Shown in pieces: positions 1-64,000 of a stretch of 64,000 bases of DNA. The notes under the pieces are model-generated. The model was not told the origin of the DNA and made no database searches. It saw only the letters and a program-made list of their open reading frames with translations. The stretch covers positions 5,332,001 to 5,396,000 of the forward strand of contig NZ_CP009285.1 in NCBI RefSeq assembly GCF_000758665.1, in the 5' to 3' direction. The position numbers and the translations under genes are program-made. Source of the stretch: Paenibacillus borealis (lineage in GTDB: Bacteria; Bacillota; Bacilli; Paenibacillales; Paenibacillaceae). Numbering within the stretch: position 1 is the stretch's first letter; every line of letters begins with the position of its first letter.

Positions 1-599
1 CCTGCAGACAGTTTGCCTGTGCATACCGCTTCCGTAGAGAAACATGGTTCGTCCCGGAACACCGGGGCAACGAACATCCGCGGATTCCGCTGGAGTCTGA
101 CGAAACGTGACACCCAGCCGATCATCGTCCACTTCATGCCCCATAAGGCCCCCGCCGCAGTTGCCGTATCAGCCGCATCACCCAGCGAGAAATCCGTGGA
201 CCAGTCCAGCTTGGTAATCTTGACATGCGATAATGTGCCAACCAGCCATTTTTTGAGCCCACGGGTTGCCTTGAGTGCAGTACGGATGTTCTTTAACCAT
301 TCCGTCACGGATTCCCGGTCAATTTTTTCTTCCTTGTCACTGTCCATTTTCACCGGTGCGATTCCGCTTTTTTCGAGTTTAACTTTAATTCCTTGTTCGA
401 GACTATCAAAAACCAGCGCAGGCAGCTCATAATGAAATTTGACCAGCCCGAATACAGCTTTAATATCAAACTCAATACGGTCATCCTTTCCCAGCCTGCA
501 CAGACGGAAATGAAAATGAATCGATGAAGCCAGAACCAGCACGAACAGCAGAATAACCAGCAGCAGCAGGCATAAGGGTATCGCAAGCCATAACGTCAC
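1..599 (-). CDS. DUF2953-type membrane-anchored protein, C-terminus outside window
   Basis: This reading frame stays open from a GTG at 599 to the window edge (about 199 codons seen). A GGAGG sits at 608-612, eight bases ahead of the GTG. The first 25 residues form a Leu/Val-rich membrane segment (starts VTLWLAIPLC), followed by a charged soluble part with GLVKFHYELP and a later TKLDWSTDFSLGDAADTA stretch. This pattern, and the place directly downstream of scpB, fits the DUF2953 family, which in Bacillales usually sits beside scpB and the ytfJ sporulation gene. The family's function is not established. The product assignment is by pattern memory only; the frame itself is very secure because of the ribosome binding site and the absence of stops. 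Confidence 0.75.
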   Translation of the reverse strand, partial: MTLWLAIPLCLLLLVILLFVLVLASSIHFHFRLCRLGKDDRIEFDIKAVFGLVKFHYELPALVFDSLEQGIKVKLEKSGIAPVKMDSDKEEKIDRESVTEWLKNIRTALKATRGLKKWLVGTLSHVKITKLDWSTDFSLGDAADTATAAGALWGMKWTMIGWVSRFVRLQRNPRMFVAPVFRDEPCFSTEAVCTGKLSA

Positions 600-719
600 A
601 ATCGTAACCTCCAAGAAGCCTCAGATAATGTGAATAGCGGAGCCTCTGATTTAGTATGGCAAATCCTGCTGGATAAAATTCGGCATTTCTGCAAACATCT
701 CCAAAAAGAATCTGCAGCC

Positions 720-758
720 AAAAAAAAATGCCGCTGTCCCGGCGGGGACAACGGCATT
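720..758 (-). terminator. Intrinsic terminator after scpB
   Basis: On the minus strand an inverted repeat of about 14 bp (AATGCCG...CGGCATT with GTCCCC/GGGAC inside) is followed by an unbroken run of nine T. It lies 27 bases after the scpB stop and separates scpAB from the DUF2953-type gene. Confidence 0.85.
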
Positions 759-784
759 TATAGAACAGCGTTCATCCGCTGCGT

Positions 785-1387
785 TTATTCTGTCTCTACC
801 TCTTCAAAGGTCATCTGGCTGTCCAGCTTGCTGAACAGCAGCTGCGTCTCTTCTTCCAGGCCCTCTGAAGTATCGAAGCTCGACGGCTCCGGAAGCTCCT
901 TCAGGCTGGCCAGGCCAAAGCTGTCCAGGAAGGACTTGGTCGTTCCGTACAGGATCGGACGTCCGACAGCCTCCGCCCGGCCCACCTCATGAATCAGATC
1001 CTTATTCCCCAGCGTATGAATGGCCCGTTCAGACTTCACACCACGGATTTCTTCGATTTCCACTCTCGTGATAGGCTGGCGGTAAGCCACAATCGCAAGT
1101 GTCTCCAGCGCTGCCTGGGACAGGGATGATCTGGAAGGGGAATACGCCAGACGCTCGAAATACTGTGCATGCTCTGGAAGTGTCGCCAGACGGTAATTCC
1201 CGGCGATCTGCACTACCTGCAGGCCCCGGCCCTGCGAAATATAATCCTCTTTCAGATCCTCAAGCGCTCTTGTGGCCAGATCGGGCCGCTGCTCGGTAAT
1301 TTCGGCAATCTGGCGGACGGATAACCCTTCATCCCCTGAGAGAAACAGCAGGCCTTCAATAATTGATTTCAGCGTGTTGTAGTCCAC
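785..1387 (-). CDS. scpB: Segregation and condensation protein B
   Basis: ScpB pairs with the kleisin ScpA and the SMC ATPase to form the bacterial condensin that compacts and segregates the chromosome. The 200-residue length is normal. The N-terminus ([20 protein letters not shown]) and the central [25 protein letters not shown] stretch are the typical first and second winged-helix regions of the family. The start is a GTG with GAGGAAG just ahead. It overlaps the 3' end of scpA by 32 bases, so the two are translationally linked. The last 30 residues are acidic and probably flexible, as in other ScpB proteins. Confidence 0.95.
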
Positions 1388-2147
1388 TGACTTCCTCTCC
1401 TCCTCTCCACTCCATCACAATATCGTCAAATAATTTCTCCTGGTAGCAGAAAATCGCCTTCATCTTCATCAGCTCCAGAATAGCTAAGAAGGTCACTACA
1501 ATCTCATGCCGGGCCATCTCATCATGCAGAAGCGACGAGAAGCGCAATCTGCCGCCCATCCCTTTACGCTGCAGTGCTTCCGTCACATCACGGATCCGGT
1601 CCTTCACCGAAATCTCATCACGTGTAATCCGCTGATAAGAGGATCTCCGGGCAGCCTTGCTCAGCGCCTTACGGAACGCCGCAATCAGATCGGCGGTATG
1701 TAATCCCGTCAGCGGATTGTCAATCTGCGTAGGAACAAAGGGGCCCAGATCCTCCGGCTCCTTCGTGAAAATAAGGCTGCGCTCACTCTCCATATCCAGC
1801 AGCTGCACGGCAATGCTCTTGAATTTGCGGTATTCAATCAGCCGCTGTACCAGCTCCGCACGCGGATCATAACCGTCGTCCTCGTAATAATCGAAATCCT
1901 CAATCTCGATCACCGGCGGCTTCGGCAGCAGCAGCTTGCTCTTGATCGACAAGAGGGTAGCAGCCATGACCAGAAACTCGCTGGTGATATCCAGCTCAAG
2001 CTCCTGCATCCCCTGCAGGTATTCCATGTACTGCTCAGTGATCTCGCTGACCGGAATGTCCTGGATGTCGATTTCCGCTTTGTCAATCAGATGCAAGAGC
2101 AGATCGAGCGGACCTTCGAACGTCTCCAGCTTGTACAATACAGTCAC
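1356..2147 (-). CDS. scpA: Segregation and condensation protein A (kleisin)
   Basis: ScpA bridges the head domains of the SMC dimer and binds ScpB. The N-terminal signature [19 protein letters not shown] (residues about 9-27) is diagnostic, as is [18 protein letters not shown] after it. The C-terminal winged helix ([19 protein letters not shown]) ends about 30 residues before the stop. The 263-residue length is normal. The start is a GTG at 2147 with GGAGGAAA ahead. It is first in a two-gene unit with scpB. A TTGACG-like box near 2263-2268 on the minus strand could be its own promoter, between ribH and scpA. Confidence 0.95.
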
Positions 2148-2164
2148 GCGGTTTCCTCCAGCCC

Positions 2165-2201
2165 AAAAAAAGTAAAGTGCAGCGCCGCACGGACGCTACA
2201 C
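2165..2201 (-). terminator. Probable terminator between ribH and scpA
   Basis: A minus-strand hairpin (GTGtAGCG, nine-base loop, CGCTgCAC) is followed by TTTACTTTTTTT. It would end the riboflavin operon. Because a possible scpA promoter lies upstream of it, it might also act as an attenuator. The stem is short, so confidence is moderate. Confidence 0.5.
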
Positions 2202-2280
2202 AAGTAGAAAGATCTATGATCATGCTTTCTTCTCATACTTATAAATAAGCACGATTTGAACTGATTCGTCAAGAGGGGTG

Positions 2281-2757
2281 TTATTTAAAAAGCTTGTTAA
2301 GATTAGCCATTTCGATCGCAGCAGTTGCCGCATCCCAGCCCTTATTGCCCGCTTTGGTTCCGGAGCGCTCAATGGCCTGTTCGATATTCTCGGTCGTCAC
2401 AACACCGAAGATCGTCGGAACGCCTGTCTTGAGATTAATTGCCGCAACTCCTTTGGCAACTTCATTGCACACATAATCATAGTGTGTTGTAGATCCGCGG
2501 ATCACAGTACCCAGCGTGATCACCGCATCATACTTGCCGCTTTCGGCCATTTTTTGCGCGATTAGAGGAATTTCGAATACCCCCGGTACCCAGGCAACAT
2601 CCACTTCATCGTCAGCTACACCATGGCGTTTGAATGCGTCGAGCGCTCCGGAGAGCAGCTTGCTTGTAATGAATTCGTTGAAACGTCCTACGACAACCCC
2701 ATATTTCAAACCCTCGGATACTAAATGTCCTTCAAAATAATTCGGCATTGTGCTCAT
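2281..2757 (-). CDS. ribH: 6,7-dimethyl-8-ribityllumazine synthase
   Basis: RibH condenses 5-amino-6-ribitylaminouracil with 3,4-dihydroxy-2-butanone 4-phosphate to make lumazine, the penultimate step of riboflavin synthesis. The enzyme forms icosahedral shells in Bacillus. Conserved parts are [20 protein letters not shown], the [15 protein letters not shown] loop with its catalytic His, and [14 protein letters not shown] near the end. The start is uncertain: a TTG (2760), ATG (2757) and ATG (2748) lie in frame after GAAGGG. The last gives the family-typical MPNYFEGHL beginning. It is the last gene of the rib operon. Confidence 0.95.
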
Positions 2758-2790
2758 CAACCCTTCATGTATAATTTAGTGATTCTATGA

Positions 2791-4044
2791 TTAAATTTTG
2801 GAATCCTCGTTCTGTTCGATCTTGTCAAAAGTCAGCAGATGGCCAAGCTTGGCCTGCTTCGTATGAAGATACTTGGTGTTGTCCTTGTTCTCCGGCATCT
2901 GGATCGCCACGCGCTCCACCACTTCAAGGCCGTAGCCTTCCAGCCCTTTGATCTTGCGCGGATTGTTGGTCAGCAGTCTGATCTGGCGGACGCCCAGATC
3001 CTTGAGAATCTGTGCACCGATGCCGTAATCACGCAGATCCGCCGCGAAGCCCAGCTTCAGGTTGGCATCTACCGTATCCAGTCCTTCTTCCTGCAGCTTG
3101 TAAGCACGCAGCTTGTTGATCAGGCCAATGCCCCGGCCTTCCTGGCGCATATAGAGCAGCACCCCTCTGCCTGCTTCTTCAATCTGGCGCAGCGCCGCTT
3201 CAAACTGCGGGCCGCAGTCGCAGCGGTGGGAATGGAATACATCGCCGGTCAGGCACTCGGAATGCACACGCACCAGCACCGGCTCATCACCAGAGATATC
3301 CCCTTTTACCAGAGCTACATGCTCTTTGTCATCCACTTCGTTTGTATAGGCAATCGTCTGGAAATCACCGAAATCGGTCGGCAGATTCACCGCTACCTCG
3401 CGGGTAACCAGATGCTCCTTCTCATTACGATAGTGAATGAGGTCCTTGATGCTAATCAGCTTGAGGTCATGCTTCTTGGCGATCTCGATCAGATCAGGCA
3501 GGCGGGCCATCGTGCCGTCAACCTTGACCACTTCACAAATAACGCTCGCCGGATAGGCACCGCACATGCGGGCCAGATCGACAGCGGCTTCCGTGTGGCC
3601 TGAACGCCGTAATACTCCGCCCTTCTTCGCGATCAGCGGGAACATGTGGCCCGGTCTGCGGAAGTCGGAAGGCTTCGCATTCGGATCCAGCATCGCCTTG
3701 ATGGTCATGGATCTTTCCCCGGCGGAAATACCGGTAGTGGTATCCTTGTGGTCAATCGATACGGTAAAAGCGGTGCCGTGGTTATCGGTATTCTGGGCCA
3801 CCATCGGCTGCAGATCCAGTTCCTCTGCACGTTCCGCGGTAATTGGGACGCAGACCAGGCCACGTCCTTCGGTGATCATGAAGTTGATAACTTCAGGGGT
3901 TGCCCGTTCGGCAAGCGCGATGAAGTCCCCTTCATTCTCGCGGTCCTCATCATCCACAACGATAATGACCTTCCCGCGCATCAAATCATAAATTGCATCC
4001 TCAATCGGGTCCAGGACGCTGTCCTTCTTGTCTTGCTGGCTCAT
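2791..4044 (-). CDS. ribBA: Bifunctional DHBP synthase / GTP cyclohydrolase II
   Basis: This fused enzyme supplies both precursors of riboflavin. The N-terminal half (about residues 1-205) is 3,4-dihydroxy-2-butanone 4-phosphate synthase, which acts on ribulose 5-phosphate; it shows [11 protein letters not shown] and the [11 protein letters not shown] motif. The C-terminal half is GTP cyclohydrolase II, with [19 protein letters not shown] carrying the zinc-binding cysteines and RQEGRGIG. Length (417) is slightly above the B. subtilis form owing to a short tail. AGGAGG precedes the ATG. It lies between ribE and ribH in the operon controlled by the FMN riboswitch. Confidence 0.97.
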
Positions 4045-4104
4045 GTTACTGTCCTCCTGATGGCTGTACGCTGCCTTGCCGGCTGCCGTATGCCTAATCT
4101 TTAA

Positions 4105-4773
4105 TTATACAAACCCGTTAGCCGCCAGAAAATCGTGGCTGATCTTCGAGCTCTTCTTATCTTCTTCATCGCCGGAACGTGAACCATAATGCAGCAGATG
4201 ATCCACATACTTGCCTAGCACATCACATTCGATATTGATACTGTCACCCGGCCGTTTGTGGGCCAGCACCGTTTCTCCAAGGGTATGGGGAATGATGGAG
4301 ACAGTGAACGTGGACGACTCCGTATTCACTACGGTGAGACTGATGCCGTCAATCGTAATGGAGCCTTTGGGAATGATATACTTAAACAGCGATTTGCGGT
4401 CCGGCGCAATTTCGAACACGACCGCGTTCTGATCGCGCTTCACGCTGCGGATCTCGCCCGTTCCATCCACATGACCCTGGACAATATGTCCGCCGAAACG
4501 TCCGCCGGCTGCCATCGCGCGCTCCAGGTTCATTTTGCCCCCGGTCCGCAAGCTTTTGAGATTGCTGTTGCGGTACGTCTGAGGCATCACATCGACCGTG
4601 AAAGAATGATCGCCTATGGACGTGGCTGTAAGACAGACCCCATTGACGGAGACACTGTCGCCAATCTTCAGATCACCCATAATGAGGGAGGCGCCGATAT
4701 TCAGCACCATCATCTCACCCCCGCTGGTGACGCTGCGGAGGATACCCACCTCTTCAATCAAGCCGGTGAACAT
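4105..4773 (-). CDS. ribE: Riboflavin synthase, alpha chain
   Basis: Riboflavin synthase dismutates two lumazine molecules into riboflavin plus a pyrimidine that is recycled to RibH. The protein has the expected two lumazine-binding barrels: MFTGLIEEVG at the start, and GGHIVQGHVDGTGEI opening the second at about residue 94. The key SVNGVCLTAT loop and its partner TIDGISLTV are both present. GAAGGAGGGATATA precedes the ATG. Length (222) is normal. It is second in the rib operon, with 62 bases to ribD. Confidence 0.97.
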   Translation of the reverse strand: MFTGLIEEVGILRSVTSGGEMMVLNIGASLIMGDLKIGDSVSVNGVCLTATSIGDHSFTVDVMPQTYRNSNLKSLRTGGKMNLERAMAAGGRFGGHIVQGHVDGTGEIRSVKRDQNAVVFEIAPDRKSLFKYIIPKGSITIDGISLTVVNTESSTFTVSIIPHTLGETVLAHKRPGDSINIECDVLGKYVDHLLHYGSRSGDEEDKKSSKISHDFLAANGFV

Positions 4774-4835
4774 TATATCCCTCCTTCAAAATTACAGTTT
4801 TCATAAATAAAACACTGTCCCTAAATACGCTTCTG

Positions 4836-5936
4836 TTAGCGCGCCGGGGTGCCGCTGATACAGACATTATCCCCGAGCACTTCCACTTCCAATCCTTCCA
4901 GCGTTACCGCATCCCGCATCAGCTCCACGCCCGGGAAGTCGAAGGTTCCTGCTGCTGCTGCGCCGCCCCCGACAATCTTCGGAGCGAAGAAGAGGACTAC
5001 ACGGTCAACCAGTCCCAACTCCAGCATGGCCCCGTTCAGCGTGCCGCCGCCTTCGAGCAGAATCGAACCGATCTCCATCCCGCCTAATGCAGCCATGGCA
5101 GCCTGCAGATCGACACGCGGTCCGCTGCCTGCGGCAACAACCTGAACACCTGCAGCGAGCAATGCTGCCTTGCGGGCCGGATCGGCCGCTTCTGTAGTAA
5201 CGACTACTGTGGGAGCCAGCCCGTCCGTGACTACGGCGCTCTCCAGAGGCAGCCTCAGTGTAGAGTCGATGATAATCCGGATTGGATTCAACCCGGGCAC
5301 ATTTAGTCTGGTCGTCAGTGAAGGATTATCGGCAATCACCGTATTCACCCCGACCATTATTCCCTGATGGCGATGGCGCAGGGTATGTACAAGCTCCCGG
5401 GATTCCGCATTCGATATCCATTTGCTGTCCCCTGTACGGGTGGCGATTTTGCCGTCCAAGGTGCTTGCGCTCTTCAGCGTAACGAACGGCTGCTTCGTCA
5501 GAATGTATTTGATGAACTTCTCATTCAGCCTGAGTGCGCGGCTCCGAAGCAGGCCTACCTCCACCTCAATGCCCTGCTCACGCAGCATCTCAACACCGCG
5601 GCCTGCAACCTGCGGATTAGGATCTTCACAGGCAACGACAACCCTTGCCACCCCTTCATCGATCAGTCTCTGGCTGCAGGGAGGCGTGATACCATAATGG
5701 CTGCAGGGTTCGAGCGTCACGTATGCAGTGCTTCCCTGCGCCTTGCCTGCAGCCATGTTGAGCGCATGGACCTCGGCATGCCCGGTACCGCGCTGCAGAT
5801 GGGTGCCAATCCCGATCATCGCGCCATCCTTCACAACGACACATCCGACCACAGGATTAATCCCGGTCTGACCTTGAGCCCTCTCCGCCATGTCCAGCGC
5901 AAGGGACATATAAAACTCATCATTCATCTTATCCAT
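4836..5936 (-). CDS. ribD: Bifunctional riboflavin deaminase/reductase
   Basis: RibD deaminates then reduces the GTP-derived pyrimidine, two successive steps of riboflavin synthesis. The N-terminal zinc deaminase carries GHAEVHA and EPCSHYG..PPC. The C-terminal reductase begins near KQPFVTLKSASTLDGKIAT and holds LLEGGGTLNGAML. The start was set at the ATG at 5936 because GGAGGG lies eight bases ahead; an in-frame TTG five codons upstream overlaps that site. It is the first gene of the rib operon. The FMN riboswitch and its attenuator lie directly upstream. Confidence 0.97.
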   Translation of the reverse strand: MDKMNDEFYMSLALDMAERAQGQTGINPVVGCVVVKDGAMIGIGTHLQRGTGHAEVHALNMAAGKAQGSTAYVTLEPCSHYGITPPCSQRLIDEGVARVVVACEDPNPQVAGRGVEMLREQGIEVEVGLLRSRALRLNEKFIKYILTKQPFVTLKSASTLDGKIATRTGDSKWISNAESRELVHTLRHRHQGIMVGVNTVIADNPSLTTRLNVPGLNPIRIIIDSTLRLPLESAVVTDGLAPTVVVTTEAADPARKAALLAAGVQVVAAGSGPRVDLQAAMAALGGMEIGSILLEGGGTLNGAMLELGLVDRVVLFFAPKIVGGGAAAAGTFDFPGVELMRDAVTLEGLEVEVLGDNVCISGTPAR

Positions 5937-5989
5937 GTGACTTCCCTCCAATCAGCCGGCTATATTCATAATGTGTACAGTTTAAACAG

Positions 5990-6028
5990 AAAAACCCGTC
6001 TCAATCTCCAGGAGGAGTTCAAGACGGG
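5990..6028 (-). terminator. Attenuator between the FMN riboswitch and ribD
   Basis: On the minus strand CCCGTCT pairs with AGACGGG, with an inner CTCC/GGAG pairing, followed by TTTTT. Its place between riboswitch and first gene fits transcription attenuation: FMN-bound RNA would let this stem form and stop transcription. Confidence 0.85.
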
Positions 6029-6154
6029 ATATACGAGAGGTAACAGCTGCTCAAAAAATAGGTGCGTAAATAAACGCCGGACTTATGGCATTGTGAAAAT
6101 TCGCACGTAATATTCGAAAACACTGCAGCACGGCCGCCTGTACAAGCACAGCAC

Positions 6155-6333
6155 GTCAATCTCTCCTTCTTCCATCCAGACTATACTGTCGGTCCCGGAA
6201 TTGCACCAGGTCCACCGTCCGTATCACCAGCATACGGATCGGGTAGCGGACTGAGCAGCAGAACTGGCCAGAAACAGCCATTCTAACAGCATCACCGCCG
6301 GTAGGGAATTACACCCTGCCCTGAAGGATTGAT
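6155..6333 (-). promoter_or_regulatory. FMN riboswitch (RFN element) of the rib operon
   Basis: The minus strand shows the RFN conserved blocks in order: AGGGCAGGGTGTAATTCCC, TACCGGCGGT, TTCCGGGACCGACAGTATAG and TCTGGATGGAAGAAGG. The outer P1 helix can form between CAATCCTTC and GAAGGAGAGATTG. It senses FMN and represses the ribD operon through the attenuator that follows. Confidence 0.95.
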
Positions 6334-6438
6334 ATATTCAGTTGAATAACAAGTTTTGCCTACAACAAAATTATCACTTACGTGCGGGAAATGCAAGTGT
6401 GTTTCGGAAATTTACTTTATTTATGTAACTTAGTTCCC

Positions 6439-6846
6439 TTAATTCTCTGACTCACGCTGCTTGTCCGCTCTCAGCAAATCACGAATTTCGATCAGCAGCG
6501 CAACCTCAGGTGCCGGAGCTGGTGGTTCGACTACCTCAACTTTAACGGTTTCCTTGCGTCTGAATCTGCTGGTCAGCTTAACCACCATGAAGATCGAGAA
6601 GGAGATAATGAAGAAGTCCACAACCGACTGCAGGAACAGACCATAATTCACTGCGGCTTCTCCGCTGCCTACGTGCAGTTCCTTAAGATCGATGCCTCCG
6701 CTGATTAGTCCGATAAGCGGCATGATAATGTCATTAACGAGTGATGTAACAATTTTGCCGAAAGCCGCCCCGATTACCACCGCCACCGCCAGATCAAGCA
6801 CATTCCCCTTCATTGCGAAGCTTTTAAATTCCTTCCACGTGGACAT
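6439..6846 (-). CDS. mscL: Large-conductance mechanosensitive channel
   Basis: MscL opens in the plasma membrane when tension rises and releases solutes during osmotic down-shock. The 135-residue protein has the standard start WKEFKSFAMKGNVLDLAVAVV, a first membrane helix with GAAFGKIVTSLV, a periplasmic loop, a second helix (VDFFIISFSIFMVV) and a charged C-terminal helix with LLIEIRDLL. CGGAGGGAT lies ahead of the ATG. It appears to be a single-gene unit between the rib riboswitch and the terminator of the adhesin gene. Confidence 0.96.
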   Translation of the reverse strand: MSTWKEFKSFAMKGNVLDLAVAVVIGAAFGKIVTSLVNDIIMPLIGLISGGIDLKELHVGSGEAAVNYGLFLQSVVDFFIISFSIFMVVKLTSRFRRKETVKVEVVEPPAPAPEVALLIEIRDLLRADKQRESEN

Positions 6847-6936
6847 TGATGTATCCCTCCGAAACTTTGAATTTTAGTAATTATAGCATTTCCGCCGCAG
6901 ATGACCAATCTATTCCAAGCCTTTATTAATCACAGC

Positions 6937-6973
6937 AAAAAAGAGCAGGCAGCTATTATCTGCTGCCTGCTCT
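6937..6973 (-). terminator. Terminator after the LPXTG adhesin gene
   Basis: An 11-bp perfect inverted repeat (GAGCAGGCAGC / GCTGCCTGCTC) is followed on the minus strand by TTTTTT. It lies about 50 bases after the adhesin stop. Confidence 0.9.
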
Positions 6974-7019
6974 TAGTGACGGCTGATCCTATAATCACGC
7001 TGCCCTGATTAATTACCGG

Positions 7020-10000
7020 TTATTCCTGATTCCGGTTCCGTCTGTACACCCGGTGTATCACGAACCCGATTAGGATTAACCCGAGTCCTGCCATATAAAC
7101 CGGCAGCGGGCTGTTCTCGCCAGTCTGCGGCAGGGTCCCGCCGGAGTCTTGTTCCGTGACCGTCCCTTGGGGGATGTCTTCATCTTCAATATCAACACCG
7201 CCGAGCGGAATGTCCTCATCAACCGGCACTTCCGGCTCCGGCGTGACTGGTGCAGGTGTAACCGCTGCTACCGGTGCTGAAGGCTGCACTGTAGCAGGTA
7301 CGCCGGGACCTGCCGGGATTTCCAGATCATCGATAATGATCCCCGGAACAACCGTGCCCGCCGGTGTTGGTACCGGTGTAATATCAGGTGTGACTGGTCC
7401 TGCCGTAGGATTAGGAGTTGCCTCAGGTCCATTCGTTGCCGTTGGAACAGCCGTTGGTCCAGCTGTCTCTACAGGCTGCTCCGTTGGAACCGGAGTGGCT
7501 GTAGGCGCTTCTGTTGGAGCAATGGTGGCCGTCGGTATAGGCGATGGTGTCGGTGTTGCTGTCGGCTGCTCCGCAGGAGTATTTGCTACCGTCAGATTCA
7601 CCGCTGCTGATGAACCGATGGTGACCGGATGCTCACTTGCATCCACAACATAACCGGCAGGTGCTGCAGTTTCGATTAGGACATAGCTGCCCAGCCAGAT
7701 GTTGTTAAATACTGCATTGCCCGCTGCATCAGTAGTCCGGGTATTCACCAGTACACGATCGCTGCCGTTCAGGCGGTACAGCTCAAAGGTTGCTCCGGCA
7801 AGTGCTTTCGTGCCGTCGCCGGCATCAACTTTGTGGACATTCAGCGTGCCTCTGACCCCGCTGCCCGTTCCCGAGCCGCTGGATACGCCCACTATGATCT
7901 CTTTGCTGGTATCCTTATTGACCAGTACGACATTATTACCGCTGAAGTTAACGCTATTGACCAGTTTATCCCCCGTATTCGCTACGATCAGTGACTGGTA
8001 TTCAAGCACATAAGCGGAATGGATATCCTGAAGGAAGCTAAGCACGAAGGTCTGCTTACCCTCGGCATCGGCACTGATATTCAAGGTATAATCCGTATCC
8101 TTTAAGAGCTCAGGCCCGCTCTTCGTAACATCGCCATTCACGGCCGTAACCGTCCGGTACAGATGGAACGTGTCGGGCAGCAGAATCTGATTGGTACTCG
8201 GCACATCGGTGATAACGGCATCCTTCACATGGGACTGCGTCCGGTTAATCGCGATAGTCCACTGCAGCTTATCTCCATTCTGAACGCCATCCTTGAACAC
8301 GTACTCATCGCCATGCGGAATATTCACTGAAGCCTTCAGATCTTTGGAGACCTTCTTCACGCCATCCAGCAGATTGGCCGTGTTTGCAACGGTGGTACCA
8401 ATCAGCTGTCCCGCCAGGCTTGTTTTGAACACAACATAGTAAGGCGAATTAATTGCATTGTCAAAATCCACCTGAAGCTCGTTCCCGCTTCCGACAGTGT
8501 AGCTATAGGCGCTGCCCGCAAGTTCGGTACCGAAGCTGTGAGCCCCTCCGGGAGCAATGTTCATCCGATAGACTTTTAGTGAACCCGGCACCAGTGACTG
8601 GCCGGCGTTCAGTATGTCTTTTATCCGGGGATCGGCAATAGCCTTGCTGTTGTAATTTACACCCACTGTCCAGGTGATCTCTTTGGCAGAGGCATCATAT
8701 ACCCCGGATTTGAAACCGTTGTTCTTCACCTCAGGACCCGGAATGAACTGCCCTCTGGCTTCTGTCCATTGGGCGTTATCCGCGCTGTCCTTCCAGTCGA
8801 TCCGCGCTACGTTAATGAAATTATCTGTAGTGCCTGTAAGCCAGTCATTGCTGAATTCAGTCTGATAACTAATTGTGTATGTGCCGCTGACCGGTGAATT
8901 GAATTTCACCTTGAAGCCTTCGTTAGGCTGCACCGGTGAACTGGCAATTAGGGTATATGCTGAAGCATTAAGCACAGTACCTGCTTCATTGCGTACGACC
9001 AGTGAACCCGGAATATATTTCTGTCCGCCGTACGGGAAACTATCCGTAACCACTACCTGGCTCATCGGATAATTATCGCCGTTCAGCGTAATTTTCCAGT
9101 CCGTTACATGGGTGGCGTAATTGACTCCTGACAGATTCTTATAAATAATGGCCGGACGGATAAGCTGTGTAGCCTTATCGCTGTATGTGCTGTCAGAGAC
9201 CGTGTTGGTAATGGTGGTGTCGCTGAATACGCGGTCCACGGCTTTGGTTTTATATTCGATCAGATATGCAGAGGTCACAGTTCCCGCAAACTGCAGTTTG
9301 AAACCGGTGTTTGTTCCATCAACAACAGGCGTTATGGTGTAGTCTACACCTGCGGTTAGAGCCGTGCCTTTCGTAGCTCCTCCTGCAGAATCCAGCGTCA
9401 CCGGATAAATCCGCAGCGAATCCGCGACCAGCTGCTGGGATTGATTGAATACATCTGTCAGCACCGCATTCTCCGCAGAGATTGTGCGTTTATTGTAGTT
9501 GTACTCAATAGCCCAGGTGATGGTCTGCTTACCCCACTCATAGCTGGCTGCCTTCTTCTTGATGCTTCCCCCGCGTTCGATATCGACAGTAGCCGAGCCG
9601 CTTACCGGATCACGTCCGTCACCGGTGAAGGTAGCGGTATTCGTGAAGCTGGTCAGGCTATCGCTGACCACCTGTGTCGTATAGGCAATACGGTAAGCAC
9701 CTGTGATTACAGGGTCCGTGAAGCGGAGAACAATTGTACCGCCGGAAACGTCAACGGTATATTTACTGCTGTCTACAAGCAGGCCTTGAGTCACTGTACC
9801 GTCAAGCAGAACATTCAGCTGGTACACTGCAAGGGTTACCGTGCTGTCCAGCGTTAATCCGGCAGGAACAGGGTCTGTGACAACCGCATTGCTGACCGGC
9901 TCCAGCTTCTTGTTAACATCCACAGTCCAGAAGATCTGATCTGCATTGAAGCCGCTGGAGACACCCTTCTTCTCAATCGTCGAACCCACGGATGGCTTAA

Positions 10001-10526
10001 ATGCCACGCTAATGGTCTGTATTCCGCCGTTTACCGGAAATAGAATTTGCTGAACCGTACTGCCGCTTATCACCTGTTTATCGAATTTGGTATTAATCCG
10101 CAGGGTTCCTTGTACGTTGTCATGACTCTGGATGTAATCGTTGAAGGTCATGACGACCTGATGTGTCGACTGGCTTACTGTGAACGTCCCGACATCTCCA
10201 TCGTCGGACACGAGTCCGCCCTGGATATCATTGAACAGCTCGAATTGTTCAGGAAGCTGGAAGGTGAAGCTGTCTCCCTGAGTATACCCGTGCCCGTTGG
10301 GAAGCGACCAGGTATAATCCAGCGTAACAGTAGAATCCACATCATATACACTTCCGGTTACGGTCTGTCCATCCGGCCCATACACGGCCATGGATACACT
10401 GGTAATAATATCTCTGTCCTGCTCGATCGCCGCCGCTTTAACCTGCTGGGTGAACCCCAGTCCGTAGGCATACTGCACAAACAGCATGATTATTACAATG
10501 GCCAGACTTGTTCTTTTTTTCACCAT
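7020..10526 (-). CDS. LPXTG-anchored, multi-domain surface adhesin
   Basis: This 1168-residue protein looks like a cell-wall-anchored adhesin. From N to C it has a signal peptide (MVKKRTSLAIVIIMLF...VKAAA), an adhesin head, then a repeated module of about 139 residues seen five times. Each module begins with a W-x-I/V pattern such as QIFWTVDVN, TITWAIEYN, VTDWKITLN, EITWTVGVN or LQWTIAIN, near residues 200, 338, 477, 617 and 755. A SpaA/Cna-B domain follows (about 892-984; KVDAGDGTKALAGATFELY), then a Pro/Thr stalk, and a sortase signal LPQTG (1132-1136), a membrane helix and RRNRNQE. The modules resemble collagen-binding isopeptide domains. The start was moved to 10526: an upstream frame runs to 10748, but only this ATG begins a signal peptide. 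No sortase gene is in the window. Confidence 0.88.
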   Translation of the reverse strand: MVKKRTSLAIVIIMLFVQYAYGLGFTQQVKAAAIEQDRDIITSVSMAVYGPDGQTVTGSVYDVDSTVTLDYTWSLPNGHGYTQGDSFTFQLPEQFELFNDIQGGLVSDDGDVGTFTVSQSTHQVVMTFNDYIQSHDNVQGTLRINTKFDKQVISGSTVQQILFPVNGGIQTISVAFKPSVGSTIEKKGVSSGFNADQIFWTVDVNKKLEPVSNAVVTDPVPAGLTLDSTVTLAVYQLNVLLDGTVTQGLLVDSSKYTVDVSGGTIVLRFTDPVITGAYRIAYTTQVVSDSLTSFTNTATFTGDGRDPVSGSATVDIERGGSIKKKAASYEWGKQTITWAIEYNYNKRTISAENAVLTDVFNQSQQLVADSLRIYPVTLDSAGGATKGTALTAGVDYTITPVVDGTNTGFKLQFAGTVTSAYLIEYKTKAVDRVFSDTTITNTVSDSTYSDKATQLIRPAIIYKNLSGVNYATHVTDWKITLNGDNYPMSQVVVTDSFPYGGQKYIPGSLVVRNEAGTVLNASAYTLIASSPVQPNEGFKVKFNSPVSGTYTISYQTEFSNDWLTGTTDNFINVARIDWKDSADNAQWTEARGQFIPGPEVKNNGFKSGVYDASAKEITWTVGVNYNSKAIADPRIKDILNAGQSLVPGSLKVYRMNIAPGGAHSFGTELAGSAYSYTVGSGNELQVDFDNAINSPYYVVFKTSLAGQLIGTTVANTANLLDGVKKVSKDLKASVNIPHGDEYVFKDGVQNGDKLQWTIAINRTQSHVKDAVITDVPSTNQILLPDTFHLYRTVTAVNGDVTKSGPELLKDTDYTLNISADAEGKQTFVLSFLQDIHSAYVLEYQSLIVANTGDKLVNSVNFSGNNVVLVNKDTSKEIIVGVSSGSGTGSGVRGTLNVHKVDAGDGTKALAGATFELYRLNGSDRVLVNTRTTDAAGNAVFNNIWLGSYVLIETAAPAGYVVDASEHPVTIGSSAAVNLTVANTPAEQPTATPTPSPIPTATIAPTEAPTATPVPTEQPVETAGPTAVPTATNGPEATPNPTAGPVTPDITPVPTPAGTVVPGIIIDDLEIPAGPGVPATVQPSAPVAAVTPAPVTPEPEVPVDEDIPLGGVDIEDEDIPQGTVTEQDSGGTLPQTGENSPLPVYMAGLGLILIGFVIHRVYRRNRNQE

Positions 10527-10748
10527 TTCCCAGAAGCCCCCGTTCTTTAGTTTGATATGAAACAAGCATGCAGAAAAGATGGCTGCTGAACGCACCGGTA
10601 AAAACACTCCGCCTGATGGGTCGTTATGTATACGGGCATATGCGTCCATCTTATGTAAATAAACTGATAGTCCTGCCTTTTCTGTCCAGCCCGAACGATA
10701 TATACTTATATCACCTAAGAGTAGATCTTTAGAATCAGATATATTCAA
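10527..10748 (-). promoter_or_regulatory. Structured leader of the adhesin gene, class unknown
   Basis: Ahead of the adhesin ATG, the minus strand can fold AAGATGG plus ACGCA (about 10638-10650) with TGCGT and CCATCTT (about 10576-10600), enclosing roughly 40 bases that include CCCATCAGGCGGAG. The frame stays open through this part, but the translation does not look like protein N-terminus. I compared it with c-di-GMP-I, FMN and purine riboswitch patterns and found no match. It may be a regulatory leader. Confidence 0.35.
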
Positions 10749-10800
10749 ATTATGAATTTTTATTTTCTTTTATTATTCTTGGATTCAAGGAGAGAGCACA

Positions 10801-11562
10801 GTGAACCATAATCTTTTTTGGGACCGCTATCGTGATCAAGATTTCTTAATGTTCTCCACCCCGCATCTCATTGCCCTGTCTATCGTTGTCCTATGCTGTC
10901 TGTTGCTCTATGTATCACGTTTCGTCCTGCGGACGCATTCCGGTCTGAAGCTCAGTATCCGCCTGCTGCTGGCGTTGCTGCTGATCGCCTGCGAGGGCGG
11001 GCTGCATGTCTGGTATGTCTCCCAGGATATCTGGAGCCGCAGTTCCTCCCTGCCGCTTGAACTATGCGGAATCACCCTGCTCTTGTCTGTCATTATGCTG
11101 CTTACACGCAGCAGGCTGCTGTATTCTTTTCTCTACTTCGCCGGGATCGGCGGTGCATTCATCGCCCTGCTTACGCCTAACCTTGTCTACCCGTTTCCGC
11201 ATTTCCGCTTCCTGCTGTTCTTCATCGCCCACGGGTCGATTATTCTCGCATCCTTGTACATGACCTGGATAGAAGGCTATAGGCCTACCTGGCGCTCGCT
11301 GTTCTTCACGATGCTCTGTCTGAATATTGTCGCCGCATGTGTCTATGCCGCCGACAGGCTGCTGGATTCCAACTATATGTTTCTGGCCCATAAGCCCAGC
11401 ACGTTCTCTGTACTTGATTATTTCGGCCCTTATCCGTATTACCTGCTCGTCGAAGAGGCCTTTGCCTTTGTCATCTTCCTGCTGATGTTCCTGATCTTCT
11501 TCAAGCTGCCGGAGCTGTATGGCTCCCGTCACAGCCGCAGAGGCCGGATCAGAATGAGGTAA
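10801..11562 (+). CDS. TIGR02206-type integral membrane protein (YwaF-like)
   Basis: The 253-residue protein is almost entirely hydrophobic and has about seven membrane segments, starting near FSTPHLIALSIVVLCCLLLY. The motifs FMLFSTPHLI-like start, SSLPLELCGIT and TPNLVYPFPHFRF fit the TIGR02206/YwaF family, whose function is unknown. The start is a GTG with AAGGAGAG ahead. It is divergent from the adhesin gene and shares the 270-base region between them. No enzyme motif is visible. Confidence 0.8.
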   Translation: MNHNLFWDRYRDQDFLMFSTPHLIALSIVVLCCLLLYVSRFVLRTHSGLKLSIRLLLALLLIACEGGLHVWYVSQDIWSRSSSLPLELCGITLLLSVIMLLTRSRLLYSFLYFAGIGGAFIALLTPNLVYPFPHFRFLLFFIAHGSIILASLYMTWIEGYRPTWRSLFFTMLCLNIVAACVYAADRLLDSNYMFLAHKPSTFSVLDYFGPYPYYLLVEEAFAFVIFLLMFLIFFKLPELYGSRHSRRGRIRMR

Positions 11563-11578
11563 ATGCATATATGTGCAA

Positions 11579-11617
11579 TAAAAAGCACCCGGCTGGATAA
11601 CCCAGCCGGGTGCTTCT
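11579..11617 (-). terminator. Terminator after ppiB
   Basis: A 12-bp stem (GCACCCGGCTGG / CCAGCCGGGTGC) with an ATAACC-type loop is followed on the minus strand by TTTTTATT. It lies between the convergent TIGR02206-type gene and ppiB. Confidence 0.88.
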
Positions 11618-11630
11618 GGTACTGCTTGTT

Positions 11631-12062
11631 TTATACTTCTACTACTTCAACAGTAGCCATTTTGTCGCGGCCTTTGAAGGCATCCACTTGGTCCATACCT
11701 TCAACCACTTTACCGAATACAGTGTGTACTCCGTCAAGGTGTGGCTGTGGAGCGTAGGCGATGTAGAACTGGCTTCCGCCTGTGTTCTTGCCGGCATGCG
11801 CCATAGCCAGGGAGCCGCGCTCATGCTTGTTCGGGTTGATTTCGCAGTTGATGGTGTAACCCGGGCCGCCGGAGCCTGTTCCGTTAGGACAGCCGCCTTG
11901 AGCTACGAAGCCTGGAATGACACGGTGGAACAACAGTCCGTTGTAGAATCCGTCTTTAGCCAGTTTCTCAAAGTTTGCTACAGTATTAGGCGCATCCTGT
12001 TCGAACAAGTCGATCAGCACGACACCGCCGTTTTCGAGTGTAATTTTCGCTTGCTTAGCCAT
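11631..12062 (-). CDS. ppiB: Cyclophilin-type peptidyl-prolyl isomerase
   Basis: PpiB speeds cis-trans isomerisation at proline bonds and helps protein folding in the cytoplasm. The 143-residue protein has the cyclophilin core: [15 protein letters not shown] with the catalytic Arg, GTGSGGPGY, and [14 protein letters not shown], then [12 protein letters not shown]. There is no signal peptide. The start was placed at 12062 (MAKQAKIT), since CGAAAGGGGTC stands ahead; a longer frame to 12137 adds an unlikely N-terminus. The ppiB-lysA-spoVA order matches B. subtilis. Confidence 0.95.
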
Positions 12063-12129
12063 ATGTAAATGACCCCTTTCGAAATGACAAATATAGAACA
12101 CTTTTATTAGTTTACTATGAAACGGGGCA

Positions 12130-12164
12130 CAAAGCAAAGCAGGCGGGAACGATTCCCGCCTGCC
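12130..12164 (-). terminator. Terminator after lysA
   Basis: The minus strand carries GCAGGCGGGAA / TTCCCGCCTGC with a three-base loop, followed by TTTGCTTTG. It lies 40 bases after the lysA stop. Confidence 0.75.
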
Positions 12165-12203
12165 CTGTTTGACTGCCCCTGCTGCCTGCGCAGCGGTTAA
12201 GGT

Positions 12204-13538
12204 TTATTTCGTAACGGTCTGTTTGGCAATACGTGCCGGCACAATATCATTGGCCACGATATCCTGATGACTCTCACGGCGCACCACCAGATCGCTCTGG
12301 CCGTTCTGTACGAAGACTACCGCCGGACGGCGGATACGGTTATAGTTGCTGGCCATGGAGTAATTGTAAGCGCCTGTGCAGGCAACAGCCAGCAGGTCTC
12401 CGCTCTCTGTCTTGGGCAGCTCCACATCCCAGATCAGCATATCCCCGCTCTCGCAGCATTTACCGGCGATAGATACAGTCTCCACGTTCGGCTCAGTCGC
12501 ACGGCTTGCGAGCAATGCTTCGTATTTGGATTCGTATAACGCTGGACGCGGGTTATCCGTCATTCCGCCGTCAACGGCCACATATTTGCGCACACCCGGA
12601 ATTTCCTTGCTTGTTCCTACAGTATACAGTGTCGTTCCGGCATCGCCTACGATGCTGCGGCCCGGCTCCACCCAGATCTGCGGCAGGCTCTCGCCGATGC
12701 CGGCGAAATTCGTCTTCACTGCATCAGTAATGGCAGCGACGTATTCCGAAACCTGCAGCGGCGTGTCACCCTCCACATAACGGATTCCGAATCCTCCGCC
12801 CAGGTTAACGACCGGGAAGCTGATGCCCAGTTCCTCCTTCACCTTGCGGGTGAATTCGGCAATGCGTACAATGGCCAGCTGGAAGCCTTCGGTCTCAAAA
12901 ATCTGCGAGCCGATATGCGAATGAATGCCAAGCAGGGTCAGATTGGCTTTGCTGTCAGCCTGCCGAACCGCTTCCTCTGCCGATCCGTTCCCCACATCGA
13001 AACCGAATTTCGAATCCGTCTGTCCGGTGGATGCATAAGCATGATGAGCATGTGCTTCAACGCCCGGAGTGACGCGCAGGAGAATGTTAACCGTAACTTC
13101 CTTGCGGGCAGCAATTGCCTGCAGCAGACCAAGTTCAACCAGATTGTCGACTACAAAGCAGCCGATGCCTGCATCGATCGCCATTTCAATCTCATCCGGT
13201 GTCTTGTTGTTGCCGTGGAAATGAATCCGTGCTGCCGGGAAACCGGCTTGCAGTGCAGTGTACAGCTCTCCGTCGGAAACGACGTCAAGCGACAGTCCTT
13301 CCTCATCCGCCAACCTGCACATCGCCATAGTTGAGAACGCTTTGCTGGCGTAGGCAACCTGAAACCCGAGCCCGGAAGCTGTAAAAGCGTCCATGTACTC
13401 GCGGCAGCGGCGCCGGACCAATTGCTCGTCCACTATATATAGCGGGGTACCATACTCCGCTTTCAATTCCGTCACATCACATCCGCCGATTTCCAAATGC
13501 CCTGCATCGTTAATTCGGCTCGTCCCGTGTAAAAACAT
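12204..13538 (-). CDS. lysA: Diaminopimelate decarboxylase
   Basis: LysA removes the carboxyl group from meso-diaminopimelate to make L-lysine, the last step of the DAP route. It is a PLP enzyme with an alanine-racemase-like barrel. The cofactor lysine is in VAYASKAFST (about Lys66). HSHIGSQI, GGGFGIRY and the cross-subunit CCESGD motif are present, and LAVACTGAYNYSMASNYN closes the active site. The start at 13538 has GGAGG at 13547-13551. Length (444) is normal. The gene lies between ppiB and the spoVA operon, as in B. subtilis. Confidence 0.96.
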   Translation of the reverse strand: MFLHGTSRINDAGHLEIGGCDVTELKAEYGTPLYIVDEQLVRRRCREYMDAFTASGLGFQVAYASKAFSTMAMCRLADEEGLSLDVVSDGELYTALQAGFPAARIHFHGNNKTPDEIEMAIDAGIGCFVVDNLVELGLLQAIAARKEVTVNILLRVTPGVEAHAHHAYASTGQTDSKFGFDVGNGSAEEAVRQADSKANLTLLGIHSHIGSQIFETEGFQLAIVRIAEFTRKVKEELGISFPVVNLGGGFGIRYVEGDTPLQVSEYVAAITDAVKTNFAGIGESLPQIWVEPGRSIVGDAGTTLYTVGTSKEIPGVRKYVAVDGGMTDNPRPALYESKYEALLASRATEPNVETVSIAGKCCESGDMLIWDVELPKTESGDLLAVACTGAYNYSMASNYNRIRRPAVVFVQNGQSDLVVRRESHQDIVANDIVPARIAKQTVTK

Positions 13539-13730
13539 TGCGCAGTCCTCCAATTTCTGTGGAATATCTGTTCCACCCTGTCTAGTATATGTTACAGAAC
13601 CCCGCGGCGTTCCCTAAAAGTGGCCTCAGGAGAGGAATTCCACTTTCTTGCGGGGCTGTTTAGTGTATTCAGTATAGCAGACAGAGGGAACTCCATAGAA
13701 TGGACTAATTTGCAGTTGATTTGTATTTTC

Positions 13731-16637
13731 CTACGACTTGTTTTCTTCCTCCTGGACAGGCGGCATCCGCGTATTATCTCTGGTTTTGTTGAAGGAAGGC
13801 CTTGTTTTGGAGCTGAGCACCGGCTGGCGCAGGATGATCTCACCCATCGCTTTTGCATTAAATGGTATAAACGGCCACATGTAAGAAGAATTGTAGGAAC
13901 GGTGAGTGGTCAGCAGCACCACAAGCAGCGTCGTCCCTATCATGAAGCCGGGAACCTGGAAGGCAGCCACGGCGAGCAACAGCCCAAGCCTGACAATCCG
14001 GTTGGCCAGCCCCAGCTCATAGCTCGGCGTTGCGAACATCCCGATTGAAGCTACCGCCATATAGAGCACCACCTCGTTGACAAAAAGACCGGTCTGCACA
14101 GCGATGTCGCCTACGAGAATGGCAGCAATCAGACCCATCGCCGAGCCGAGCGGTGTAGGTGTATGGACAGCGGCCATCCGCAGGAGATCAACCCCTAATT
14201 CAACGATTAAAAATTGGGCGATAAGCGGGATTTTTGCCGTCTTTTGCGGACCGATAAATTCCAGCATCGCCGGCTTCAGCTCCGGATGGAGGACCAGCAG
14301 CATCCACAGCGGCAGCAGGAACATCGAGGCAAAGATACCGATGAAGCGCACCCAGCGCAGATAGCTCCCCATAAAAGGCGTCTGGCGGTTTTCTTCCGCA
14401 TGCTGGCAGAGATCAAAGAAGGTCGTCGGCAGAACCATGACACTTGGTGAAGTATCCACAAAAACCACCACTCTGCCCTCCAGCAGATGCGAGGCCACAA
14501 TATCCGGCCGTTCCGAGTACCGGACCAGCGGATAGGGGTTCCAGCCGCCGCCGACAATGGCCTCCTCGAGCTGTTTGTCAGCCAGGGGAATCCCGTCGAT
14601 ATCGACGCTTTTCAGCTTATCGGTAACAGCCTGCACCTGAGTCTTGTCGACGATATCGTCAATATAGGCTAAGCAGACATCCGTCCGGGTGCGGCGTCCG
14701 ATCTGATGCATCTCGTATTTCAGCCCCGGGTCGCGGATCCGCCGTCTGACCAGAGCCACGTTACTCAGCAGCGTCTCCGTGAAGCCGTCGCGCGCTCCGC
14801 GGACGACCCGTTCAATCGAAGGCTCATCCGGGCTGCGTGAAGGATACGAACGGGTATCCATGATAATAACCTGGGATTCACCCTCGATGAAGAACACGCT
14901 CATACCCGACAGGACTTTATTGATGCTCTCGCTGAGCAGCTCGCCTTTCTCTACCTGGACATGGGGAATATATTCGCTCATGAAGCTGGCGAACACATCG
15001 GTGGATATATTATCCGGGGTCAGATAGGTCAGACGCTTCAGAATCTCGTCGATGATCGTATCCTTGGCGAACCCGCTGATGCAGAGCAGTGCAACGCGCC
15101 GGCCTCCAAAGGACATTTCCCTAAAAACGATATCAAAGGATGAGCCCAGGCCCATGACTTCGGTCAGCGTTTTTTTGGTATCCTCCAGGTCAGCCGATAC
15201 CTTATCATTGCCCTGCCAGTACAGGATAGACTGCTCCAGAGAGTCGGAACGTTCATTGTCGCGTTTCTGCTGGAGCAGATCCTTGGGCTTGCCGGCGGAG
15301 TCCGCCCCTTGACTGGACTTGGCCTTCTTAGATTTGCTGTTGGATTTCTCCTTATCCTTATTCTTATCCTTAGCCTTCTGAGGTGCTTCCTCTTGTTCAG
15401 TATCACCTGTCCCATCGCTCTGCGCCTGCCTGGACGAAGCCCCTTGCCCCCCTGCCGCTCCAGTAGAGTCCTCTTCCCCATCCTCAGGTTCTTCATCATC
15501 CCCGAACAATCTGGCAAAAAAACCTTTATGGCTCTTCTCCTGCGTCTCTGCACCCAGTTCATCCGAGGTCTCCGTATCCTGTGACTGGCTCCCTGGGGCT
15601 GGTGCTGCCGGTTGGTCATCACCTGAACCTGAAGCTGTGCCCCGGCCATCGTCAGCAGCCGATGCCGTAGCTTCCTGCTTGTCCTCATCGTCCGCTCTAG
15701 TTCCCGGAGCAGTGTCAGCCCCCGTATCCGAATGATCCTGACGGGCCTTCGCCGGCCCCTCCTGATCCGGTGTACCGGCTCCATCAGAAGCCTGCAGATC
15801 GTGGTCACCGTAACCGGTTGCCCCGGAATCCACTCCGATATCCGCACCGGGTTCCGGTTCCCCGGTATCTTTGCCTCCTTGAGCAGCTGAGGCGGCATCT
15901 CCCTGGGACCGGTCCGGCTGGCCAAGCTCGTCCGCAGCTTCAGTATCCTGATTCTGTCCGCCACCGGAGCCTGTCCCCGCTCCGGCTCCTTGTTCCGGCC
16001 CTGCATCATCGCCGAACAAACTGGTCAGGAATCCCTTGACCCCGCCGCCGGACTCCTGGCTATCCTGATCGTCTCCGGCGGCGTTGCTGTCCTCCGCTGT
16101 GCTTCCGGAAGAATCGTTATCCGCTGCGCCTCCTGTTTCACGGCTGTCCGCTGATGTGCTGCCGGTCGCCTTGGCATTCGCCGCTCCCCCAGCATCATGG
16201 CTGTCCGGCGCTGTACTGCCTGTAGCCGCACGGTCCGCTGCGCCCCGAGCATCACGACCTTCCGCTGCCGTACTGCCGTCAGACTCTGCTTCAGAGGTCC
16301 TGCCTTCAGCACCCGGACCGGCATCCATGCCGGAGCGGCTTTCGGCACCGCCCTCTATCGGCCGGTTAACTGCTCCAAGTTCAGCCGAAACCTCCGCATC
16401 CTGCGTATAGCTTCCAACCACACCATCCTGCTGTGCAGCTTGTCCATCCTGCTCCGGCTGGCCACTGTCTGCACCACCCTGCTGTGCAGCTTTTTCTTCA
16501 TGCTGCTGCGGCTGGCTTTCATCTACAATATTTTGCTGTGCAGCCTGACCTTCATGCTGCGGCGGCTTTTGCTGTGCCGGCTTGTCTTGCTTTTTATTGT
16601 CTTCCACCTGATCACCGCTGTGAATATACCTAACCAC
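13731..16637 (-). CDS. spoVAF: SpoVAF/GerA-family protein with long acidic N-terminal extension
   Basis: The C-terminal 515 residues match SpoVAF/GerA-type spore membrane proteins: RSDSLEQSILYWQGNDKVS, then PYPLVRYSERPDIVASHLLEG and VFVDTSPSVMVLPTTFFDL, followed by about five membrane segments. The first 450 residues are unusual. They are rich in Gly, Ala, Ser, Asp, Glu and Gln and look disordered. They hold QAAQQ repeats, three QD(T/A)E..xELG copies (about residues 79, 230, 353) and two near-identical KGF(L/F)xxLFGDD motifs (about 201 and 371). A Lys-rich stretch (KAKDKNKDKEKS) joins them to the core. GTG at 16637 was chosen: GGAGG is at 16645-16649 and it lies just after the spoVAB stop. 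B. subtilis SpoVAF is about 490 residues, so this one is nearly doubled. Confidence 0.88.
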   Translation of the reverse strand: MVRYIHSGDQVEDNKKQDKPAQQKPPQHEGQAAQQNIVDESQPQQHEEKAAQQGGADSGQPEQDGQAAQQDGVVGSYTQDAEVSAELGAVNRPIEGGAESRSGMDAGPGAEGRTSEAESDGSTAAEGRDARGAADRAATGSTAPDSHDAGGAANAKATGSTSADSRETGGAADNDSSGSTAEDSNAAGDDQDSQESGGGVKGFLTSLFGDDAGPEQGAGAGTGSGGGQNQDTEAADELGQPDRSQGDAASAAQGGKDTGEPEPGADIGVDSGATGYGDHDLQASDGAGTPDQEGPAKARQDHSDTGADTAPGTRADDEDKQEATASAADDGRGTASGSGDDQPAAPAPGSQSQDTETSDELGAETQEKSHKGFFARLFGDDEEPEDGEEDSTGAAGGQGASSRQAQSDGTGDTEQEEAPQKAKDKNKDKEKSNSKSKKAKSSQGADSAGKPKDLLQQKRDNERSDSLEQSILYWQGNDKVSADLEDTKKTLTEVMGLGSSFDIVFREMSFGGRRVALLCISGFAKDTIIDEILKRLTYLTPDNISTDVFASFMSEYIPHVQVEKGELLSESINKVLSGMSVFFIEGESQVIIMDTRSYPSRSPDEPSIERVVRGARDGFTETLLSNVALVRRRIRDPGLKYEMHQIGRRTRTDVCLAYIDDIVDKTQVQAVTDKLKSVDIDGIPLADKQLEEAIVGGGWNPYPLVRYSERPDIVASHLLEGRVVVFVDTSPSVMVLPTTFFDLCQHAEENRQTPFMGSYLRWVRFIGIFASMFLLPLWMLLVLHPELKPAMLEFIGPQKTAKIPLIAQFLIVELGVDLLRMAAVHTPTPLGSAMGLIAAILVGDIAVQTGLFVNEVVLYMAVASIGMFATPSYELGLANRIVRLGLLLAVAAFQVPGFMIGTTLLVVLLTTHRSYNSSYMWPFIPFNAKAMGEIILRQPVLSSKTRPSFNKTRDNTRMPPVQEEENKS

Positions 16638-16651
16638 CCCGTAGCCTCCTT

Positions 16652-17077
16652 TTACTGTCGGTATACAAACCAGTCGAACAATGAACCTGCCACTTTGCCG
16701 CATACCATAGCCATCAGCAGCCCGAACAACAGATGTGTCATATGCAGCCTTTTAGCCAGAATCGGCAGGACGTTTAGCACCTCCGTTAACGCAGCGGCAA
16801 GCATACCGATGAATACACCGTCTAACAGACCGACTCCCAGCTCTATGAGCGGTCCCGCTGCTATTTTCCAGTTCCAGAAATCACTCATTGTGCCTAGCAG
16901 TGAACCGCCGACCATCGCTCCTTCATACCAGTGCACTTTATCGTAGGAGGAGGTCAGCTGCGCCAGCCTGGGCACCATATCAAGCACGATAAAAAGAGCG
17001 ATTACCCCGCCGCCGACAGCGATCCCTCCGGCAATGCCGAGCAGCAGGTTAAGTCCAAGCGATATTTGTGCAGTCAT
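16652..17077 (-). CDS. spoVAB: Stage V sporulation protein AB
   Basis: SpoVAB is an inner-forespore membrane protein of the spoVA operon, which is needed to move dipicolinic acid into the spore. The 141-residue protein has about four membrane segments (LGLNLLLGIAGGIAVGGGVIALFI at the start) and the family pattern YDKVHWYEGAMVGG. Two starts are possible. A GTG at 17083 overlaps the spoVAA stop as GTGA, but GGAGG at 17085-17089 is only one base from it; the ATG at 17077 has good spacing and is preferred. Confidence 0.85.
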   Translation of the reverse strand: MTAQISLGLNLLLGIAGGIAVGGGVIALFIVLDMVPRLAQLTSSYDKVHWYEGAMVGGSLLGTMSDFWNWKIAAGPLIELGVGLLDGVFIGMLAAALTEVLNVLPILAKRLHMTHLLFGLLMAMVCGKVAGSLFDWFVYRQ

Positions 17078-17079
17078 GC

Positions 17080-17739
17080 TCACTCCTCCCCGCGCCTGGA
17101 TACATCATCTCCGCGTCGCTTCATTTTGCTGTACTCCTCGTTGACGACATAGTGGTCGATATTTTTCTGATACAGGAACATCTCCACTTCGAGGGGTGTC
17201 GGCTCCTCGTTCCATTTCTTTTTGAACAAATGGTTGAAAAAAATTACCATTCCCAGCCCGATGCCCAGCGAATAGGCGATCTGAAATACATATGGATGTT
17301 CATCCCTATGGCCGGTCAGCATCTCCACAATCCGGATCTGCACCTCCTGCATGCTGACATCAGCATGGAAATTCATGATCGTGAGCGCCGAGCCGAAGAA
17401 CAGCAGCAGCCACACCAGCACAAACAAAGCAATGGAGGGTTTATTGGCCGTCGCCGGGCCTTCGATCTGCACAATCGTCCGGCCTTCGCCAATCGGCTGG
17501 ATATCCGCATGCGGCAGCAGTGTGTGAATCCGGGGAATCACCGTCAGCAGATCAATCAGAATCAGATTGCCGTCACTTTGCTTCGGCTGCACCAGCAGCA
17601 GCGAATACAGCGGCTCCCGCCACTCCGGCTCGGTGATCAGAAAGGCCACATCGCGCAGCAGCACACCTTTGCCTTTGGGTACCGTTACCCGGTTTTTGAG
17701 CTGAATATAAATGGCCGGAGCCGGGTGATTATTGTCCAT
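17080..17739 (-). CDS. spoVAA: Stage V sporulation protein AA
   Basis: SpoVAA is the first gene of the spoVA operon, usually read in the forespore by sigma-G. The 219-residue protein starts with a soluble part (YIQLKNRVTVPKGKGVLLRDVA, a family signature) and ends with two membrane segments (SIALFVLVWLLLFFGSAL and FQIAYSLGIGLGMVIFF). AGGAGG stands eight bases before the ATG. The stop touches the spoVAB GTG. In B. subtilis this gene directly follows sigF; here sigF is 29 kb away. Confidence 0.88.
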   Translation of the reverse strand: MDNNHPAPAIYIQLKNRVTVPKGKGVLLRDVAFLITEPEWREPLYSLLLVQPKQSDGNLILIDLLTVIPRIHTLLPHADIQPIGEGRTIVQIEGPATANKPSIALFVLVWLLLFFGSALTIMNFHADVSMQEVQIRIVEMLTGHRDEHPYVFQIAYSLGIGLGMVIFFNHLFKKKWNEEPTPLEVEMFLYQKNIDHYVVNEEYSKMKRRGDDVSRRGEE

Positions 17740-17926
17740 CTGCGGTACCTCCTAAGTTTGTGGTATGAAGCAGCTGAAGATGCAAGAATAACGGTAGTAT
17801 GGGAGAAAAGGTTTATTTTTACTCTTTAACCCTGGAATTCATATTTATTGAGCCCGGTATCCGAAACCTTTCCCTGCTGCGGCCGTCTATATTAACAGTT
17901 ATTTACATAGAGAGGATGGAGATACA

Positions 17927-19102
17927 ATGAAGAGAGTGCTGCGTCAATCGTTACGTATGGCTATTAGTGCATCTATGATTCTGGCATTGGCTGCGCCGCT
18001 TACAGCGCATGCCGCAGAAGAAATATATTATTACGATTCGTATATCAACAAGACCAGCGGCATCCAGCTCTACTCGGTGGGCCAAGTGGACGGGAACCAG
18101 TTTGTTGATGCGGTCGTTGCCAGACAACAAGACGGATCATACGCCAAATGGCAGGAGCCCTTCCAGTACTTCCGGAAGAATGACAGCGGCTCCCTGCAGT
18201 TAACAGGAAATGATGACCCTGAGCAAAGCTACGTGTACGATCCCCAAAGCCAATCCATCCTGCGCAAAACTATTTATGCCTTGTCCCCGGACGGCAAATG
18301 GGGGTATCTGGAGCGCTCACGATATCTGTTAATGCCTACTTCTCCGCTGGGCAGCGGATATATTGGCAAATTCAATGACCATTATCTCAAAAACATGAAG
18401 ACAGGTGCCGTCTCCGTATATTATTCCTCACAAAGATACTACAGAGCCTTATGGCTGAATCAGCATACGCTGCTTGAGAGCGGCTACAATGAGACCGCCA
18501 GGCAGAACGTGATCAGTACCTACAATCCGTCAACCGGGGAACGGCAGGAACTGTTGAAAGGTACCATGTACAACTGGAATTTTAACAAGGGAATTATCTA
18601 TTATGTAAAAAACGAGCCGCAGCGTCTGCCCTGGGTCTATGACCTGAAGAGCGGGACTTCACGGCTGATCACTGACTATAGCGAACTGGAAACGCTGTTT
18701 CCCGCTTCCCCTTCATCCAGACCGGAAGCAGTGCTGCCGCAGGATACTGTGCTGAAAGACCTGCCTGTCGTGGAAATCCCTGTAGCCTTAACGTACGAAT
18801 ACAGCGTCAATCTGGATGGACAGAGCGTCGATGTATCTACCGTATTCTCCAATATGGGGCAAGACTGGATTCCGGTGAAGCCGCTGGCAGCCGCGCTCGG
18901 CTGGAGCATTGAAGTGCCGGAGCGGAGCAGCGCCGTAGATAGGTCAGCCGGTTACAGCTACGAGATCTCAAGCGGCAGCAAGAGTGTAAATCTAACACCT
19001 GCGAACAGCTTCAATTCCGGAAGCAGGCTGTACATCTCACAGGCACAGCTCAAGCAGCTCGGCTATAGCAGCATCGCATTCACGCCGTACCTGCAGAAAT
19101 AA
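17927..19102 (+). CDS. Secreted protein with copper-amine-oxidase-like stalk domain
   Basis: The 391-residue protein begins with a clear signal peptide (MKRVLRQSLRMAISASMILALAAPLTAHA, cleavage after AHA). The middle has Tyr-rich blocks (YYYDSYINKTSGIQLYSVGQ) that look like a beta-propeller-type repeat. The C-terminal 110 residues look like the stalk domain common in Paenibacillus secreted proteins (VSTVFSNMGQDWIPVKPLAAALGW and RLYISQAQLKQLGY). GAGGATGGAGATACA precedes the ATG. It probably acts outside the cell; no catalytic motif was seen, and its partner is unknown. Confidence 0.75.
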   Translation: MKRVLRQSLRMAISASMILALAAPLTAHAAEEIYYYDSYINKTSGIQLYSVGQVDGNQFVDAVVARQQDGSYAKWQEPFQYFRKNDSGSLQLTGNDDPEQSYVYDPQSQSILRKTIYALSPDGKWGYLERSRYLLMPTSPLGSGYIGKFNDHYLKNMKTGAVSVYYSSQRYYRALWLNQHTLLESGYNETARQNVISTYNPSTGERQELLKGTMYNWNFNKGIIYYVKNEPQRLPWVYDLKSGTSRLITDYSELETLFPASPSSRPEAVLPQDTVLKDLPVVEIPVALTYEYSVNLDGQSVDVSTVFSNMGQDWIPVKPLAAALGWSIEVPERSSAVDRSAGYSYEISSGSKSVNLTPANSFNSGSRLYISQAQLKQLGYSSIAFTPYLQK

Positions 19103-19165
19103 CCGCTCCAGGATAAGTAAATAAGGTTGCCGTCTCTCTGTAGTGGGCAGCCTTTCTCTGCATAC

Positions 19166-19217
19166 AAAAAGAGGATGTTCCCGGCCGTTGTGCGGCTGGC
19201 GGGAACATCCTCTTTAT
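19166..19217. terminator. Bidirectional terminator between convergent genes
   Basis: A perfect 15-bp stem (AAAGAGGATGTTCCC / GGGAACATCCTCTTT) has A-rich and T-rich flanks on both strands. It serves the plus-strand secreted protein gene and the minus-strand EamA gene. Confidence 0.9.
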
Positions 19218-19264
19218 TAAGGCGCAGCCCTGGGGTAGTTCCCTCAGGCTGCGCTATCCGGTTA

Positions 19265-20230
19265 TTAATTCTGTTTGATAAGCTCAACCTGACGGCTCTG
19301 CTGGCTCGAAATAAAGAACAGCGCCGTCCAGATCAGTGCAAAGCCGATAATTTGCGGCAGAGTCACAAGCTGTTGATATACAATCCAGTTGATCAGAATT
19401 CCTGTCATCGGGAAGCTGAGTTCAGCCAGAGTGGCTACAGAAGCCTTGGTTGTGTTCAGACCTTTGTAATAGAGCAGCATACTGAGCAAACCGGGCAGCA
19501 AAGCCTGCAGCAGCAGATTAATGGCAACAGCAGCCGAACCGCTGATACCTCCGCTAATCTGCCACGGAGCTCCCTCCATGCTGGTGATCACGAATAAAAG
19601 CGGCAATGCCAGAATAAAGCGCAGTGAAGTTACAGTTTCATATTTCATCGAGCCCAGCAGATAGCGGCCCATAACAGTCGACCCGCCCCATAATGCGGCG
19701 GCGCCCAGCGCCATAAGACTCCCTACACCCATGAAGCTGTTCACATGGCCGAACGGAATCGTCCATCCGAAGGTAAGGAGATAAGTGCCGGCCAGTGCAA
19801 CAATGATCAGCAGTGCGAAATTTTTAGGCAGGCGTTCTTTAAGAATAACAGCGGCCAGACCAATGGCGAACAGCGGCTGCAGCTTTTGCAGCAGCAGTAC
19901 AGCATTGAAATCTCCGCTGGACAAGGCTTTGGTGAACAGAATCGTAGCCAGGGCTGATCCGCCCCATGACACAACCAGTAGTGCTCCGGCTTGACGCAGG
20001 CGAATGCCCTTCAATTCTGCGCGTTGGCGCCACATCACAGGTGCAGCCACCAGGAAGAGCACAATATGCTCCAGCAGGACGATCTGTGAAGAGGTCAGTG
20101 ATTTCAGCAGGATAATACGGAACAGCGGGTCAACACCCCATAGGGCAGCGCCCAGAACTACCAGCCAGAATCCGCTGCGCAGCGGTGCGGTACGGACTCC
20201 TTGAGATGAAGCAGATACATTACTCATCAT
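19265..20230 (-). CDS. EamA/DMT-family transporter, candidate riboflavin carrier
   Basis: The 321-residue protein has the ten membrane segments of the drug/metabolite transporter superfamily as two EamA halves (about residues 18-150 and 165-310). LLVVSWGGSALATILFTKAL and LSFPMTGILINWIVY are characteristic stretches. GAGG-type site AAGGAG precedes the ATG at 20230. What makes it notable is the FMN riboswitch and attenuator directly upstream: this places it under FMN control. The proteobacterial carrier RibN also belongs to the EamA family, so riboflavin uptake is the most likely job. The substrate is inferred from regulation, not from any residue. Confidence 0.85.
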   Translation of the reverse strand: MMSNVSASSQGVRTAPLRSGFWLVVLGAALWGVDPLFRIILLKSLTSSQIVLLEHIVLFLVAAPVMWRQRAELKGIRLRQAGALLVVSWGGSALATILFTKALSSGDFNAVLLLQKLQPLFAIGLAAVILKERLPKNFALLIIVALAGTYLLTFGWTIPFGHVNSFMGVGSLMALGAAALWGGSTVMGRYLLGSMKYETVTSLRFILALPLLFVITSMEGAPWQISGGISGSAAVAINLLLQALLPGLLSMLLYYKGLNTTKASVATLAELSFPMTGILINWIVYQQLVTLPQIIGFALIWTALFFISSQQSRQVELIKQN

Positions 20231-20266
20231 TCATTCTCCTTGTCGATACAAACCCTCGATAAGAGA

Positions 20267-20313
20267 CCAAAAGCCCCCGCGTCACCTGTAAACAGGGCAA
20301 ACAACGGGGGCCA
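20267..20313 (-). terminator. Attenuator between second FMN riboswitch and EamA gene
   Basis: GGCCCCCG pairs with CGGGGGC around a 25-base loop and is followed by TTTTGG on the minus strand. Its place between aptamer and gene fits transcriptional attenuation. Confidence 0.75.
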
Positions 20314-20358
20314 TTATCAATAAAGACATCAGGGAATACCCCGCCGCCTTTACCTTAT

Positions 20359-20501
20359 GATCCTCTCCCATCCGGACTTTACCGTCGGCTCTGGATTGTC
20401 ACCAGATCAGTCGCTTCCTCTTGTGAAAGAGTAACGAGTCGCGGGCTTAGTTCATTCAGAACATCACCGCCGGTCAGGAATTTCACCTTACCCCGAGAAT
20501 C
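20359..20501 (-). promoter_or_regulatory. Second FMN riboswitch (RFN element)
   Basis: The minus strand carries the RFN blocks GGGGTAAGGTGAAATTCC, TGACCGGCGGTGATG, GCCCGCGA, GACAATCCAGAGCCGACGG and GTCCGGATGGGAGAGGATC. GATTCTC and GAGGATC can form the closing stem. It lacks one or two of the most common bases, for example GAGCCGACGGTAA in place of GGGACCGACAGTA, yet the whole arrangement is clearly RFN. It controls the EamA transporter. Confidence 0.93.
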
Positions 20502-20732
20502 TTGTATTCTGTTATTATTTTCACAATCTCAGGATAACTCCGTTTCTTGAATTCGTCTAGCCTTTTTATGAAAATAAGCATACTTTTTTTCATCGAGCGA
20601 TCATTTTTTCGTGAAAATACATCATTCCGCATTTATACACACTATAGAGTTTGGCAGAAACGGAGGCATGTTATAGAATAGGTTACAAATGAACTATTCA
20701 TCCATAATATAGTAATCTCAACGGAGGCCGCT
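20502..20732. other. Intergenic region with no gene seen
   Basis: A/T-rich sequence between the EamA leader and the PstS-like gene, which diverge. It should hold both promoters. No convincing repeat or reading frame was seen. Confidence 0.5.
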
Positions 20733-21911
20733 TTGAAAAGATCATTTGGAACCAATCTACTATACTCCATCCTTGCCTTAGCCATCATTACATTTGCAGG
20801 TTTTATTGCCTACATTATTGCTACTTTTACCGGTGGTATGCTGTTCTATGCTCCGCTTGTCCTTGCCGCTGCCGCCGGCCTTGCTGTATTCACCGTAATC
20901 TCTATTTTTGAACTGTTCAGCAGACGGTTCCGCCTGATTGCGCTGGCGGTTTTTGCCGGAATCTGCCTGCTGAGCGCAGCCGGTCATGAAATCAGACAGG
21001 CTTATGTGAACAATCTTGCCGAAGTAAGGGAGCCGGAGGTCAATCTGTCCCAGTACGCGCCGTTTGAGGTAAATACCCTTGCCGCTGGCCTGGATCATAA
21101 GCCCGCCTATCAAATACAGGAACAAATGCCCCGGCTGGACGGCGCAACTGCGCTTTACCCGCTATATTCCGCTTTTATTCAAGCGGTATATCCGCCTGAT
21201 ACTTATAACCATAGTATTTATGAGACCGGTAATGATCTTGCCGTATGCACCACCACTTCCGAAGCCTATAAGCGGCTGATCAAAGGCGATGCCGATATTA
21301 TTTTTGCCGCAGCCCCCTCACTCGCCCAGACCAAACAGGCGAAGCTGGCAGGCCGTGAGCTGAAGCTCACTCCGATCGGGCGCGAAGCTTTTGTCTTCTT
21401 TGTTAATAAGCGCAATCCGGTCAGTAGCTTAACCACTGAACAAGTGAAGGATATCTACTCCGGCACAGTAACGAACTGGAAAGAGGTCGGCGGCAAGAAG
21501 GCGTCAATCCGTGCGTTTCAGCGGGACGAGAACAGCGGCAGCCAGACTATGCTTGAGAAAATCATGGAGGACCGGAACCTGATGAATCCCCCTACGGAAA
21601 ATGTTGCAGACGTCATGAGCGGGATTATCAGCCTGACCGCCAGCTACCGCAACTACAATAATGCACTCGGCTTCAGCTTCCTGTTCTATGCTTCGGAAAT
21701 GAACGCGAGCGACGAGATCAAGCTGCCGGAGATTGATAACGTGCCTCCCACTAAGGATAGCATCCGCAGCGGGGCGTACCCGTTCGCTGCAGAATTCTAT
21801 GCGGTAACTGCAGGAAGCACCAATCCCAATATTGAGCCGTTCCTGGACTGGATTCTGTCCCCTGAAGGACAGGAGCTGGTTGAGAAGACTGGTTATACAT
21901 CGGTGAACTAA
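20733..21911 (+). CDS. PstS-like substrate-binding protein with N-terminal membrane domain
   Basis: The 392-residue protein starts with three membrane segments (about residues 8-32, 38-60 and 65-85), then a linker and a periplasmic-binding-protein fold (about 120-392) like PstS: DGATALYPLYSAFIQAVYP, TTTSEAYKRLIKGDADIIFAA, LTTEQVKDIYSGTVTNWKEVGG and FQRDENSGSQT. These match the phosphate-binding pattern, but ligand residues were not verified. A normal PstS is a secreted lipoprotein; here the domain is fused to a multi-pass anchor. The start is a TTG with ACGGAGG ahead. No pst permease genes are near, so it may sense rather than transport. Confidence is high for fold, low for ligand. Confidence 0.7.
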   Translation: MKRSFGTNLLYSILALAIITFAGFIAYIIATFTGGMLFYAPLVLAAAAGLAVFTVISIFELFSRRFRLIALAVFAGICLLSAAGHEIRQAYVNNLAEVREPEVNLSQYAPFEVNTLAAGLDHKPAYQIQEQMPRLDGATALYPLYSAFIQAVYPPDTYNHSIYETGNDLAVCTTTSEAYKRLIKGDADIIFAAAPSLAQTKQAKLAGRELKLTPIGREAFVFFVNKRNPVSSLTTEQVKDIYSGTVTNWKEVGGKKASIRAFQRDENSGSQTMLEKIMEDRNLMNPPTENVADVMSGIISLTASYRNYNNALGFSFLFYASEMNASDEIKLPEIDNVPPTKDSIRSGAYPFAAEFYAVTAGSTNPNIEPFLDWILSPEGQELVEKTGYTSVN

Positions 21912-21962
21912 CGTTTGCGGGCTGCACGATCCTTATTCGGTGGCTTGCGGTGAGACTCAACT

Positions 21963-22024
21963 TAAAAAGCAGCAGCCCTCTTGCCGGGGAATCAGACTCT
22001 CCGGTAAGGGCTGCTGCTTTTTCT
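21963..22024. terminator. Bidirectional terminator downstream of PstS-like gene
   Basis: AAAAAGCAGCAGCCCT pairs with AGGGCTGCTGCTTTTT, with a smaller CCGG pairing in the loop. The T-runs on both strands suit both the PstS-like gene and the convergent esterase gene. Confidence 0.88.
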
Positions 22025-22068
22025 TGATCAATAGGATACTTTTCTTTGACGTAGTTAAGCCAATTCTG

Positions 22069-22240
22069 CGGAATGAGGGGCACTTCTGCTCCTCATTCCC
22101 GCTTGCGGCGGATTCAGGGGCACTTCTGCCCCTCATCCCCGTTTCCCGCCCGCTTTCGGCGAATTCAGGGGCACTTCTGCCCCTCATTTCCGCTTCCCGC
22201 CCGCTTTCGGCGAATTCAGGGGCACTTCTGCTCCTCATTC
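22069..22240. repeat. 51-bp tandem repeat, about four copies (family A)
   Basis: Copies follow at 51-base steps. Each holds AGGGGCACTTCTGCCCCT, a perfect 7-bp inverted repeat, followed by CATTTCCGCTT and CGCCCGCTTTCGGCGAATTC. The first copy is diverged. The same core occurs in a larger array near 61.1 kb. A 93-codon minus-strand frame across the array is not likely to be a gene. Confidence 0.85.
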
Positions 22241-22280
22241 CGGTATATCGCGCCTTATTGAAATCAAGAGCCGTATCCGT

Positions 22281-23759
22281 TCACCCCGCATAATGCTCAA
22301 AAATCCGCCGGCGCTTCTCTCCATCCGGATCTTCCACTACACGCGAGACCTGATCGAACAGCAGCGTAGCGCGCTTTTCCGGTGTGTACTGCGGCCATGC
22401 AAGTTCCGGTGCAGACGGATCTCCACGGTGGGCAAAGGTTGTCCAGGCTCTCTGCATTGCTTCGGCCACACCTTCCATCTCAGGCGTAACTGCCAGGCCA
22501 TATTGCTTCAGCAGCGGCAGGTTGTTGAACACGTAGAGAATCTCCGCACCGTGAATGGCCTTCTCCAGCAGCGGATGGCCGGACACGGTCCAGTCGAACC
22601 GGTACATCCACACCGGAGCGTGATCCCGCTGCTTCTCTGCGAACGCAATCGAGCTGGCCCAGAAGAACAGATCGGTCAGCACCTCGGCTTGCCCTTCCCA
22701 GGTTTTGCTGTAATCAGAGGTCAGCTCTGAGAGGTCTTCGATGCCCATCAGCAGCTCCAGCGATTTGAGCGAACGATCGAAGCTTTCGCCTGCCTGTCCC
22801 TCACGGAAGAACAGATTGCCTTCGTGGAGATTCGTCCCGATCAGCAGCGGGATGCCGCTTGCCGCCCCGTCACGCACTGCCTGTGCCGGTTCCACCGGTA
22901 AGGTCAGCGGCTCAATGACCGGCTGGAAGTACATGCTCAGCGAATTCCCGGACAGCTTGTACGCCATCCGGCCCGCCGCTTCCATAATCTGCTGGGCAGG
23001 GAGCGTATGCAGCAGCTGTGTATCACCGCCGGGCTGAAGGCCAAGCTCTGCCAGGAAGGCGGCGGCAATCTGTTCCCCCTGCTGGCCGCTCAGGCACTGC
23101 CCCGCGCCGCTCTCCATAATCGCGCGCGAGAACAGCCTCTTGGCCGCCGGCATCGCCAGCAGCGCGGCAATGCTCATGCTGCCCGCCGATTCCCCGAACA
23201 CCGTAACATTTCCGGGATCACCGCCAAATGCCGCAATATTCTCCCGCACCCATTCCAGAGCGGCAATCTGGTCCAGTAGTCCAAGATTGGAGCCAAGCCC
23301 CGCTCCCATCGGAGACAGATGCAGAAAACCTAGCGGACCGAGCCGGTAATTCACCGTAACCAGAACAACATTGCCGCTTGCGGCCATCCGGGCTCCGTCA
23401 AACATCGGCTGGCTGCCCGCACCGGTTACAAAGGTCCCGCCATGAATCCAGACCATGACGGGCAGGGCCTGATCCTGCTCTGCTGCCGGAGACCAGACAT
23501 TCAGGTACAGGCAGTCTTCCGAATATGCCGGATTAAGACCGCCAAACCGCGTGCCGCTGGTGCTTACCGGCTGAAGGCTGACCGGGCTGAATTCCTTCGC
23601 CTCGCGCACTCCGCTCCACGGTTCCGGCGCCTGCGGTGCACGAAAGCGCAGCTCTCCGACAGGAGGAGCAGCAAACGGGATGCCGCGCCAGACATTCACT
23701 CCGCCGCTCTGTTCCCCCTGTAATTGCCCATAGGCTGTAGTCACTAGTTGTCCTGTCAT
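22281..23759 (-). CDS. pnbA: Type-B carboxylesterase / para-nitrobenzyl esterase
   Basis: This alpha/beta hydrolase of 492 residues cleaves carboxyl esters. The nucleophile motif GESAGS is in VTVFGESAGSMSIAALLAMP, the oxyanion WIHGGTF and the start GQLQGEQSGGVNVWRGIPFA are typical of the family, and HGAEILYVFNNLP holds the catalytic His. There is no signal peptide, so it is cytoplasmic. The start at 23759 was chosen because AAAAGG lies nine bases ahead and an upstream frame would overlap the next gene. It may be transcribed with the AI-2E-family gene 19 bases upstream. The natural substrate is unknown. Confidence 0.9.
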   Translation of the reverse strand: MTGQLVTTAYGQLQGEQSGGVNVWRGIPFAAPPVGELRFRAPQAPEPWSGVREAKEFSPVSLQPVSTSGTRFGGLNPAYSEDCLYLNVWSPAAEQDQALPVMVWIHGGTFVTGAGSQPMFDGARMAASGNVVLVTVNYRLGPLGFLHLSPMGAGLGSNLGLLDQIAALEWVRENIAAFGGDPGNVTVFGESAGSMSIAALLAMPAAKRLFSRAIMESGAGQCLSGQQGEQIAAAFLAELGLQPGGDTQLLHTLPAQQIMEAAGRMAYKLSGNSLSMYFQPVIEPLTLPVEPAQAVRDGAASGIPLLIGTNLHEGNLFFREGQAGESFDRSLKSLELLMGIEDLSELTSDYSKTWEGQAEVLTDLFFWASSIAFAEKQRDHAPVWMYRFDWTVSGHPLLEKAIHGAEILYVFNNLPLLKQYGLAVTPEMEGVAEAMQRAWTTFAHRGDPSAPELAWPQYTPEKRATLLFDQVSRVVEDPDGEKRRRIFEHYAG

Positions 23760-23778
23760 TACACTCATCCTTTTCGCT

Positions 23779-24936
23779 TTATTCCTCAGCTTTTTCTTCA
23801 ATCACTTTATAGAGTCCGGAGCGGAAACGGAACCACTGGAAGATATGGGTAACCACTACTTTGAGCACGGCATAACCCGGTACCGCGAGAATGATGCCGA
23901 GTACCCCGAACATTTTACCGGCAAAAATAATTACAAAAATAATCGTGATCGGGTGTATCTTCAGCGATTTGCCCATGATCTGCGGAGAGATAAACTTCCC
24001 TTCGATCAGCTGGACGGCAGTCCAGACAATCACCATCTTGAGCAGCATGAACGGCGAAGTTACCATCGCTACCACAAGTGCAGGCGTAATCGCGATAACA
24101 GGCCCCAGATAAGGGACCACCGCAGTACATGCGGCAACGATAGCCAGGACCAGGGAGTATTCCAGCCCGATGATCAGATAACCAATATAGAGCAATGCAC
24201 CTATGCAGCAGCTGACAATGATCTGCCCGCGGATGTAGGAGGCCACCTGGCTGTTCATTTCCTGCATAACCATCCGGGACTGCGGCTGGAGTGAGGTAGG
24301 AATGAACCGCATCAGGTAGTCGGGCAATCTTTTACCGTCACGCAGCAGATAGAACAGAATGAACGGCGTAGTCACCACTGCCAGAACAATTTCTGTCAAA
24401 GTGCCTACAAAGTTGCCCACGCCACTGGCAGCATTATTGAGGAACGAGGTGCCCCACGTAGTAACTTTGCCGGTGATATCACTGAGATCCGTGCCCACAC
24501 TCTCCTGAATCTTCCCGAAAAACTCACTGCCTGTCAGATGGAGGAATTCCTCTTGAATCTGCGCACTGTATTTAGGGAAATTGTCGATCAGTCCCATCAG
24601 CTGGGTACGGATAATGGGAATAACCATAAGCAGGATCAGTGTAATAATCCCGGCAATTACGAGGTACATGGTAACAATTCCGTAAGCGCGCTTCACCTTG
24701 CTTCTCCGCTCCAGACGGTCAACCAGCGGATTCAGCAGATAATAGGCAACCCCCGAGAGAAGCAGTGGCGCTGCCACTGTATGCAGAAGCACCGACAAAG
24801 GTTTGAAAATAAACGGAATCTTAGAGAATACGAGCACGGTAACACCAATCAGCAGCGCGATTAGTAACCCCACCACAAACTTGTTATTCAGAAAAAACTT
24901 CTTGAATTTATCCGGCCAGACCTGACGTCTATCCAT
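23779..24936 (-). CDS. AI-2E-family transporter (UPF0118 type)
   Basis: The 385-residue protein has about eight membrane segments. The patterns PFILFYLLRDGKRLPDY, MVMQEMNSQVASYIRGQI and VVPYLGPVIAITPAL are characteristic of the AI-2E/YtvI family. Members export quorum-sensing molecules or work in ion homeostasis; the role here is not clear. The start was placed at 24936 (MDRRQVW) with GGGGGG ahead. It is followed by the esterase gene. Confidence 0.85.
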   Translation of the reverse strand: MDRRQVWPDKFKKFFLNNKFVVGLLIALLIGVTVLVFSKIPFIFKPLSVLLHTVAAPLLLSGVAYYLLNPLVDRLERRSKVKRAYGIVTMYLVIAGIITLILLMVIPIIRTQLMGLIDNFPKYSAQIQEEFLHLTGSEFFGKIQESVGTDLSDITGKVTTWGTSFLNNAASGVGNFVGTLTEIVLAVVTTPFILFYLLRDGKRLPDYLMRFIPTSLQPQSRMVMQEMNSQVASYIRGQIIVSCCIGALLYIGYLIIGLEYSLVLAIVAACTAVVPYLGPVIAITPALVVAMVTSPFMLLKMVIVWTAVQLIEGKFISPQIMGKSLKIHPITIIFVIIFAGKMFGVLGIILAVPGYAVLKVVVTHIFQWFRFRSGLYKVIEEKAEE

Positions 24937-25103
24937 ATACTGCCGCCCCCCTGCTGCAACACTTACGATATAAGTGTGATTAATTGCACTTTGTAATAGC
25001 ATAGTCAAGACGGAGGCTGCAAGTCAAATTTCCGGTTCAACCCGAAGCTGCTCTAGTGGAGTAAGGACTGCAGCCTGTTCAGCAGAACCGCCAGCCTGGC
25101 GGC

Positions 25104-25835
25104 TCAGCGCAAATAACAGCCATTGTTAATATCAAAAGTCGCCCCGGTGTAGGCCCGGGCTTTGCGGCTTAGCATAAAAACCACCGTATCGGCAATATCC
25201 TCCGCCAGCAGCGGTTCCGGGGTTAGTTGATGCTCCAGATATTCCTGCTGCCTCCAGGCCGGGATATGCCCCATCATCGGAGTACTGGTCATCGTCGGGG
25301 CAACTGCATTCACCCGGATATGAGGGGCAAAGTTCATGGCGCAGCTTTTGGTCAAGCCGAGAACAGCTGCCTTGGTTAAGCCATACACTGCATCTGAACT
25401 GCCTTCCTGACCGGAGACGGAGGCCATATTGACGATGACGCCTGTCTGCTTCCGGTCCAGCAGCAGCCGTCCGAACCCTTGCGAGAAATAGACGTACCCC
25501 TTGATGTTGATATCCAGTACCCTGCCGATATCCTCTGGCGTATATTCCAGCAGACTGCGCCCCAGATAGATGCCGGCATTATTGACCAGACCGCTAACCG
25601 CAGCATGTTCTTGCTGTATGTATGCGAAGAATTGCTCCACCTCGCTGTAATTGCTCACATCCACCCGGAAGGAGCAGAGCTTATCCGAAGCCGCCTCGGC
25701 CTTCAGTTCCTCAAGCCCCCGGCCATCCAGATCACAGGCAATCACTTCAGCACCTTCCTGGAGACTAAGCAAGACGATCGCCTTACCGATCCCCGAAGCG
25801 GCCCCGGTCACAATTATTTTCATTCCCTGCAGCAT
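25104..25835 (-). CDS. Short-chain dehydrogenase/reductase
   Basis: A classical SDR of 243 residues. The NAD(P)-binding TGAASGIG motif lies at residues about 11-18, NNAG at about 90, NMASVSGQE carries the catalytic Ser, and YGLTKAA is the YxxxK site. AVAPTMTSTPM and NNGCYLR close the fold. The Asp after the second strand (ACDLDG) favours NAD(H). It probably oxidises a small alcohol or sugar, but the substrate cannot be read from the sequence. The start with GAGGGAG ahead is plausible; a second ATG four codons later is possible. Confidence 0.9.
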   Translation of the reverse strand: MLQGMKIIVTGAASGIGKAIVLLSLQEGAEVIACDLDGRGLEELKAEAASDKLCSFRVDVSNYSEVEQFFAYIQQEHAAVSGLVNNAGIYLGRSLLEYTPEDIGRVLDINIKGYVYFSQGFGRLLLDRKQTGVIVNMASVSGQEGSSDAVYGLTKAAVLGLTKSCAMNFAPHIRVNAVAPTMTSTPMMGHIPAWRQQEYLEHQLTPEPLLAEDIADTVVFMLSRKARAYTGATFDINNGCYLR

Positions 25836-25879
25836 TCTTTAACACTCCCTCACCCTATATTCACCCAGGTAGAACCGGA

Positions 25880-26689
25880 TTACTGAAACCGCAAATCCGC
25901 GACGCTGCCGGTCCGCTCAAACCCGATCGACTGATAGACCTTATTGGAATCCGGATTTGCGGCATCGGCATAGAGCATAGGCGTAATGCCCTTGCCCAGC
26001 AGTTCAGCACACAGCTCTGCTACAGCTGCACTCGCATATCCCTGCTTACGGCAGTCATGCGGAGTAAAGACTTCATTAATCCGGGCATACCTGGAGGACA
26101 GATGCGCCAGATTCGCCATGGATACAGGCCTGTCCTGTACCATCCACAGACGGAGTGTGCCGGATCCGGTAATGTCTCTGGCGTAGCCGAGGAAATTCTC
26201 CGGCGCATTATCAGTGCCGAACGCATCCTTCACGAAGCAGGCCAAATAATCTGCAATGACCGGAATATAACCAGCATCTGCCTGCAGCAGCTTACCGCTG
26301 ACATTAGAGGGCTTCTGCACCTGCGGGCAATGATAGGCTTCCATTATCATATGGACATGATACAGCTTGCCGGTATTCTCACAATACGCCTCTGCGAACA
26401 GCCTGGCCGTCTCCGGAGCCCCGGTTACACCTGACAACCCAAGCTCCTTCACCCGCTCCCCGAGCTGCTTGACCAGTGCTCTGCGCTGCACAGCGTCCAC
26501 TTCCGGTGAAATCCATAACCAGGGATTATACCCCTCCGTATGTGCGAAGATCAGCTCATCCTCGGCAGTCTTGAGCCGGAGCGATTCCGGGTTCCCGGTG
26601 ATAAGGTGAATGAGATTATACTCCACTTCTTCCTGCAAGAACGCCTTGCTGTGCAGCACACGGTCATCCGGTTCGAAATTCACAAACAT
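25880..26689 (-). CDS. GNAT-family acetyltransferase
   Basis: The 269-residue protein has an N-terminal part without clear motifs (about 1-130) and a C-terminal GNAT fold. The acetyl-CoA motif is VFTPHDCRKQGYASAAVAEL, followed by PMLYADAANPDSNKVYQSIGFE, the usual end of the domain. AAGGGGG precedes the ATG. The substrate is unknown. It lies 44 bases upstream of the SDR gene in the same direction and may be cotranscribed. Confidence 0.85.
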   Translation of the reverse strand: MFVNFEPDDRVLHSKAFLQEEVEYNLIHLITGNPESLRLKTAEDELIFAHTEGYNPWLWISPEVDAVQRRALVKQLGERVKELGLSGVTGAPETARLFAEAYCENTGKLYHVHMIMEAYHCPQVQKPSNVSGKLLQADAGYIPVIADYLACFVKDAFGTDNAPENFLGYARDITGSGTLRLWMVQDRPVSMANLAHLSSRYARINEVFTPHDCRKQGYASAAVAELCAELLGKGITPMLYADAANPDSNKVYQSIGFERTGSVADLRFQ

Positions 26690-26742
26690 CCTGCTTCCCC
26701 CTTACTCTGACTTTTTCTTTCAATCATAATCCTCCCTCTGAC

Positions 26743-26790
26743 AAAAATAAACAGTCCGCCACCGAAAATTTACCAGTGACGGACTGCATT
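26743..26790 (-). terminator. Terminator after the 2Fe-2S protein gene
   Basis: GCAGTCCG pairs with CGGACTGT on the minus strand, followed by TTATTTTTGTC. The loop is large. Confidence 0.7.
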
Positions 26791-26802
26791 ATCGTATATC
26801 AT

Positions 26803-27162
26803 TCACTTTTTCTTTTTACCCTTTGCCCCTTTGGGGTTAACGGCTTTCAGGCCTTCTTCATAAGTGTAGAGCACATTCTCTTCCAGCCGTTCGCCCTTCA
26901 GCACCTTGCGTACCAGACTTTTGGCTGATTTGGGAGTGATATCCCTGTACCATACGCCTTCCGGATATGAGATGACTACACACGCATCCGAACATCTTCC
27001 ATTGCAGCGGGTTACAGTAGTATGGATCAGGGAGTTAGCCCCTTGCTTCCCGATTTCATCCTCTATCGCGTCAGCGACCTCTTCACCCTTGTGCTTCTTG
27101 CAGTCGCTTCCGTTACAGATCAGCAGATGGCTGACCGTCCCTTGCAGATTCCAGGTCGTCAT
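26803..27162 (-). CDS. Thioredoxin-fold (2Fe-2S) ferredoxin
   Basis: A 119-residue protein with the 2Fe-2S thioredoxin-like ferredoxin pattern: Cys16 and Cys21 (LLICNGSDC), then Cys53, Cys57 and Cys61 (TRCNGRCSDAC) and GVWYRDIT. The Lys-rich tail (GAKGKKKK) is odd for the fold. Such small ferredoxins pass electrons or carry clusters; some sit in iron-uptake clusters. A Fur box in the divergent region (27273-27287) could regulate it. Partners are not known. Confidence 0.85.
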   Translation of the reverse strand: MTTWNLQGTVSHLLICNGSDCKKHKGEEVADAIEDEIGKQGANSLIHTTVTRCNGRCSDACVVISYPEGVWYRDITPKSAKSLVRKVLKGERLEENVLYTYEEGLKAVNPKGAKGKKKK

Positions 27163-27272
27163 AGAATTCCCGCTCCCCTCTAGTACAACAATACCCTCTT
27201 TGTCTGTCTCCTTAAACTCTACTTACCATTCAGAGGATCGTCAATAGCGGGAAAGGCTGTTATACTAGGTAA

Positions 27273-27287
27273 TGAGAATGATTATCA
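27273..27287. promoter_or_regulatory. Fur box upstream of AraC/SBP regulator gene
   Basis: TGAGAATGATTATCA fits the 7-1-7 Fur consensus (TGATAATNATTATCA) with one mismatch. It lies just after a TATACT -10-like element (27261-27266), 13 bases before the regulator start, so Fur with iron would block the gene; it may also affect the divergent 2Fe-2S gene. Confidence 0.88.
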
Positions 27288-27299
27288 CCCAAGGAAAGA

Positions 27300-28901
27300 G
27301 TGACTCTGAACATGCATACACCGCATTCCGGCAGTTCATTGCCATATCCTCATAATTTTTATATCCCGGTGCGGATTACTGCACTGGACAAGCCCGCTTC
27401 TTACCTGGAGGATATCCGCCAGCCGCCCTCTTCCCTGCTGATTATAGTTACCGGAGGCAGCGGAATGATTGAGAGGGACGGAGAACGTACCCGTTTGTCC
27501 AGCGGCACTGCTGTATGCTGTGACAGCCCCGCACACCTCACCCTGCAGCACAGTCATAACCTGCAGGGTGTGTGGATCGAATATGTTGTCCTCCCCGGCA
27601 CAAGCCATCGTTCCAGTCCGCTGAACAACGGTATACCGCTCCGCAGCTGTGCGCCATATATTTGCGCGATGGCGTCACGGCTGCTGAGCAGCTGGAACCA
27701 GCCGGAAGAGCATCGGCCCTTTGCATTGCAGCAGCTGTTCACTGAGCTGCTCACTGAACTCCATGGCAGTGCTGCTGAGAACACGGAGCCTGCGCGTCAT
27801 TGGCTTGACCGGGTACTGCAATACATAGAGTTCCACTATAATGAAGATTTAACGAGAGGACAGGCTGCAGAGCTTGCCGGAGTTACTCCGGAGCATTTCT
27901 CCCGTGCTTTCCGCAAATCTACCGGGCAGACCTTTAATGAATATGTAACGCTGCTGCGCATCCGCAAAGCCCAGCAGCGCATTCTGACAGGAGCCCCCAA
28001 CCTGAGCACCCTGGCGCTTGAGGTCGGTTATGGCGAAGGCACCTATCTAAGCCGCAAATTCAAGCAGGTCGTGGGGATATCTCCTGCAGCCTATCACCGC
28101 AAGAATAAATCCGTTGTATCGCTGAATTTCAATCACACGGCCAGCCTGCAGGCGCTTGAAGTTGTTCCCCGGCTCGGAGTATATTCCGCCTGGATGGAGA
28201 GGCTGCAGCCTGTTCCCTCCAAGCATAAGCTGCTAAATGAGGGAAGCGGCTCCACAGGTCTATATGAACGCTTGGTTTCTGCCCGGCCCGATGTAATTAT
28301 CAGCTACTCCTTGCCTGACAGGAATAAGCAGCTGTTATCCGTAGCTCCGGTGATTGAAATCCCCTTCATGCAAATGGACTGGCGTGAGCAGTTCCGGCTC
28401 ATTGCGGAGGTCACTGGCCGCAGGACTCAGGCTGAAGAATGGCTAAGTGTCTATGATGAACACTGCGTTCTCGCCAATCAGCAGCTCGACCGGCAGATCG
28501 GTACCCGGGGAACCGCAGTTGTCTGGGAGATTGGCAGAGACGCTGCTTATTGCTTCAGCAGCAGCTATGGCCATGGATCTCAGATTCTGTATAATGATCT
28601 TGGCTTCCGGCCCCCCGGCAGCCTTGTAAGCGAAGGTCTCATCCGCAAAGGTTATCTGGAGATTGCTTTCAGTGATGTCGCCAGTTATCCCGCAGATCAT
28701 ATATTTATTACCTGCAGCGCCGGAACAGCCAAGTTGCAGGAGCCGCTCCGTTCCTTTCTTCATCATGCAGTGGAGCAGGATAAGACTGCCTCTTCCGGCA
28801 GCAGGATCTATTTCCTGAATCAGCCTGCCATGTTCTACGGATTTGATCCGCTCTCCTCCGAAGCCCAGTTAAGGGTTCTCCTACAGGCGCTGACATCATA
28901 A
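27300..28901 (+). CDS. btr: Btr-like AraC regulator with siderophore-binding domain
   Basis: The 533-residue protein has three parts: an AraC cupin-like N-terminus (about 1-150), an AraC helix-turn-helix pair (about 175-275; LTRGQAAELAGVTPEHFSRAF and LALEVGYGEGTYLSRKFKQ) and a periplasmic-binding domain of the FeuA type (about 285-530; GVYSAWMERLQP and ARPDVIISYSLP). This domain set matches Btr of B. subtilis, which binds a siderophore and activates its uptake operon. The likely targets are the receptor gene next door and the permeases at 36-37 kb. The start is a GTG after AAGGAAAGA. Iron control is by the Fur box upstream. Confidence 0.88.
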   Translation: MTLNMHTPHSGSSLPYPHNFYIPVRITALDKPASYLEDIRQPPSSLLIIVTGGSGMIERDGERTRLSSGTAVCCDSPAHLTLQHSHNLQGVWIEYVVLPGTSHRSSPLNNGIPLRSCAPYICAMASRLLSSWNQPEEHRPFALQQLFTELLTELHGSAAENTEPARHWLDRVLQYIEFHYNEDLTRGQAAELAGVTPEHFSRAFRKSTGQTFNEYVTLLRIRKAQQRILTGAPNLSTLALEVGYGEGTYLSRKFKQVVGISPAAYHRKNKSVVSLNFNHTASLQALEVVPRLGVYSAWMERLQPVPSKHKLLNEGSGSTGLYERLVSARPDVIISYSLPDRNKQLLSVAPVIEIPFMQMDWREQFRLIAEVTGRRTQAEEWLSVYDEHCVLANQQLDRQIGTRGTAVVWEIGRDAAYCFSSSYGHGSQILYNDLGFRPPGSLVSEGLIRKGYLEIAFSDVASYPADHIFITCSAGTAKLQEPLRSFLHHAVEQDKTASSGSRIYFLNQPAMFYGFDPLSSEAQLRVLLQALTS

Positions 28902-28965
28902 ATTTACATGCCTGAACATCACATTCAGCCATAGTGTAAACCGAGCAAAATCTGTAAAGTGTTAT

Positions 28966-28980
28966 TGAGAATGATAATCG
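28966..28980. promoter_or_regulatory. Fur box upstream of siderophore receptor gene
   Basis: TGAGAATGATAATCG is close to the Fur 7-1-7 consensus. It sits 24 bases before the start of the lipoprotein receptor gene. Confidence 0.85.
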
Positions 28981-29003
28981 TTCTACATAAGGAGGCATAC
29001 ATC

Positions 29004-30020
29004 TTGATAAATCACTATTCAAACCCGAGTCCCCAGAAACATTGGATCTTCTTTCCTATGCTGCTGGCACTGATGCTTATAGCCTCAGCCTGTGGAAACA
29101 ACACGTCCAATAACAGTACCGGTGGTGCTGCAGCTAATGCTACGGAAGCTCCCGCTTCGTCTCCGCAGCCGGAGACTGCAGCCGAAACAGCAGCTCCCGC
29201 CTTCAAAACAGTAACCACTGTAAATGGGGATATTGAAGTGCCGACCACACCGCAGCGGATTGTGGCCGAAGAGTATCTTGGCAGTCTGATTGCGCTGGAT
29301 ACGATCCCTGTCGGTGCTCCCGGACTGACGCTTGAGAATATGTATTACAAGGAATCACTTACCGGAGTCACGGATACCGGCACTTACGGAAAGATGTCAC
29401 CGGAGAATATTATCGCCCTGAACCCGGACCTCATCATCTCCGGCAATGCGGACAGCTATGAGACCCTAAGCCAGATTGCCCCTACCGTCATTGTGCCGTA
29501 CGGTGATCTGAAGGATGCCCACGCAGAGCTGACTTATTTCGGCAAGCTGCTAGGCAAGGAACAGGAAGCCGCAGACTGGCTGGCTGATTACGACAAGCGG
29601 ATCGCTGCCGCCAAGGCCCGTGTAGATGCAGCGATCCCTGCCGATGCTACCTTCAGCATCCTGGAGCATGCCGACAAATCCACCTGGGTGTATGGCGACA
29701 ACTTCGGACGGGGCGGACAGCCGATCTATCAGGCATTGGGACGCAAGCCGCCCACTGCAGTCGCTGCAGAGATCATGGAGAAGCAGTGGGCAGAATTATC
29801 CGCCGAGACGCTGGGTAAATATGCAGGTGATTATCTCGTCGTGACCGATAACACACAGACTGTAGAAGACTTCCAGGCAGATCCGATCTGGGGCAGCCTG
29901 CCAGCTGTCAAGAACGGGCATATCTATGTATGGAAAGAAGAACGTTCCTGGTATTATGATCCGATCGCCGTTCTGGCACAGACGGAAGAGCTGGCCGACT
30001 GGCTGACTTCCGGGCAATAA
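29004..30020 (+). CDS. Iron-siderophore ABC transporter substrate-binding lipoprotein
   Basis: The 338-residue protein is a lipoprotein: MINHYSNPSPQKHW, a hydrophobic segment, lipobox LIASAC with Cys about residue 30. The rest is a FeuA/FhuD-type periplasmic-binding fold (PQRIVAEEYLGSLIAL, LNPDLIISGNADSYETLSQIAPTVIVPYG, ILEHADKSTWVYGDNFGRGG). It receives a ferric siderophore outside the cell and hands it to the FecCD permeases. The start is a TTG with GGAGG eight bases ahead; an in-frame ATG at 28959 is less likely since it would lie in the Fur box. A terminator follows. Confidence 0.9.
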   Translation: MINHYSNPSPQKHWIFFPMLLALMLIASACGNNTSNNSTGGAAANATEAPASSPQPETAAETAAPAFKTVTTVNGDIEVPTTPQRIVAEEYLGSLIALDTIPVGAPGLTLENMYYKESLTGVTDTGTYGKMSPENIIALNPDLIISGNADSYETLSQIAPTVIVPYGDLKDAHAELTYFGKLLGKEQEAADWLADYDKRIAAAKARVDAAIPADATFSILEHADKSTWVYGDNFGRGGQPIYQALGRKPPTAVAAEIMEKQWAELSAETLGKYAGDYLVVTDNTQTVEDFQADPIWGSLPAVKNGHIYVWKEERSWYYDPIAVLAQTEELADWLTSGQ

Positions 30021-30033
30021 ATGAATGATCATG

Positions 30034-30077
30034 AAGCTGTCTGGGCAGCCTTAACGGGCTCCCGGCAGCTTTTTTGT
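30034..30077 (+). terminator. Terminator after the siderophore receptor gene
   Basis: AAGCTGtCtGGG/GCC pairs with GGC/CCcGgCAGCTT, followed by TTTTTTG on the plus strand. It lies 14 bases past the stop. Confidence 0.8.
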
Positions 30078-30166
30078 TGATTACTCATTCCATAAATGGA
30101 GATAATACCTGTAGCCCGCCTGCCCGGAACCGGCAAATCAGCTTGCGGAGCCTAAGGAGCATCCCC

Positions 30167-30388
30167 ATGAAAATTCTCGGTATTTATGTCCTGTTAGCCG
30201 TCCTTACCTTGCTCTTAATTACATTGGTTGATGTACTATCCGGAGTCAGCCTGGCAACATCCATGCATTCTCTTTCTACAGTCTTCGCTACAACTACTCT
30301 GCAGGAATTGATATGTATGCTGATTTTCGGGGCGCTCCCTTTAATACAGGTGGTCGCCGGCGCCGTCAAACGCAGCCGCAGCCGCTGA
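30167..30388 (+). CDS. Small two-helix membrane protein, unknown
   Basis: A 73-residue protein (MKILGIYVLLAVLTLLLITL start) with two hydrophobic segments near residues 3-25 and 40-62, and a basic end KRSRSR. AAGGAG lies six bases before the ATG and a terminator stands just upstream, so it may have its own promoter. A longer upstream frame has no ribosome binding site. The gene converges on gerB. I do not recognise the family. Confidence 0.6.
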   Translation: MKILGIYVLLAVLTLLLITLVDVLSGVSLATSMHSLSTVFATTTLQELICMLIFGALPLIQVVAGAVKRSRSR

Positions 30389-30399
30389 AGGCGGACCTC

Positions 30400-31497
30400 T
30401 TAACGGTAAAGGCCGAATCTGCGCCGGATACGGTGAACAAGAAACAGCAGAAAAGGAATATACGCACAGAATACCGGCAGGATGTTCTCCAGAAAAACCT
30501 TCCCTTCACTCATATGCACCGGATAATTCTCCGCACTGACGAACGAGCTGAACAGCATGACCATCCCCGCCGGAATCACCAGTTTTTTGGAATCGCGGAC
30601 CTTGAAGAGATCGGCAGTTACAGCCACAGCAGCATAGCAATAAACAGTCATCTTGAAGAACACCCCGATAATGAGTGTAAGCATAACAAGTGCATCCAGA
30701 CGCTGGATGAAATTGGCTACATTCACGAGTGTGATGGTAGTAAACATCGGAAAGGTTGTCCGGCTGTAGAGGTTCTCTCCGAGCACTCCCATCTCAATGG
30801 CATGGGTGAAGCTAAGCAGTAAAGCGCTTAAGGTGATGGCCACGATGCCGGTTTTCTTAATCTTCCTTGATTTGTTAAAGTGCGGAAGTATAGTCGTGAA
30901 GCACACTACCTCCCCGAACGGAAAAATCCAAATGTTAGGGTAGGCAGAGCCCAGAGCTTCCCAGAGATCATTGATATGAATCGGTAACAGATTCTTAATC
31001 TCCACCAGTCCGGCAGCAATAACAATAAAAATACAGATCAATCCCATTACGATTATAATCCAGAAGAAAATCTCCGCCGTTCTGGCGAATACTTCGATTC
31101 CCTTGCTGAGGATGTATATCACCGCAATAATCATAATGGAGTCAATGATAAGAATCGGAGTTTTGTCGTATGAAGCTGAAATTAACAGGTCCCCCGCTTC
31201 ACGCAGATTTCTGGAGCCGTTATAGAGCAGCACCGGGATAAACAGCAGGCCTACCAGCCAGCCTATCCAGGGGCCGAGAATCTTACGCGCATAGCCGCTG
31301 ATGATCAGATCCGGGAACTGCAGGTACAGATGTGTAAACACAAGATAAAGCAGAATCCCCCCGGGGAGCGCCATCAGGATGGAGAGCCAGACCGCATGCC
31401 CGCTCTCCAGGCCCACCGGTACAACCAGCGCTGTTCCAAGCTCAAACAGAACAATCATCGCAAAAAGCTGACTGGGGCCGATCGCTTCTTTTCTCAT
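30400..31497 (-). CDS. GerB-type spore germination permease
   Basis: GerB proteins are amino-acid-permease-like subunits of germinant receptors in the inner spore membrane. The 365-residue protein has about ten membrane segments. The start (MRKEAIGPSQLFAMIVLFELG), PGGILLYLVFTHLYLQFPD, and PFGEVVCFTTILPHF are typical. An upstream frame to 31635 lacks a good site; the ATG at 31497 follows AAGGTG. Here the order is gerA-gerC-gerB. The gene is cotranscribed with gerC (35 bases apart). Confidence 0.9.
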   Translation of the reverse strand: MRKEAIGPSQLFAMIVLFELGTALVVPVGLESGHAVWLSILMALPGGILLYLVFTHLYLQFPDLIISGYARKILGPWIGWLVGLLFIPVLLYNGSRNLREAGDLLISASYDKTPILIIDSIMIIAVIYILSKGIEVFARTAEIFFWIIIVMGLICIFIVIAAGLVEIKNLLPIHINDLWEALGSAYPNIWIFPFGEVVCFTTILPHFNKSRKIKKTGIVAITLSALLLSFTHAIEMGVLGENLYSRTTFPMFTTITLVNVANFIQRLDALVMLTLIIGVFFKMTVYCYAAVAVTADLFKVRDSKKLVIPAGMVMLFSSFVSAENYPVHMSEGKVFLENILPVFCAYIPFLLFLVHRIRRRFGLYR

Positions 31498-31532
31498 AAA
31501 TCTATTCACCTTATTTCTGCATAAAAAGCTGA

Positions 31533-32738
31533 TTAATCCGGAGCAGAGTGATACGGCTTCAGACTCATTCCGGTACTGCGGATGTACGCTTCCACATGGA
31601 GGTCCAGCTTCCCTTGAGCGAAGATGTGGCCCCAATTCTTATCTAGTTGGGCCCAGCCTTTCGGATCGCTGCGTTTCAATTCATTCCCGAAGTTAAAAAT
31701 ATCGCTCTCCATCTGCTGTGCCATCTGCAAGGCCTGCTTCACTTCGTTACCAGTCTGCTTCTGCAGCTCCTGTTCTAGCTTCACAATTTCTTCCCGCTTG
31801 CTGAGATCGGAGTAGCCGTCCGTTTCATTCACAATGCCTTCCTCACTGATACTTACATGAAAGACCGGCAGGCCGTCCTGAATATCAATCTTCACCTTAG
31901 TTCTGGAATACACAATATTGACTGCAACTGAGTCTTTCTTATCTTCAGAATCGATATTGAGAATGGTTTCTTCAATCCGGTTAAGCAGCCATTCCGTACC
32001 CCGCGCTTCCGAATCATTCATCCAATAGACCAGCTTCCCCTCTCTAAAAGCGCCAAGTCCATGCATAACAGTTCCTGCCTGGGACACTGTCTGTTCCAGA
32101 TTGGATTTCTTCATGCCTTCCGAAGTGTCGCCTTGAACTGACACCCCATTAATCGTCAAATCTCCTTCACCTGTTATGCCGTTAATGATATCGAATACAT
32201 CGATCGTCCGGTTCTCTCCCCATAACCTGGAAGTATTCTGCGTCTTTTTGACCATGCCCAGGGAAGGGAGGCTTTCTATGGGTGTCAGTATCTTCAGCAC
32301 TGAAGCGGCATCACTGTGATAGGCGACAAGTACTGCTGAATTCAGTCTCAGTTCATGCGAACGCTCAAAGATGTCAAACACCTCGTTGATCCCGCTACGG
32401 GCCAGGGACTCACCTAGAATAACAAGCTGGGTATGGGCAAAAAAAAGCTGCCTTGTCACCCGTTTGGACGCCCGCCGCAGAGCCCCGAATAAGGTCTTGT
32501 CGGTAGAGGATACGACTACAATAGAGGGCTGTCCGGTACTGGCACTAAAGCTCGATGCCGTTGATGATGGATTGACCAGCTGAAATGTCACCTTGAATTC
32601 ATTAGTTTCCGGAACCAGATCAATACCGATGCCGCTTACGATAGCCAGGTCATTCAATTCTCTGCTGTTCCAGCAGCCAGTCAGCATCAGCACAATGACT
32701 CCAATAGAAACCATGCGCATGACGCCCCTAATGTTCAT
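31533..32738 (-). CDS. GerC-type spore germination lipoprotein
   Basis: GerC proteins are the lipoprotein subunits of germinant receptors. The 401-residue protein has a signal with lipobox LMLTGC (about residue 21), followed by WNSRELNDLAIVSGIGIDL, the standard start of the family. The long mixed alpha/beta part shows KRVTRQLFFAHTQLVILGESLA and ends with a KTPYHSAPD-like basic tail. It overlaps the gerA stop by 11 bases. AGAGG lies ahead of the ATG at 32738. Confidence 0.92.
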   Translation of the reverse strand: MNIRGVMRMVSIGVIVLMLTGCWNSRELNDLAIVSGIGIDLVPETNEFKVTFQLVNPSSTASSFSASTGQPSIVVVSSTDKTLFGALRRASKRVTRQLFFAHTQLVILGESLARSGINEVFDIFERSHELRLNSAVLVAYHSDAASVLKILTPIESLPSLGMVKKTQNTSRLWGENRTIDVFDIINGITGEGDLTINGVSVQGDTSEGMKKSNLEQTVSQAGTVMHGLGAFREGKLVYWMNDSEARGTEWLLNRIEETILNIDSEDKKDSVAVNIVYSRTKVKIDIQDGLPVFHVSISEEGIVNETDGYSDLSKREEIVKLEQELQKQTGNEVKQALQMAQQMESDIFNFGNELKRSDPKGWAQLDKNWGHIFAQGKLDLHVEAYIRSTGMSLKPYHSAPD

Positions 32739-34311
32739 AGGATTTCCTCTTTGCCGTTTTTTTTCCGGGGGCTGTGGAGCCATTGCCCTTGTTCAGCAGC
32801 CGTTTGCGGATCTTCATGAACGTTATAGGGGAGCGGAGAAAGGTATCCTTCTGATTCTCCGGCACAAACGGTCCCAGAGGCGACATATAAGGCACTCCAA
32901 GGGAGCGCAGGCTGCACATGTGGGCAATCAGCATGATTGTAAAGATGGCGATTCCATACAGCCCCATAAAGGCGGCGATGACCATGATGACAAACCGCAG
33001 CATCCGGATAGAGAGTGCCATATTGAATGCTGGAGTGGCGAAGCTGGAGATACCTGTAAGCGAGACGACAATAACCATGGCCGGAGAAACAATTCCCGCC
33101 TGAACCGCCGCAGTCCCAAGCACGAGCCCGCCGATAATGGAGACGGTCTGCCCGATTGGCGAAGGCATGCGGACACCCGCTTCACGGATAATCTCAAAGG
33201 TAATCTCCATCATTAGGGCTTCGACGAAAGCAGGAAAAGGCACACCTTCCCGCTGTGAAGCCAGATTGATCAGCAGCGGTGTCGGAATCATCTCCTGATG
33301 GAAATTAAGCGCCGCCACGAAGATTGCAGGCCCATATAAAGAGATAAGCAGGCACAGGAACCGCAGCAGCCGGATCAGTGTTGAGATATCGTAGCGCTGA
33401 TAGTAATCCTCCACCGTATGAAAGAACATAAAGAAGGTGGTCGGGGCAATCAGCACAAACGGAGTGCCGTCGACAAAGATAGCAATCCGTCCGTCCAGCA
33501 GGTTTCCCGCCACACTGTCCGGGCGCTCTGTGTTATACAGTGTCGGAAATGGAGAATATTTGTTATCTTCAATAATCTGCTCAATGTAGCCTGATTCCAG
33601 AATTGAATCCACCTTAATTTCCTGAAGCTTTTTTTTGAACACCTGAATCGTTTCCTGGTCGGCAATGCCATTGATATACATAATAGTGATATCGGTGTGG
33701 GTCACATCGCCCAGCTTCATCGTTTCGGTCCAGAGATCGGGATTCTTGATGATTTTGCGGACCAGGGCGATATTGGTACTGATAGTCTCCGTGAAGCTTT
33801 CCTTCGAGCCGCGGATCGCCACTTGAGTCGATGCCTCGGATACCGGTCTGACCTCACCGCCGCAGGTGCTTCCGCTCACCGCTTCACTTAGTCCGTCAAC
33901 CAGAATAATGGTGTCCCCCGACAGCAGCGCTTCCAGCAGTCCATTAATATCTTGAACCAGCTTCTCCTTACCAATGCTTAGTGCATTGTCTTTGATATAG
34001 GAATACACATCGGCCGTTGTTGCTGCAAGCAATATATCGTCATTCAAAGATTCGAAGGACATCACATGTGAAATGAAATGATCAACCATCTCTCTGTCCG
34101 TAATGCCAATCATATATACCGCAGCTACCCGGGCTGTTCTATTGATCAGTTCGTAAGTACGTATGATAAGATCCGGGCTGTTCCCCAGCCTGGCTTTGAT
34201 TTGAGTAATATTCTCTTCCAGATCAGGGGAGATAGGCGGATTGTGAAGTTGCCCGCCCGTGCTGTCCACCGTTTGTGCGGCCTGTCTGGATTCTTTGGTT
34301 GTCTTATCCAT
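32728..34311 (-). CDS. GerA-type spore germination protein
   Basis: GerA-type proteins are the large membrane subunits that recognise germinants. The 527-residue protein has a soluble N-terminal domain of about 290 residues (ELINRTARVAAVYMIGITD, GDTIILVDGLSEA, RGSKESFTETISTNIALVRK) and five or so membrane segments (LLRFLCLLISLYGPAIFVAAL, GLVLGTAAVQAGIVS). GGAGG lies eight bases before the ATG at 34311. It heads the gerA-gerC-gerB unit. The germinant cannot be inferred from sequence. Confidence 0.93.
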   Translation of the reverse strand: MDKTTKESRQAAQTVDSTGGQLHNPPISPDLEENITQIKARLGNSPDLIIRTYELINRTARVAAVYMIGITDREMVDHFISHVMSFESLNDDILLAATTADVYSYIKDNALSIGKEKLVQDINGLLEALLSGDTIILVDGLSEAVSGSTCGGEVRPVSEASTQVAIRGSKESFTETISTNIALVRKIIKNPDLWTETMKLGDVTHTDITIMYINGIADQETIQVFKKKLQEIKVDSILESGYIEQIIEDNKYSPFPTLYNTERPDSVAGNLLDGRIAIFVDGTPFVLIAPTTFFMFFHTVEDYYQRYDISTLIRLLRFLCLLISLYGPAIFVAALNFHQEMIPTPLLINLASQREGVPFPAFVEALMMEITFEIIREAGVRMPSPIGQTVSIIGGLVLGTAAVQAGIVSPAMVIVVSLTGISSFATPAFNMALSIRMLRFVIMVIAAFMGLYGIAIFTIMLIAHMCSLRSLGVPYMSPLGPFVPENQKDTFLRSPITFMKIRKRLLNKGNGSTAPGKKTAKRKSYEH

Positions 34312-34396
34312 AATCAGCACCTCCTGCACTTACTATTCGCCTGCTATCCTTTTTTTATGCAGCTTATGGAATGTGTGAGGAAGCCTGCTCCACCCG

Positions 34397-34443
34397 AAAA
34401 AAGGCTGCTCCCACCACGGAATTTCCCGTGTTAGGAACAGCCT
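34397..34443 (-). terminator. Terminator after the flavoprotein gene
   Basis: AGGCTGTTCC and ACACGGG pair with CCGTG and GGGAGCAGCCT on the minus strand, followed by TTTTTTC. It ends the siderophore permease operon before the ger operon. Confidence 0.85.
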
Positions 34444-34456
34444 GTATGAATTGAGT

Positions 34457-35497
34457 CTAGTGATCATCAACGACGCCAAGCGCCTTATTTTTCTCCTTAA
34501 ACCGGTCATTATGAGAGGAGACGTAAGCCACCTTCTCTGCACTCGGGTCCATGAACAGCTTCGCGCTGTTGAGGGCAAGCACTGCATCCGTGAACGTTCC
34601 GGCAATCAATCTGACCTTGCTGTCATAATCTACGAAGTCTCCTGCGGCAAAGATACCCGGCAGATTCGTTTCAAGCCTGTTGCTGACCTTAGCCCACCAT
34701 TCCCCCATATCCAGACCCCAGTCCTTCAGCGGACCAAAATCACTCTTGAGCCCGTGGTTTACAATCACTGCATCCACCTCAAGCTGCTCACTCTCACCGG
34801 ATTCAATATGGCTGACCGTGACCTGGTCAATCTGCTCTCCATTGCTGCTGTGCAGCTGGCTCACCGCAAACGGCACACGCACATCCACGGAAGATGCCTT
34901 CATCCGGGCGATATTCTTCTCATGGCCGCCGAACCGCTCCCGGCGGTGCACGATGGTCACGCTGGCGGCAATCCCCTCCAGTTCATTCGCCCAGTCTACG
35001 GCGGAGTCGCCGCCGCCCGAGATCAGAACCCGCTTGCCGCGGAACGGTTCCAGCTCCTGCACCGTATAGTGCAGGTTCGTCACTTCATAGCGGTCTGCGC
35101 CTTCAATCTCCAGCTTCGCCATCTGCAGAATGCCGTACCCGATGGTGAGAATAACAGTACGGGTCCAGTGCTGCTCACCGGTCGCTGAAGTCAAGATATA
35201 AGTTCCGTCCTCCTGGCGCGCCTGATGCACAATCTGCTGCCCGAACACAATGGTGGGATCGAAGGTCCGCGCCTGCTCCGCCAGCTGGTCTATCAGCTTA
35301 CGGCAGAGAGTCGGTGTAACACCTCCGACATCCCAGATCATTTTCTCGGGATAGATAAGCATTCGTCCGCCCAGCTCTTCCTTCGCTTCAATCAGCTTCG
35401 TCTTCAAATCTCTCATTCCGCTATAAAAAGCCGTATACATTCCTGCGGGGCCACCGCCAATAATCGTCACATCATATAATTCCATGGATTCGTTCAT
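34457..35497 (-). CDS. Ferredoxin-NADP reductase-like flavoprotein (YumC/YcgT type)
   Basis: This 346-residue FAD protein has the family pattern: FAD-binding [18 protein letters not shown] near the start, [17 protein letters not shown], a second nucleotide-binding [17 protein letters not shown] for NADPH, and [20 protein letters not shown] near the end. Type-2 ferredoxin-NADP reductases reduce ferredoxin or flavodoxin. As the last gene of the Fur-regulated permease operon it could help release iron from the siderophore by reduction, an inference from position. GGAGGG lies ahead of the ATG. Confidence 0.88.
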
Positions 35498-35524
35498 TTG
35501 TTTCCCTCCAGCTTCTAGGTGTAT

Positions 35525-36559
35525 TTAAGATTTGGTCCGGGCCAGCAAATACAGAAAGTAAGGAGCGCCGATAACGGCAACAACAATACCGGTAGGAATC
35601 TCCGACGGCTGCAGAATCCGGCGGCCAATCGTATCGGCAGTGATGACGAGCAGCGCGCCGAGCAGCGCTGAAGCGGGAAGCATCAGCTGATGTTTCGGTC
35701 CCACGAGCCTTCTGGCCAAATGCGGGCCGACCAGTCCGACGAAACCAATCCCTCCGCTTACCGCTACGCTTGAGGCGGCAAGTCCGACCGCCGCTGCCAG
35801 CAGACGGAACTGCTCTCTGGTTACATGGGCACCAAGACCGGTAGCCGTCTGCTCGCCCAGATTAAGCACATTCATTACCCTTGCCTTATAGATGACGTAA
35901 GGCAGGAGAATTACAATCCAGGGAAGCAGGGACAATACAAATTTCCAGCTGGTGCCCCAGATGCTGCCCGCCAGCCAGGTAGCGACGAATTGATATTTGT
36001 CCGGATCAAGGCGAAGCGTCAGCACAATCATCGCTGCACTCATCCCTGCCGCAACTGCGACACCGGTGAGCAGCAGACGGATCGGCGCAATTCCCTGATG
36101 CCGCTTATAGGCCAGGCTGTAGATCAATGCGGCAGTGAATGCCGCCCCGACGAACGCAACTACCGGAAGCAGGTAGACAGGTGCTGCAGATGTCGTCGGA
36201 TAGAAGGACACCATCAGCATGACCATCAGCCCGGCTCCGGCATTAATGCCGAGAATCCCCGGATCAGCCAGATCATTGCGGAAGACCCCCTGCATCACCG
36301 CACCGGAAACAGCGAGTGCGGCTCCTATCAGTATGGAAATTACAATACGCGGTAAGCGGAATTGGAACAGGATCAATTCCTGCTTGTCCGTCCCCTTACC
36401 GAATAAGGTATTCAGCAGCTCAAGCGGAGTTAAACGTATGTATCCTGTATTCACGCTTATAATGAACATGATAACAATTAATGCAGCCAGCACACCAAGC
36501 ACATTCAGACCATGCTTACGCCTTGCTTCTTCAAAGGAAATCACCTTGGTTCTCTGCAT
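35525..36559 (-). CDS. FecCD-type siderophore permease 2
   Basis: A 344-residue permease with about nine membrane segments. Signatures are PRIVISILIGAALAVSGAVMQGVFRNDLADPGILGINAGAG and GFVGLVGPHLARRLVGPKH. It works as half of the ABC permease pair in the plasma membrane. The start MQRTKVISFEEARRKHG is cytoplasmic and basic. It overlaps nothing but stands two bases after the previous gene, which shows translational linkage. No ATPase gene of the FhuC type is in the cluster. Confidence 0.92.
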   Translation of the reverse strand: MQRTKVISFEEARRKHGLNVLGVLAALIVIMFIISVNTGYIRLTPLELLNTLFGKGTDKQELILFQFRLPRIVISILIGAALAVSGAVMQGVFRNDLADPGILGINAGAGLMVMLMVSFYPTTSAAPVYLLPVVAFVGAAFTAALIYSLAYKRHQGIAPIRLLLTGVAVAAGMSAAMIVLTLRLDPDKYQFVATWLAGSIWGTSWKFVLSLLPWIVILLPYVIYKARVMNVLNLGEQTATGLGAHVTREQFRLLAAAVGLAASSVAVSGGIGFVGLVGPHLARRLVGPKHQLMLPASALLGALLVITADTIGRRILQPSEIPTGIVVAVIGAPYFLYLLARTKS

Positions 36560-36561
36560 CT

Positions 36562-37620
36562 TTACAGCTCCCTTCTTTCTTTACGGGCCAGATACAGGAA
36601 GAAAGGTACCCCGATCAGCGAGATAATTGCTCCAACTGGCGTTTCATGCGGCGGGTTGATCATCCGGGCCGTCAGATCCGCTCCGACCACGAGCAATGCA
36701 CCCAGCACGGCGGAGCAGGGAATAATCCATCTGTAATCCACACCTACAAGATAACGTGTCAGATGGGGAATAATCAGCCCGACAAACCCTACGGCCCCTA
36801 CTACAGCTACCGAAGCACCTGCCAGAATCAGAACGATTAGTGCCCCGGCTAATTTGACCAGACCGGTTCGCTGTCCAAGTCCTCTGGCGATATCCTCACC
36901 CAGACTAAGCATCGTAATGGAACGGGAGAGGACAATGGCTCCGATGATTGCTGCAATCACCCAGGGAGACATGACCTGCAGCTGGAACCATTTCGTTCCG
37001 GCCAAGCCGCCTGCATACCAGAAGGCGAGGTCTTGTCCGATTTTGAAATACAGTGCCACACCTTCACTGAGTGCTGAGAGCAGCGCACTGAATGCGGCTC
37101 CCGCCAGCACAAGCCGGGCCGGGGTAAGTCCGCCCTTCGCCAGTGAACCGATTCCGTAGACAATACCTGCTCCCGCTCCGGCCCCGATGAAGGAATATAG
37201 AATAAGATACATAAACGACAAATTCGGAAAAAAAGCAAAGCAGACCGCCAGCGCAAATCCCGCTCCCGAGTTAATGCCCATCAGCCCCGAATCCGCAAGC
37301 GGATTGCGGGTCATCCCCTGCATGATGGCTCCGGCCACTGCGAAGCTGGCTCCGACCATCACTCCCCCGAGAACCCGCGGCAGCCGGAGCTCGCGGATAA
37401 TCTGATGCTCTGTAATATCCGGATTGAAGTGAAAAACTGCTGTCCAAACGACAGAAAGCTTAATATCTGCTGCCCCAAACGATACTGAAACAGCGATGCC
37501 CAGCGCCAGCGCAATCAAACCGCCAATAAGGATCAGCGTTGCCGCCCAAGGGCGCGAACGCAGTTTGAGCGGTTCTGCTCTCTGATCAAGCCCATTCCTG
37601 GACACTGCCTGTTGATTCAT
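36562..37620 (-). CDS. FecCD-type siderophore permease 1
   Basis: A 352-residue permease with the same fold as its partner: RLPRVLGGVMVGASFAVAGA, MTRNPLADSGLMGINSGAGFA and AVGFVGLIIPHLTRYLVG. It opens the permease-permease-flavoprotein operon. The ATG at 37620 is preferred over a GTG at 37629 because GGGTGA spaces better. A Fur box lies 26 bases upstream. The nearest related arrangement I know is yfiZ-yfhA of B. subtilis, which uses the separate ATPase YusV. Confidence 0.92.
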   Translation of the reverse strand: MNQQAVSRNGLDQRAEPLKLRSRPWAATLILIGGLIALALGIAVSVSFGAADIKLSVVWTAVFHFNPDITEHQIIRELRLPRVLGGVMVGASFAVAGAIMQGMTRNPLADSGLMGINSGAGFALAVCFAFFPNLSFMYLILYSFIGAGAGAGIVYGIGSLAKGGLTPARLVLAGAAFSALLSALSEGVALYFKIGQDLAFWYAGGLAGTKWFQLQVMSPWVIAAIIGAIVLSRSITMLSLGEDIARGLGQRTGLVKLAGALIVLILAGASVAVVGAVGFVGLIIPHLTRYLVGVDYRWIIPCSAVLGALLVVGADLTARMINPPHETPVGAIISLIGVPFFLYLARKERREL

Positions 37621-37645
37621 GACTGTCACCCGTTTTCTGTGAAAT

Positions 37646-37660
37646 TGATTCTCATTATCA
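37646..37660. promoter_or_regulatory. Fur box upstream of siderophore permease operon
   Basis: TGATTCTCATTATCA (read on the minus strand TGATAATGAGAATCA) has two mismatches to the Fur 7-1-7 consensus and lies 26 bases before the permease start. It is a third Fur site in this region. Confidence 0.85.
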
Positions 37661-37762
37661 TTGTAATATTGTAAATGAATTTGTCACTGTTTGGCAATGG
37701 ACAAATATAAACCTGTACATAGAAAGTCTCTAATCATCCATTTCGCGATGGATGCGCGGCAT

Positions 37763-37827
37763 AAAAAAAGACAACCTTTATCCTAAATACATCCGCAGGG
37801 GGATGTATCTGGAGGGTCAGGTTGCCG
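37763..37827 (-). terminator. Terminator of the 103-residue gene
   Basis: GGCAACCT and ATACATCC pair with GGATGTAT and AGGTTGTC on the minus strand, followed by TTTTTTT. It separates the unknown gene from the permease operon. Confidence 0.8.
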
Positions 37828-37871
37828 TGTTCACTTGCTGTTGAATAGGCGGAAATGTCCGGAGTTCAGCA

Positions 37872-38183
37872 CTATACATTCTGCAGCGTACCGCCGAATA
37901 GTCTGCGGATATATCCCTGCAGCTTGCCGATATGCGGCACGAAGTTGCTTTTGTCATACACATAATTGGACTGGCTTACCAGCTGCGAATAGATCAGAAA
38001 CAGAATAGCTGCAAGCTCCCGGTCAATCTGCTTCTCATGCTCGATCAGCAGATACGTTTCATCCAGCGCCTCGTATAGCTGAAGCAGGGCAGCTTCATTA
38101 ATGCTTTTGCGGCGCAGCGGTACAATAATATCCGTGGCAATAGCGTCAATCCGCAGAATTAAGGCTGCCAGTCTCTCGTTCAC
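37872..38183 (-). CDS. Small helical protein, unknown
   Basis: A 103-residue protein with no signal or membrane segment, rich in Leu, Ile and charged residues and probably helical (LQLYEALDETYLLIEHEKQ, YIRRLFGGT). GTG start with GGAGGG ahead. No family recognised. It is preceded by a small membrane-protein gene in the same direction. Confidence 0.65.
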   Translation of the reverse strand: MNERLAALILRIDAIATDIIVPLRRKSINEAALLQLYEALDETYLLIEHEKQIDRELAAILFLIYSQLVSQSNYVYDKSNFVPHIGKLQGYIRRLFGGTLQNV

Positions 38184-38306
38184 GCGTTCTCCCTCCTGCT
38201 GTGACGGAATGGTTAAAGCGCTTGCTTAATACCATCCTATGTCAGCCGGACCTTGAGCATGCCTTGAGCGGCTGGAACAGATTCTGCCTGTGCTATGTAA
38301 TTCTTC

Positions 38307-38528
38307 TTACCTTGTGTATTCCTCGTACTCATCTTTCTGGTTATGCCGCGAATACATGTACTCATCATTCTTCAGCTTATACATTTGCCCCATCCCGCCA
38401 AATATAAACAGCAGCACTACAAGCAGTGTATAGGCATAAGTGAATTGATTGAAATAGAAGCAAAGCACAACCGCCGCTATAATCAGCAGCAGCAGTCCGA
38501 GACCTATCCGGCTTAAGATTTTTCTCAT
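38307..38528 (-). CDS. Small membrane protein, unknown
   Basis: A 73-residue protein with two hydrophobic segments (GLGLLLLIIAAVVLCFYFN and AYTLLVVLLFIFGGM) and a charged Tyr-rich tail (DEYMYSRHNQKDEYEEY). GGAGG lies eight bases before the ATG. It has no recognised family. It may be transcribed with the 103-residue gene downstream. Confidence 0.65.
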   Translation of the reverse strand: MRKILSRIGLGLLLLIIAAVVLCFYFNQFTYAYTLLVVLLFIFGGMGQMYKLKNDEYMYSRHNQKDEYEEYTR

Positions 38529-38607
38529 CAGGGATTCCTCCGCAGAAATTTTAGTCTTACTGTACCATGTTCTGCGGGCGGATGATGTCGAAAGCTGGCA
38601 CTATACA

Positions 38608-38656
38608 CACAGGGGATGTCCCTGGCAGCCGCCTCCTGGCTCCGGGACATCCCCTG
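38608..38656. repeat. Hairpin at the end of the oleate hydratase gene
   Basis: CAGGGGATGTCCC pairs with GGGACATCCCCTG. No long T-run follows on either strand, so whether it is a terminator is uncertain, but its place 18 bases after the oleate hydratase stop is suggestive. Confidence 0.55.
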
Positions 38657-38673
38657 TTATCCTTCTTAATCTT

Positions 38674-40368
38674 TTATAATAATTTGGAGATCACCGTTCC
38701 GGCGAGCAGCTGGCCGAGCGTCTTATCCAGCGGCAGCGGCTTGTTGCCGAGGCAGGTTCTGAGCGCTGTCAGCAGCACGCGTACATCATACTTACTCGGA
38801 TGGATGGGAATCACTTCTTTTTCCAGCGCCAAAAGATTGTACACTGCCATCATCGCGGAGCGGACCGAATATTCCACGGTAAAGACGCAGTCGTCCGGAA
38901 CTTCGGCGAACTGGCCGAGAAAGGCCAGATTGGTGCTGCCCTGCGGAACCACCTGCGGACGGTCTCCTGCCACACGCGGCATAAACTGTGATGTGATATA
39001 AGGCATCATGCAGGGAATAACGTTGGTTGTATGCTCCAGAATCTCCGGAATGCGGTTCTTCAGACCGATATGGTACATCAGCTCTTCCAGAAGCTCGCGT
39101 CCGGTACAATCGCTCATTTTCTTCTTGATGTAGTTGCCTTCGGCATCCGGGAACAATCCATAGGCCCAGAGCACCTTCACATTATCGGGCTGGTTGATGA
39201 AATGCGGCTGCTTCGGTGCGGTCCAGGACATCATCCAATTGGAGTCCTTGATGGTCACTACGCCGCCCATACCCGGAGCATCTCCCGTCAGCTCCAGCAG
39301 ATATGGGAATACAATATCGTCGTCCGTAAAGGTCATCGTAAACGACAGCCACTTGGACTTGTCGATATCCCCGCAGAACACTTCCGGGTGGCCGAAATCC
39401 GGGGATTTGGCGGCAAGCTTCTCCCAGAGGCTCCAGCAGCCGCGTTCCGTAACAGAGCGGTTCAAGATCGCCGGATGGTCCAGATCGCCCAGGGTAGAAT
39501 TCTCTGTCATCGAACCATTGGTGACCATGACCAGATCTCCGCGTGCTGTTGAGATGGTTTTTGGCGATCCGTTTACGAGCAGCTGAATAGCGGTTACGGT
39601 TTTCTCCCCGCCGGTGAAATCAAGCTCCAGATCTGTAACCTGATGGCCTTTGTCGAAATTGACCCCCTGGCTTTCCAGCCACTTCATCAGAGGAAGAATC
39701 AGTGAATCGAACTGGTTATATTCGGTGTGCAGGATCCCCTTCAGCTGGTTCATCCCGGAGATCAGGTGCATGAAGCGTTCCATGTAACGCTTCACCTCAA
39801 CTACGCTATGCCAATTCTCGAAGGCGAACATAGAGCGCCAGAAATACCAGAAATTCGTCTCCAGGAAGGTCGGGTCAAAAAACTGCTCAATCGTCACCGC
39901 CCCGAGTCTTTCTTCGGTCGCCAGGGTCAGCTTGCCCAATTGCAGCGCATGCGCAGTGGAGAGTCCCAGCGTTGAGAAATCGGCGGGCTGTCCTTCCTTT
40001 TCTACCAGACGGCAGTGGGATTCGATCGGTTCTGCCAGGTTCAGCTCACGGAATTCATCCAGCACTGTCCGGTCCGGATTGGTTAATGAGGGAATGAAGC
40101 CGAACAGCTCCATGAAGCATTCAAAGTGCTCTTCGATCTCGCGTCCGCCGCGGGCACTGTAGCCGTCCTTCGCGTTCCCCGCCCCGTCCATTGAACCGCC
40201 ATAGATCGCCGATTGCTCGAGGATATGAATATTCCGTCCCGGCATATGGCCGTCACGGATCAGGAAAGCAGCTGCCGACAACGAGCCGATCCCCCCTCCT
40301 ATGAGATATGCCTTACGTGAAGCGATGCCTTCCTGTACCAGCGGATGAATTCTTTGATATGTACCCAT
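38674..40368 (-). CDS. ohyA: Oleate hydratase (myosin-cross-reactive antigen family)
   Basis: Oleate hydratase adds water across the cis-9 double bond of oleate to make 10-hydroxystearate and needs FAD. The 564-residue protein has the FAD-binding YLIGGGIGSLSAAAFLIRDGH and the family-typical SMDGAGNAKDGYSARGGREI, then WMMSWTAPKQPHF. The ATG at 40368 follows GGAAGAGGA; upstream ATGs add an unlikely leader. It likely works on membrane fatty acids and gives tolerance to unsaturated fatty acids. A TetR regulator gene lies upstream in the same direction. Confidence 0.94.
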   Translation of the reverse strand: MGTYQRIHPLVQEGIASRKAYLIGGGIGSLSAAAFLIRDGHMPGRNIHILEQSAIYGGSMDGAGNAKDGYSARGGREIEEHFECFMELFGFIPSLTNPDRTVLDEFRELNLAEPIESHCRLVEKEGQPADFSTLGLSTAHALQLGKLTLATEERLGAVTIEQFFDPTFLETNFWYFWRSMFAFENWHSVVEVKRYMERFMHLISGMNQLKGILHTEYNQFDSLILPLMKWLESQGVNFDKGHQVTDLELDFTGGEKTVTAIQLLVNGSPKTISTARGDLVMVTNGSMTENSTLGDLDHPAILNRSVTERGCWSLWEKLAAKSPDFGHPEVFCGDIDKSKWLSFTMTFTDDDIVFPYLLELTGDAPGMGGVVTIKDSNWMMSWTAPKQPHFINQPDNVKVLWAYGLFPDAEGNYIKKKMSDCTGRELLEELMYHIGLKNRIPEILEHTTNVIPCMMPYITSQFMPRVAGDRPQVVPQGSTNLAFLGQFAEVPDDCVFTVEYSVRSAMMAVYNLLALEKEVIPIHPSKYDVRVLLTALRTCLGNKPLPLDKTLGQLLAGTVISKLL

Positions 40369-40503
40369 ATGTCCTCTTCCTTCCATGATCAGGGGATAAG
40401 TGCTGTTAACTGCCTTCACTATACCCGCCGTCAACATTGAATTCTATGGACAGCTTGGCGCGACTGTACAGGGATTGCACATCTTACGCACATTGTGTCA
40501 TTT

Positions 40504-41118
40504 TCATTTAACCGGATGAGCTGCAGCTGACTGGTAGTGCTCCAGGGAACGGGCAATGCTTCCATCCATAATCCGCGCCACCTTCTCAACAATTTCAGCC
40601 GGGTCTGTGTTCGCCCCTGCTTTAAGCCAGTGGATAACCTGTTCCAGAATCGCCAGCGTGTAGAAATCGGCAATTTCGTGCCTGGCCTGTTTTTTGACCG
40701 GTTCCGGTATCTGCCTTTGCCCTTCGCGGTCCAGCTCCTGCCCGTCCAGCTCTTCCACAACCCTGATGATGACGCCATATATCACTCCGTACAGAAAATC
40801 CTCCAGATGCTCACGTCCAAGCGAATGAAAGGTGTTTAGACAGATGGTTTTGTTGCTCACGGTGTAACGCAGGACGCTCAGGAACCCCTGCTTCCAGCCG
40901 GCGCAGCAGCGGTATGGCTCCAGCCCTTCAATTACCTCTGACCTATAGACCCAGCCGAGCAGCTCATAGATATCCTGAAAATGATTATAAAAAGTATGCC
41001 GGGTCACACCGCAATCCGCTGTAAGCTGCTGGATTGTAATCTTGTTGAGCGGCCTTGCGAGCATGAGTTTTTTGAGGGACCGGGCTAAAGCGTTCTTGGT
41101 TAACAGTGAATTGGACAT
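40504..41118 (-). CDS. TetR-family regulator, DhaS-like
   Basis: A 204-residue repressor with an N-terminal helix-turn-helix (KLMLARPLNKITIQQLTADCGVTRHTFYNHFQDIYELLGWVYR) and a C-terminal domain with a Trp/Tyr-rich pocket (YRCCAGWKQGFLSVLRYTV). It probably senses a small molecule or fatty acid and controls the oleate hydratase gene, which starts 135 bases downstream, and possibly the divergent aldo/keto reductase. AGGGGGAAGAA precedes the ATG. Confidence 0.85.
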   Translation of the reverse strand: MSNSLLTKNALARSLKKLMLARPLNKITIQQLTADCGVTRHTFYNHFQDIYELLGWVYRSEVIEGLEPYRCCAGWKQGFLSVLRYTVSNKTICLNTFHSLGREHLEDFLYGVIYGVIIRVVEELDGQELDREGQRQIPEPVKKQARHEIADFYTLAILEQVIHWLKAGANTDPAEIVEKVARIMDGSIARSLEHYQSAAAHPVK

Positions 41119-41271
41119 TTCTTCCCCCTAACTGCAGTAAAAAACTTAACCGGATTTCTGGATTTACTGCATTGCTTAATAGGCTTCAAGGTTCTACAAT
41201 ACGGTATAGATGTTCCAATTATAACCAATTAAGAACAGGTTTTCATAATAACCTTACGGGAGTGGATACGC

Positions 41272-42207
41272 TTGAATAGAAGAAGATACGGCAGTACAGG
41301 CAAAACGGTGTCGGAGATTGGCTTCGGTGCCTGGCAACTGGGGAATAAGCAGGATTGGGAAGCTATGGAGGATCGAGCGGCAGTTTCTCTGGTACATGAA
41401 GCACTGGAGCGCGGGATGAATTTCTTCGATACGGCTCCCGGGTACGGGGGCGGCGCCAGTGAAACCCTGCTTGGAGCTGCCTTATCCGGCAGACGCGCTG
41501 GCGCTGTGATCAACACCAAATTCGGTCACGGGGCGGATGGCAGCACCAGCTTTGATACGGATCATATCCGGGCCTCCATCGAGGGCAGTCTACAGCGACT
41601 GCAGACGGATTATGTGGATTCCGTACTGATTCATAATCCGCCTTTTGAGCTGCTGGACGGGAAATTCGGCCACTACCACGAACTGGACAAGCTAAAATCT
41701 GAAGGGAAAATTCTCTCTTACGGGGTTTCGGTCGATTCCGTGCCGGAAATGCTGGAGGTCATCCGCCATACGGATATCGGCGTTATGGAGGTGATGTTCA
41801 ATATCTTCTACCAGGAAACGGCGGAAGCCTTCAAGCTGGCTCATGAGAAAGACATTGCCCTCATCGTCAAGGTCCCTCTGGACTCCGGCTGGCTCTCCGG
41901 CAAATATGACAGCAGCAGCACCTTCGAAGGGGTACGAAGCCGCTGGTCACCGGAAGTGATCGCGAAACGCGCTGCCCTGGTGGACCGCATCCGGTTCATT
42001 ACGGACGAAGAGACGACCATGACTATGGCTGCCCTGCGCTTCATCCTTGCTCACCCGGAGGTCACCACCGTGATTCCTGGAGTACGCAGCAGCGCCCAGC
42101 TGGCCGAGAATATCTCTGCAAGCCATGAGGTGATGCCGCCGGAGCATGTGGTGAGGCTCAAGGAGCTGTGGGACAAGGAGATCCGGGATCAGCAGCTGGG
42201 CTGGTAA
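41272..42207 (+). CDS. Aldo/keto reductase
   Basis: A 311-residue NADPH-dependent reductase with the aldo/keto barrel: RRYGSTGKTVSEIGFGAWQLG at the start, DTAPGYGGGASETLLG holding the catalytic Asp and Tyr, VINTKFGHG with the Lys, and NPPFELL-type His region. The GV(D/S)SVPEMLE and HPEVTTVIPGVRS parts match the family end. The start is a TTG preceded by GGGAGTGG. The substrate is unknown. It is divergent from the TetR gene. Confidence 0.9.
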   Translation: MNRRRYGSTGKTVSEIGFGAWQLGNKQDWEAMEDRAAVSLVHEALERGMNFFDTAPGYGGGASETLLGAALSGRRAGAVINTKFGHGADGSTSFDTDHIRASIEGSLQRLQTDYVDSVLIHNPPFELLDGKFGHYHELDKLKSEGKILSYGVSVDSVPEMLEVIRHTDIGVMEVMFNIFYQETAEAFKLAHEKDIALIVKVPLDSGWLSGKYDSSSTFEGVRSRWSPEVIAKRAALVDRIRFITDEETTMTMAALRFILAHPEVTTVIPGVRSSAQLAENISASHEVMPPEHVVRLKELWDKEIRDQQLGW

Positions 42208-42220
42208 TCCAGGGCTGCAG

Positions 42221-42961
42221 CTATTCCTTTTCACCAAGCCGGACTGAATAGGTCTTGTACCCGTCGTCATTAATCTCCAGGCAGTTCAGCTGCCCGCCAT
42301 ATACACAGCCGCCGTCAATGCCAATCTTGTCTCCATGCGGGCTGAACCAGATTCCTGCCCCGTCCTGCAGATCTACCGTGGAGGTATGGCCGAATACGAC
42401 CGTCTTCGCGGTAGAGGTTACAGGATAATTGTAGAACGGCTCGCGGATCCAGATGAAATCATACTCCCGCTGGCTTGTCCAGTTGGCAAGGGAAGGATCA
42501 ATTCCTGCATGGACGAATAGATGGGTGTCCGTTTCATAATAGAAAGGCAGCGTGCCCAGGAAATCCAGATGCTCCTTATACTCCTGCCGCATATACTCCT
42601 TCATTTCCGCATAATCCTTCCAGCCTGAATCCGGGCGCAGCAGGACCGAATCACAGCCGCCGCAATAACTCAGCAGAGTATGAAATCCTCCATTGGTAAT
42701 CCAGTGTGTATCACGCTTGTCATCTTCACCCGTCAACGCATCACATGCCATCTGATCATGATTGCCCCGCAATACGACCGCACCTGATTCTTCCGCAAGA
42801 CGTTTCACCTGTTCTACCACAGCTCTGCTGTCCGGCCCTCTGTCCACATAATCGCCAAGCAGGATTAACTGGTCTTCGGAGGGGATATAGCTGGCTCTGC
42901 GGAGCAGCAGGTTGAATTCCTCCACGCATCCATGAATATCACTGATCACTAAAGTTCTGAT
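42221..42961 (-). CDS. PrpE/PP2A-like serine/threonine phosphatase, probable ATC start
   Basis: The 246-residue metallophosphatase has the motifs SDIHG, GDYVDRGPDS, RGNHDQM and GHTSTV of PPP enzymes related to bacterial PrpE/ApaH-like proteins. It probably hydrolyses a phosphoprotein or dinucleoside polyphosphate. The usual N-terminus is MRTLVISDIHG. Here that frame reads ATC-AGA-ACT-TTA-GTG, so initiation at the ATC (42961) would give this N-terminus, with GGAGG at 42969-42973 and eight bases of spacing. The first standard start in frame is the GTG at 42949, with 20 bases of spacing and the first strand cut. ATC is a rare start codon. Confidence 0.85.
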   Translation of the reverse strand: MRTLVISDIHGCVEEFNLLLRRASYIPSEDQLILLGDYVDRGPDSRAVVEQVKRLAEESGAVVLRGNHDQMACDALTGEDDKRDTHWITNGGFHTLLSYCGGCDSVLLRPDSGWKDYAEMKEYMRQEYKEHLDFLGTLPFYYETDTHLFVHAGIDPSLANWTSQREYDFIWIREPFYNYPVTSTAKTVVFGHTSTVDLQDGAGIWFSPHGDKIGIDGGCVYGGQLNCLEINDDGYKTYSVRLGEKE

Positions 42962-43092
42962 ACTCGTTCCCTCCTATTCTCATCTTAAGATGCCTTACAC
43001 TCAGAAACTTAATTATACTGATAAAACCGGATTTCCGCACGGCCCTGCTGCTGAAAACCGGTTGTAAGCGGTTGTGAAGACGCAGCCTGCAG

Positions 43093-43131
43093 AAAAAAGA
43101 GGTTAGCCCGTTCAGCCGGGAAACCTCTTCA
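43093..43131 (-). terminator. Terminator after the sigma-DUF1835 gene
   Basis: GAAGAGGTT pairs with AACCTCTT on the minus strand with an inner CCCG/CGGG, followed by TTTTTTC. Confidence 0.85.
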
Positions 43132-43138
43132 TCCAATA

Positions 43139-44734
43139 CTATTCGCTCTGTGTTACATTATGGACCCGCACCGGCAATTCAGCAGCATTGTCCCAGCGCC
43201 AGGGAACGTCATGACCCTGCTGATGCAGGCCGCCGTACCATTCGTCTATACCTTGTAGTGTGACTCTATCTGCGGTTCCGGCCAATACCTGTTCTCCCAG
43301 CTCAGTCAGAATAACTGTACGGTTCAGAAACTCCGGTACCTGTCTGTAATCTGTAGTTTCTGCCGTCCCCTCAATAGTGAGCAGAGGATGCTCTCCCGCT
43401 GTCAGCGTGCGAAGATACTTCCAATATTCAACATCCCCCATTCCAAGCCTGTGCAGGGAATCCGTCACTTGCCGGAACAGCTTCAGGGGTGTATCGGCTC
43501 CTCCAGCCGCAGCCTTAAGCGTTGTCTGTTCGACAATGCCAAGGCCGTTATCAACCGAAGGCAGACGCGAGAGATGGGCTTTGAAGGCGTCGTAGGCAAA
43601 AGATAGCGCAGATCCTGCCAGCTGCGGCTTACTCTCCTCCAGCAGGGCAGCCAGCTGCCGGGGATCCGGAGATGCATATGCCTGCCACAGCCTGCTCCCT
43701 AGCTCCAGCTCCTCCGTGCCGATGTTCTGCCAGGTTCCGGACAAGGTCTGCAGCTGTGCCGCCGTAAGCTGGCCCAGACCGTGGAACAGCTCAATACCGG
43801 GAAACTCCCCGATGCAGAGCAGACTCAGCTTCGTGCTGTCCGGCTTCTGCATGCTGAACCAGTGCAGCAGATAGGCCAGCATACTCTGGTCGAACAGATC
43901 ATGCTCAAACCACAGCACCACTTCATCATACCGGTGAAATCCGCTGAGAATGCGCTCCTGTTCCTCACAGCCCGCTATAAATTCAGTCGCCGGAATTCCC
44001 AGTGTGGCCTGCAGAACCTCTGCCCGCAGCTGCCGTTCCTTCGGTGCCGCCGGATCAATGAATATCGGCCCCGCCGTGTAGATTTCTCTCCATACGAGCA
44101 CATCCCCCTGGACAATGCCCTGCTTCAGTTTGTCTCCAACCGAATCACCGTTCACAATATGCAGCATACGCTGTCCCCCCTCATGTAACAGATTCATTGC
44201 AGCCGCAAGATCAGCAACGGGATAAGCCCCCTGCAGCTTGCGTCTGCCGTCATACAGCCTTTTCTTCAGCGTCCCGGCCGGAATTCCCATATATACGGAA
44301 ATCTCCTGAAGCGAATAACCATAGAAGTAGAACAGCTGCACCGGTACCCGCAGCTTGGCGGACAATTTTGCCACCGAGCTATGCAGCACCCGCGCCCGCT
44401 CTCTGTGTTCGGCAATTTCCTCAACGCCCGGAGTAGAACCTGCGACATGCTCTGCAGCCTCTAGAGGCAGCAGAGTCTGGCGCCTGCGCCGCAGCAGCCG
44501 GTGGCACTGCCTGACCACAATGGTTCTGAACCAACCCGGAAACGCCGCCGGCTCCTGCAGACTGCCAAGGTTCATATACGCATCAATAAATGCCTCCTGT
44601 ACCGCATCCTCCGCCAGCTGAACATCTCCAAGCATATCGTAAGACACTACGTAAGCCATACCCCGGACATGCTCTGTCAGCTGACGGAACGCCTCGGCAT
44701 CCCCTTTCTGCGCTTCTTCAATCCACTGCAGCAT
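43139..44734 (-). CDS. ECF sigma factor fused to a DUF1835-like C-terminal region
   Basis: The first 180 residues are an ECF sigma factor. Region 2 is MLGDVQLAEDAVQEAFIDAYMNLG, and region 4 is YGYSLQEISVYMGIPAGTLKKRLYDGRRKL. From about residue 190 to 310 follows a part that looks like DUF1835: HIVNGDSVGDKLKQGIVQGDVLVWREIYTAGPIF and FEHDLFDQSMLAYLL. The last 200 residues look like the DUF3658 type seen with DUF1835. Fusion of the two is unusual to me. No anti-sigma gene is adjacent. The length of 531 is about three times that of an ECF sigma factor alone. Its target genes are not known. Confidence 0.85.
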   Translation of the reverse strand: MLQWIEEAQKGDAEAFRQLTEHVRGMAYVVSYDMLGDVQLAEDAVQEAFIDAYMNLGSLQEPAAFPGWFRTIVVRQCHRLLRRRRQTLLPLEAAEHVAGSTPGVEEIAEHRERARVLHSSVAKLSAKLRVPVQLFYFYGYSLQEISVYMGIPAGTLKKRLYDGRRKLQGAYPVADLAAAMNLLHEGGQRMLHIVNGDSVGDKLKQGIVQGDVLVWREIYTAGPIFIDPAAPKERQLRAEVLQATLGIPATEFIAGCEEQERILSGFHRYDEVVLWFEHDLFDQSMLAYLLHWFSMQKPDSTKLSLLCIGEFPGIELFHGLGQLTAAQLQTLSGTWQNIGTEELELGSRLWQAYASPDPRQLAALLEESKPQLAGSALSFAYDAFKAHLSRLPSVDNGLGIVEQTTLKAAAGGADTPLKLFRQVTDSLHRLGMGDVEYWKYLRTLTAGEHPLLTIEGTAETTDYRQVPEFLNRTVILTELGEQVLAGTADRVTLQGIDEWYGGLHQQGHDVPWRWDNAAELPVRVHNVTQSE

Positions 44735-44983
44735 AGGCCTGCGAACCTCATTTCTGTATGTTTTTCGCTTGTTCTAATAATAGGTGCCATTCCCCGGGAA
44801 AAAGGTTACAAAACATTGTTCAAGACCTGGGTTAGCCTACCTATTGTACAATCTCTCCGTTTATTGACCCGTGAGGCCGGGAGGATACCAAGCGATAACA
44901 ATCGCTTATTCATTGGAGATCATACAAATTTCACAAGTGTAATTGTAGCGCCTTAGGATGAGGTTAAGGAATATGGAGTAAAT
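44735..44983. other. Intergenic region, no gene seen
   Basis: Sequence between the sigma-factor fusion start and a terminator. It should hold the sigma-factor promoter. No reading frame with a ribosome binding site was found. Confidence 0.5.
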
Positions 44984-45029
44984 AAAAAGCGTCCAGCAAG
45001 CCGTGAATGGCCGGCTGGGACGCTTTTTG
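44984..45029. terminator. Bidirectional terminator-like hairpin
   Basis: AAAAAGCGTCCAGC pairs with GCTGGGACGCTTTTT. It stands between two minus-strand genes, 290 bases after the kptA stop. Confidence 0.8.
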
Positions 45030-45124
45030 CTGTTGGGAGCGGTAAATTTCACACCCTAGGGTTTGCAGTGACCCAATTACGGTATATGCCTGGGAGTTGG
45101 GAGTATGCGATATGCTTGCTTAAT

Positions 45125-45310
45125 TGCACTCTGTACAACTAAATAGTCTGATTTACAACCGATTCACCGTTTAGTTGTATTTCGTACAATTAAACTGCCT
45201 GTGTAGACTGCTTTTCACCTATTCGGGCAGATTTAGTTGTACAGATTACAGTTATATGATGCAGGCATCTCTTATTGCTGCTTTTAATTGCACATTCTGC
45301 AACTATATAT
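45125..45310. repeat. Intergenic repeats with TTTAGTTGTA motif
   Basis: TACAACTAAA and TTTAGTTGTA form an inverted pair around 27 bases (45134-45179). TTTAGTTGTA comes again 62 bases later (45232), and AATTGCAC occurs near 45122 and 45285. The unit repeats imperfectly. No gene is visible here. Confidence 0.6.
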
Positions 45311-45316
45311 GAAATA

Positions 45317-45871
45317 TTACTCGGAACTGAATATATCCTTTGCAATGAATTCAGGCGGAATGTAGTCCGCTAACCAGATATTATGATTGCCGTGGTAGAA
45401 CTTGATCCCCTCGTGTGCTGCCCGCCCGGCGTCGATTGTTAAGATCACAGGATTGATATCTTTCCGCCCTCCAACCAGTTTGGCCGTTTCGGTATCAACC
45501 GAGAAATGAACGTACTGTCTTTTCATCGGTTTAAGGCCATCCGTCAGAATCGTTTCCACCCATTGTCTGGCTGTTCCATGGTACAGAATTGGGGGAGGGA
45601 TTTCATCCTTCTTTATTATTTTTTGAGGTACTGAGTGACCATATAGCGCTCTTATTTTGCCCTCCACAATCTCATGCCGTTGTTTAGCTGATGCCTCTAT
45701 CATCTTAGCAAGATCAGCTGCAGTTACTGAATTCCATTGATGCTCAAGGTGCAATGCATTTAATAACTGTTCTATCTCTACAAAGCCCTCTTCATCTAAT
45801 TCCAGTTCATACTCCCAAGGCGCGTGGCGCAGTGCATACGAAACCTCTTTACTGAGCTTCGAGTAATCCAT
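45317..45871 (-). CDS. kptA: RNA 2'-phosphotransferase
   Basis: KptA/Tpt1 moves an RNA 2'-phosphate to NAD+. In fungi this finishes tRNA splicing; bacterial KptA has no known splicing substrate, and its job in bacteria is unclear. The 184-residue protein has the two halves of the family: the N-terminal wing LSKEVSYALRHAPWEYELELDEEGFV and the NAD site with ILYHGT, VHFSVD and VILTID. The catalytic Arg and His pattern is intact by eye. AAGGAGG lies ahead of the ATG at 45871. It stands alone between repeat-rich regions. Confidence 0.9.
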   Translation of the reverse strand: MDYSKLSKEVSYALRHAPWEYELELDEEGFVEIEQLLNALHLEHQWNSVTAADLAKMIEASAKQRHEIVEGKIRALYGHSVPQKIIKKDEIPPPILYHGTARQWVETILTDGLKPMKRQYVHFSVDTETAKLVGGRKDINPVILTIDAGRAAHEGIKFYHGNHNIWLADYIPPEFIAKDIFSSE

Positions 45872-46009
45872 ATCAAACCTCCTTACCAAAATGCCTCATT
45901 GGCTTCTAAGTAACATATATGATTACGAGTTTATCATATGTAACGCTGCCAACATAATAATGCGCATGCGCAAGACCCTCCATGATCCTTCAGCTGGCGG
46001 AGGAGGACT

Positions 46010-46190
46010 GAAATTCCGCTATTTCAGCTAATCAGGCAGATTTGCGGAGTACGCGGACTCAGAATCCGTTATGTGACCGGATTCCACTTATTTTGGGGCC
46101 GAATGAACAAGATAAGGGAATCTCAGTCCGTTTCAGCTGCAAAAGGAGGCTTTTGGGCGAAATAAGGGAATCTCAGTCCGATTCACACTT
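46010..46190. repeat. Repeats with AAGGGAATCTCAGTCCG motif
   Basis: AAGGGAATCTCAGTCCG occurs at 46114 and again 50 bases later (46164), with related sequence such as TCAGAATCCG near 46070. The sequence between the copies differs. Confidence 0.65.
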
Positions 46191-46405
46191 CAGACAACAC
46201 ATTAGCGCTCCGTACCGCCCTCATACTAATCTAATCTTTAAGCCGCTCTAATCGTCAAATGTTATTGCGGTGGCGGAAGCGGCGGGTTAGCACAACGACT
46301 GGGCTGGCAGTAACTGGGGTAGCAGTGATATTAGTCGTGGCAGTGACATTGGCGGGCTGGCAGCAACCGTTGGATTATATTGGTCTTGCCGTTCACTTTT
46401 CCAGC

Positions 46406-46431
46406 AAAAAGCCGCCCCTCCCGAGGCGGCT
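46406..46431 (-). terminator. Terminator downstream of sigF
   Basis: GCCGCC pairs with GGCGGC, followed on the minus strand by TTTTTGCTGG. It lies 176 bases after the sigF stop. Confidence 0.6.
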
Positions 46432-46606
46432 CCTCCTTGCACCCGTCACTGTACATCACATACTTAATTCATGCTCAGCTGTACTGCTAGTCCTGCCATC
46501 AGGCGGCTGACGCCTTCGGCGGGACTACTTGACTGCTGTATCAAGCTGGCTGCACCGCTGCCTCCACTCTACGAATGCTCAGCACTCTGCACCTGGCACT
46601 GCCACC

Positions 46607-47362
46607 TTACTGCGCGATCTGCTCGCGGATGTTCGCGAGGATCTTCTTCTCCAGCCTCGACACCTGAACCTGCGAGATGCCGAGGCGGCTGGCGACTTCG
46701 GACTGGGTCTGGTCGCGGTAGTAACGCAGGTAGACAATCAGGCGCTCGCGCTCGGTTAAGGCGCCTATGGCCTCGTTCAAGGCAAGCTTGTCGAACCAGC
46801 GCTCCTGCGACTCGTCGGCGATCTGGTCGATCAGGGTGATCGGATCGCCGTCATTCTCGAAGACCGTCTCGTGGATCGAAGTCGGCGGCTTGTTAGCTTC
46901 CTGGGCGAAGACAATTTCTTCGGGTGTCACGCCCAGCGCCTCCGCCACTTCGCCGATGGTCGGCAGGCGGTCGAGCGTTTTGGACATTTCATCCTTCATC
47001 TTGCGCACCTTATTGGCCATTTCCTTCAGCGAACGGCTGACCTTGAGCGTGCCGTCATCGCGGAGGAACCGCTGGATCTCGCCGATAATCATCGGCACCG
47101 CATAGGTGGAGAACTTAACCTCATAGCTGAGGTCGAATTTATCAACGGACTTCAGCAGTCCGATACAGCCGATCTGGAACAAATCATCAGGTTCATACCC
47201 ACGGTTCATAAACCGCTGCACCACTGACCAGACGAGGCGGATATTGCAATTGACCAGCGTGTCGCGGGCCGTATTATCCCCGGCTTGACTGAGCGCGATT
47301 AGACGTTTGACCTCCGCATCGTCCAAATAGGTCGGCGGAGCTTTTTTTGACTCTGCATCCAT
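46607..47362 (-). CDS. sigF: RNA polymerase sigma factor, early forespore (sigma-F)
   Basis: Sigma-F drives transcription in the forespore after asymmetric division. The 251-residue protein has all four regions: region 2 with NIRLVWSVVQRFMNRGYEPDDLFQIGCIGLLKSVDKFD, region 3, and region 4 with TQSEVASRLGISQVQVSRLEKKIL. It is held inactive by SpoIIAB. It closes the dacF-spoIIAA-spoIIAB-sigF unit, 11 bases after spoIIAB. In B. subtilis the spoVA operon follows right here; in this genome it is 29 kb away. Confidence 0.96.
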   Translation of the reverse strand: MDAESKKAPPTYLDDAEVKRLIALSQAGDNTARDTLVNCNIRLVWSVVQRFMNRGYEPDDLFQIGCIGLLKSVDKFDLSYEVKFSTYAVPMIIGEIQRFLRDDGTLKVSRSLKEMANKVRKMKDEMSKTLDRLPTIGEVAEALGVTPEEIVFAQEANKPPTSIHETVFENDGDPITLIDQIADESQERWFDKLALNEAIGALTERERLIVYLRYYRDQTQSEVASRLGISQVQVSRLEKKILANIREQIAQ

Positions 47363-47373
47363 GGCTCCAACCC

Positions 47374-47829
47374 CTAATTGTATAAAGCTTTTTTCGAGAC
47401 GATGGTTTTCTTCATTGAAATGGATGTGCCGCGTCCCGGTTCACTGGTAACTTCGAATTCATCCATGAAATTCTCCATAATGGTAAAGCCCATACCGGAC
47501 CGCTCCAGCTCCGGCTTGGAGGTATACAGCGGCTGCTGGGCCAGCTCCAGATCCTCAATGCCCCTGCCCTGATCTTCGATCGTCAAATGCACAGTTTCAA
47601 AATCAATGGAAGCGGAGATGCTGACAACTCCTGCAGGATCACTGTCGTACCCGTGGATAATGCAGTTGGTGACCGCCTCCGACACAACCGTCTTCAGGTC
47701 ATTCAGCTCCTCCATAGTCGGATCAAGCCTGGAGACAAAAGCCGCCACTACCACACGCGCGAAAGATTCATTCTCCGACAGTGCGGCAAACTGGACGCTC
47801 ATGAAGTTACGAGCTTCACTATTTGTCAT
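47374..47829 (-). CDS. spoIIAB: Anti-sigma-F factor
   Basis: SpoIIAB is a GHKL-type kinase that binds sigma-F and phosphorylates SpoIIAA. The 151-residue protein has the N box [12 protein letters not shown], the G1 box DQGRGIEDL and the G2 box [21 protein letters not shown] lies ahead of the ATG, which overlaps the spoIIAA stop by 4 bases (ATGA), so translation is coupled. Confidence 0.96.
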
Positions 47830-48179
47830 AACGCAACCTCCAAATCCGAGAGTGCAGCGCTCTCGTCGTCATATAGGGGCATGATCTTGAACAGGCCCGA
47901 CATTTCCAGCAGGCGCTTCACGGGTGCGGTGGCATCGCAGACTGCCATCTTGCCGCCCTTACTGCGAATCAGCTTGTACCTTCCCAGAATGACTCCGAGC
48001 CCGGAGCTATCCATGAACTGCAGCTCCTTCAGGCTAAGAATCAGATGCTCCACCTGGCCCCGCATAATCGCTTCATCCATATCCATACGTACATAATCGG
48101 CTGCGTGATGATCCAGTTCGCCAGACAAACGGACAATCAGCACACCCCGGTGATGCTCCATCTCCACATGAGAATTCAT
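47826..48179 (-). CDS. spoIIAA: Anti-anti-sigma-F factor
   Basis: SpoIIAA in its unphosphorylated form releases sigma-F from SpoIIAB. The 117-residue STAS protein has the phosphorylated Ser in [16 protein letters not shown], as in B. subtilis. The ATG at 48179 follows AGAGGAGA with good spacing; a GTG three codons earlier is also possible. The gene heads spoIIAB and sigF; a sigma-H promoter is expected in the 180 bases upstream but was not located. Confidence 0.95.
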
Positions 48180-48365
48180 CCTTGCCACTCTCCTCTTCGT
48201 TGCTTGGACAACCGCCCTGTAACTACTTTCTTTCCGCTACAAGGACAAGGTTTTCTACACCGCAATTGAGGATTCCTGCCTCACGACAAAACTAGAAGAA
48301 AACCCCTAAGAACTTACATAAAGCATGGGGCCAATCTACAAAATGCAAGAAATTAATCACTAGCT

Positions 48366-49577
48366 CTAATCAATCGTAAAAAGCGATCCGGTTGTACGCT
48401 TGAACAGCTTCCACCAGCCTGCCTTGGCTACATCCTCGCCTGCTTTCAGCTCATATTCCTTCAGGACGTCTGTTCCCTGGTATACAACCAGCTTGCCGAC
48501 AGTCTGATCTGCGGCCACCGGAGCCTTCAGATTCTCTTCCAGCACCAGCTCATGCCGGATGCCCTCCTGGGTAATTCCTTTTTTGAGTAATACACTGTAA
48601 GTTTCCTTCGCCGTCAGCGGCAGCTCCGTCTTCACGCCCTTCTCAATCTTCACTGTGCCGATGGTGTCCCCCGCCTTGTGAATCGTATGCAGCTTATATT
48701 GGGAAAAGAGGTAATCGAACATCGCCGACACTTCACTGTTGCGTGTTTTGGTATTCGGCTCCCCCAGCACAACCGCGACAGCGCGCAGCCCGTCTCTGGC
48801 CGCAGTTGCAGACAGGCAGAATTTCGCTTCAGCCGTATACCCCGTCTTCAGGCCGTCAGCACCTGTATAGAAGCGCACCAGCTTGTTCGTATTGACCAGC
48901 CAGAACGGCTTGGCTGAATCCTTGCGCAGGTAATCCTGATAAGAGCCGGTATACTTGATAATCCGCTCATGCTTCAGCAGCTCCTGGCTGATTACGGCGA
49001 TGTCATGCGCGGAAGAATAATGATTCGCAGCCGGCAGTCCATTGCAGTTGGCGAAGTGGGTGTCCTTCAGACCTAAGGCTTCAGCTTTCTGATTCATCAG
49101 ATCGACAAAAGCGCTCTCCGAGCCGGCGATTTTCTCCGCCATGGCTACAGAAGCATCATTGCCCGAAGCCATCGCGATGCCCTTCAGCATTTCATCCACA
49201 GTCATTTCCTCACCCGGCTCCAGAAAAATCTGTGAACCGCCCATCGACGCGGCATACTCACTCGTCCGCACTTTGTCGGTCAGCTGCAGCCTGCCTTCAT
49301 CCAGCGCTTCCACGGTCAGCAGCATGGTCATAATTTTGGTAATACTGGCCGGCGGCAGCTTATCATGGCTGTTCTTCTCGTAGATGATCGTGCCCGTACT
49401 GGCATCCATAAGAATGGCAGAGCGGGCCCCCGGTGCGAGGTCAGCGGCCGCAATGCTTCCGGTATTGCCGGTATTGGCAGTACCTTTGGCTTTTTCCTCA
49501 GCAAAAGCGCCTGAAGCCCCTCCCAGAACCGAAACAGCGATGCACAGTGCAAGCGTAACATAACGAATTTTTCTCAC
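48366..49577 (-). CDS. dacF: D-alanyl-D-alanine carboxypeptidase, sporulation type
   Basis: DacF trims stem peptides of the spore peptidoglycan in the forespore. The 403-residue protein begins with a signal peptide (VRKIRYVTLALCIAVSVLGGASGAFA). Penicillin-binding motifs are SITK (catalytic Ser, in PPASITKIMTM), SGND and KTG (DGLKTGYTAEAK). The GTG at 49577 was chosen, with GGAGG nine bases ahead. Its position upstream of spoIIAA matches B. subtilis. Confidence 0.93.
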   Translation of the reverse strand: MRKIRYVTLALCIAVSVLGGASGAFAEEKAKGTANTGNTGSIAAADLAPGARSAILMDASTGTIIYEKNSHDKLPPASITKIMTMLLTVEALDEGRLQLTDKVRTSEYAASMGGSQIFLEPGEEMTVDEMLKGIAMASGNDASVAMAEKIAGSESAFVDLMNQKAEALGLKDTHFANCNGLPAANHYSSAHDIAVISQELLKHERIIKYTGSYQDYLRKDSAKPFWLVNTNKLVRFYTGADGLKTGYTAEAKFCLSATAARDGLRAVAVVLGEPNTKTRNSEVSAMFDYLFSQYKLHTIHKAGDTIGTVKIEKGVKTELPLTAKETYSVLLKKGITQEGIRHELVLEENLKAPVAADQTVGKLVVYQGTDVLKEYELKAGEDVAKAGWWKLFKRTTGSLFTID

Positions 49578-49668
49578 AATGGTTCCCCTCCTGAACATTA
49601 ACCTTCATTTCACAGGTACTGTGTTCCAGTTTCGTCAAAAAGGCAGGAAATTATTCCATTTTACGCAC

Positions 49669-49720
49669 AAAAAAAGAAGCTTCCCCCGGTATCCTCGCAG
49701 ATACTTGAGAGAAGCCTCTC
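49669..49720 (-). terminator. Terminator after the unknown beta-rich gene
   Basis: GAGAGGCTTCTC and GTATC pair with GATAC and GAAGCTTC on the minus strand, followed by TTTTTTTG. It stands 20 bases from the stop of the small gene. Confidence 0.75.
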
Positions 49721-49739
49721 TTACACACCCTATGAATCG

Positions 49740-50165
49740 TTAGCCTCCGATAGCCATTGCGCTGAAAATAACAGGTCCAACCACAACAGCAGTAGAGTTG
49801 GTATCCTGATTCTCAACAATCAGCTGATAGTTCTGGACACCAGCCGGGACGTTGATATCTACCATATGCAGCGAGATAATGCCGTCGTCATTGAAGAAAT
49901 CCTCGTACTCTGCCCGTGCATAAAAGATTTCGAAGCCTGCACGCCAGATGCGCACCAGGATATTCGGGGTATCCAGCGTAACATTTACGCCGATCGTTGC
50001 TTTGAGCTCTACTTTGTTCGGGAAGTGGGCCGGAACTGCGGGATCAATATATACCGATGTTCCGGCAATCTGCACACCAGCGGGGGAGATGGGGACCGGG
50101 ATGGCAACCCCGTTCGTAATAGGTGTAACTACGGATGCATTATAGTCCAAAAGCGTTTTGACCAT
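49740..50165 (-). CDS. Small beta-rich protein, unknown
   Basis: A 141-residue protein with no signal peptide and a pattern of alternating hydrophobic residues that suggests a beta sandwich (VELKATIGVNVTLDTPNILVRI, YQLIVENQDTNSTAVVVGP). Gly and small hydrophobic residues close it (VIFSAMAIGG). The start at 50165 has AAAGGAG. Neighbours are dacF and an acyltransferase; a spore-surface role is a guess from position only. I do not recognise the family. Confidence 0.6.
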   Translation of the reverse strand: MVKTLLDYNASVVTPITNGVAIPVPISPAGVQIAGTSVYIDPAVPAHFPNKVELKATIGVNVTLDTPNILVRIWRAGFEIFYARAEYEDFFNDDGIISLHMVDINVPAGVQNYQLIVENQDTNSTAVVVGPVIFSAMAIGG

Positions 50166-50263
50166 GCTTATCACTCCTTTTCATGTTCTATTAAAGTATA
50201 TGAACATTATGAAAAAGAGCTTGTGCACTTCTATCAATAGCATTGCCTATTTATGCAGAAGAT

Positions 50264-51292
50264 TCATCCATTACTAGAGACAGAGGCAGCCTTGCCCGTC
50301 CGCTTAGCCGGAGGAACGCCGCCCGCTTTCCCAAGGTAGAACCTCGATAATACCGGGTAGCGCACAGCCCACTTGGCGGCAAGCAGCGGCACAATGACTC
50401 CAATTAAAGTGAATGGCACCAGCCCGTAATCCGCGCCAAGCAGGTATTTAAGACTGTAATTCAGAGGCAAATGCAGATACATAATGGTGATGGTATTCCG
50501 TCCAAGGCTGCCCATCCAGCCCAGCGGAATCAGCCTTGCAAGCTGGTAGACCGCTGCGCAGATCGTCAAAGAAATCAGCAGCGGAACAGCCAGATCCAGC
50601 AGCAGCGACTCATACTCCTTATACTTCATGTTCAGACTGTAGTGAATGATGCCTGTCCGTTCCAGCAGCAGCACAAGTGCAGACAAAGGGAGCAGCACCA
50701 GCAAGGCCGAATAACGGCTGATTAGCGCTGGTATGGCTTGTTTACCATAGAACCCGATCGCATAATACGTAACAGCGAGCAGTGCAACATCGATGTTCCA
50801 GGGAAGATTGAAATTCTTAAGCGCGGTCAGAGAGATCAAATGGGAGACCAGGTAGGCGGAGGTGAGCAGGAGAAGTTGTATTCTGCGGGAATATCTGACG
50901 ATGTATCCAAAGAGCAATTGCGTAAACAGCAGGCAGGTGATGAACCAGAATACCCCGTAAGGACCGGTAAGGGATAGTCCGCCGTAGAGCAGCCTCGCCA
51001 TATTTTCGGCAAACCCTCTTATATTGAAGCTGAACAGCAGCAGCACCACAGCAATCAGGAGGCCATAGGCAAAATAGGGAGTCATCAGCCCTTTGGTCCG
51101 TCTCGCCGCCCAGCCCAGATATCGCCCGGGATCGACCGGTTTAAACACCAGCCCGCTTAGCTGAAAGAACAATGGCATCCTAAACCAGGACAGATAATGA
51201 TTCGCTGCCGCATCACCGGAATGGCCCATGACTACAAAAATAATACTGAAGCCCTTGGCTGCATCAATCCATAATTCACGTCGTTTTTCCAC
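50264..51292 (-). CDS. Acyltransferase family 3 membrane protein
   Basis: A 342-residue protein with about ten membrane segments. The start RRELWIDAAKGFSIIFVVMGHSGD carries the family His, and PLFFQLSGLVFKP follows. Members move acyl groups onto sugars or cell-wall polymers. Target unknown. The start is a GTG after AAGGAG. Confidence 0.85.
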   Translation of the reverse strand: MEKRRELWIDAAKGFSIIFVVMGHSGDAAANHYLSWFRMPLFFQLSGLVFKPVDPGRYLGWAARRTKGLMTPYFAYGLLIAVVLLLFSFNIRGFAENMARLLYGGLSLTGPYGVFWFITCLLFTQLLFGYIVRYSRRIQLLLLTSAYLVSHLISLTALKNFNLPWNIDVALLAVTYYAIGFYGKQAIPALISRYSALLVLLPLSALVLLLERTGIIHYSLNMKYKEYESLLLDLAVPLLISLTICAAVYQLARLIPLGWMGSLGRNTITIMYLHLPLNYSLKYLLGADYGLVPFTLIGVIVPLLAAKWAVRYPVLSRFYLGKAGGVPPAKRTGKAASVSSNG

Positions 51293-51563
51293 TATCTCCT
51301 TCCATCTCCTCCCATTTCAGTTGTTATTTAATTATAATTATAGGTTGGTTCATGATTTATTTCAATTTTAAATGAAATATTTCAGTGGTATTTCTGAAAA
51401 GAATGGCACTTAACAACGGACGAACTACATATAAAATAAGGCGTTGCTCCTAGATGACAGTGAAATCCGTTTCAGCTTGCAGGACTAGGGCTAAAGTCCG
51501 ACGATCACCTGCGCACAGCAAGGACCATCCGCTGCCGGATGGCCCTTATCTGCACATAGTGCA
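51293..51563. other. Intergenic region with a hairpin
   Basis: About 270 bases between the acyltransferase and dppF. AAGGACCATCCG pairs with CGGATGGCCCTT near 51521-51546 with weak T content. It may end the dpp operon. No gene seen. Confidence 0.5.
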
Positions 51564-52526
51564 TTAATATAAATGGCACGAGACCTGATGGCCCGAATCC
51601 AGCTCGCGCAGCACCGGAGCCTCACTCTTGCAGCGGTCCATGGCGTAAGGACAACGCGGATGGAAGGCGCAGCCGCTCGGCGGTGTCTCCGGGTTCGGAA
51701 CGTCACCGGTCAGGACAATCCGCTGCTTCTTCACTCCCGGATTCGGCACCGGGACCGCCGACATCAGCGCCTGCGTATACGGATGCAGCGGCTTCGCGAA
51801 CAGCGACCTGGTCGGTGCCAGCTCGACGATCCGTCCGAGGTACATCACTGCCACCCGGTCGCTGATAAATTTCACAACGGACAGGTCATGGGAAATGAAC
51901 ATATAGGTAAGGCCGTATTGCTCCTGCAGATCCTGCATCAGATTCAGCACCTGGGCCTGGATCGAGACATCCAGTGCCGATACCGGCTCGTCACAGACAA
52001 TGAACTTCGGATTCAGTGCAAGCGCCCGGGCAATCCCGATCCGCTGCCGCTGGCCGCCGGAGAATTCATGGGGAAAGCGGTGGGCTTGATAGGGGGACAA
52101 GCCCACCACTTCCATCAGCTGCTCTACCCGGCTTTTGAGCTCACTGGCCGGAGCGGACTCGTGTGTACGAAGCGGCTCCTCCAGTATGCGCTGGACGGTC
52201 CAGCGCGGGTCGAGCGAAGCATAAGGGTCCTGGAACACCATTTGCATATCGGTACGGAACCTGCGCAGCTGTTCGGTACTAAGAGCGCGCACATCGGTGC
52301 CGTTAAACATAATCTCGCCTTCCGTCGGCTCAATCAGCCGCAGGATGGCCCGGCCGGTGGTCGATTTGCCGCAGCCGGATTCACCGACCACCGCAAGTGT
52401 CTCCCCCTGCTGGACGGATAACGTAATGCCGTCTACTGCTTTTACAGCGCCGACCTGCTTGGAGAAGAAGCCTTTGCGGATCGGATAATGCTTCTTCAGG
52501 TTGCGGACTTCAAGGATTGTGCTCAT
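51564..52526 (-). CDS. dppF: Oligopeptide/dipeptide ABC ATPase F
   Basis: A 320-residue ABC ATPase with Walker [10 protein letters not shown], signature LSGGQ-type [15 protein letters not shown], Walker [11 protein letters not shown] and the extended C-terminal Cys region ([15 protein letters not shown]) of the OppD/OppF group. It powers peptide import together with dppD. The start at 52526 follows GGAGGGAG and overlaps dppD by 4 bases. Confidence 0.93.
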
Positions 52527-53500
52527 ATGACTCCCTCCTGCTGCAGGATACAGCGGCATGTGTGGCCCGGCTGCACCTCAAGCAGCTCCGGAAGCTTCTC
52601 GCTACAGCGCTCTACAGCCACCGGACAGCGCGGTGCGAACCGGCACCCGGACGGAAGATTAGCCGGATTCGGCACCTGGCCCGGGATGGAGCTGAGCCGG
52701 TCCTCGTCACCCGCAAGCTGAGGCAGGGAAGCCAGCAGCCCCCGGGTATACGGATGCAGCGGATTGCTGTACAGGGTAGCAACATCCGTCTCCTCCACGA
52801 TCTGCCCGGCATACATAATGACGACCCGGTCACACATCTCGGCGACTACGCCAAGATCATGCGTGATCATCAGAATGGACATGCCCTCCTTCTCCTGCAG
52901 TTCGCGCATCAGATCAAGAATCTGCGCCTGGATCGTCACGTCCAGAGCCGTTGTCGGCTCATCGGCAATCAGCAGCTGGGGATTGCAGACCATCGCCATC
53001 GCGATCATCACCCGCTGGCGCATGCCTCCGGAGAGCTGATGGGCATACTGCTGCGCGATCTTTTCCGGCCGGGGAATCCCGACCTTGCGCAGCATCTCCA
53101 CCGCCCGCTCCGCCGCTTCCTTCTTGCTCAGCTTCAGATGGTAACGTGCAGATTCGGAAATCTGGCGGCCGATCTTAAATACCGGATTCAGCGAGGTCAT
53201 CGGCTCCTGAAAAATCATCGCAATCCGGTTGCCCCGGATGCCGCGAACCTCCTTCATCGACATCTCCAGCATATCCTTGCCTTCAAACCGGATGTGGCCG
53301 GAGGCGATCCGGCTGATCCGCTTGGGCAGAAGCTGCATAATTGACAGTGAGGTGATGCTTTTGCCGCAGCCGGATTCGCCGACTATTCCCAGCGTCTCCC
53401 CTTTGCGCACTGACAGACTGATGCCGTCCACCGCGCGGATCGTTCCGGCCGCTGTTTGAAATTCGGTGCATAGCCCTGATACTTCCAGCAGTTCTGTCAT
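52523..53500 (-). CDS. dppD: Oligopeptide/dipeptide ABC ATPase D
   Basis: A 325-residue ABC ATPase with Walker A GESGCGKS, signature [15 protein letters not shown], Walker [13 protein letters not shown] and Cys cluster [15 protein letters not shown]. It pairs with DppF. AGGAGGGGCAATC precedes the ATG. It ends with ATGA overlap to dppF. Confidence 0.93.
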
Positions 53501-53537
53501 GATTGCCCCTCCTTCGTTAAAACCACAAATATATCAT

Positions 53538-54821
53538 CTAGTTCTCTGTATCTTCCACGCCCAGATATTTAAGTGCCGTCAGGGCATATACTTTCGCGCA
53601 TTGGATAATCTGCCAGACCGGTGCCTTCTCGTTAAAGTTATGAATCGTCGACAGCTCGGCCGGGCCGTATTGCAGTACAGGAATGTTATGCGTGCGGAAA
53701 TGGCGGGCATCACTGGAGGCCCATTGCAGCACACCGTAAGCCTCTTCCCCGCTGACTTCACAGATGCTCTCCACCAGATCGCTGACGACCGGCTCCTCAT
53801 TCGAGGTCCAGTTGGCGTTGCCCTGGAAGCCGAAGCCCTTCACTTCAGATTCAATACCTGCCTCCAGCAGCAGGGAACGGGCACGGTCAAGCACATCGCG
53901 GTAGTCTACACCGAACGGTACACGGGAATCAACCTGGATCGTGCAGCGGTCCGCCACTACATTCACCTTAGTTCCGCCCTGGATCGTTCCGATATTCACC
54001 GTCACATGATCGAATACCTGATAGGCGATCGAGCCGTCCTGTTCGCGCTCCTTCACATAATCCTGCGAAATGCGGATAATCTCCTTCACTTCATCGGGAA
54101 TATCGACTTTGATATCCCATAGACGCTGCAAAGCCTCAATACCTTTAGCTGCTTTGACAATCGCGCTGTCTCCGACCACTGGCGAAAGGCTGCCGTGACC
54201 CGGCGTGCCTTCGACGGTGAATTCGAACCAGCAGCTGCCCTTTTGCCCGATCGTCGGGTTCAGCGGGCCTGATGGCTCGGCGATAACCGCCGCCGTTCCG
54301 GTAATGAGGCCGCGTTCCAGCACCCAAGGCACACCCAGATGGCCGCCGGTTTCTTCATCCGGCACGATCAGGAGAGATAAATCGCCCTTTAGCGGTACGC
54401 CAAGCTTGGACAGAAGTGCAGTCACATAGATCAGCCCGGCCAGGCCGGCTTTCATATCGGAGGCGCCTCTGCCCAGCAGATAGCCGTCAACGATATCGCC
54501 GCTGAACGGATCGAAATCCCAGCGCGAGCGGTCTCCGGCAGGAACGACATCTGTATGTCCGCAGAAAATCAGATTTTTGCCGGATGGCAGTTCAGACCCT
54601 GTACCCAGTGTAGAAACAAGATTCAGCATCGTATCTGTTGCCGGATGGACACGGGTATCTATACCCGCTTCCTTCAGATAATCAATGATAAAGGCGCTGA
54701 TCTCGCGCGAATCTCCAGGCGGATTCTCCGAGGGGAAACGGATCAGCTGTGAGCACAGCTCCAGCAGCTTATCCTGCTCAGCATCTATCGCCTCCAGTAC
54801 CTTGCTTTTCCAGTCAGTCAT
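53538..54821 (-). CDS. M20-family peptidase (ArgE/DapE type)
   Basis: A 427-residue zinc amidohydrolase/peptidase. FCGHTDVVP and GRGASDMKAGLAG hold the first zinc ligands, VPDEETGG the catalytic Glu, and HNFNEKAP a late His. It most likely cleaves amino acids from small peptides or N-acyl amino acids taken up by the transporter. AAGGAGAA precedes the ATG at 54821. The gene lies inside the dpp operon, between the binding protein and dppD. Confidence 0.88.
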   Translation of the reverse strand: MTDWKSKVLEAIDAEQDKLLELCSQLIRFPSENPPGDSREISAFIIDYLKEAGIDTRVHPATDTMLNLVSTLGTGSELPSGKNLIFCGHTDVVPAGDRSRWDFDPFSGDIVDGYLLGRGASDMKAGLAGLIYVTALLSKLGVPLKGDLSLLIVPDEETGGHLGVPWVLERGLITGTAAVIAEPSGPLNPTIGQKGSCWFEFTVEGTPGHGSLSPVVGDSAIVKAAKGIEALQRLWDIKVDIPDEVKEIIRISQDYVKEREQDGSIAYQVFDHVTVNIGTIQGGTKVNVVADRCTIQVDSRVPFGVDYRDVLDRARSLLLEAGIESEVKGFGFQGNANWTSNEEPVVSDLVESICEVSGEEAYGVLQWASSDARHFRTHNIPVLQYGPAELSTIHNFNEKAPVWQIIQCAKVYALTALKYLGVEDTEN

Positions 54822-54903
54822 GGTTGTAATTCTCCTTTGCGTTCCCTGCTGCCTGCCCTGCGGCTGGCGTGAGGTATTTGAATTTGTGAAAAAGAGCAAG
54901 TAG

Positions 54904-54943
54904 AAACGGCTGTACCGTCCTTGTTAGGACGGTACCGTTTCAG
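54904..54943. terminator. Hairpin within the dpp operon
   Basis: AAACGGtaCCGTCC-type arms pair as ACGGTACCGTCC with GGACGGTACaGCCGT. T content is modest, so it may tune rather than end transcription between the binding-protein gene and the peptidase. Confidence 0.5.
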
Positions 54944-55038
54944 CGAGAAATATAAGGATAAGTTATCGTGTGAAACCTATAATTTCTTATATTTGGACAA
55001 AGCCAATGGCCCGTCCGCTCTCTTTTAGCCAAACCTGC

Positions 55039-56643
55039 TTATTCAGTAATCGATAGCGGATAGAAACGGATAACTTCATCCGGATAGAAGGCGTAGCCGC
55101 TGATCTTGTTGCTCATGCCGACAATGCGGTTGTATTCGTACAGATAAGCCCAAGGTGCTTCTGTTGTAATGATTTCCTGTGCCTGCTCATAGAGTGCTGT
55201 CCGTTTCGCTGCGTCTGTCTCCAGGTTCGCCTCATCCCACAGCTTGTCTACTTCAGCATTTGAATAGTTGATGTAGTTGGAAGAGCCTTTGCCGTACAGC
55301 AGGAATCCGAGGTGATAGCCTGGATCATTGACGAATGATGTCCATTTGGAGATATAAGAGGTGAGATTATTGGTCTTCTGCTGCTCCAGGAACTGGGCGC
55401 GGGCCAGCTTGTTGATGTTCATGGTTACACCGATTTTGGCCAGCTCCGCCTGAATCAGGACCGCATCATCCTCCCAGTCATCGAAACCGGAGCCAAGCGT
55501 GAAGTCAAAGGTAAACCCGTCCGGATAGCCGGCCTCTGTAAGCAGCTCCTTAGCTTTATCCAGGTTGTGCTCATATACGTAGCCTGCATCGGTGAAGCCC
55601 GGCGTGTTGCTCGCCACAGAGCTCTTCATCTGCTTGGCCTGGCCGTACATTACCCCGCTCAGCAGCTCATCATAAGGAATCGCATAGTTGATCGCCTGGC
55701 GGACTTTTACATTGTCAAAAGGTTTAACCTTATTGTTCATTGCGAAGAACAGAATCCGGTTGCTCGCATTGGAGGCGACGGTCAGGTCCGTATTGCTCTG
55801 CAGGGAGGCTACATCCTTCGGAGGAATCTCGATCGCCATATCTACATCGCCTTTATCCAGCAGCAGTACGCGGTTAGAGGCTTCTTTGGTGAATTTCAGG
55901 GTTACTTTGCTGAGGTTAGGCGCACCCTGCCAGTAGCTCTCATTAGCCGTGAAGACAGCTTCGGTCGCCGGGTCCCACTTCTCAAGCGTGAACGGGCCGG
56001 AGCCGGCAGCATTCGTCTTGAGGTAGTCTGCACCCTGTGCTTCTACGGTCTTTTGATCCACGATGGAGAAGGTGTACATCGCCAGAATCTGCAGGAAATT
56101 ATGATTGGCATTAGTCAGTGTAACTTCAACGGTGGAAGCGTCTTTCACCGCAACGGACTTGATCGCCGCCATTCCATAGAGGAAGCTGCCGGAGCTTGAT
56201 TTAGCCACGCGGTCAAAAGAGTACGCAACCGCCTCGGCATCCACCGGATTGCCGCTCTGGAAGCTCACGCCGGATTTCAGCTTGAAGGTGTACACCGTGT
56301 TATCAGCGTTCACTTCCCAGCTCTCTGCCAGCATGGGCTGAATGTCTTCGGTGTTGGCGATGCTTGTGCCATTTTCGGTTTTGATGCCGTAGGTGACCAG
56401 CTGATCATAAGCGGCAAGCACAAGTGTATCGGAGGTCAGATCGTTAGCTTCTGCGGGGTCGAGCGTAGTGCCGCCCTCGGAATAAGCAACCGTCAGATTT
56501 GACTTGGCAGCGGGAGCAGCCGTCCCTGTAGTTCCTGAAGCTGCCGTAGTGGCAGCAGGTGTCTGCGGATTGGCGCTGCTGGCGCATCCGGCAAGCATTA
56601 CTGAAAAAGCGACGAGTGTGGACAATAGTTTAACTCTTTTCAT
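55039..56643 (-). CDS. Peptide ABC transporter substrate-binding lipoprotein
   Basis: A 534-residue family-5 extracellular binding protein. The lipobox is VMLAGC with Cys about residue 20. GGTTLDPAEANDLTSDTLVLAAYDQL and QAINYAIPYDELLSG are family signatures. It binds peptides outside the cell for DppB/C. GGGAGGAAC precedes the ATG. It is the third gene in the operon. Confidence 0.92.
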   Translation of the reverse strand: MKRVKLLSTLVAFSVMLAGCASSANPQTPAATTAASGTTGTAAPAAKSNLTVAYSEGGTTLDPAEANDLTSDTLVLAAYDQLVTYGIKTENGTSIANTEDIQPMLAESWEVNADNTVYTFKLKSGVSFQSGNPVDAEAVAYSFDRVAKSSSGSFLYGMAAIKSVAVKDASTVEVTLTNANHNFLQILAMYTFSIVDQKTVEAQGADYLKTNAAGSGPFTLEKWDPATEAVFTANESYWQGAPNLSKVTLKFTKEASNRVLLLDKGDVDMAIEIPPKDVASLQSNTDLTVASNASNRILFFAMNNKVKPFDNVKVRQAINYAIPYDELLSGVMYGQAKQMKSSVASNTPGFTDAGYVYEHNLDKAKELLTEAGYPDGFTFDFTLGSGFDDWEDDAVLIQAELAKIGVTMNINKLARAQFLEQQKTNNLTSYISKWTSFVNDPGYHLGFLLYGKGSSNYINYSNAEVDKLWDEANLETDAAKRTALYEQAQEIITTEAPWAYLYEYNRIVGMSNKISGYAFYPDEVIRFYPLSITE

Positions 56644-56790
56644 CAGTAGTTCCTCCCTTTTCTATATCCTGCCTGCACTGGTAGTACTGGTGCTGCTTGT
56701 GATCATCCTGCCGCAACCGCTCCGGCAAGCTCTGATCTATATTTATCGGGGTATTGCCGAGCTTATCGGGGGATATCCCCCGGCTCTGCT

Positions 56791-57690
56791 CTATTTACCC
56801 GAGCGCAACCGCGGATCAAGAACGTCCCGGAAACCGTCTCCGAGCAGGTTAAAGCCTAAGATGGAAGTGGCAATGGACAACCCTGGAAAAGTAACCAGCC
56901 ACCATTGCCCGGAAATGATGTATTCCCGGCCTTCTGAAATCATCGCGCCCCATTCGGCAATCGGGGGTCTGACGCCAAGACCGAGGAAGCTGAGACTGGA
57001 GGCGGTCAGGATGGCGAAGCCCATTCCGAGCGTTGCCTGCACCATCAGCGGAGCCAGGGCATTCGGCAGGATGTGGCGGTACAGGATGACTGTATTCTTC
57101 ACGCCGATCGCCCGGCTTGCTTCTATATACTCCTTCTCGCGGAGCGATACGGTCTGCCCGAACATCAGCCGGGCAAATTCCGGGATGCCGACAATCCCGA
57201 CGGCGATCATCGCACTGCTGAGACCTGCTCCAATGGAAGCGGCAATCGCCATCGACAGGACCAGTGACGGGAAGGACAATAGTACATCCATCAGCCGCAT
57301 GATGATGGTTCCGGTACGGCCGCCATAGTAAGCGGCAATTCCGCCGAGCGGCACACCGATAACAAAGGAAATCGAGACGGCAATCAGGCCGGTCCAGATA
57401 CTGATCCGTGCGCCGTACAGTACCCTGCTGAGAATATCCCGCCCGAAGTTGTCGGTTCCGAACCAGTGGCTGCCCGAGGGCGCCTGGAGTTTGTTCGCCA
57501 TATCCGTAACATAAGGATCATGCGGTGCAAGCCAGGGTGCGATAATGGCTACCACGGTCCAGATCAGAATAAAGGTTAGCCCCAGGGCAGCCAGACGGTT
57601 ATGCAGCAGCAGGGACAACAACGTCCGGGGTTTAGCCGCCGCAGCGGGTTTGGCCGGACTGCCCTGTGCTGAATGTGCTGCAGTGCTCAC
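56791..57690 (-). CDS. dppC: Peptide ABC permease C
   Basis: A 299-residue permease with about six membrane segments: N-terminal LLLHNRLAALGLTFILIWTVVAIIAPWLAPHDP, then the binding-protein-dependent permease domain with EYIEASRAIGVKNTVILYRHILPNALAPL. GTG at 57690 follows GAGGAGG. Confidence 0.92.
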   Translation of the reverse strand: MSTAAHSAQGSPAKPAAAAKPRTLLSLLLHNRLAALGLTFILIWTVVAIIAPWLAPHDPYVTDMANKLQAPSGSHWFGTDNFGRDILSRVLYGARISIWTGLIAVSISFVIGVPLGGIAAYYGGRTGTIIMRLMDVLLSFPSLVLSMAIAASIGAGLSSAMIAVGIVGIPEFARLMFGQTVSLREKEYIEASRAIGVKNTVILYRHILPNALAPLMVQATLGMGFAILTASSLSFLGLGVRPPIAEWGAMISEGREYIISGQWWLVTFPGLSIATSILGFNLLGDGFRDVLDPRLRSGK

Positions 57691-57720
57691 AAGCAATCTC
57701 CTCCTCTCACACAAGCTGTT

Positions 57721-58731
57721 CTATTCATAGCGGATTCTCGGGTCAATGAAGCCATAGATCAGATCTACCGCCAGGTTAATTCCGCAGTAGAGCACGGCGC
57801 TGACCAGGGTGAAGGCTTGAATCGGCGCATAATCCGCAGCAAGGATGGAGTCAGTGACATAGCCGCCGATTCCCGGCCACGAGAAGATCGTCTCGGTGAT
57901 GACCGCGCCGCCCATCAGAAACCCGAATTGCAGACCGAGAACGGTCAATGTTGGTATTAGTGCATTGACGAGCGCATGCTTGTAGATGACGGCTGATTCC
58001 CGCAGCCCTTTGGCCCGGGCGGTGCGGACGAAGTCCTGATCCACGACCTCCAGCATGCTGGAACGGGTCATCCGGGCAATGATCGCCATCGTGCCGGTAC
58101 TGAGGCAGATTGCCGGAAGCAGCAGATGCGAGAGGCTGCTTTTGAGTGCTGCCGTATCACCTGAGAGGATGCTGTCCAGAACATACAGCCCGGTAATGTG
58201 CACCGGGGGATTCAAGTCTCCGCTGATCCGTCCCATCGGTGCCGGTGCCCAGCCCAGAATGGAATAAAAGACATAAATGAACATCAGGCCCAGCCAGAAG
58301 ATCGGCACGCATGCACCTATCAGCGAGAACACGCGTGAGATGTGATCCAGAAACGATTCCTTGCGGGTAGCAGCGACAATCCCAACGGGGATAGCCACCA
58401 GGACCGCGATCAGAATGCTGGCCAGGGTCAGCTCAATCGTGGCCGGGAACCGCGAAGCCAAATCGCTGGCTACCGTATGACCCGTGTGATAAGCGTAGCC
58501 GATATTGCCTTGCAGCAATTGGCCGATGTAAGTGAAGAACTGGATATACAGTGGCTTATCGAGCCCCATATCCTGGCGGATCTTGTCCACAATCTCCTCC
58601 GGAGCCTGCTCTCCGGCCAGCATGATCGCCGGGTCACCCGGCAGTACTCTTGAGAGAATGAAGGTGATGACGATAATACCGAGCAAGGCTGGAATCATCT
58701 GCACAAGTCTTTTTAATGTGTAAGCAAACAA
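57721..58731 (-). CDS. dppB: Peptide ABC permease B
   Basis: A 336-residue permease with six membrane segments. FAYTLKRLVQMIPALLGIIVITFILSRVLPGDPA and DFVRTARAKGLRESAVIYKHALVNALIPTL are typical of DppB. The start is a TTG at 58731 after GGGGG; an upstream frame to 58803 lacks a good site. It begins the dpp operon. Confidence 0.92.
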   Translation of the reverse strand: MFAYTLKRLVQMIPALLGIIVITFILSRVLPGDPAIMLAGEQAPEEIVDKIRQDMGLDKPLYIQFFTYIGQLLQGNIGYAYHTGHTVASDLASRFPATIELTLASILIAVLVAIPVGIVAATRKESFLDHISRVFSLIGACVPIFWLGLMFIYVFYSILGWAPAPMGRISGDLNPPVHITGLYVLDSILSGDTAALKSSLSHLLLPAICLSTGTMAIIARMTRSSMLEVVDQDFVRTARAKGLRESAVIYKHALVNALIPTLTVLGLQFGFLMGGAVITETIFSWPGIGGYVTDSILAADYAPIQAFTLVSAVLYCGINLAVDLIYGFIDPRIRYE

Positions 58732-58891
58732 TGAATCAACCCCCTTACGGCTTCTGTGCCATCCATGCTGTGACTTCCTTTTTGACGGAAACGTTCTTCT
58801 CATGTCAGGTACTATGCGGTTTGTTTGTCCTCTTTAGTAGTTGTGCTAATTCTACATAGATTTTGAACACCTCTCTACGTCCCGTTCAGCT

Positions 58892-58924
58892 AAAAAAAAG
58901 CACAACCGTTTGTCGATTGTGCAC
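58892..58924 (-). terminator. Terminator after the pucR-like gene
   Basis: GCACAA pairs with TTGTGC around an 11-base loop, followed on the minus strand by TTTTTTTT. It separates the regulator gene from the dpp operon. Confidence 0.8.
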
Positions 58925-58985
58925 TATCAACGCTTTTATATGTAACCTTTCCTAACATACTATTCCATAAAAGTTCCAGTCCCGC

Positions 58986-60515
58986 CTATTTTTCCTGCAG
59001 GTAGTAGTAGATCAGGCACAAATGGCAGACGAACTGCTCACGCGGATCGTTCAGATCGAAGCCGGTGATATCCTTAATCCGCTCCAGCCGGTATTTGACT
59101 GAATTCCGGTGGATGTACAGGCTGTTCGCCGTCTCGATCAGGCTGCCCCGGCACTCCAGGTAATGATAGAACGTCAGCAGCATATTGCTGTCATGCTCCT
59201 GGTCATACTGCAGCAGCTTGCCCAGCTTACGCTCGAACAGCCGCCCGAATCCCGCACCGCCCAGGCCCTCCAGCAGATGGTATACCTCCATCTCTTCATA
59301 GCGGGTGACACCGCCTGCCCCTTGGCCGAGCCGCCGCGAGATAGACAGCGCTTTACGCGCTTCGTTGTAGCTGGTGTGAATGTCCCACAGGAATTCTGAG
59401 GTGCCGATTCCGCTCCGGTAGCTGCTGAGGCCTTCGTTTTTGTCCTGCAGCCAGCCTCCCAGCGTCTTCTCCCACGGCTCCTCTGCATCTCCGCCCGGCG
59501 TGAATTTACGCCCCTCCTGCGTAGGCAGGAACAGTACAGCCCGGCTGGAGCGGTATTCAACGTGAGGCGTGACTCCGCGTCTCTTCGCCTCCCGCTCCAG
59601 CAGCCGGTTCACCGTTTCCTCACTCGGCGCTGTCTCCCCTTCGATCACAGCAACCTCCCACTTATGCTCGGGATTCATCCCGAGCTGGCGTGCCCGCCGC
59701 TCTACCTCATGCCGCGAAGGCAGCGGCGGAGTCAGCAGCTCATCGATGAAGTTGCCGCGCAGCCGGAACTCGGTATCCTCCGCAACCTTGCGCCGCATCA
59801 GCTCCAGGGCAAAGACGAGCCGGGCTTGCTCGATACCCACTTCCTCCATATCGTCCAGCCGCTCTTTGTCCACCAGCAGTCTGGCTACGGTCCGCCGGTC
59901 CACGTGAATATTCCAGTTCAGCGGCGCCTCTCTCTGTGACCAGTCGAAATCGGCCGGTGAAGACACGATAATCTTCCGCTCGGTGTCGACCAGGGCAACC
60001 GGCGCTTTCAGAAAATCAGCGACATTATCGCTGACCGCCTGAATGCCGCTGTTCTCCAGCACCATCGTCGTCAGCGTGCGGTAGACTTCCTCCGCACGGC
60101 GCAGCAGCATCGCCTGGCGTCCGAGCAGCAGCTCCATTACCGGCTGGGTGATATCCGTATACGGAATCTCCGGCGGGATCTCCACAATCGGCAGACCGCA
60201 GGCATTGCTGGCCTCGATCGCCCCTTGAGGAATTTCCTTCAGGAAGCGTGCCGGCTTAATCGCCAGCGCCGCCGCACCCAGATTATCGAGCGTATAGATT
60301 AGCTCAGTCAGCAGAGAAGGATCGTGGCGGATGGAATACGCCGTAGTCAGCAGCATAACACCTTCGCTGATCCAGCCCTTCAGATCCGGAACCTCCATAA
60401 TATCTACGAACCGGACCACGCGGTCCAGCCCCTGCTGGCCGCTGATAACCTTCGCTTTGCCAAGCACAGAGAGCTCCATCAGCTCCCGTAGCGTAATTCC
60501 TCGTGTATTCAACAT
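58986..60515 (-). CDS. PucR-family transcriptional regulator
   Basis: A 509-residue regulator. N-terminal PucR domain (ITLRELMELSVLGKAKVISG, RFVDIMEVPDLKGWISEGVMLLTT), a GGDEF-like middle part, and a C-terminal helix-turn-helix of the HTH-30 type (LIETANSLYIHRNSVKYRLERIKDITGFD). PucR proteins often respond to nitrogen or purine-related signals; here the dpp/peptidase genes are the likely target. GAGGGAGGCAGA precedes the ATG. Confidence 0.88.
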   Translation of the reverse strand: MLNTRGITLRELMELSVLGKAKVISGQQGLDRVVRFVDIMEVPDLKGWISEGVMLLTTAYSIRHDPSLLTELIYTLDNLGAAALAIKPARFLKEIPQGAIEASNACGLPIVEIPPEIPYTDITQPVMELLLGRQAMLLRRAEEVYRTLTTMVLENSGIQAVSDNVADFLKAPVALVDTERKIIVSSPADFDWSQREAPLNWNIHVDRRTVARLLVDKERLDDMEEVGIEQARLVFALELMRRKVAEDTEFRLRGNFIDELLTPPLPSRHEVERRARQLGMNPEHKWEVAVIEGETAPSEETVNRLLEREAKRRGVTPHVEYRSSRAVLFLPTQEGRKFTPGGDAEEPWEKTLGGWLQDKNEGLSSYRSGIGTSEFLWDIHTSYNEARKALSISRRLGQGAGGVTRYEEMEVYHLLEGLGGAGFGRLFERKLGKLLQYDQEHDSNMLLTFYHYLECRGSLIETANSLYIHRNSVKYRLERIKDITGFDLNDPREQFVCHLCLIYYYLQEK

Positions 60516-61045
60516 TCTGCCTCCCTCTACTGTCTTCAGTATTTCATGATTTTTCCTGAAATATGCCACCCGTATGCACCCGTACTCACCCGTAGCCACT
60601 CGTATACCGCCAGCTTACATTCGCATTCCCGCTAGTTTATCAGACATTCCCGCCCAGCCACAGGAAAAATATATAAAATTGCAGATATTTTTTTCGGATT
60701 TATGCGAAGGTGTGGGAGGGAAAGCACCGGTCAACAAGCTGATTCGGTGACTGTGAATAGGACACAAGTAGTACGAAAATAGGACACAATATGTCCTTAT
60801 TGAACAAAGTAACTAATCTGATGGCTACGCCGGCCTGTATGAGGGGCGCTTGAAGCTGGGGGGGGAGAATTGGCCACAAACACAGGTGGGATCTGTTGTA
60901 ATAGTGCCTCTCATTCCGTGCTGGAGGTCACTTCTGGTGAAATGAGAGAGATGTGTGCTTTGAGTTGGTGCTGCGGGCTGCGGGCTGCGACGGCGCGATC
61001 AGAGGGATTCGTACCATTGATTTAGAGCTGGAGCTCCTTCGGATA
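60516..61045. other. Intergenic region upstream of PucR gene
   Basis: About 530 bases. Two AATAGGACACA copies lie near 60757 and 60780, the second inside GGACACAATATGTCC, an inverted repeat that might be a binding site. No gene was seen. Confidence 0.5.
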
Positions 61046-61398
61046 GAACCAAGGGCACTTTTACCCTTCATTTCCACTTTTATCCTCCTTAGGCGGAAAT
61101 CAAGGACACTTTTGCCCCTCATTTCCACTTTTAGCCTCCTCAGGCTGAAATCAAGGGCACTTTTGCCCCTCATTTCCACTTTTATCCTCCTTAGGCTGAA
61201 ATCAAGGGCACTTTTGCCCCTCATTTCCACTTTTATCCTACTTGTGGTGAAATCAAGGGCACTTTTGCCTCTCATTTCCACTTTTAGCCTCCTCAGGCTG
61301 AAATCAAGGGCACTTTTACCCCTCATATCCACTTTTATCCTCCTTAGGCTGAAATCAAGGGCACTTTTGCCCCTCATTTCCACTTTTAGCCATCGTGG
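61046..61398. repeat. 51-bp tandem repeat array (family A), about seven copies
   Basis: Units of 51 bases repeat with core AAGGGCACTTTTGCCCCT then CATTTCCACTTTTATCC and TCCTTAGGCTGAAATC. Copies differ by a few bases. 51 is 17 codons, so both strands stay open, giving a fake 171-codon frame. The core matches the array at 22.1 kb. Confidence 0.92.
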
Positions 61399-61600
61399 CG
61401 GAATCAGAGGGATTTTTACTTTTAATTTGGTGCTGTGAGCCACTTTCGGCGGAAACAGAGGGATTTTTACCTTTGATTTACTGTTGTGAGCCGCTTTCGG
61501 CGGAAACAGAGGGATTTATACCTTTGATTTACTGCTGTGAGCCACTTTCGGCAGAAACAGAGGGATTTATACCTTTGATTTACTGCTGTGAGCTGCTTGA
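61399..61600. repeat. 51-bp tandem repeat array (family B), about four copies
   Basis: Units of 51 bases with core GGCGGAAACAGAGGGATTTA then TACCTTTGATTTACTGCTGTGAG and CCACTTTC. They abut family A at 61398 and share its period and parts of its layout, so the two look related by descent. Confidence 0.85.
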
Positions 61601-61669
61601 AATGTTGCTACTATACTTTCTGTATGGTGCCCGACCGACTGTTCATTTCTGTATGTACTTAAAAATCTG

Positions 61670-62060
61670 CGCACTCTCCTACTCTCCTCTCTTCACCTCT
61701 CCACTCCCATCCACCTCCATACTCTTCATCCCCCACTCCCCATACTCAATTTCTCAATTTCCACTTCTCATACCCTCACTTTCTCATTTCCTACTTCCTC
61801 GCTCCTTCCTTCCTTCCTTCCTTCCTTCCTTCCTTCCTTCCTTCCTTACTTACTCCCTCACTCCCTCACTCCCTTACTCCCTTACTCCCTTACTCCCTTA
61901 CTCCCTTACTCCCTTACTCCCTTACTCCCTCACTCCCTTACTCCCTCACTCCCTCACTCCCTTACTCCCTTACTCCCCACTTTCCATTCCCACATTTCCC
62001 ACACCACCCCCCCCCCGTACCTCTCACTTCCCCCTCCAACTCTTCCTCCCTTACTTCCCG
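61670..62060. repeat. Pyrimidine-rich tract with TTCC and ACTCCCTT repeats
   Basis: Nearly all C and T on the plus strand. TTCC is repeated about twelve times near 61804-61848, then 10-base TTACTCCCTT/CTCACTCCCT steps run to about 61980, followed by a C9 run near 62010. No gene is present; a 368-codon plus frame is an artefact. Confidence 0.9.
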
Positions 62061-62138
62061 CTCCACACACTCATGGCCACTCCCGCAGCAGCTCAGAAAC
62101 AACTAACTATAACGATCAGCAATCCAAATTACTTACAT

Positions 62139-62178
62139 AAAAAAACGTTCCCCGGACCTAAGTCCGTAAGAACGCTTC
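62139..62178 (-). terminator. Terminator after the racemase gene
   Basis: GCGTTC and GGAC pair with GTCC and GAACGT on the minus strand, followed by TTTTTTT. Confidence 0.8.
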
Positions 62179-62236
62179 AGCTATATTTCCTGAATTACTA
62201 TACTTCGTACTTCCTGATAGCATCTAGCCCGGCGAA

Positions 62237-62890
62237 TCAGCGCCGCACACCCCCAGGTAACGAGGCAGCCGCAGAGGCCGCTGCTCCAAGCGCGAGAATC
62301 GGATCGAACGCACGGATGCCGAGCTGTTCTTCCAGCTCCGCCGCCAGCCCGATGGTGGCAAACCCGGTGCAGGCCAGTACTATGGCCTCCGCACCGCGCT
62401 CCACCAGCCGGGCTGCCCCGGCAAGTGCGCCTGCCCGTCCGGCAGGCGTACCCAAATCAAGTGTGGTCGTTACCCCATCAGGCCGGTCCATGCCGAGGTA
62501 AGCATCGCCGAGAATGCTGCGGATCAGTGGCGGCACCTCGGTCAGGATCGTCAGCACGCCGATCTTGCTGCTGTATGCCAGCGACATATGGGCTGCACAG
62601 GAGCCTGCGCCCAGAACCGGAACCTTCACTGCCAACCTTGCTTCCTGCAGCGCGGGATCCGCGGCACAGCTAATGCCGATGGCTGTACAGCCCTGCTGCT
62701 CCAGTTCCCTGGCCAGGCGGATAATCTTCGGTAACGACTCCGCTTCGGTCTCGTCATTGTATACGCCCTGAGGCTGATCCGGAATACAGCGGCTGATTAC
62801 CGGCAGGCCATACCGGCGTTCAATCAATTCTCCGTGCAAATGGATCGCAGACTCCTCGTGCAGTGTGATTACACGTATAATTCCAAGCAT
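62237..62890 (-). CDS. Asp/Glu/hydantoin racemase family protein
   Basis: A 217-residue protein of the Asp/Glu racemase superfamily. The two catalytic Cys look to be in GISCAADP and VLACTGFATIG. The start LGIIRVITLHEE and the late GIRAFDPILAL fit hydantoin racemase or related enzymes. With the peptidase, aminopeptidase and transporter nearby it may convert amino-acid stereoisomers before use. GGGGGAGATAAGG precedes the ATG. Confidence 0.85.
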   Translation of the reverse strand: MLGIIRVITLHEESAIHLHGELIERRYGLPVISRCIPDQPQGVYNDETEAESLPKIIRLARELEQQGCTAIGISCAADPALQEARLAVKVPVLGAGSCAAHMSLAYSSKIGVLTILTEVPPLIRSILGDAYLGMDRPDGVTTTLDLGTPAGRAGALAGAARLVERGAEAIVLACTGFATIGLAAELEEQLGIRAFDPILALGAAASAAASLPGGVRR

Positions 62891-62997
62891 CCTTATCTCC
62901 CCCTGTTCAGCCGTTGTTGGACGTCCTGATTATCCTCACAGTATTCTCCGCTTCTTCCCGCATCGCGTTTATCCTCTGTCAACAGCAGCCACGCCGT

Positions 62998-63942
62998 CTA
63001 GAGCAGTTCTCCGGCACGCATAATCAGTTTGTCGTCGATATACACATCCGGCTTCATAACCACGGCATCAATATGTACACCTGCCGCTACAACCCCGCCG
63101 AACGTATTATTGCTGCCAAAAGCGACATGGATGGTCCCGTAGACCTTCTCATCCTCCAGCACCACACCTGTAATTCTTGCCTTGTTGTTTGTACCAATGC
63201 CGAACTCGCCCAGGAGCCTGCCGTCACCGGCACCAAGCATATCCAGCAGCCTGTCACCGCTCTCGCCTTCTGCACTAATTAACCGGCCCTGCTCTACCGT
63301 CAGCACCATCGGGCTATTCAGTGCGCCAATGCCCGCAATCGAACCGTCCACCTTAATCTGGCCGGCAGCTGTACCTTCCATCGGCGCAATATAAGCCTCG
63401 CCCGAAGGCAGGTTGCCTGATTCGCCCGGATTAAGATATAATCCGGTGCTGAGCACGCCATCCCGGCCCGCAATCGAAAAGCTCAAACTCAATCCGTCTT
63501 TAACTACACGTACCTGGCTTCCCTCTGACAGCAGAGCGGCTACCTGCTCCGTCAGAGTCTTCACCTGCGCATAATCCGCAGTGATCGCGCCATGGCTGAA
63601 CATATCATCCGTCATGCCCGGCATAGTCGCCACCCGGGTTCCCGCTGCGGCTGCCTGCTTACGCGCCGCCGTATGTGTCATCGAATGTGTTGTAATGCAT
63701 ACTGCCACATCCGCTTTGGCCATAGCTTCGGCAATCGGAGCCGGCGGCTCCTCGCCTGATTTGCTCCGCGCCTGCATAATCAATAGCATCGATTCCGCCC
63801 CGAGCCGCTTCCCTGCTTCATAGACGGATTCGGCAAGCTCCCGCTTGTCGTCATCGGCCACCACAGCCAGCAATTCGCCGCTGCCAAGCCCCAGACAGTC
63901 CTTAAGGACATTCATGCTAATCAGTATTCGTTGCTCGCTCAT
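62998..63942 (-). CDS. Aminopeptidase, M29-like
   Basis: A 314-residue protein like leucyl aminopeptidases (M29/aminopeptidase T type): VLKDCLGLGSGELLAVVAD near the start, ATMPGMTDDMFSHGAITADY, TGLYLNPGESGNLPSGEAYIAPMEG and VHIDAVVMKPDVYIDDKLI. The Glu and His metal ligands are probably in the NLPSGEAYIAP and HVAFGSN regions. It probably takes off N-terminal residues of imported peptides. GGGAGGAAAGTATA precedes the ATG. Confidence 0.82.
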   Translation of the reverse strand: MSEQRILISMNVLKDCLGLGSGELLAVVADDDKRELAESVYEAGKRLGAESMLLIMQARSKSGEEPPAPIAEAMAKADVAVCITTHSMTHTAARKQAAAAGTRVATMPGMTDDMFSHGAITADYAQVKTLTEQVAALLSEGSQVRVVKDGLSLSFSIAGRDGVLSTGLYLNPGESGNLPSGEAYIAPMEGTAAGQIKVDGSIAGIGALNSPMVLTVEQGRLISAEGESGDRLLDMLGAGDGRLLGEFGIGTNNKARITGVVLEDEKVYGTIHVAFGSNNTFGGVVAAGVHIDAVVMKPDVYIDDKLIMRAGELL

Positions 63943-63958
63943 TATACTTTCCTCCCGG

Positions 63959-64000
63959 TTACACCATTTCTGCTACCAGCTTGCCCATCAGGGCATTGGA
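63959..64000 (-). CDS. 3' end of a gene, start outside window
   Basis: The minus strand reads SNALMGKLVAEMV then TAA, 16 bases before the aminopeptidase start. It is the last 13 codons of an upstream gene in the same direction, so the operon continues past the window. The family cannot be told from this end. Confidence 0.75.
   Translation of the reverse strand, partial: SNALMGKLVAEMV

Follow-up and report, generated by a model that had tools for sequence, protein, structure and literature searches.

A predicted riboflavin importer of the ImpX clade, preceded by an FMN riboswitch, in Paenibacillus borealis

Within a 64,000-nucleotide stretch of the Paenibacillus borealis genome (hereafter the window), an FMN riboswitch precedes a gene for a transporter of the EamA/DMT superfamily, and the two very probably form a single-gene unit for riboflavin uptake that belongs to the ImpX clade, in which an FMN OFF switch governs a secondary importer of the DMT type. 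The most likely function of the transporter is riboflavin import of the known ImpX kind, because the riboswitch–transporter pair is conserved and because the protein is related to ImpX, whose Fusobacterium nucleatum member is reported to take up riboflavin (PMC4418817).

Aptamer, transporter and leader

The FMN riboswitch aptamer (RFN element) lies on the minus strand at 20356–20504, where the complete RF00050 model (positions 1–138) matches with 115.5 bits against a gathering threshold of 66.2 (E 3.2e-26). The RF00050 alignment places it close to the family consensus; as judged by its sequence it is a canonical FMN switch and is predicted to bind FMN. It is followed on the same strand by a leader with a terminator-like hairpin and then by the EamA gene at 19265–20230, which encodes 321 amino acids from the first ATG; many orthologs possess just the second ATG (20227) at this position, which would give 320 amino acids. 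PF00892 is the sole match of the protein (105.9 bits against a cut-off of 28.2), and the ECF S-component families PF12822 and PF07155 are not matched. These results bear out the full RFN element, the attenuator and the EamA family assignment that an earlier, sequence-only reading of this DNA had put forward. In the list of open reading frames the nearest large ORFs on either side are on the opposite strand, and the EamA gene therefore seems to be a single-gene unit. Elsewhere in the window, the minus strand encodes a large surface protein with collagen-binding, SpaA and Ig-like domains (7020–10748) and a 990-residue ORF (13731–16703) with a very long low-complexity N-terminal part followed by a part that resembles spore germination GerA by eye.

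An AlphaFold2 model built with 35 sequences (mean pLDDT 86.9, pTM 0.83) has DMT transporters as its closest solved structures among the 50 matches listed, including the choline importer LicB (7paf_A, TM 0.74 normalised by the model), and none of these 50 is described as SLC52. We take structure 5i20 to be YddG. LicB and the other DMT structures have their fold in common with the model, although the identity is 14% and the substrate differs, and a search of solved structures by sequence gave no match. Named relatives among the 120 listed are mostly from Paenibacillus, the closest with 97% identity.

The leader was compared with those of orthologs, using 64 leaders that correspond to 68 loci (L006–L073) minus four repeats of the same genomes; L036–L065 had been picked as the 30 best aptamer matches, and the remainder as transporter matches. 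In the window leader, a hairpin predicted with ViennaRNA (20319–20354, minus strand) lies between the aptamer and an intrinsic terminator at about 20269–20312 (minus strand), whose arms GGCCCCCG and CGGGGGCT are followed by TTTT. On the 3' side of this terminator, positions 20235–20268 are nearly invariant in the genus and contain a TCTCTT that can pair, as read by eye, with the AAGGAGA ribosome site. Under a single and fairly loose rule, which asks for six or more stem pairs with 5 G-C, followed by four or more T in seven bases, a terminator is present in 56 of the 64 ortholog leaders, as compared with 20 of 1280 dinucleotide-shuffled leaders. The arms co-vary between leaders, for example GGCCCCCG/CGGGGGCT and AACCCCCG/CGGGGGTT, as read by eye and not by a formal score. 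A simpler terminator scan accepts only loops of 3–8, which places the hairpin at 20269–20312 outside its reach; it reported one other site (20343–20330), which is at chance level, since shuffled sequences averaged 2.2.

Eight leaders fail the loose rule (L030, L036–L039, L044, L056 and L057), and in six of these (L036–L039, L044 and L057) we saw by eye no G+C-rich hairpin with a T run, so that control is not uniform. These same six loci were also assigned a TTG start by the ribosome-site rule. When the window leader is cut before the 3' arm of the terminator and the 5' strand of P1 is blocked, ViennaRNA pairs the 3' bases of the aptamer with eight bases in the 5' arm of the terminator, which costs 3.4 kcal/mol. 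We propose this alternative pairing as a putative antiterminator and as a proposal only; by minimum free energy the shift is not general across the 56 leaders, occurring in 14 of 56 with P1 blocked and in 18 of 56 with P1 free.

Because terminators follow the aptamer in 56 of 64 leaders, an FMN OFF switch acting by attenuation is likely, and a second, translational layer of control through an anti-SD helix is possible. When FMN is plentiful, it would be bound by the aptamer and P1 would close; the terminator at about 20269–20312 would then form and transcription would stop ahead of the gene. Scarcity of FMN would permit read-through and synthesis of the DMT permease, which would import riboflavin as a secondary carrier alongside the cell's own rib operon, which has a riboswitch of the same FMN class in front.

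Conservation of the pair and riboflavin genes of the same genome

Only two RF00050 matches were found in the 8.16 Mb genome, the one at 20356–20504 and a second at 6160–6332 (minus strand, 102.7 bits). The latter precedes a ribD-ribE-ribBA-ribH operon (2281–5951, minus strand) recognised by the Pfam families RibD_C, Lum_binding, DHBP_synthase with GTP_cyclohydro2, and DMRL_synthase, and as judged from these genes the cell can make its own riboflavin. A RibU-like ECF S component is encoded as well (L004 1435–2004, genome position G000:C1:6237757–6238326; NF010182 with 255.4 bits against a cut-off of 99, PF07155 with 168.7 bits), so riboflavin uptake may be redundant; no FMN aptamer was found at its locus. 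RibU stands for Firmicute riboflavin uptake, the role predicted for the window gene, and is under an FMN switch in many cases (PMC4418817), but it belongs to a different Pfam family, and the RibU-like component of this genome is without the switch. RibU homologs that are free of FMN control, and whose substrate is left open, are also noted in that paper (PMC4418817).

The riboswitch–transporter pair is widely conserved. Within the genus, 93 of 100 genomes (P. borealis included) have an ortholog with E < 1e-80; RF00050 was found upstream at all 20 congener loci submitted to cmscan, and at each of the 68 loci L006–L073 two core motifs of the aptamer are followed by a long ORF. In the family sample, RF00050 matches occur in 196 of 197 genomes, and their number goes together with the transporter: all 129 genomes with at least two matches have an ortholog with E < 1e-90, as against none of the 67 with exactly one, and the one genome without a match likewise has no such ortholog. 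At the level of loci, 129 of 130 strong family loci have the riboswitch upstream. A listed aptamer lies 121–397 bases upstream on the same strand in 122 of them, and aptamers were recognised at seven more, six by cmscan and one by a core motif (L071); the single exception is a second transporter copy in one genome (G195, L270 602–1597), where no FMN riboswitch was found.

Beyond the family, the class sample of 398 genomes has orthologs in 23 genomes of four other families (47–63% identity), 18 of them with an aptamer 129–239 bases upstream. At the other five loci (in G452, G433, G423, G403 and G329) not even a weak aptamer match was found, and among the neighbouring ORFs of these five and of the second G195 copy (L292–L297) no riboflavin gene was recognised by eye. 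At phylum level there are five new genomes with an ortholog, and an aptamer is present at four of the five loci; the Alicyclobacillus-type member has relatives in Desulfitobacterium and Desulfosporosinus at 62–68% identity. A search of viral contigs with the family alignment gave 55 pattern matches and no relatives.

As far as our searches reach, the family-wide pairing of riboswitch and transporter in Paenibacillaceae is new. No paper on an FMN riboswitch/EamA pairing in Paenibacillus was found in the literature search, in which some papers mentioning both Paenibacillus and the FMN riboswitch were known by listing alone, and the words Paenibacillus, EamA and DMT are absent from the main text of PMC4418817.

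Kinship with ImpX

A tblastn search of a plasmid collection with the Alicyclobacillus-type member returned two records, one from Thermomicrobium roseum and one, of 2.1 Mb, from Fusobacterium vincentii. The Fusobacterium homolog (L290 2974–3873, ATG at 2974 and stop at 3873; EamA 100.8 bits) is preceded by an FMN aptamer at 2761–2876 (118.2 bits). Of the reverse primer published for F. nucleatum impX (PMC4418817), the core matches the opposite strand at 3890–3910 of this locus with mismatches at 3 of 21 positions, 17 bases past the stop of the gene, and none of 200 shuffles matches. For the forward primer, a 16-base core matches at 2520–2535 with 3 mismatches, about 225 bases upstream of the riboswitch, although 3 of 200 shuffles did so too; its 21-base core has no match at the locus. 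On the strength of the FMN riboswitch and the published primer matches we take this gene to be the impX ortholog of F. vincentii, and by direct comparison this ortholog belongs in the EamA/DMT superfamily.

The window protein is homologous to the F. vincentii protein over its length (111 bits, 33% identity over 275 residues), and closer to that of Desulfitobacterium (P0247; 276 bits, 50%) and to that of Thermomicrobium (162 bits, 44%). In two trees the ImpX-like group, with Fusobacterium included, forms one side of a branch with support of 95/96 and 96/95, and RibN and the paralogs from the P. borealis genome fall outside it; the Fusobacterium sequence sits on a long branch, and its exact position is uncertain. 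An LQKxQP motif is present in 112 of the 118 family entries, among which some loci recur, as compared with none of 23 RibN or paralog proteins, and Fusobacterium has it. To call an ortholog, the 2015 survey (PMC4418817) demanded more than 38% identity to F. nucleatum ImpX over 80% coverage, which is a search threshold and not a property of the family; the 33% found here lies below it, measured against F. vincentii instead of the F. nucleatum prototype, and we therefore claim membership of the ImpX clade in a broad sense.

The ImpX proteins of F. nucleatum and Desulfitobacterium hafniense resemble the window transporter in having the FMN riboswitch directly upstream, in standing as a lone gene in a cell with its own riboflavin pathway, in EamA/DMT membership and in tree group; they differ in that identity is 33% to the Fusobacterium protein and 50% to the Desulfitobacterium one, and in that riboflavin transport by the window protein is predicted from kinship. 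Control of impX by FMN is already reported for Desulfitobacterium (an FMN riboswitch in D. hafniense) and Fusobacterium (PMC4418817). The suggestion of the sequence-only reading that the carrier might be of a kind not yet described therefore does not hold for a protein within this clade; its proposal of a riboflavin carrier finds good support in the conserved pair and the ImpX kinship.

An improbable alternative is that riboflavin or FMN leaves the cell through the transporter, or that its cargo is a breakdown product of flavins, with efflux set by the FMN switch. Many DMT proteins are exporters, and relatives of this one bear names such as 'multidrug transporter'. However, 56 of 64 leaders have a terminator downstream of the aptamer, which agrees with an OFF switch of the sort found at biosynthesis and import genes, and F. 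nucleatum ImpX acts as an importer in a complementation assay, where it rescues an E. coli ribB mutant, a riboflavin auxotroph, at low riboflavin (PMC4418817). We infer that the window protein, too, works in the direction of import, with riboflavin as its probable substrate.

The F420-linked side branch and the comparison with RibN

Members of the clade from Thermomicrobium roseum and three further genomes (G1001, G1033 and G1028) cluster together in the tree (support 81/95), and no FMN aptamer was found at the side-branch loci L289, L291, L298, L301 and L302. In T. roseum the DMT gene stands in a run of cofD, cofC, DMT and an FbiB-like nitroreductase gene (L291 1392–4605). G1033 has the order F420-type LLM oxidoreductase, DMT, cofC, F420 reductase npdG, cofE and cofD (L301 2998–8193), although its cofD match, with 235.1 bits, falls short of the curated cut-off of 257.45. 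Behind the DMT gene of G1001 come a PucR-like regulator, cofC and, farther on, cofD (L298 5702–12500), which is cut by the end of the stretch and likewise scores under the cut-off (200.7 bits); three of 15 genomes of the order of G1001 have the DMT gene. No cof gene was recognised near the DMT gene of G1028. CofH, one part of FO synthesis, has a match over the cut-off in the T. roseum plasmid, and none was found in G1001, G1033 and G1028, which are drafts with completeness of 97%, 90% and 93%, so that a missing match does not prove that the gene is lacking.

FO is the precursor of F420 and a deazaflavin close to riboflavin in shape. Given this resemblance, the F420 neighbourhood points, independently of the riboswitch, to flavin-like substrates for the clade, and the lack of a CofH match in G1001 and G1033 beside their cof genes suggests uptake of the deazaflavin FO in the side branch. 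We tentatively extend this to a reading that we hold to be possible but somewhat short of an even chance, in which the ImpX clade would be a broader DMT family that handles flavin-like ring compounds, its riboswitch-bearing branches importing riboflavin and its riboswitch-less branch (T. roseum and the Bacillota G1001 and G1033, in F420 clusters) moving FO. As far as our searches reach, a riboswitch-less side branch in F420 gene clusters is new; in the available text of an F420 review (PMC8498797) 'transporter' is used a single time, of a putative ABC exporter.

The same side branch, located in F420 gene clusters, is what could favour a different substrate for the window protein, namely another metabolite linked to the flavin status of the cell, for example a deazaflavin or a precursor of riboflavin, carried by an FMN-switched DMT protein. 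We consider this unlikely, since no riboswitch was found at the side-branch loci and the riboflavin-transporting ImpX type is among the riboswitch-bearing members.

RibN, the riboflavin importer of Rhizobium leguminosarum and related alphaproteobacteria, is also an EamA/DMT protein behind an FMN riboswitch, and is found only in Proteobacteria according to the available text of PMC4418817. For comparison, RibN was taken from Ensifer: of 15 FMN aptamers found in ten rhizobial genomes, two, in that genus, front an EamA gene, and these Ensifer proteins match at 79% R. leguminosarum proteins named riboflavin transporter RibN at NCBI. FMN riboswitches on plasmids were set aside as a source of RibN: six of ten records are annotated as ribB (3), ribH (2) or ribD (1) behind the match, and the other four are unannotated there, with ORFs that in three of them read by eye as ribH or ribB.

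The profile comparison with RibN that the sequence-only reading had proposed was carried out, and it showed no specific kinship. BLASTP gives 24.3 bits over 42 residues between the window protein and RibN, and nine RibN proteins reach 5.0–14.6 bits with the HMM built on the window family, below two paralogs from the P. borealis genome (L179 with 49.3 and L183 with 46.2). Profile-profile comparison gives 84.7 for the family against the RibN alignment and at most 77.9 against paralogs, which were entered as single sequences; a single RibN (P0164) gives 67.7, no more than L179 (77.9) or L183 (67.9). In three trees the window family and RibN are separate, well supported groups on very long branches, and the RibN proteins tested are without the LQKxQP motif. 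Orthology to the EamA importer of Proteobacteria, which would make the transporter a RibN in a Firmicute, is therefore highly improbable in spite of the shared EamA protein behind an FMN riboswitch and the higher score of the RibN alignment, and we rejected RibN as a model on the BLASTP, HMM and tree results, which do not indicate orthology to R. leguminosarum RibN.

With the window transporter read as a member of the ImpX clade, FMN switches would govern riboflavin carriers in two EamA branches, RibN and ImpX, that show no specific kinship. In the side branch there is a candidate importer of deazaflavin, and if it does move FO, then G1001 and G1033, with cofC and cofD near the DMT gene and in G1033 also cofE, would live on imported FO. 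For the relatives in Paenibacillus and Alicyclobacillus, annotated at source as nothing more specific than 'DMT family transporter', 'EamA' or 'multidrug transporter', there is now a testable function in riboflavin uptake.
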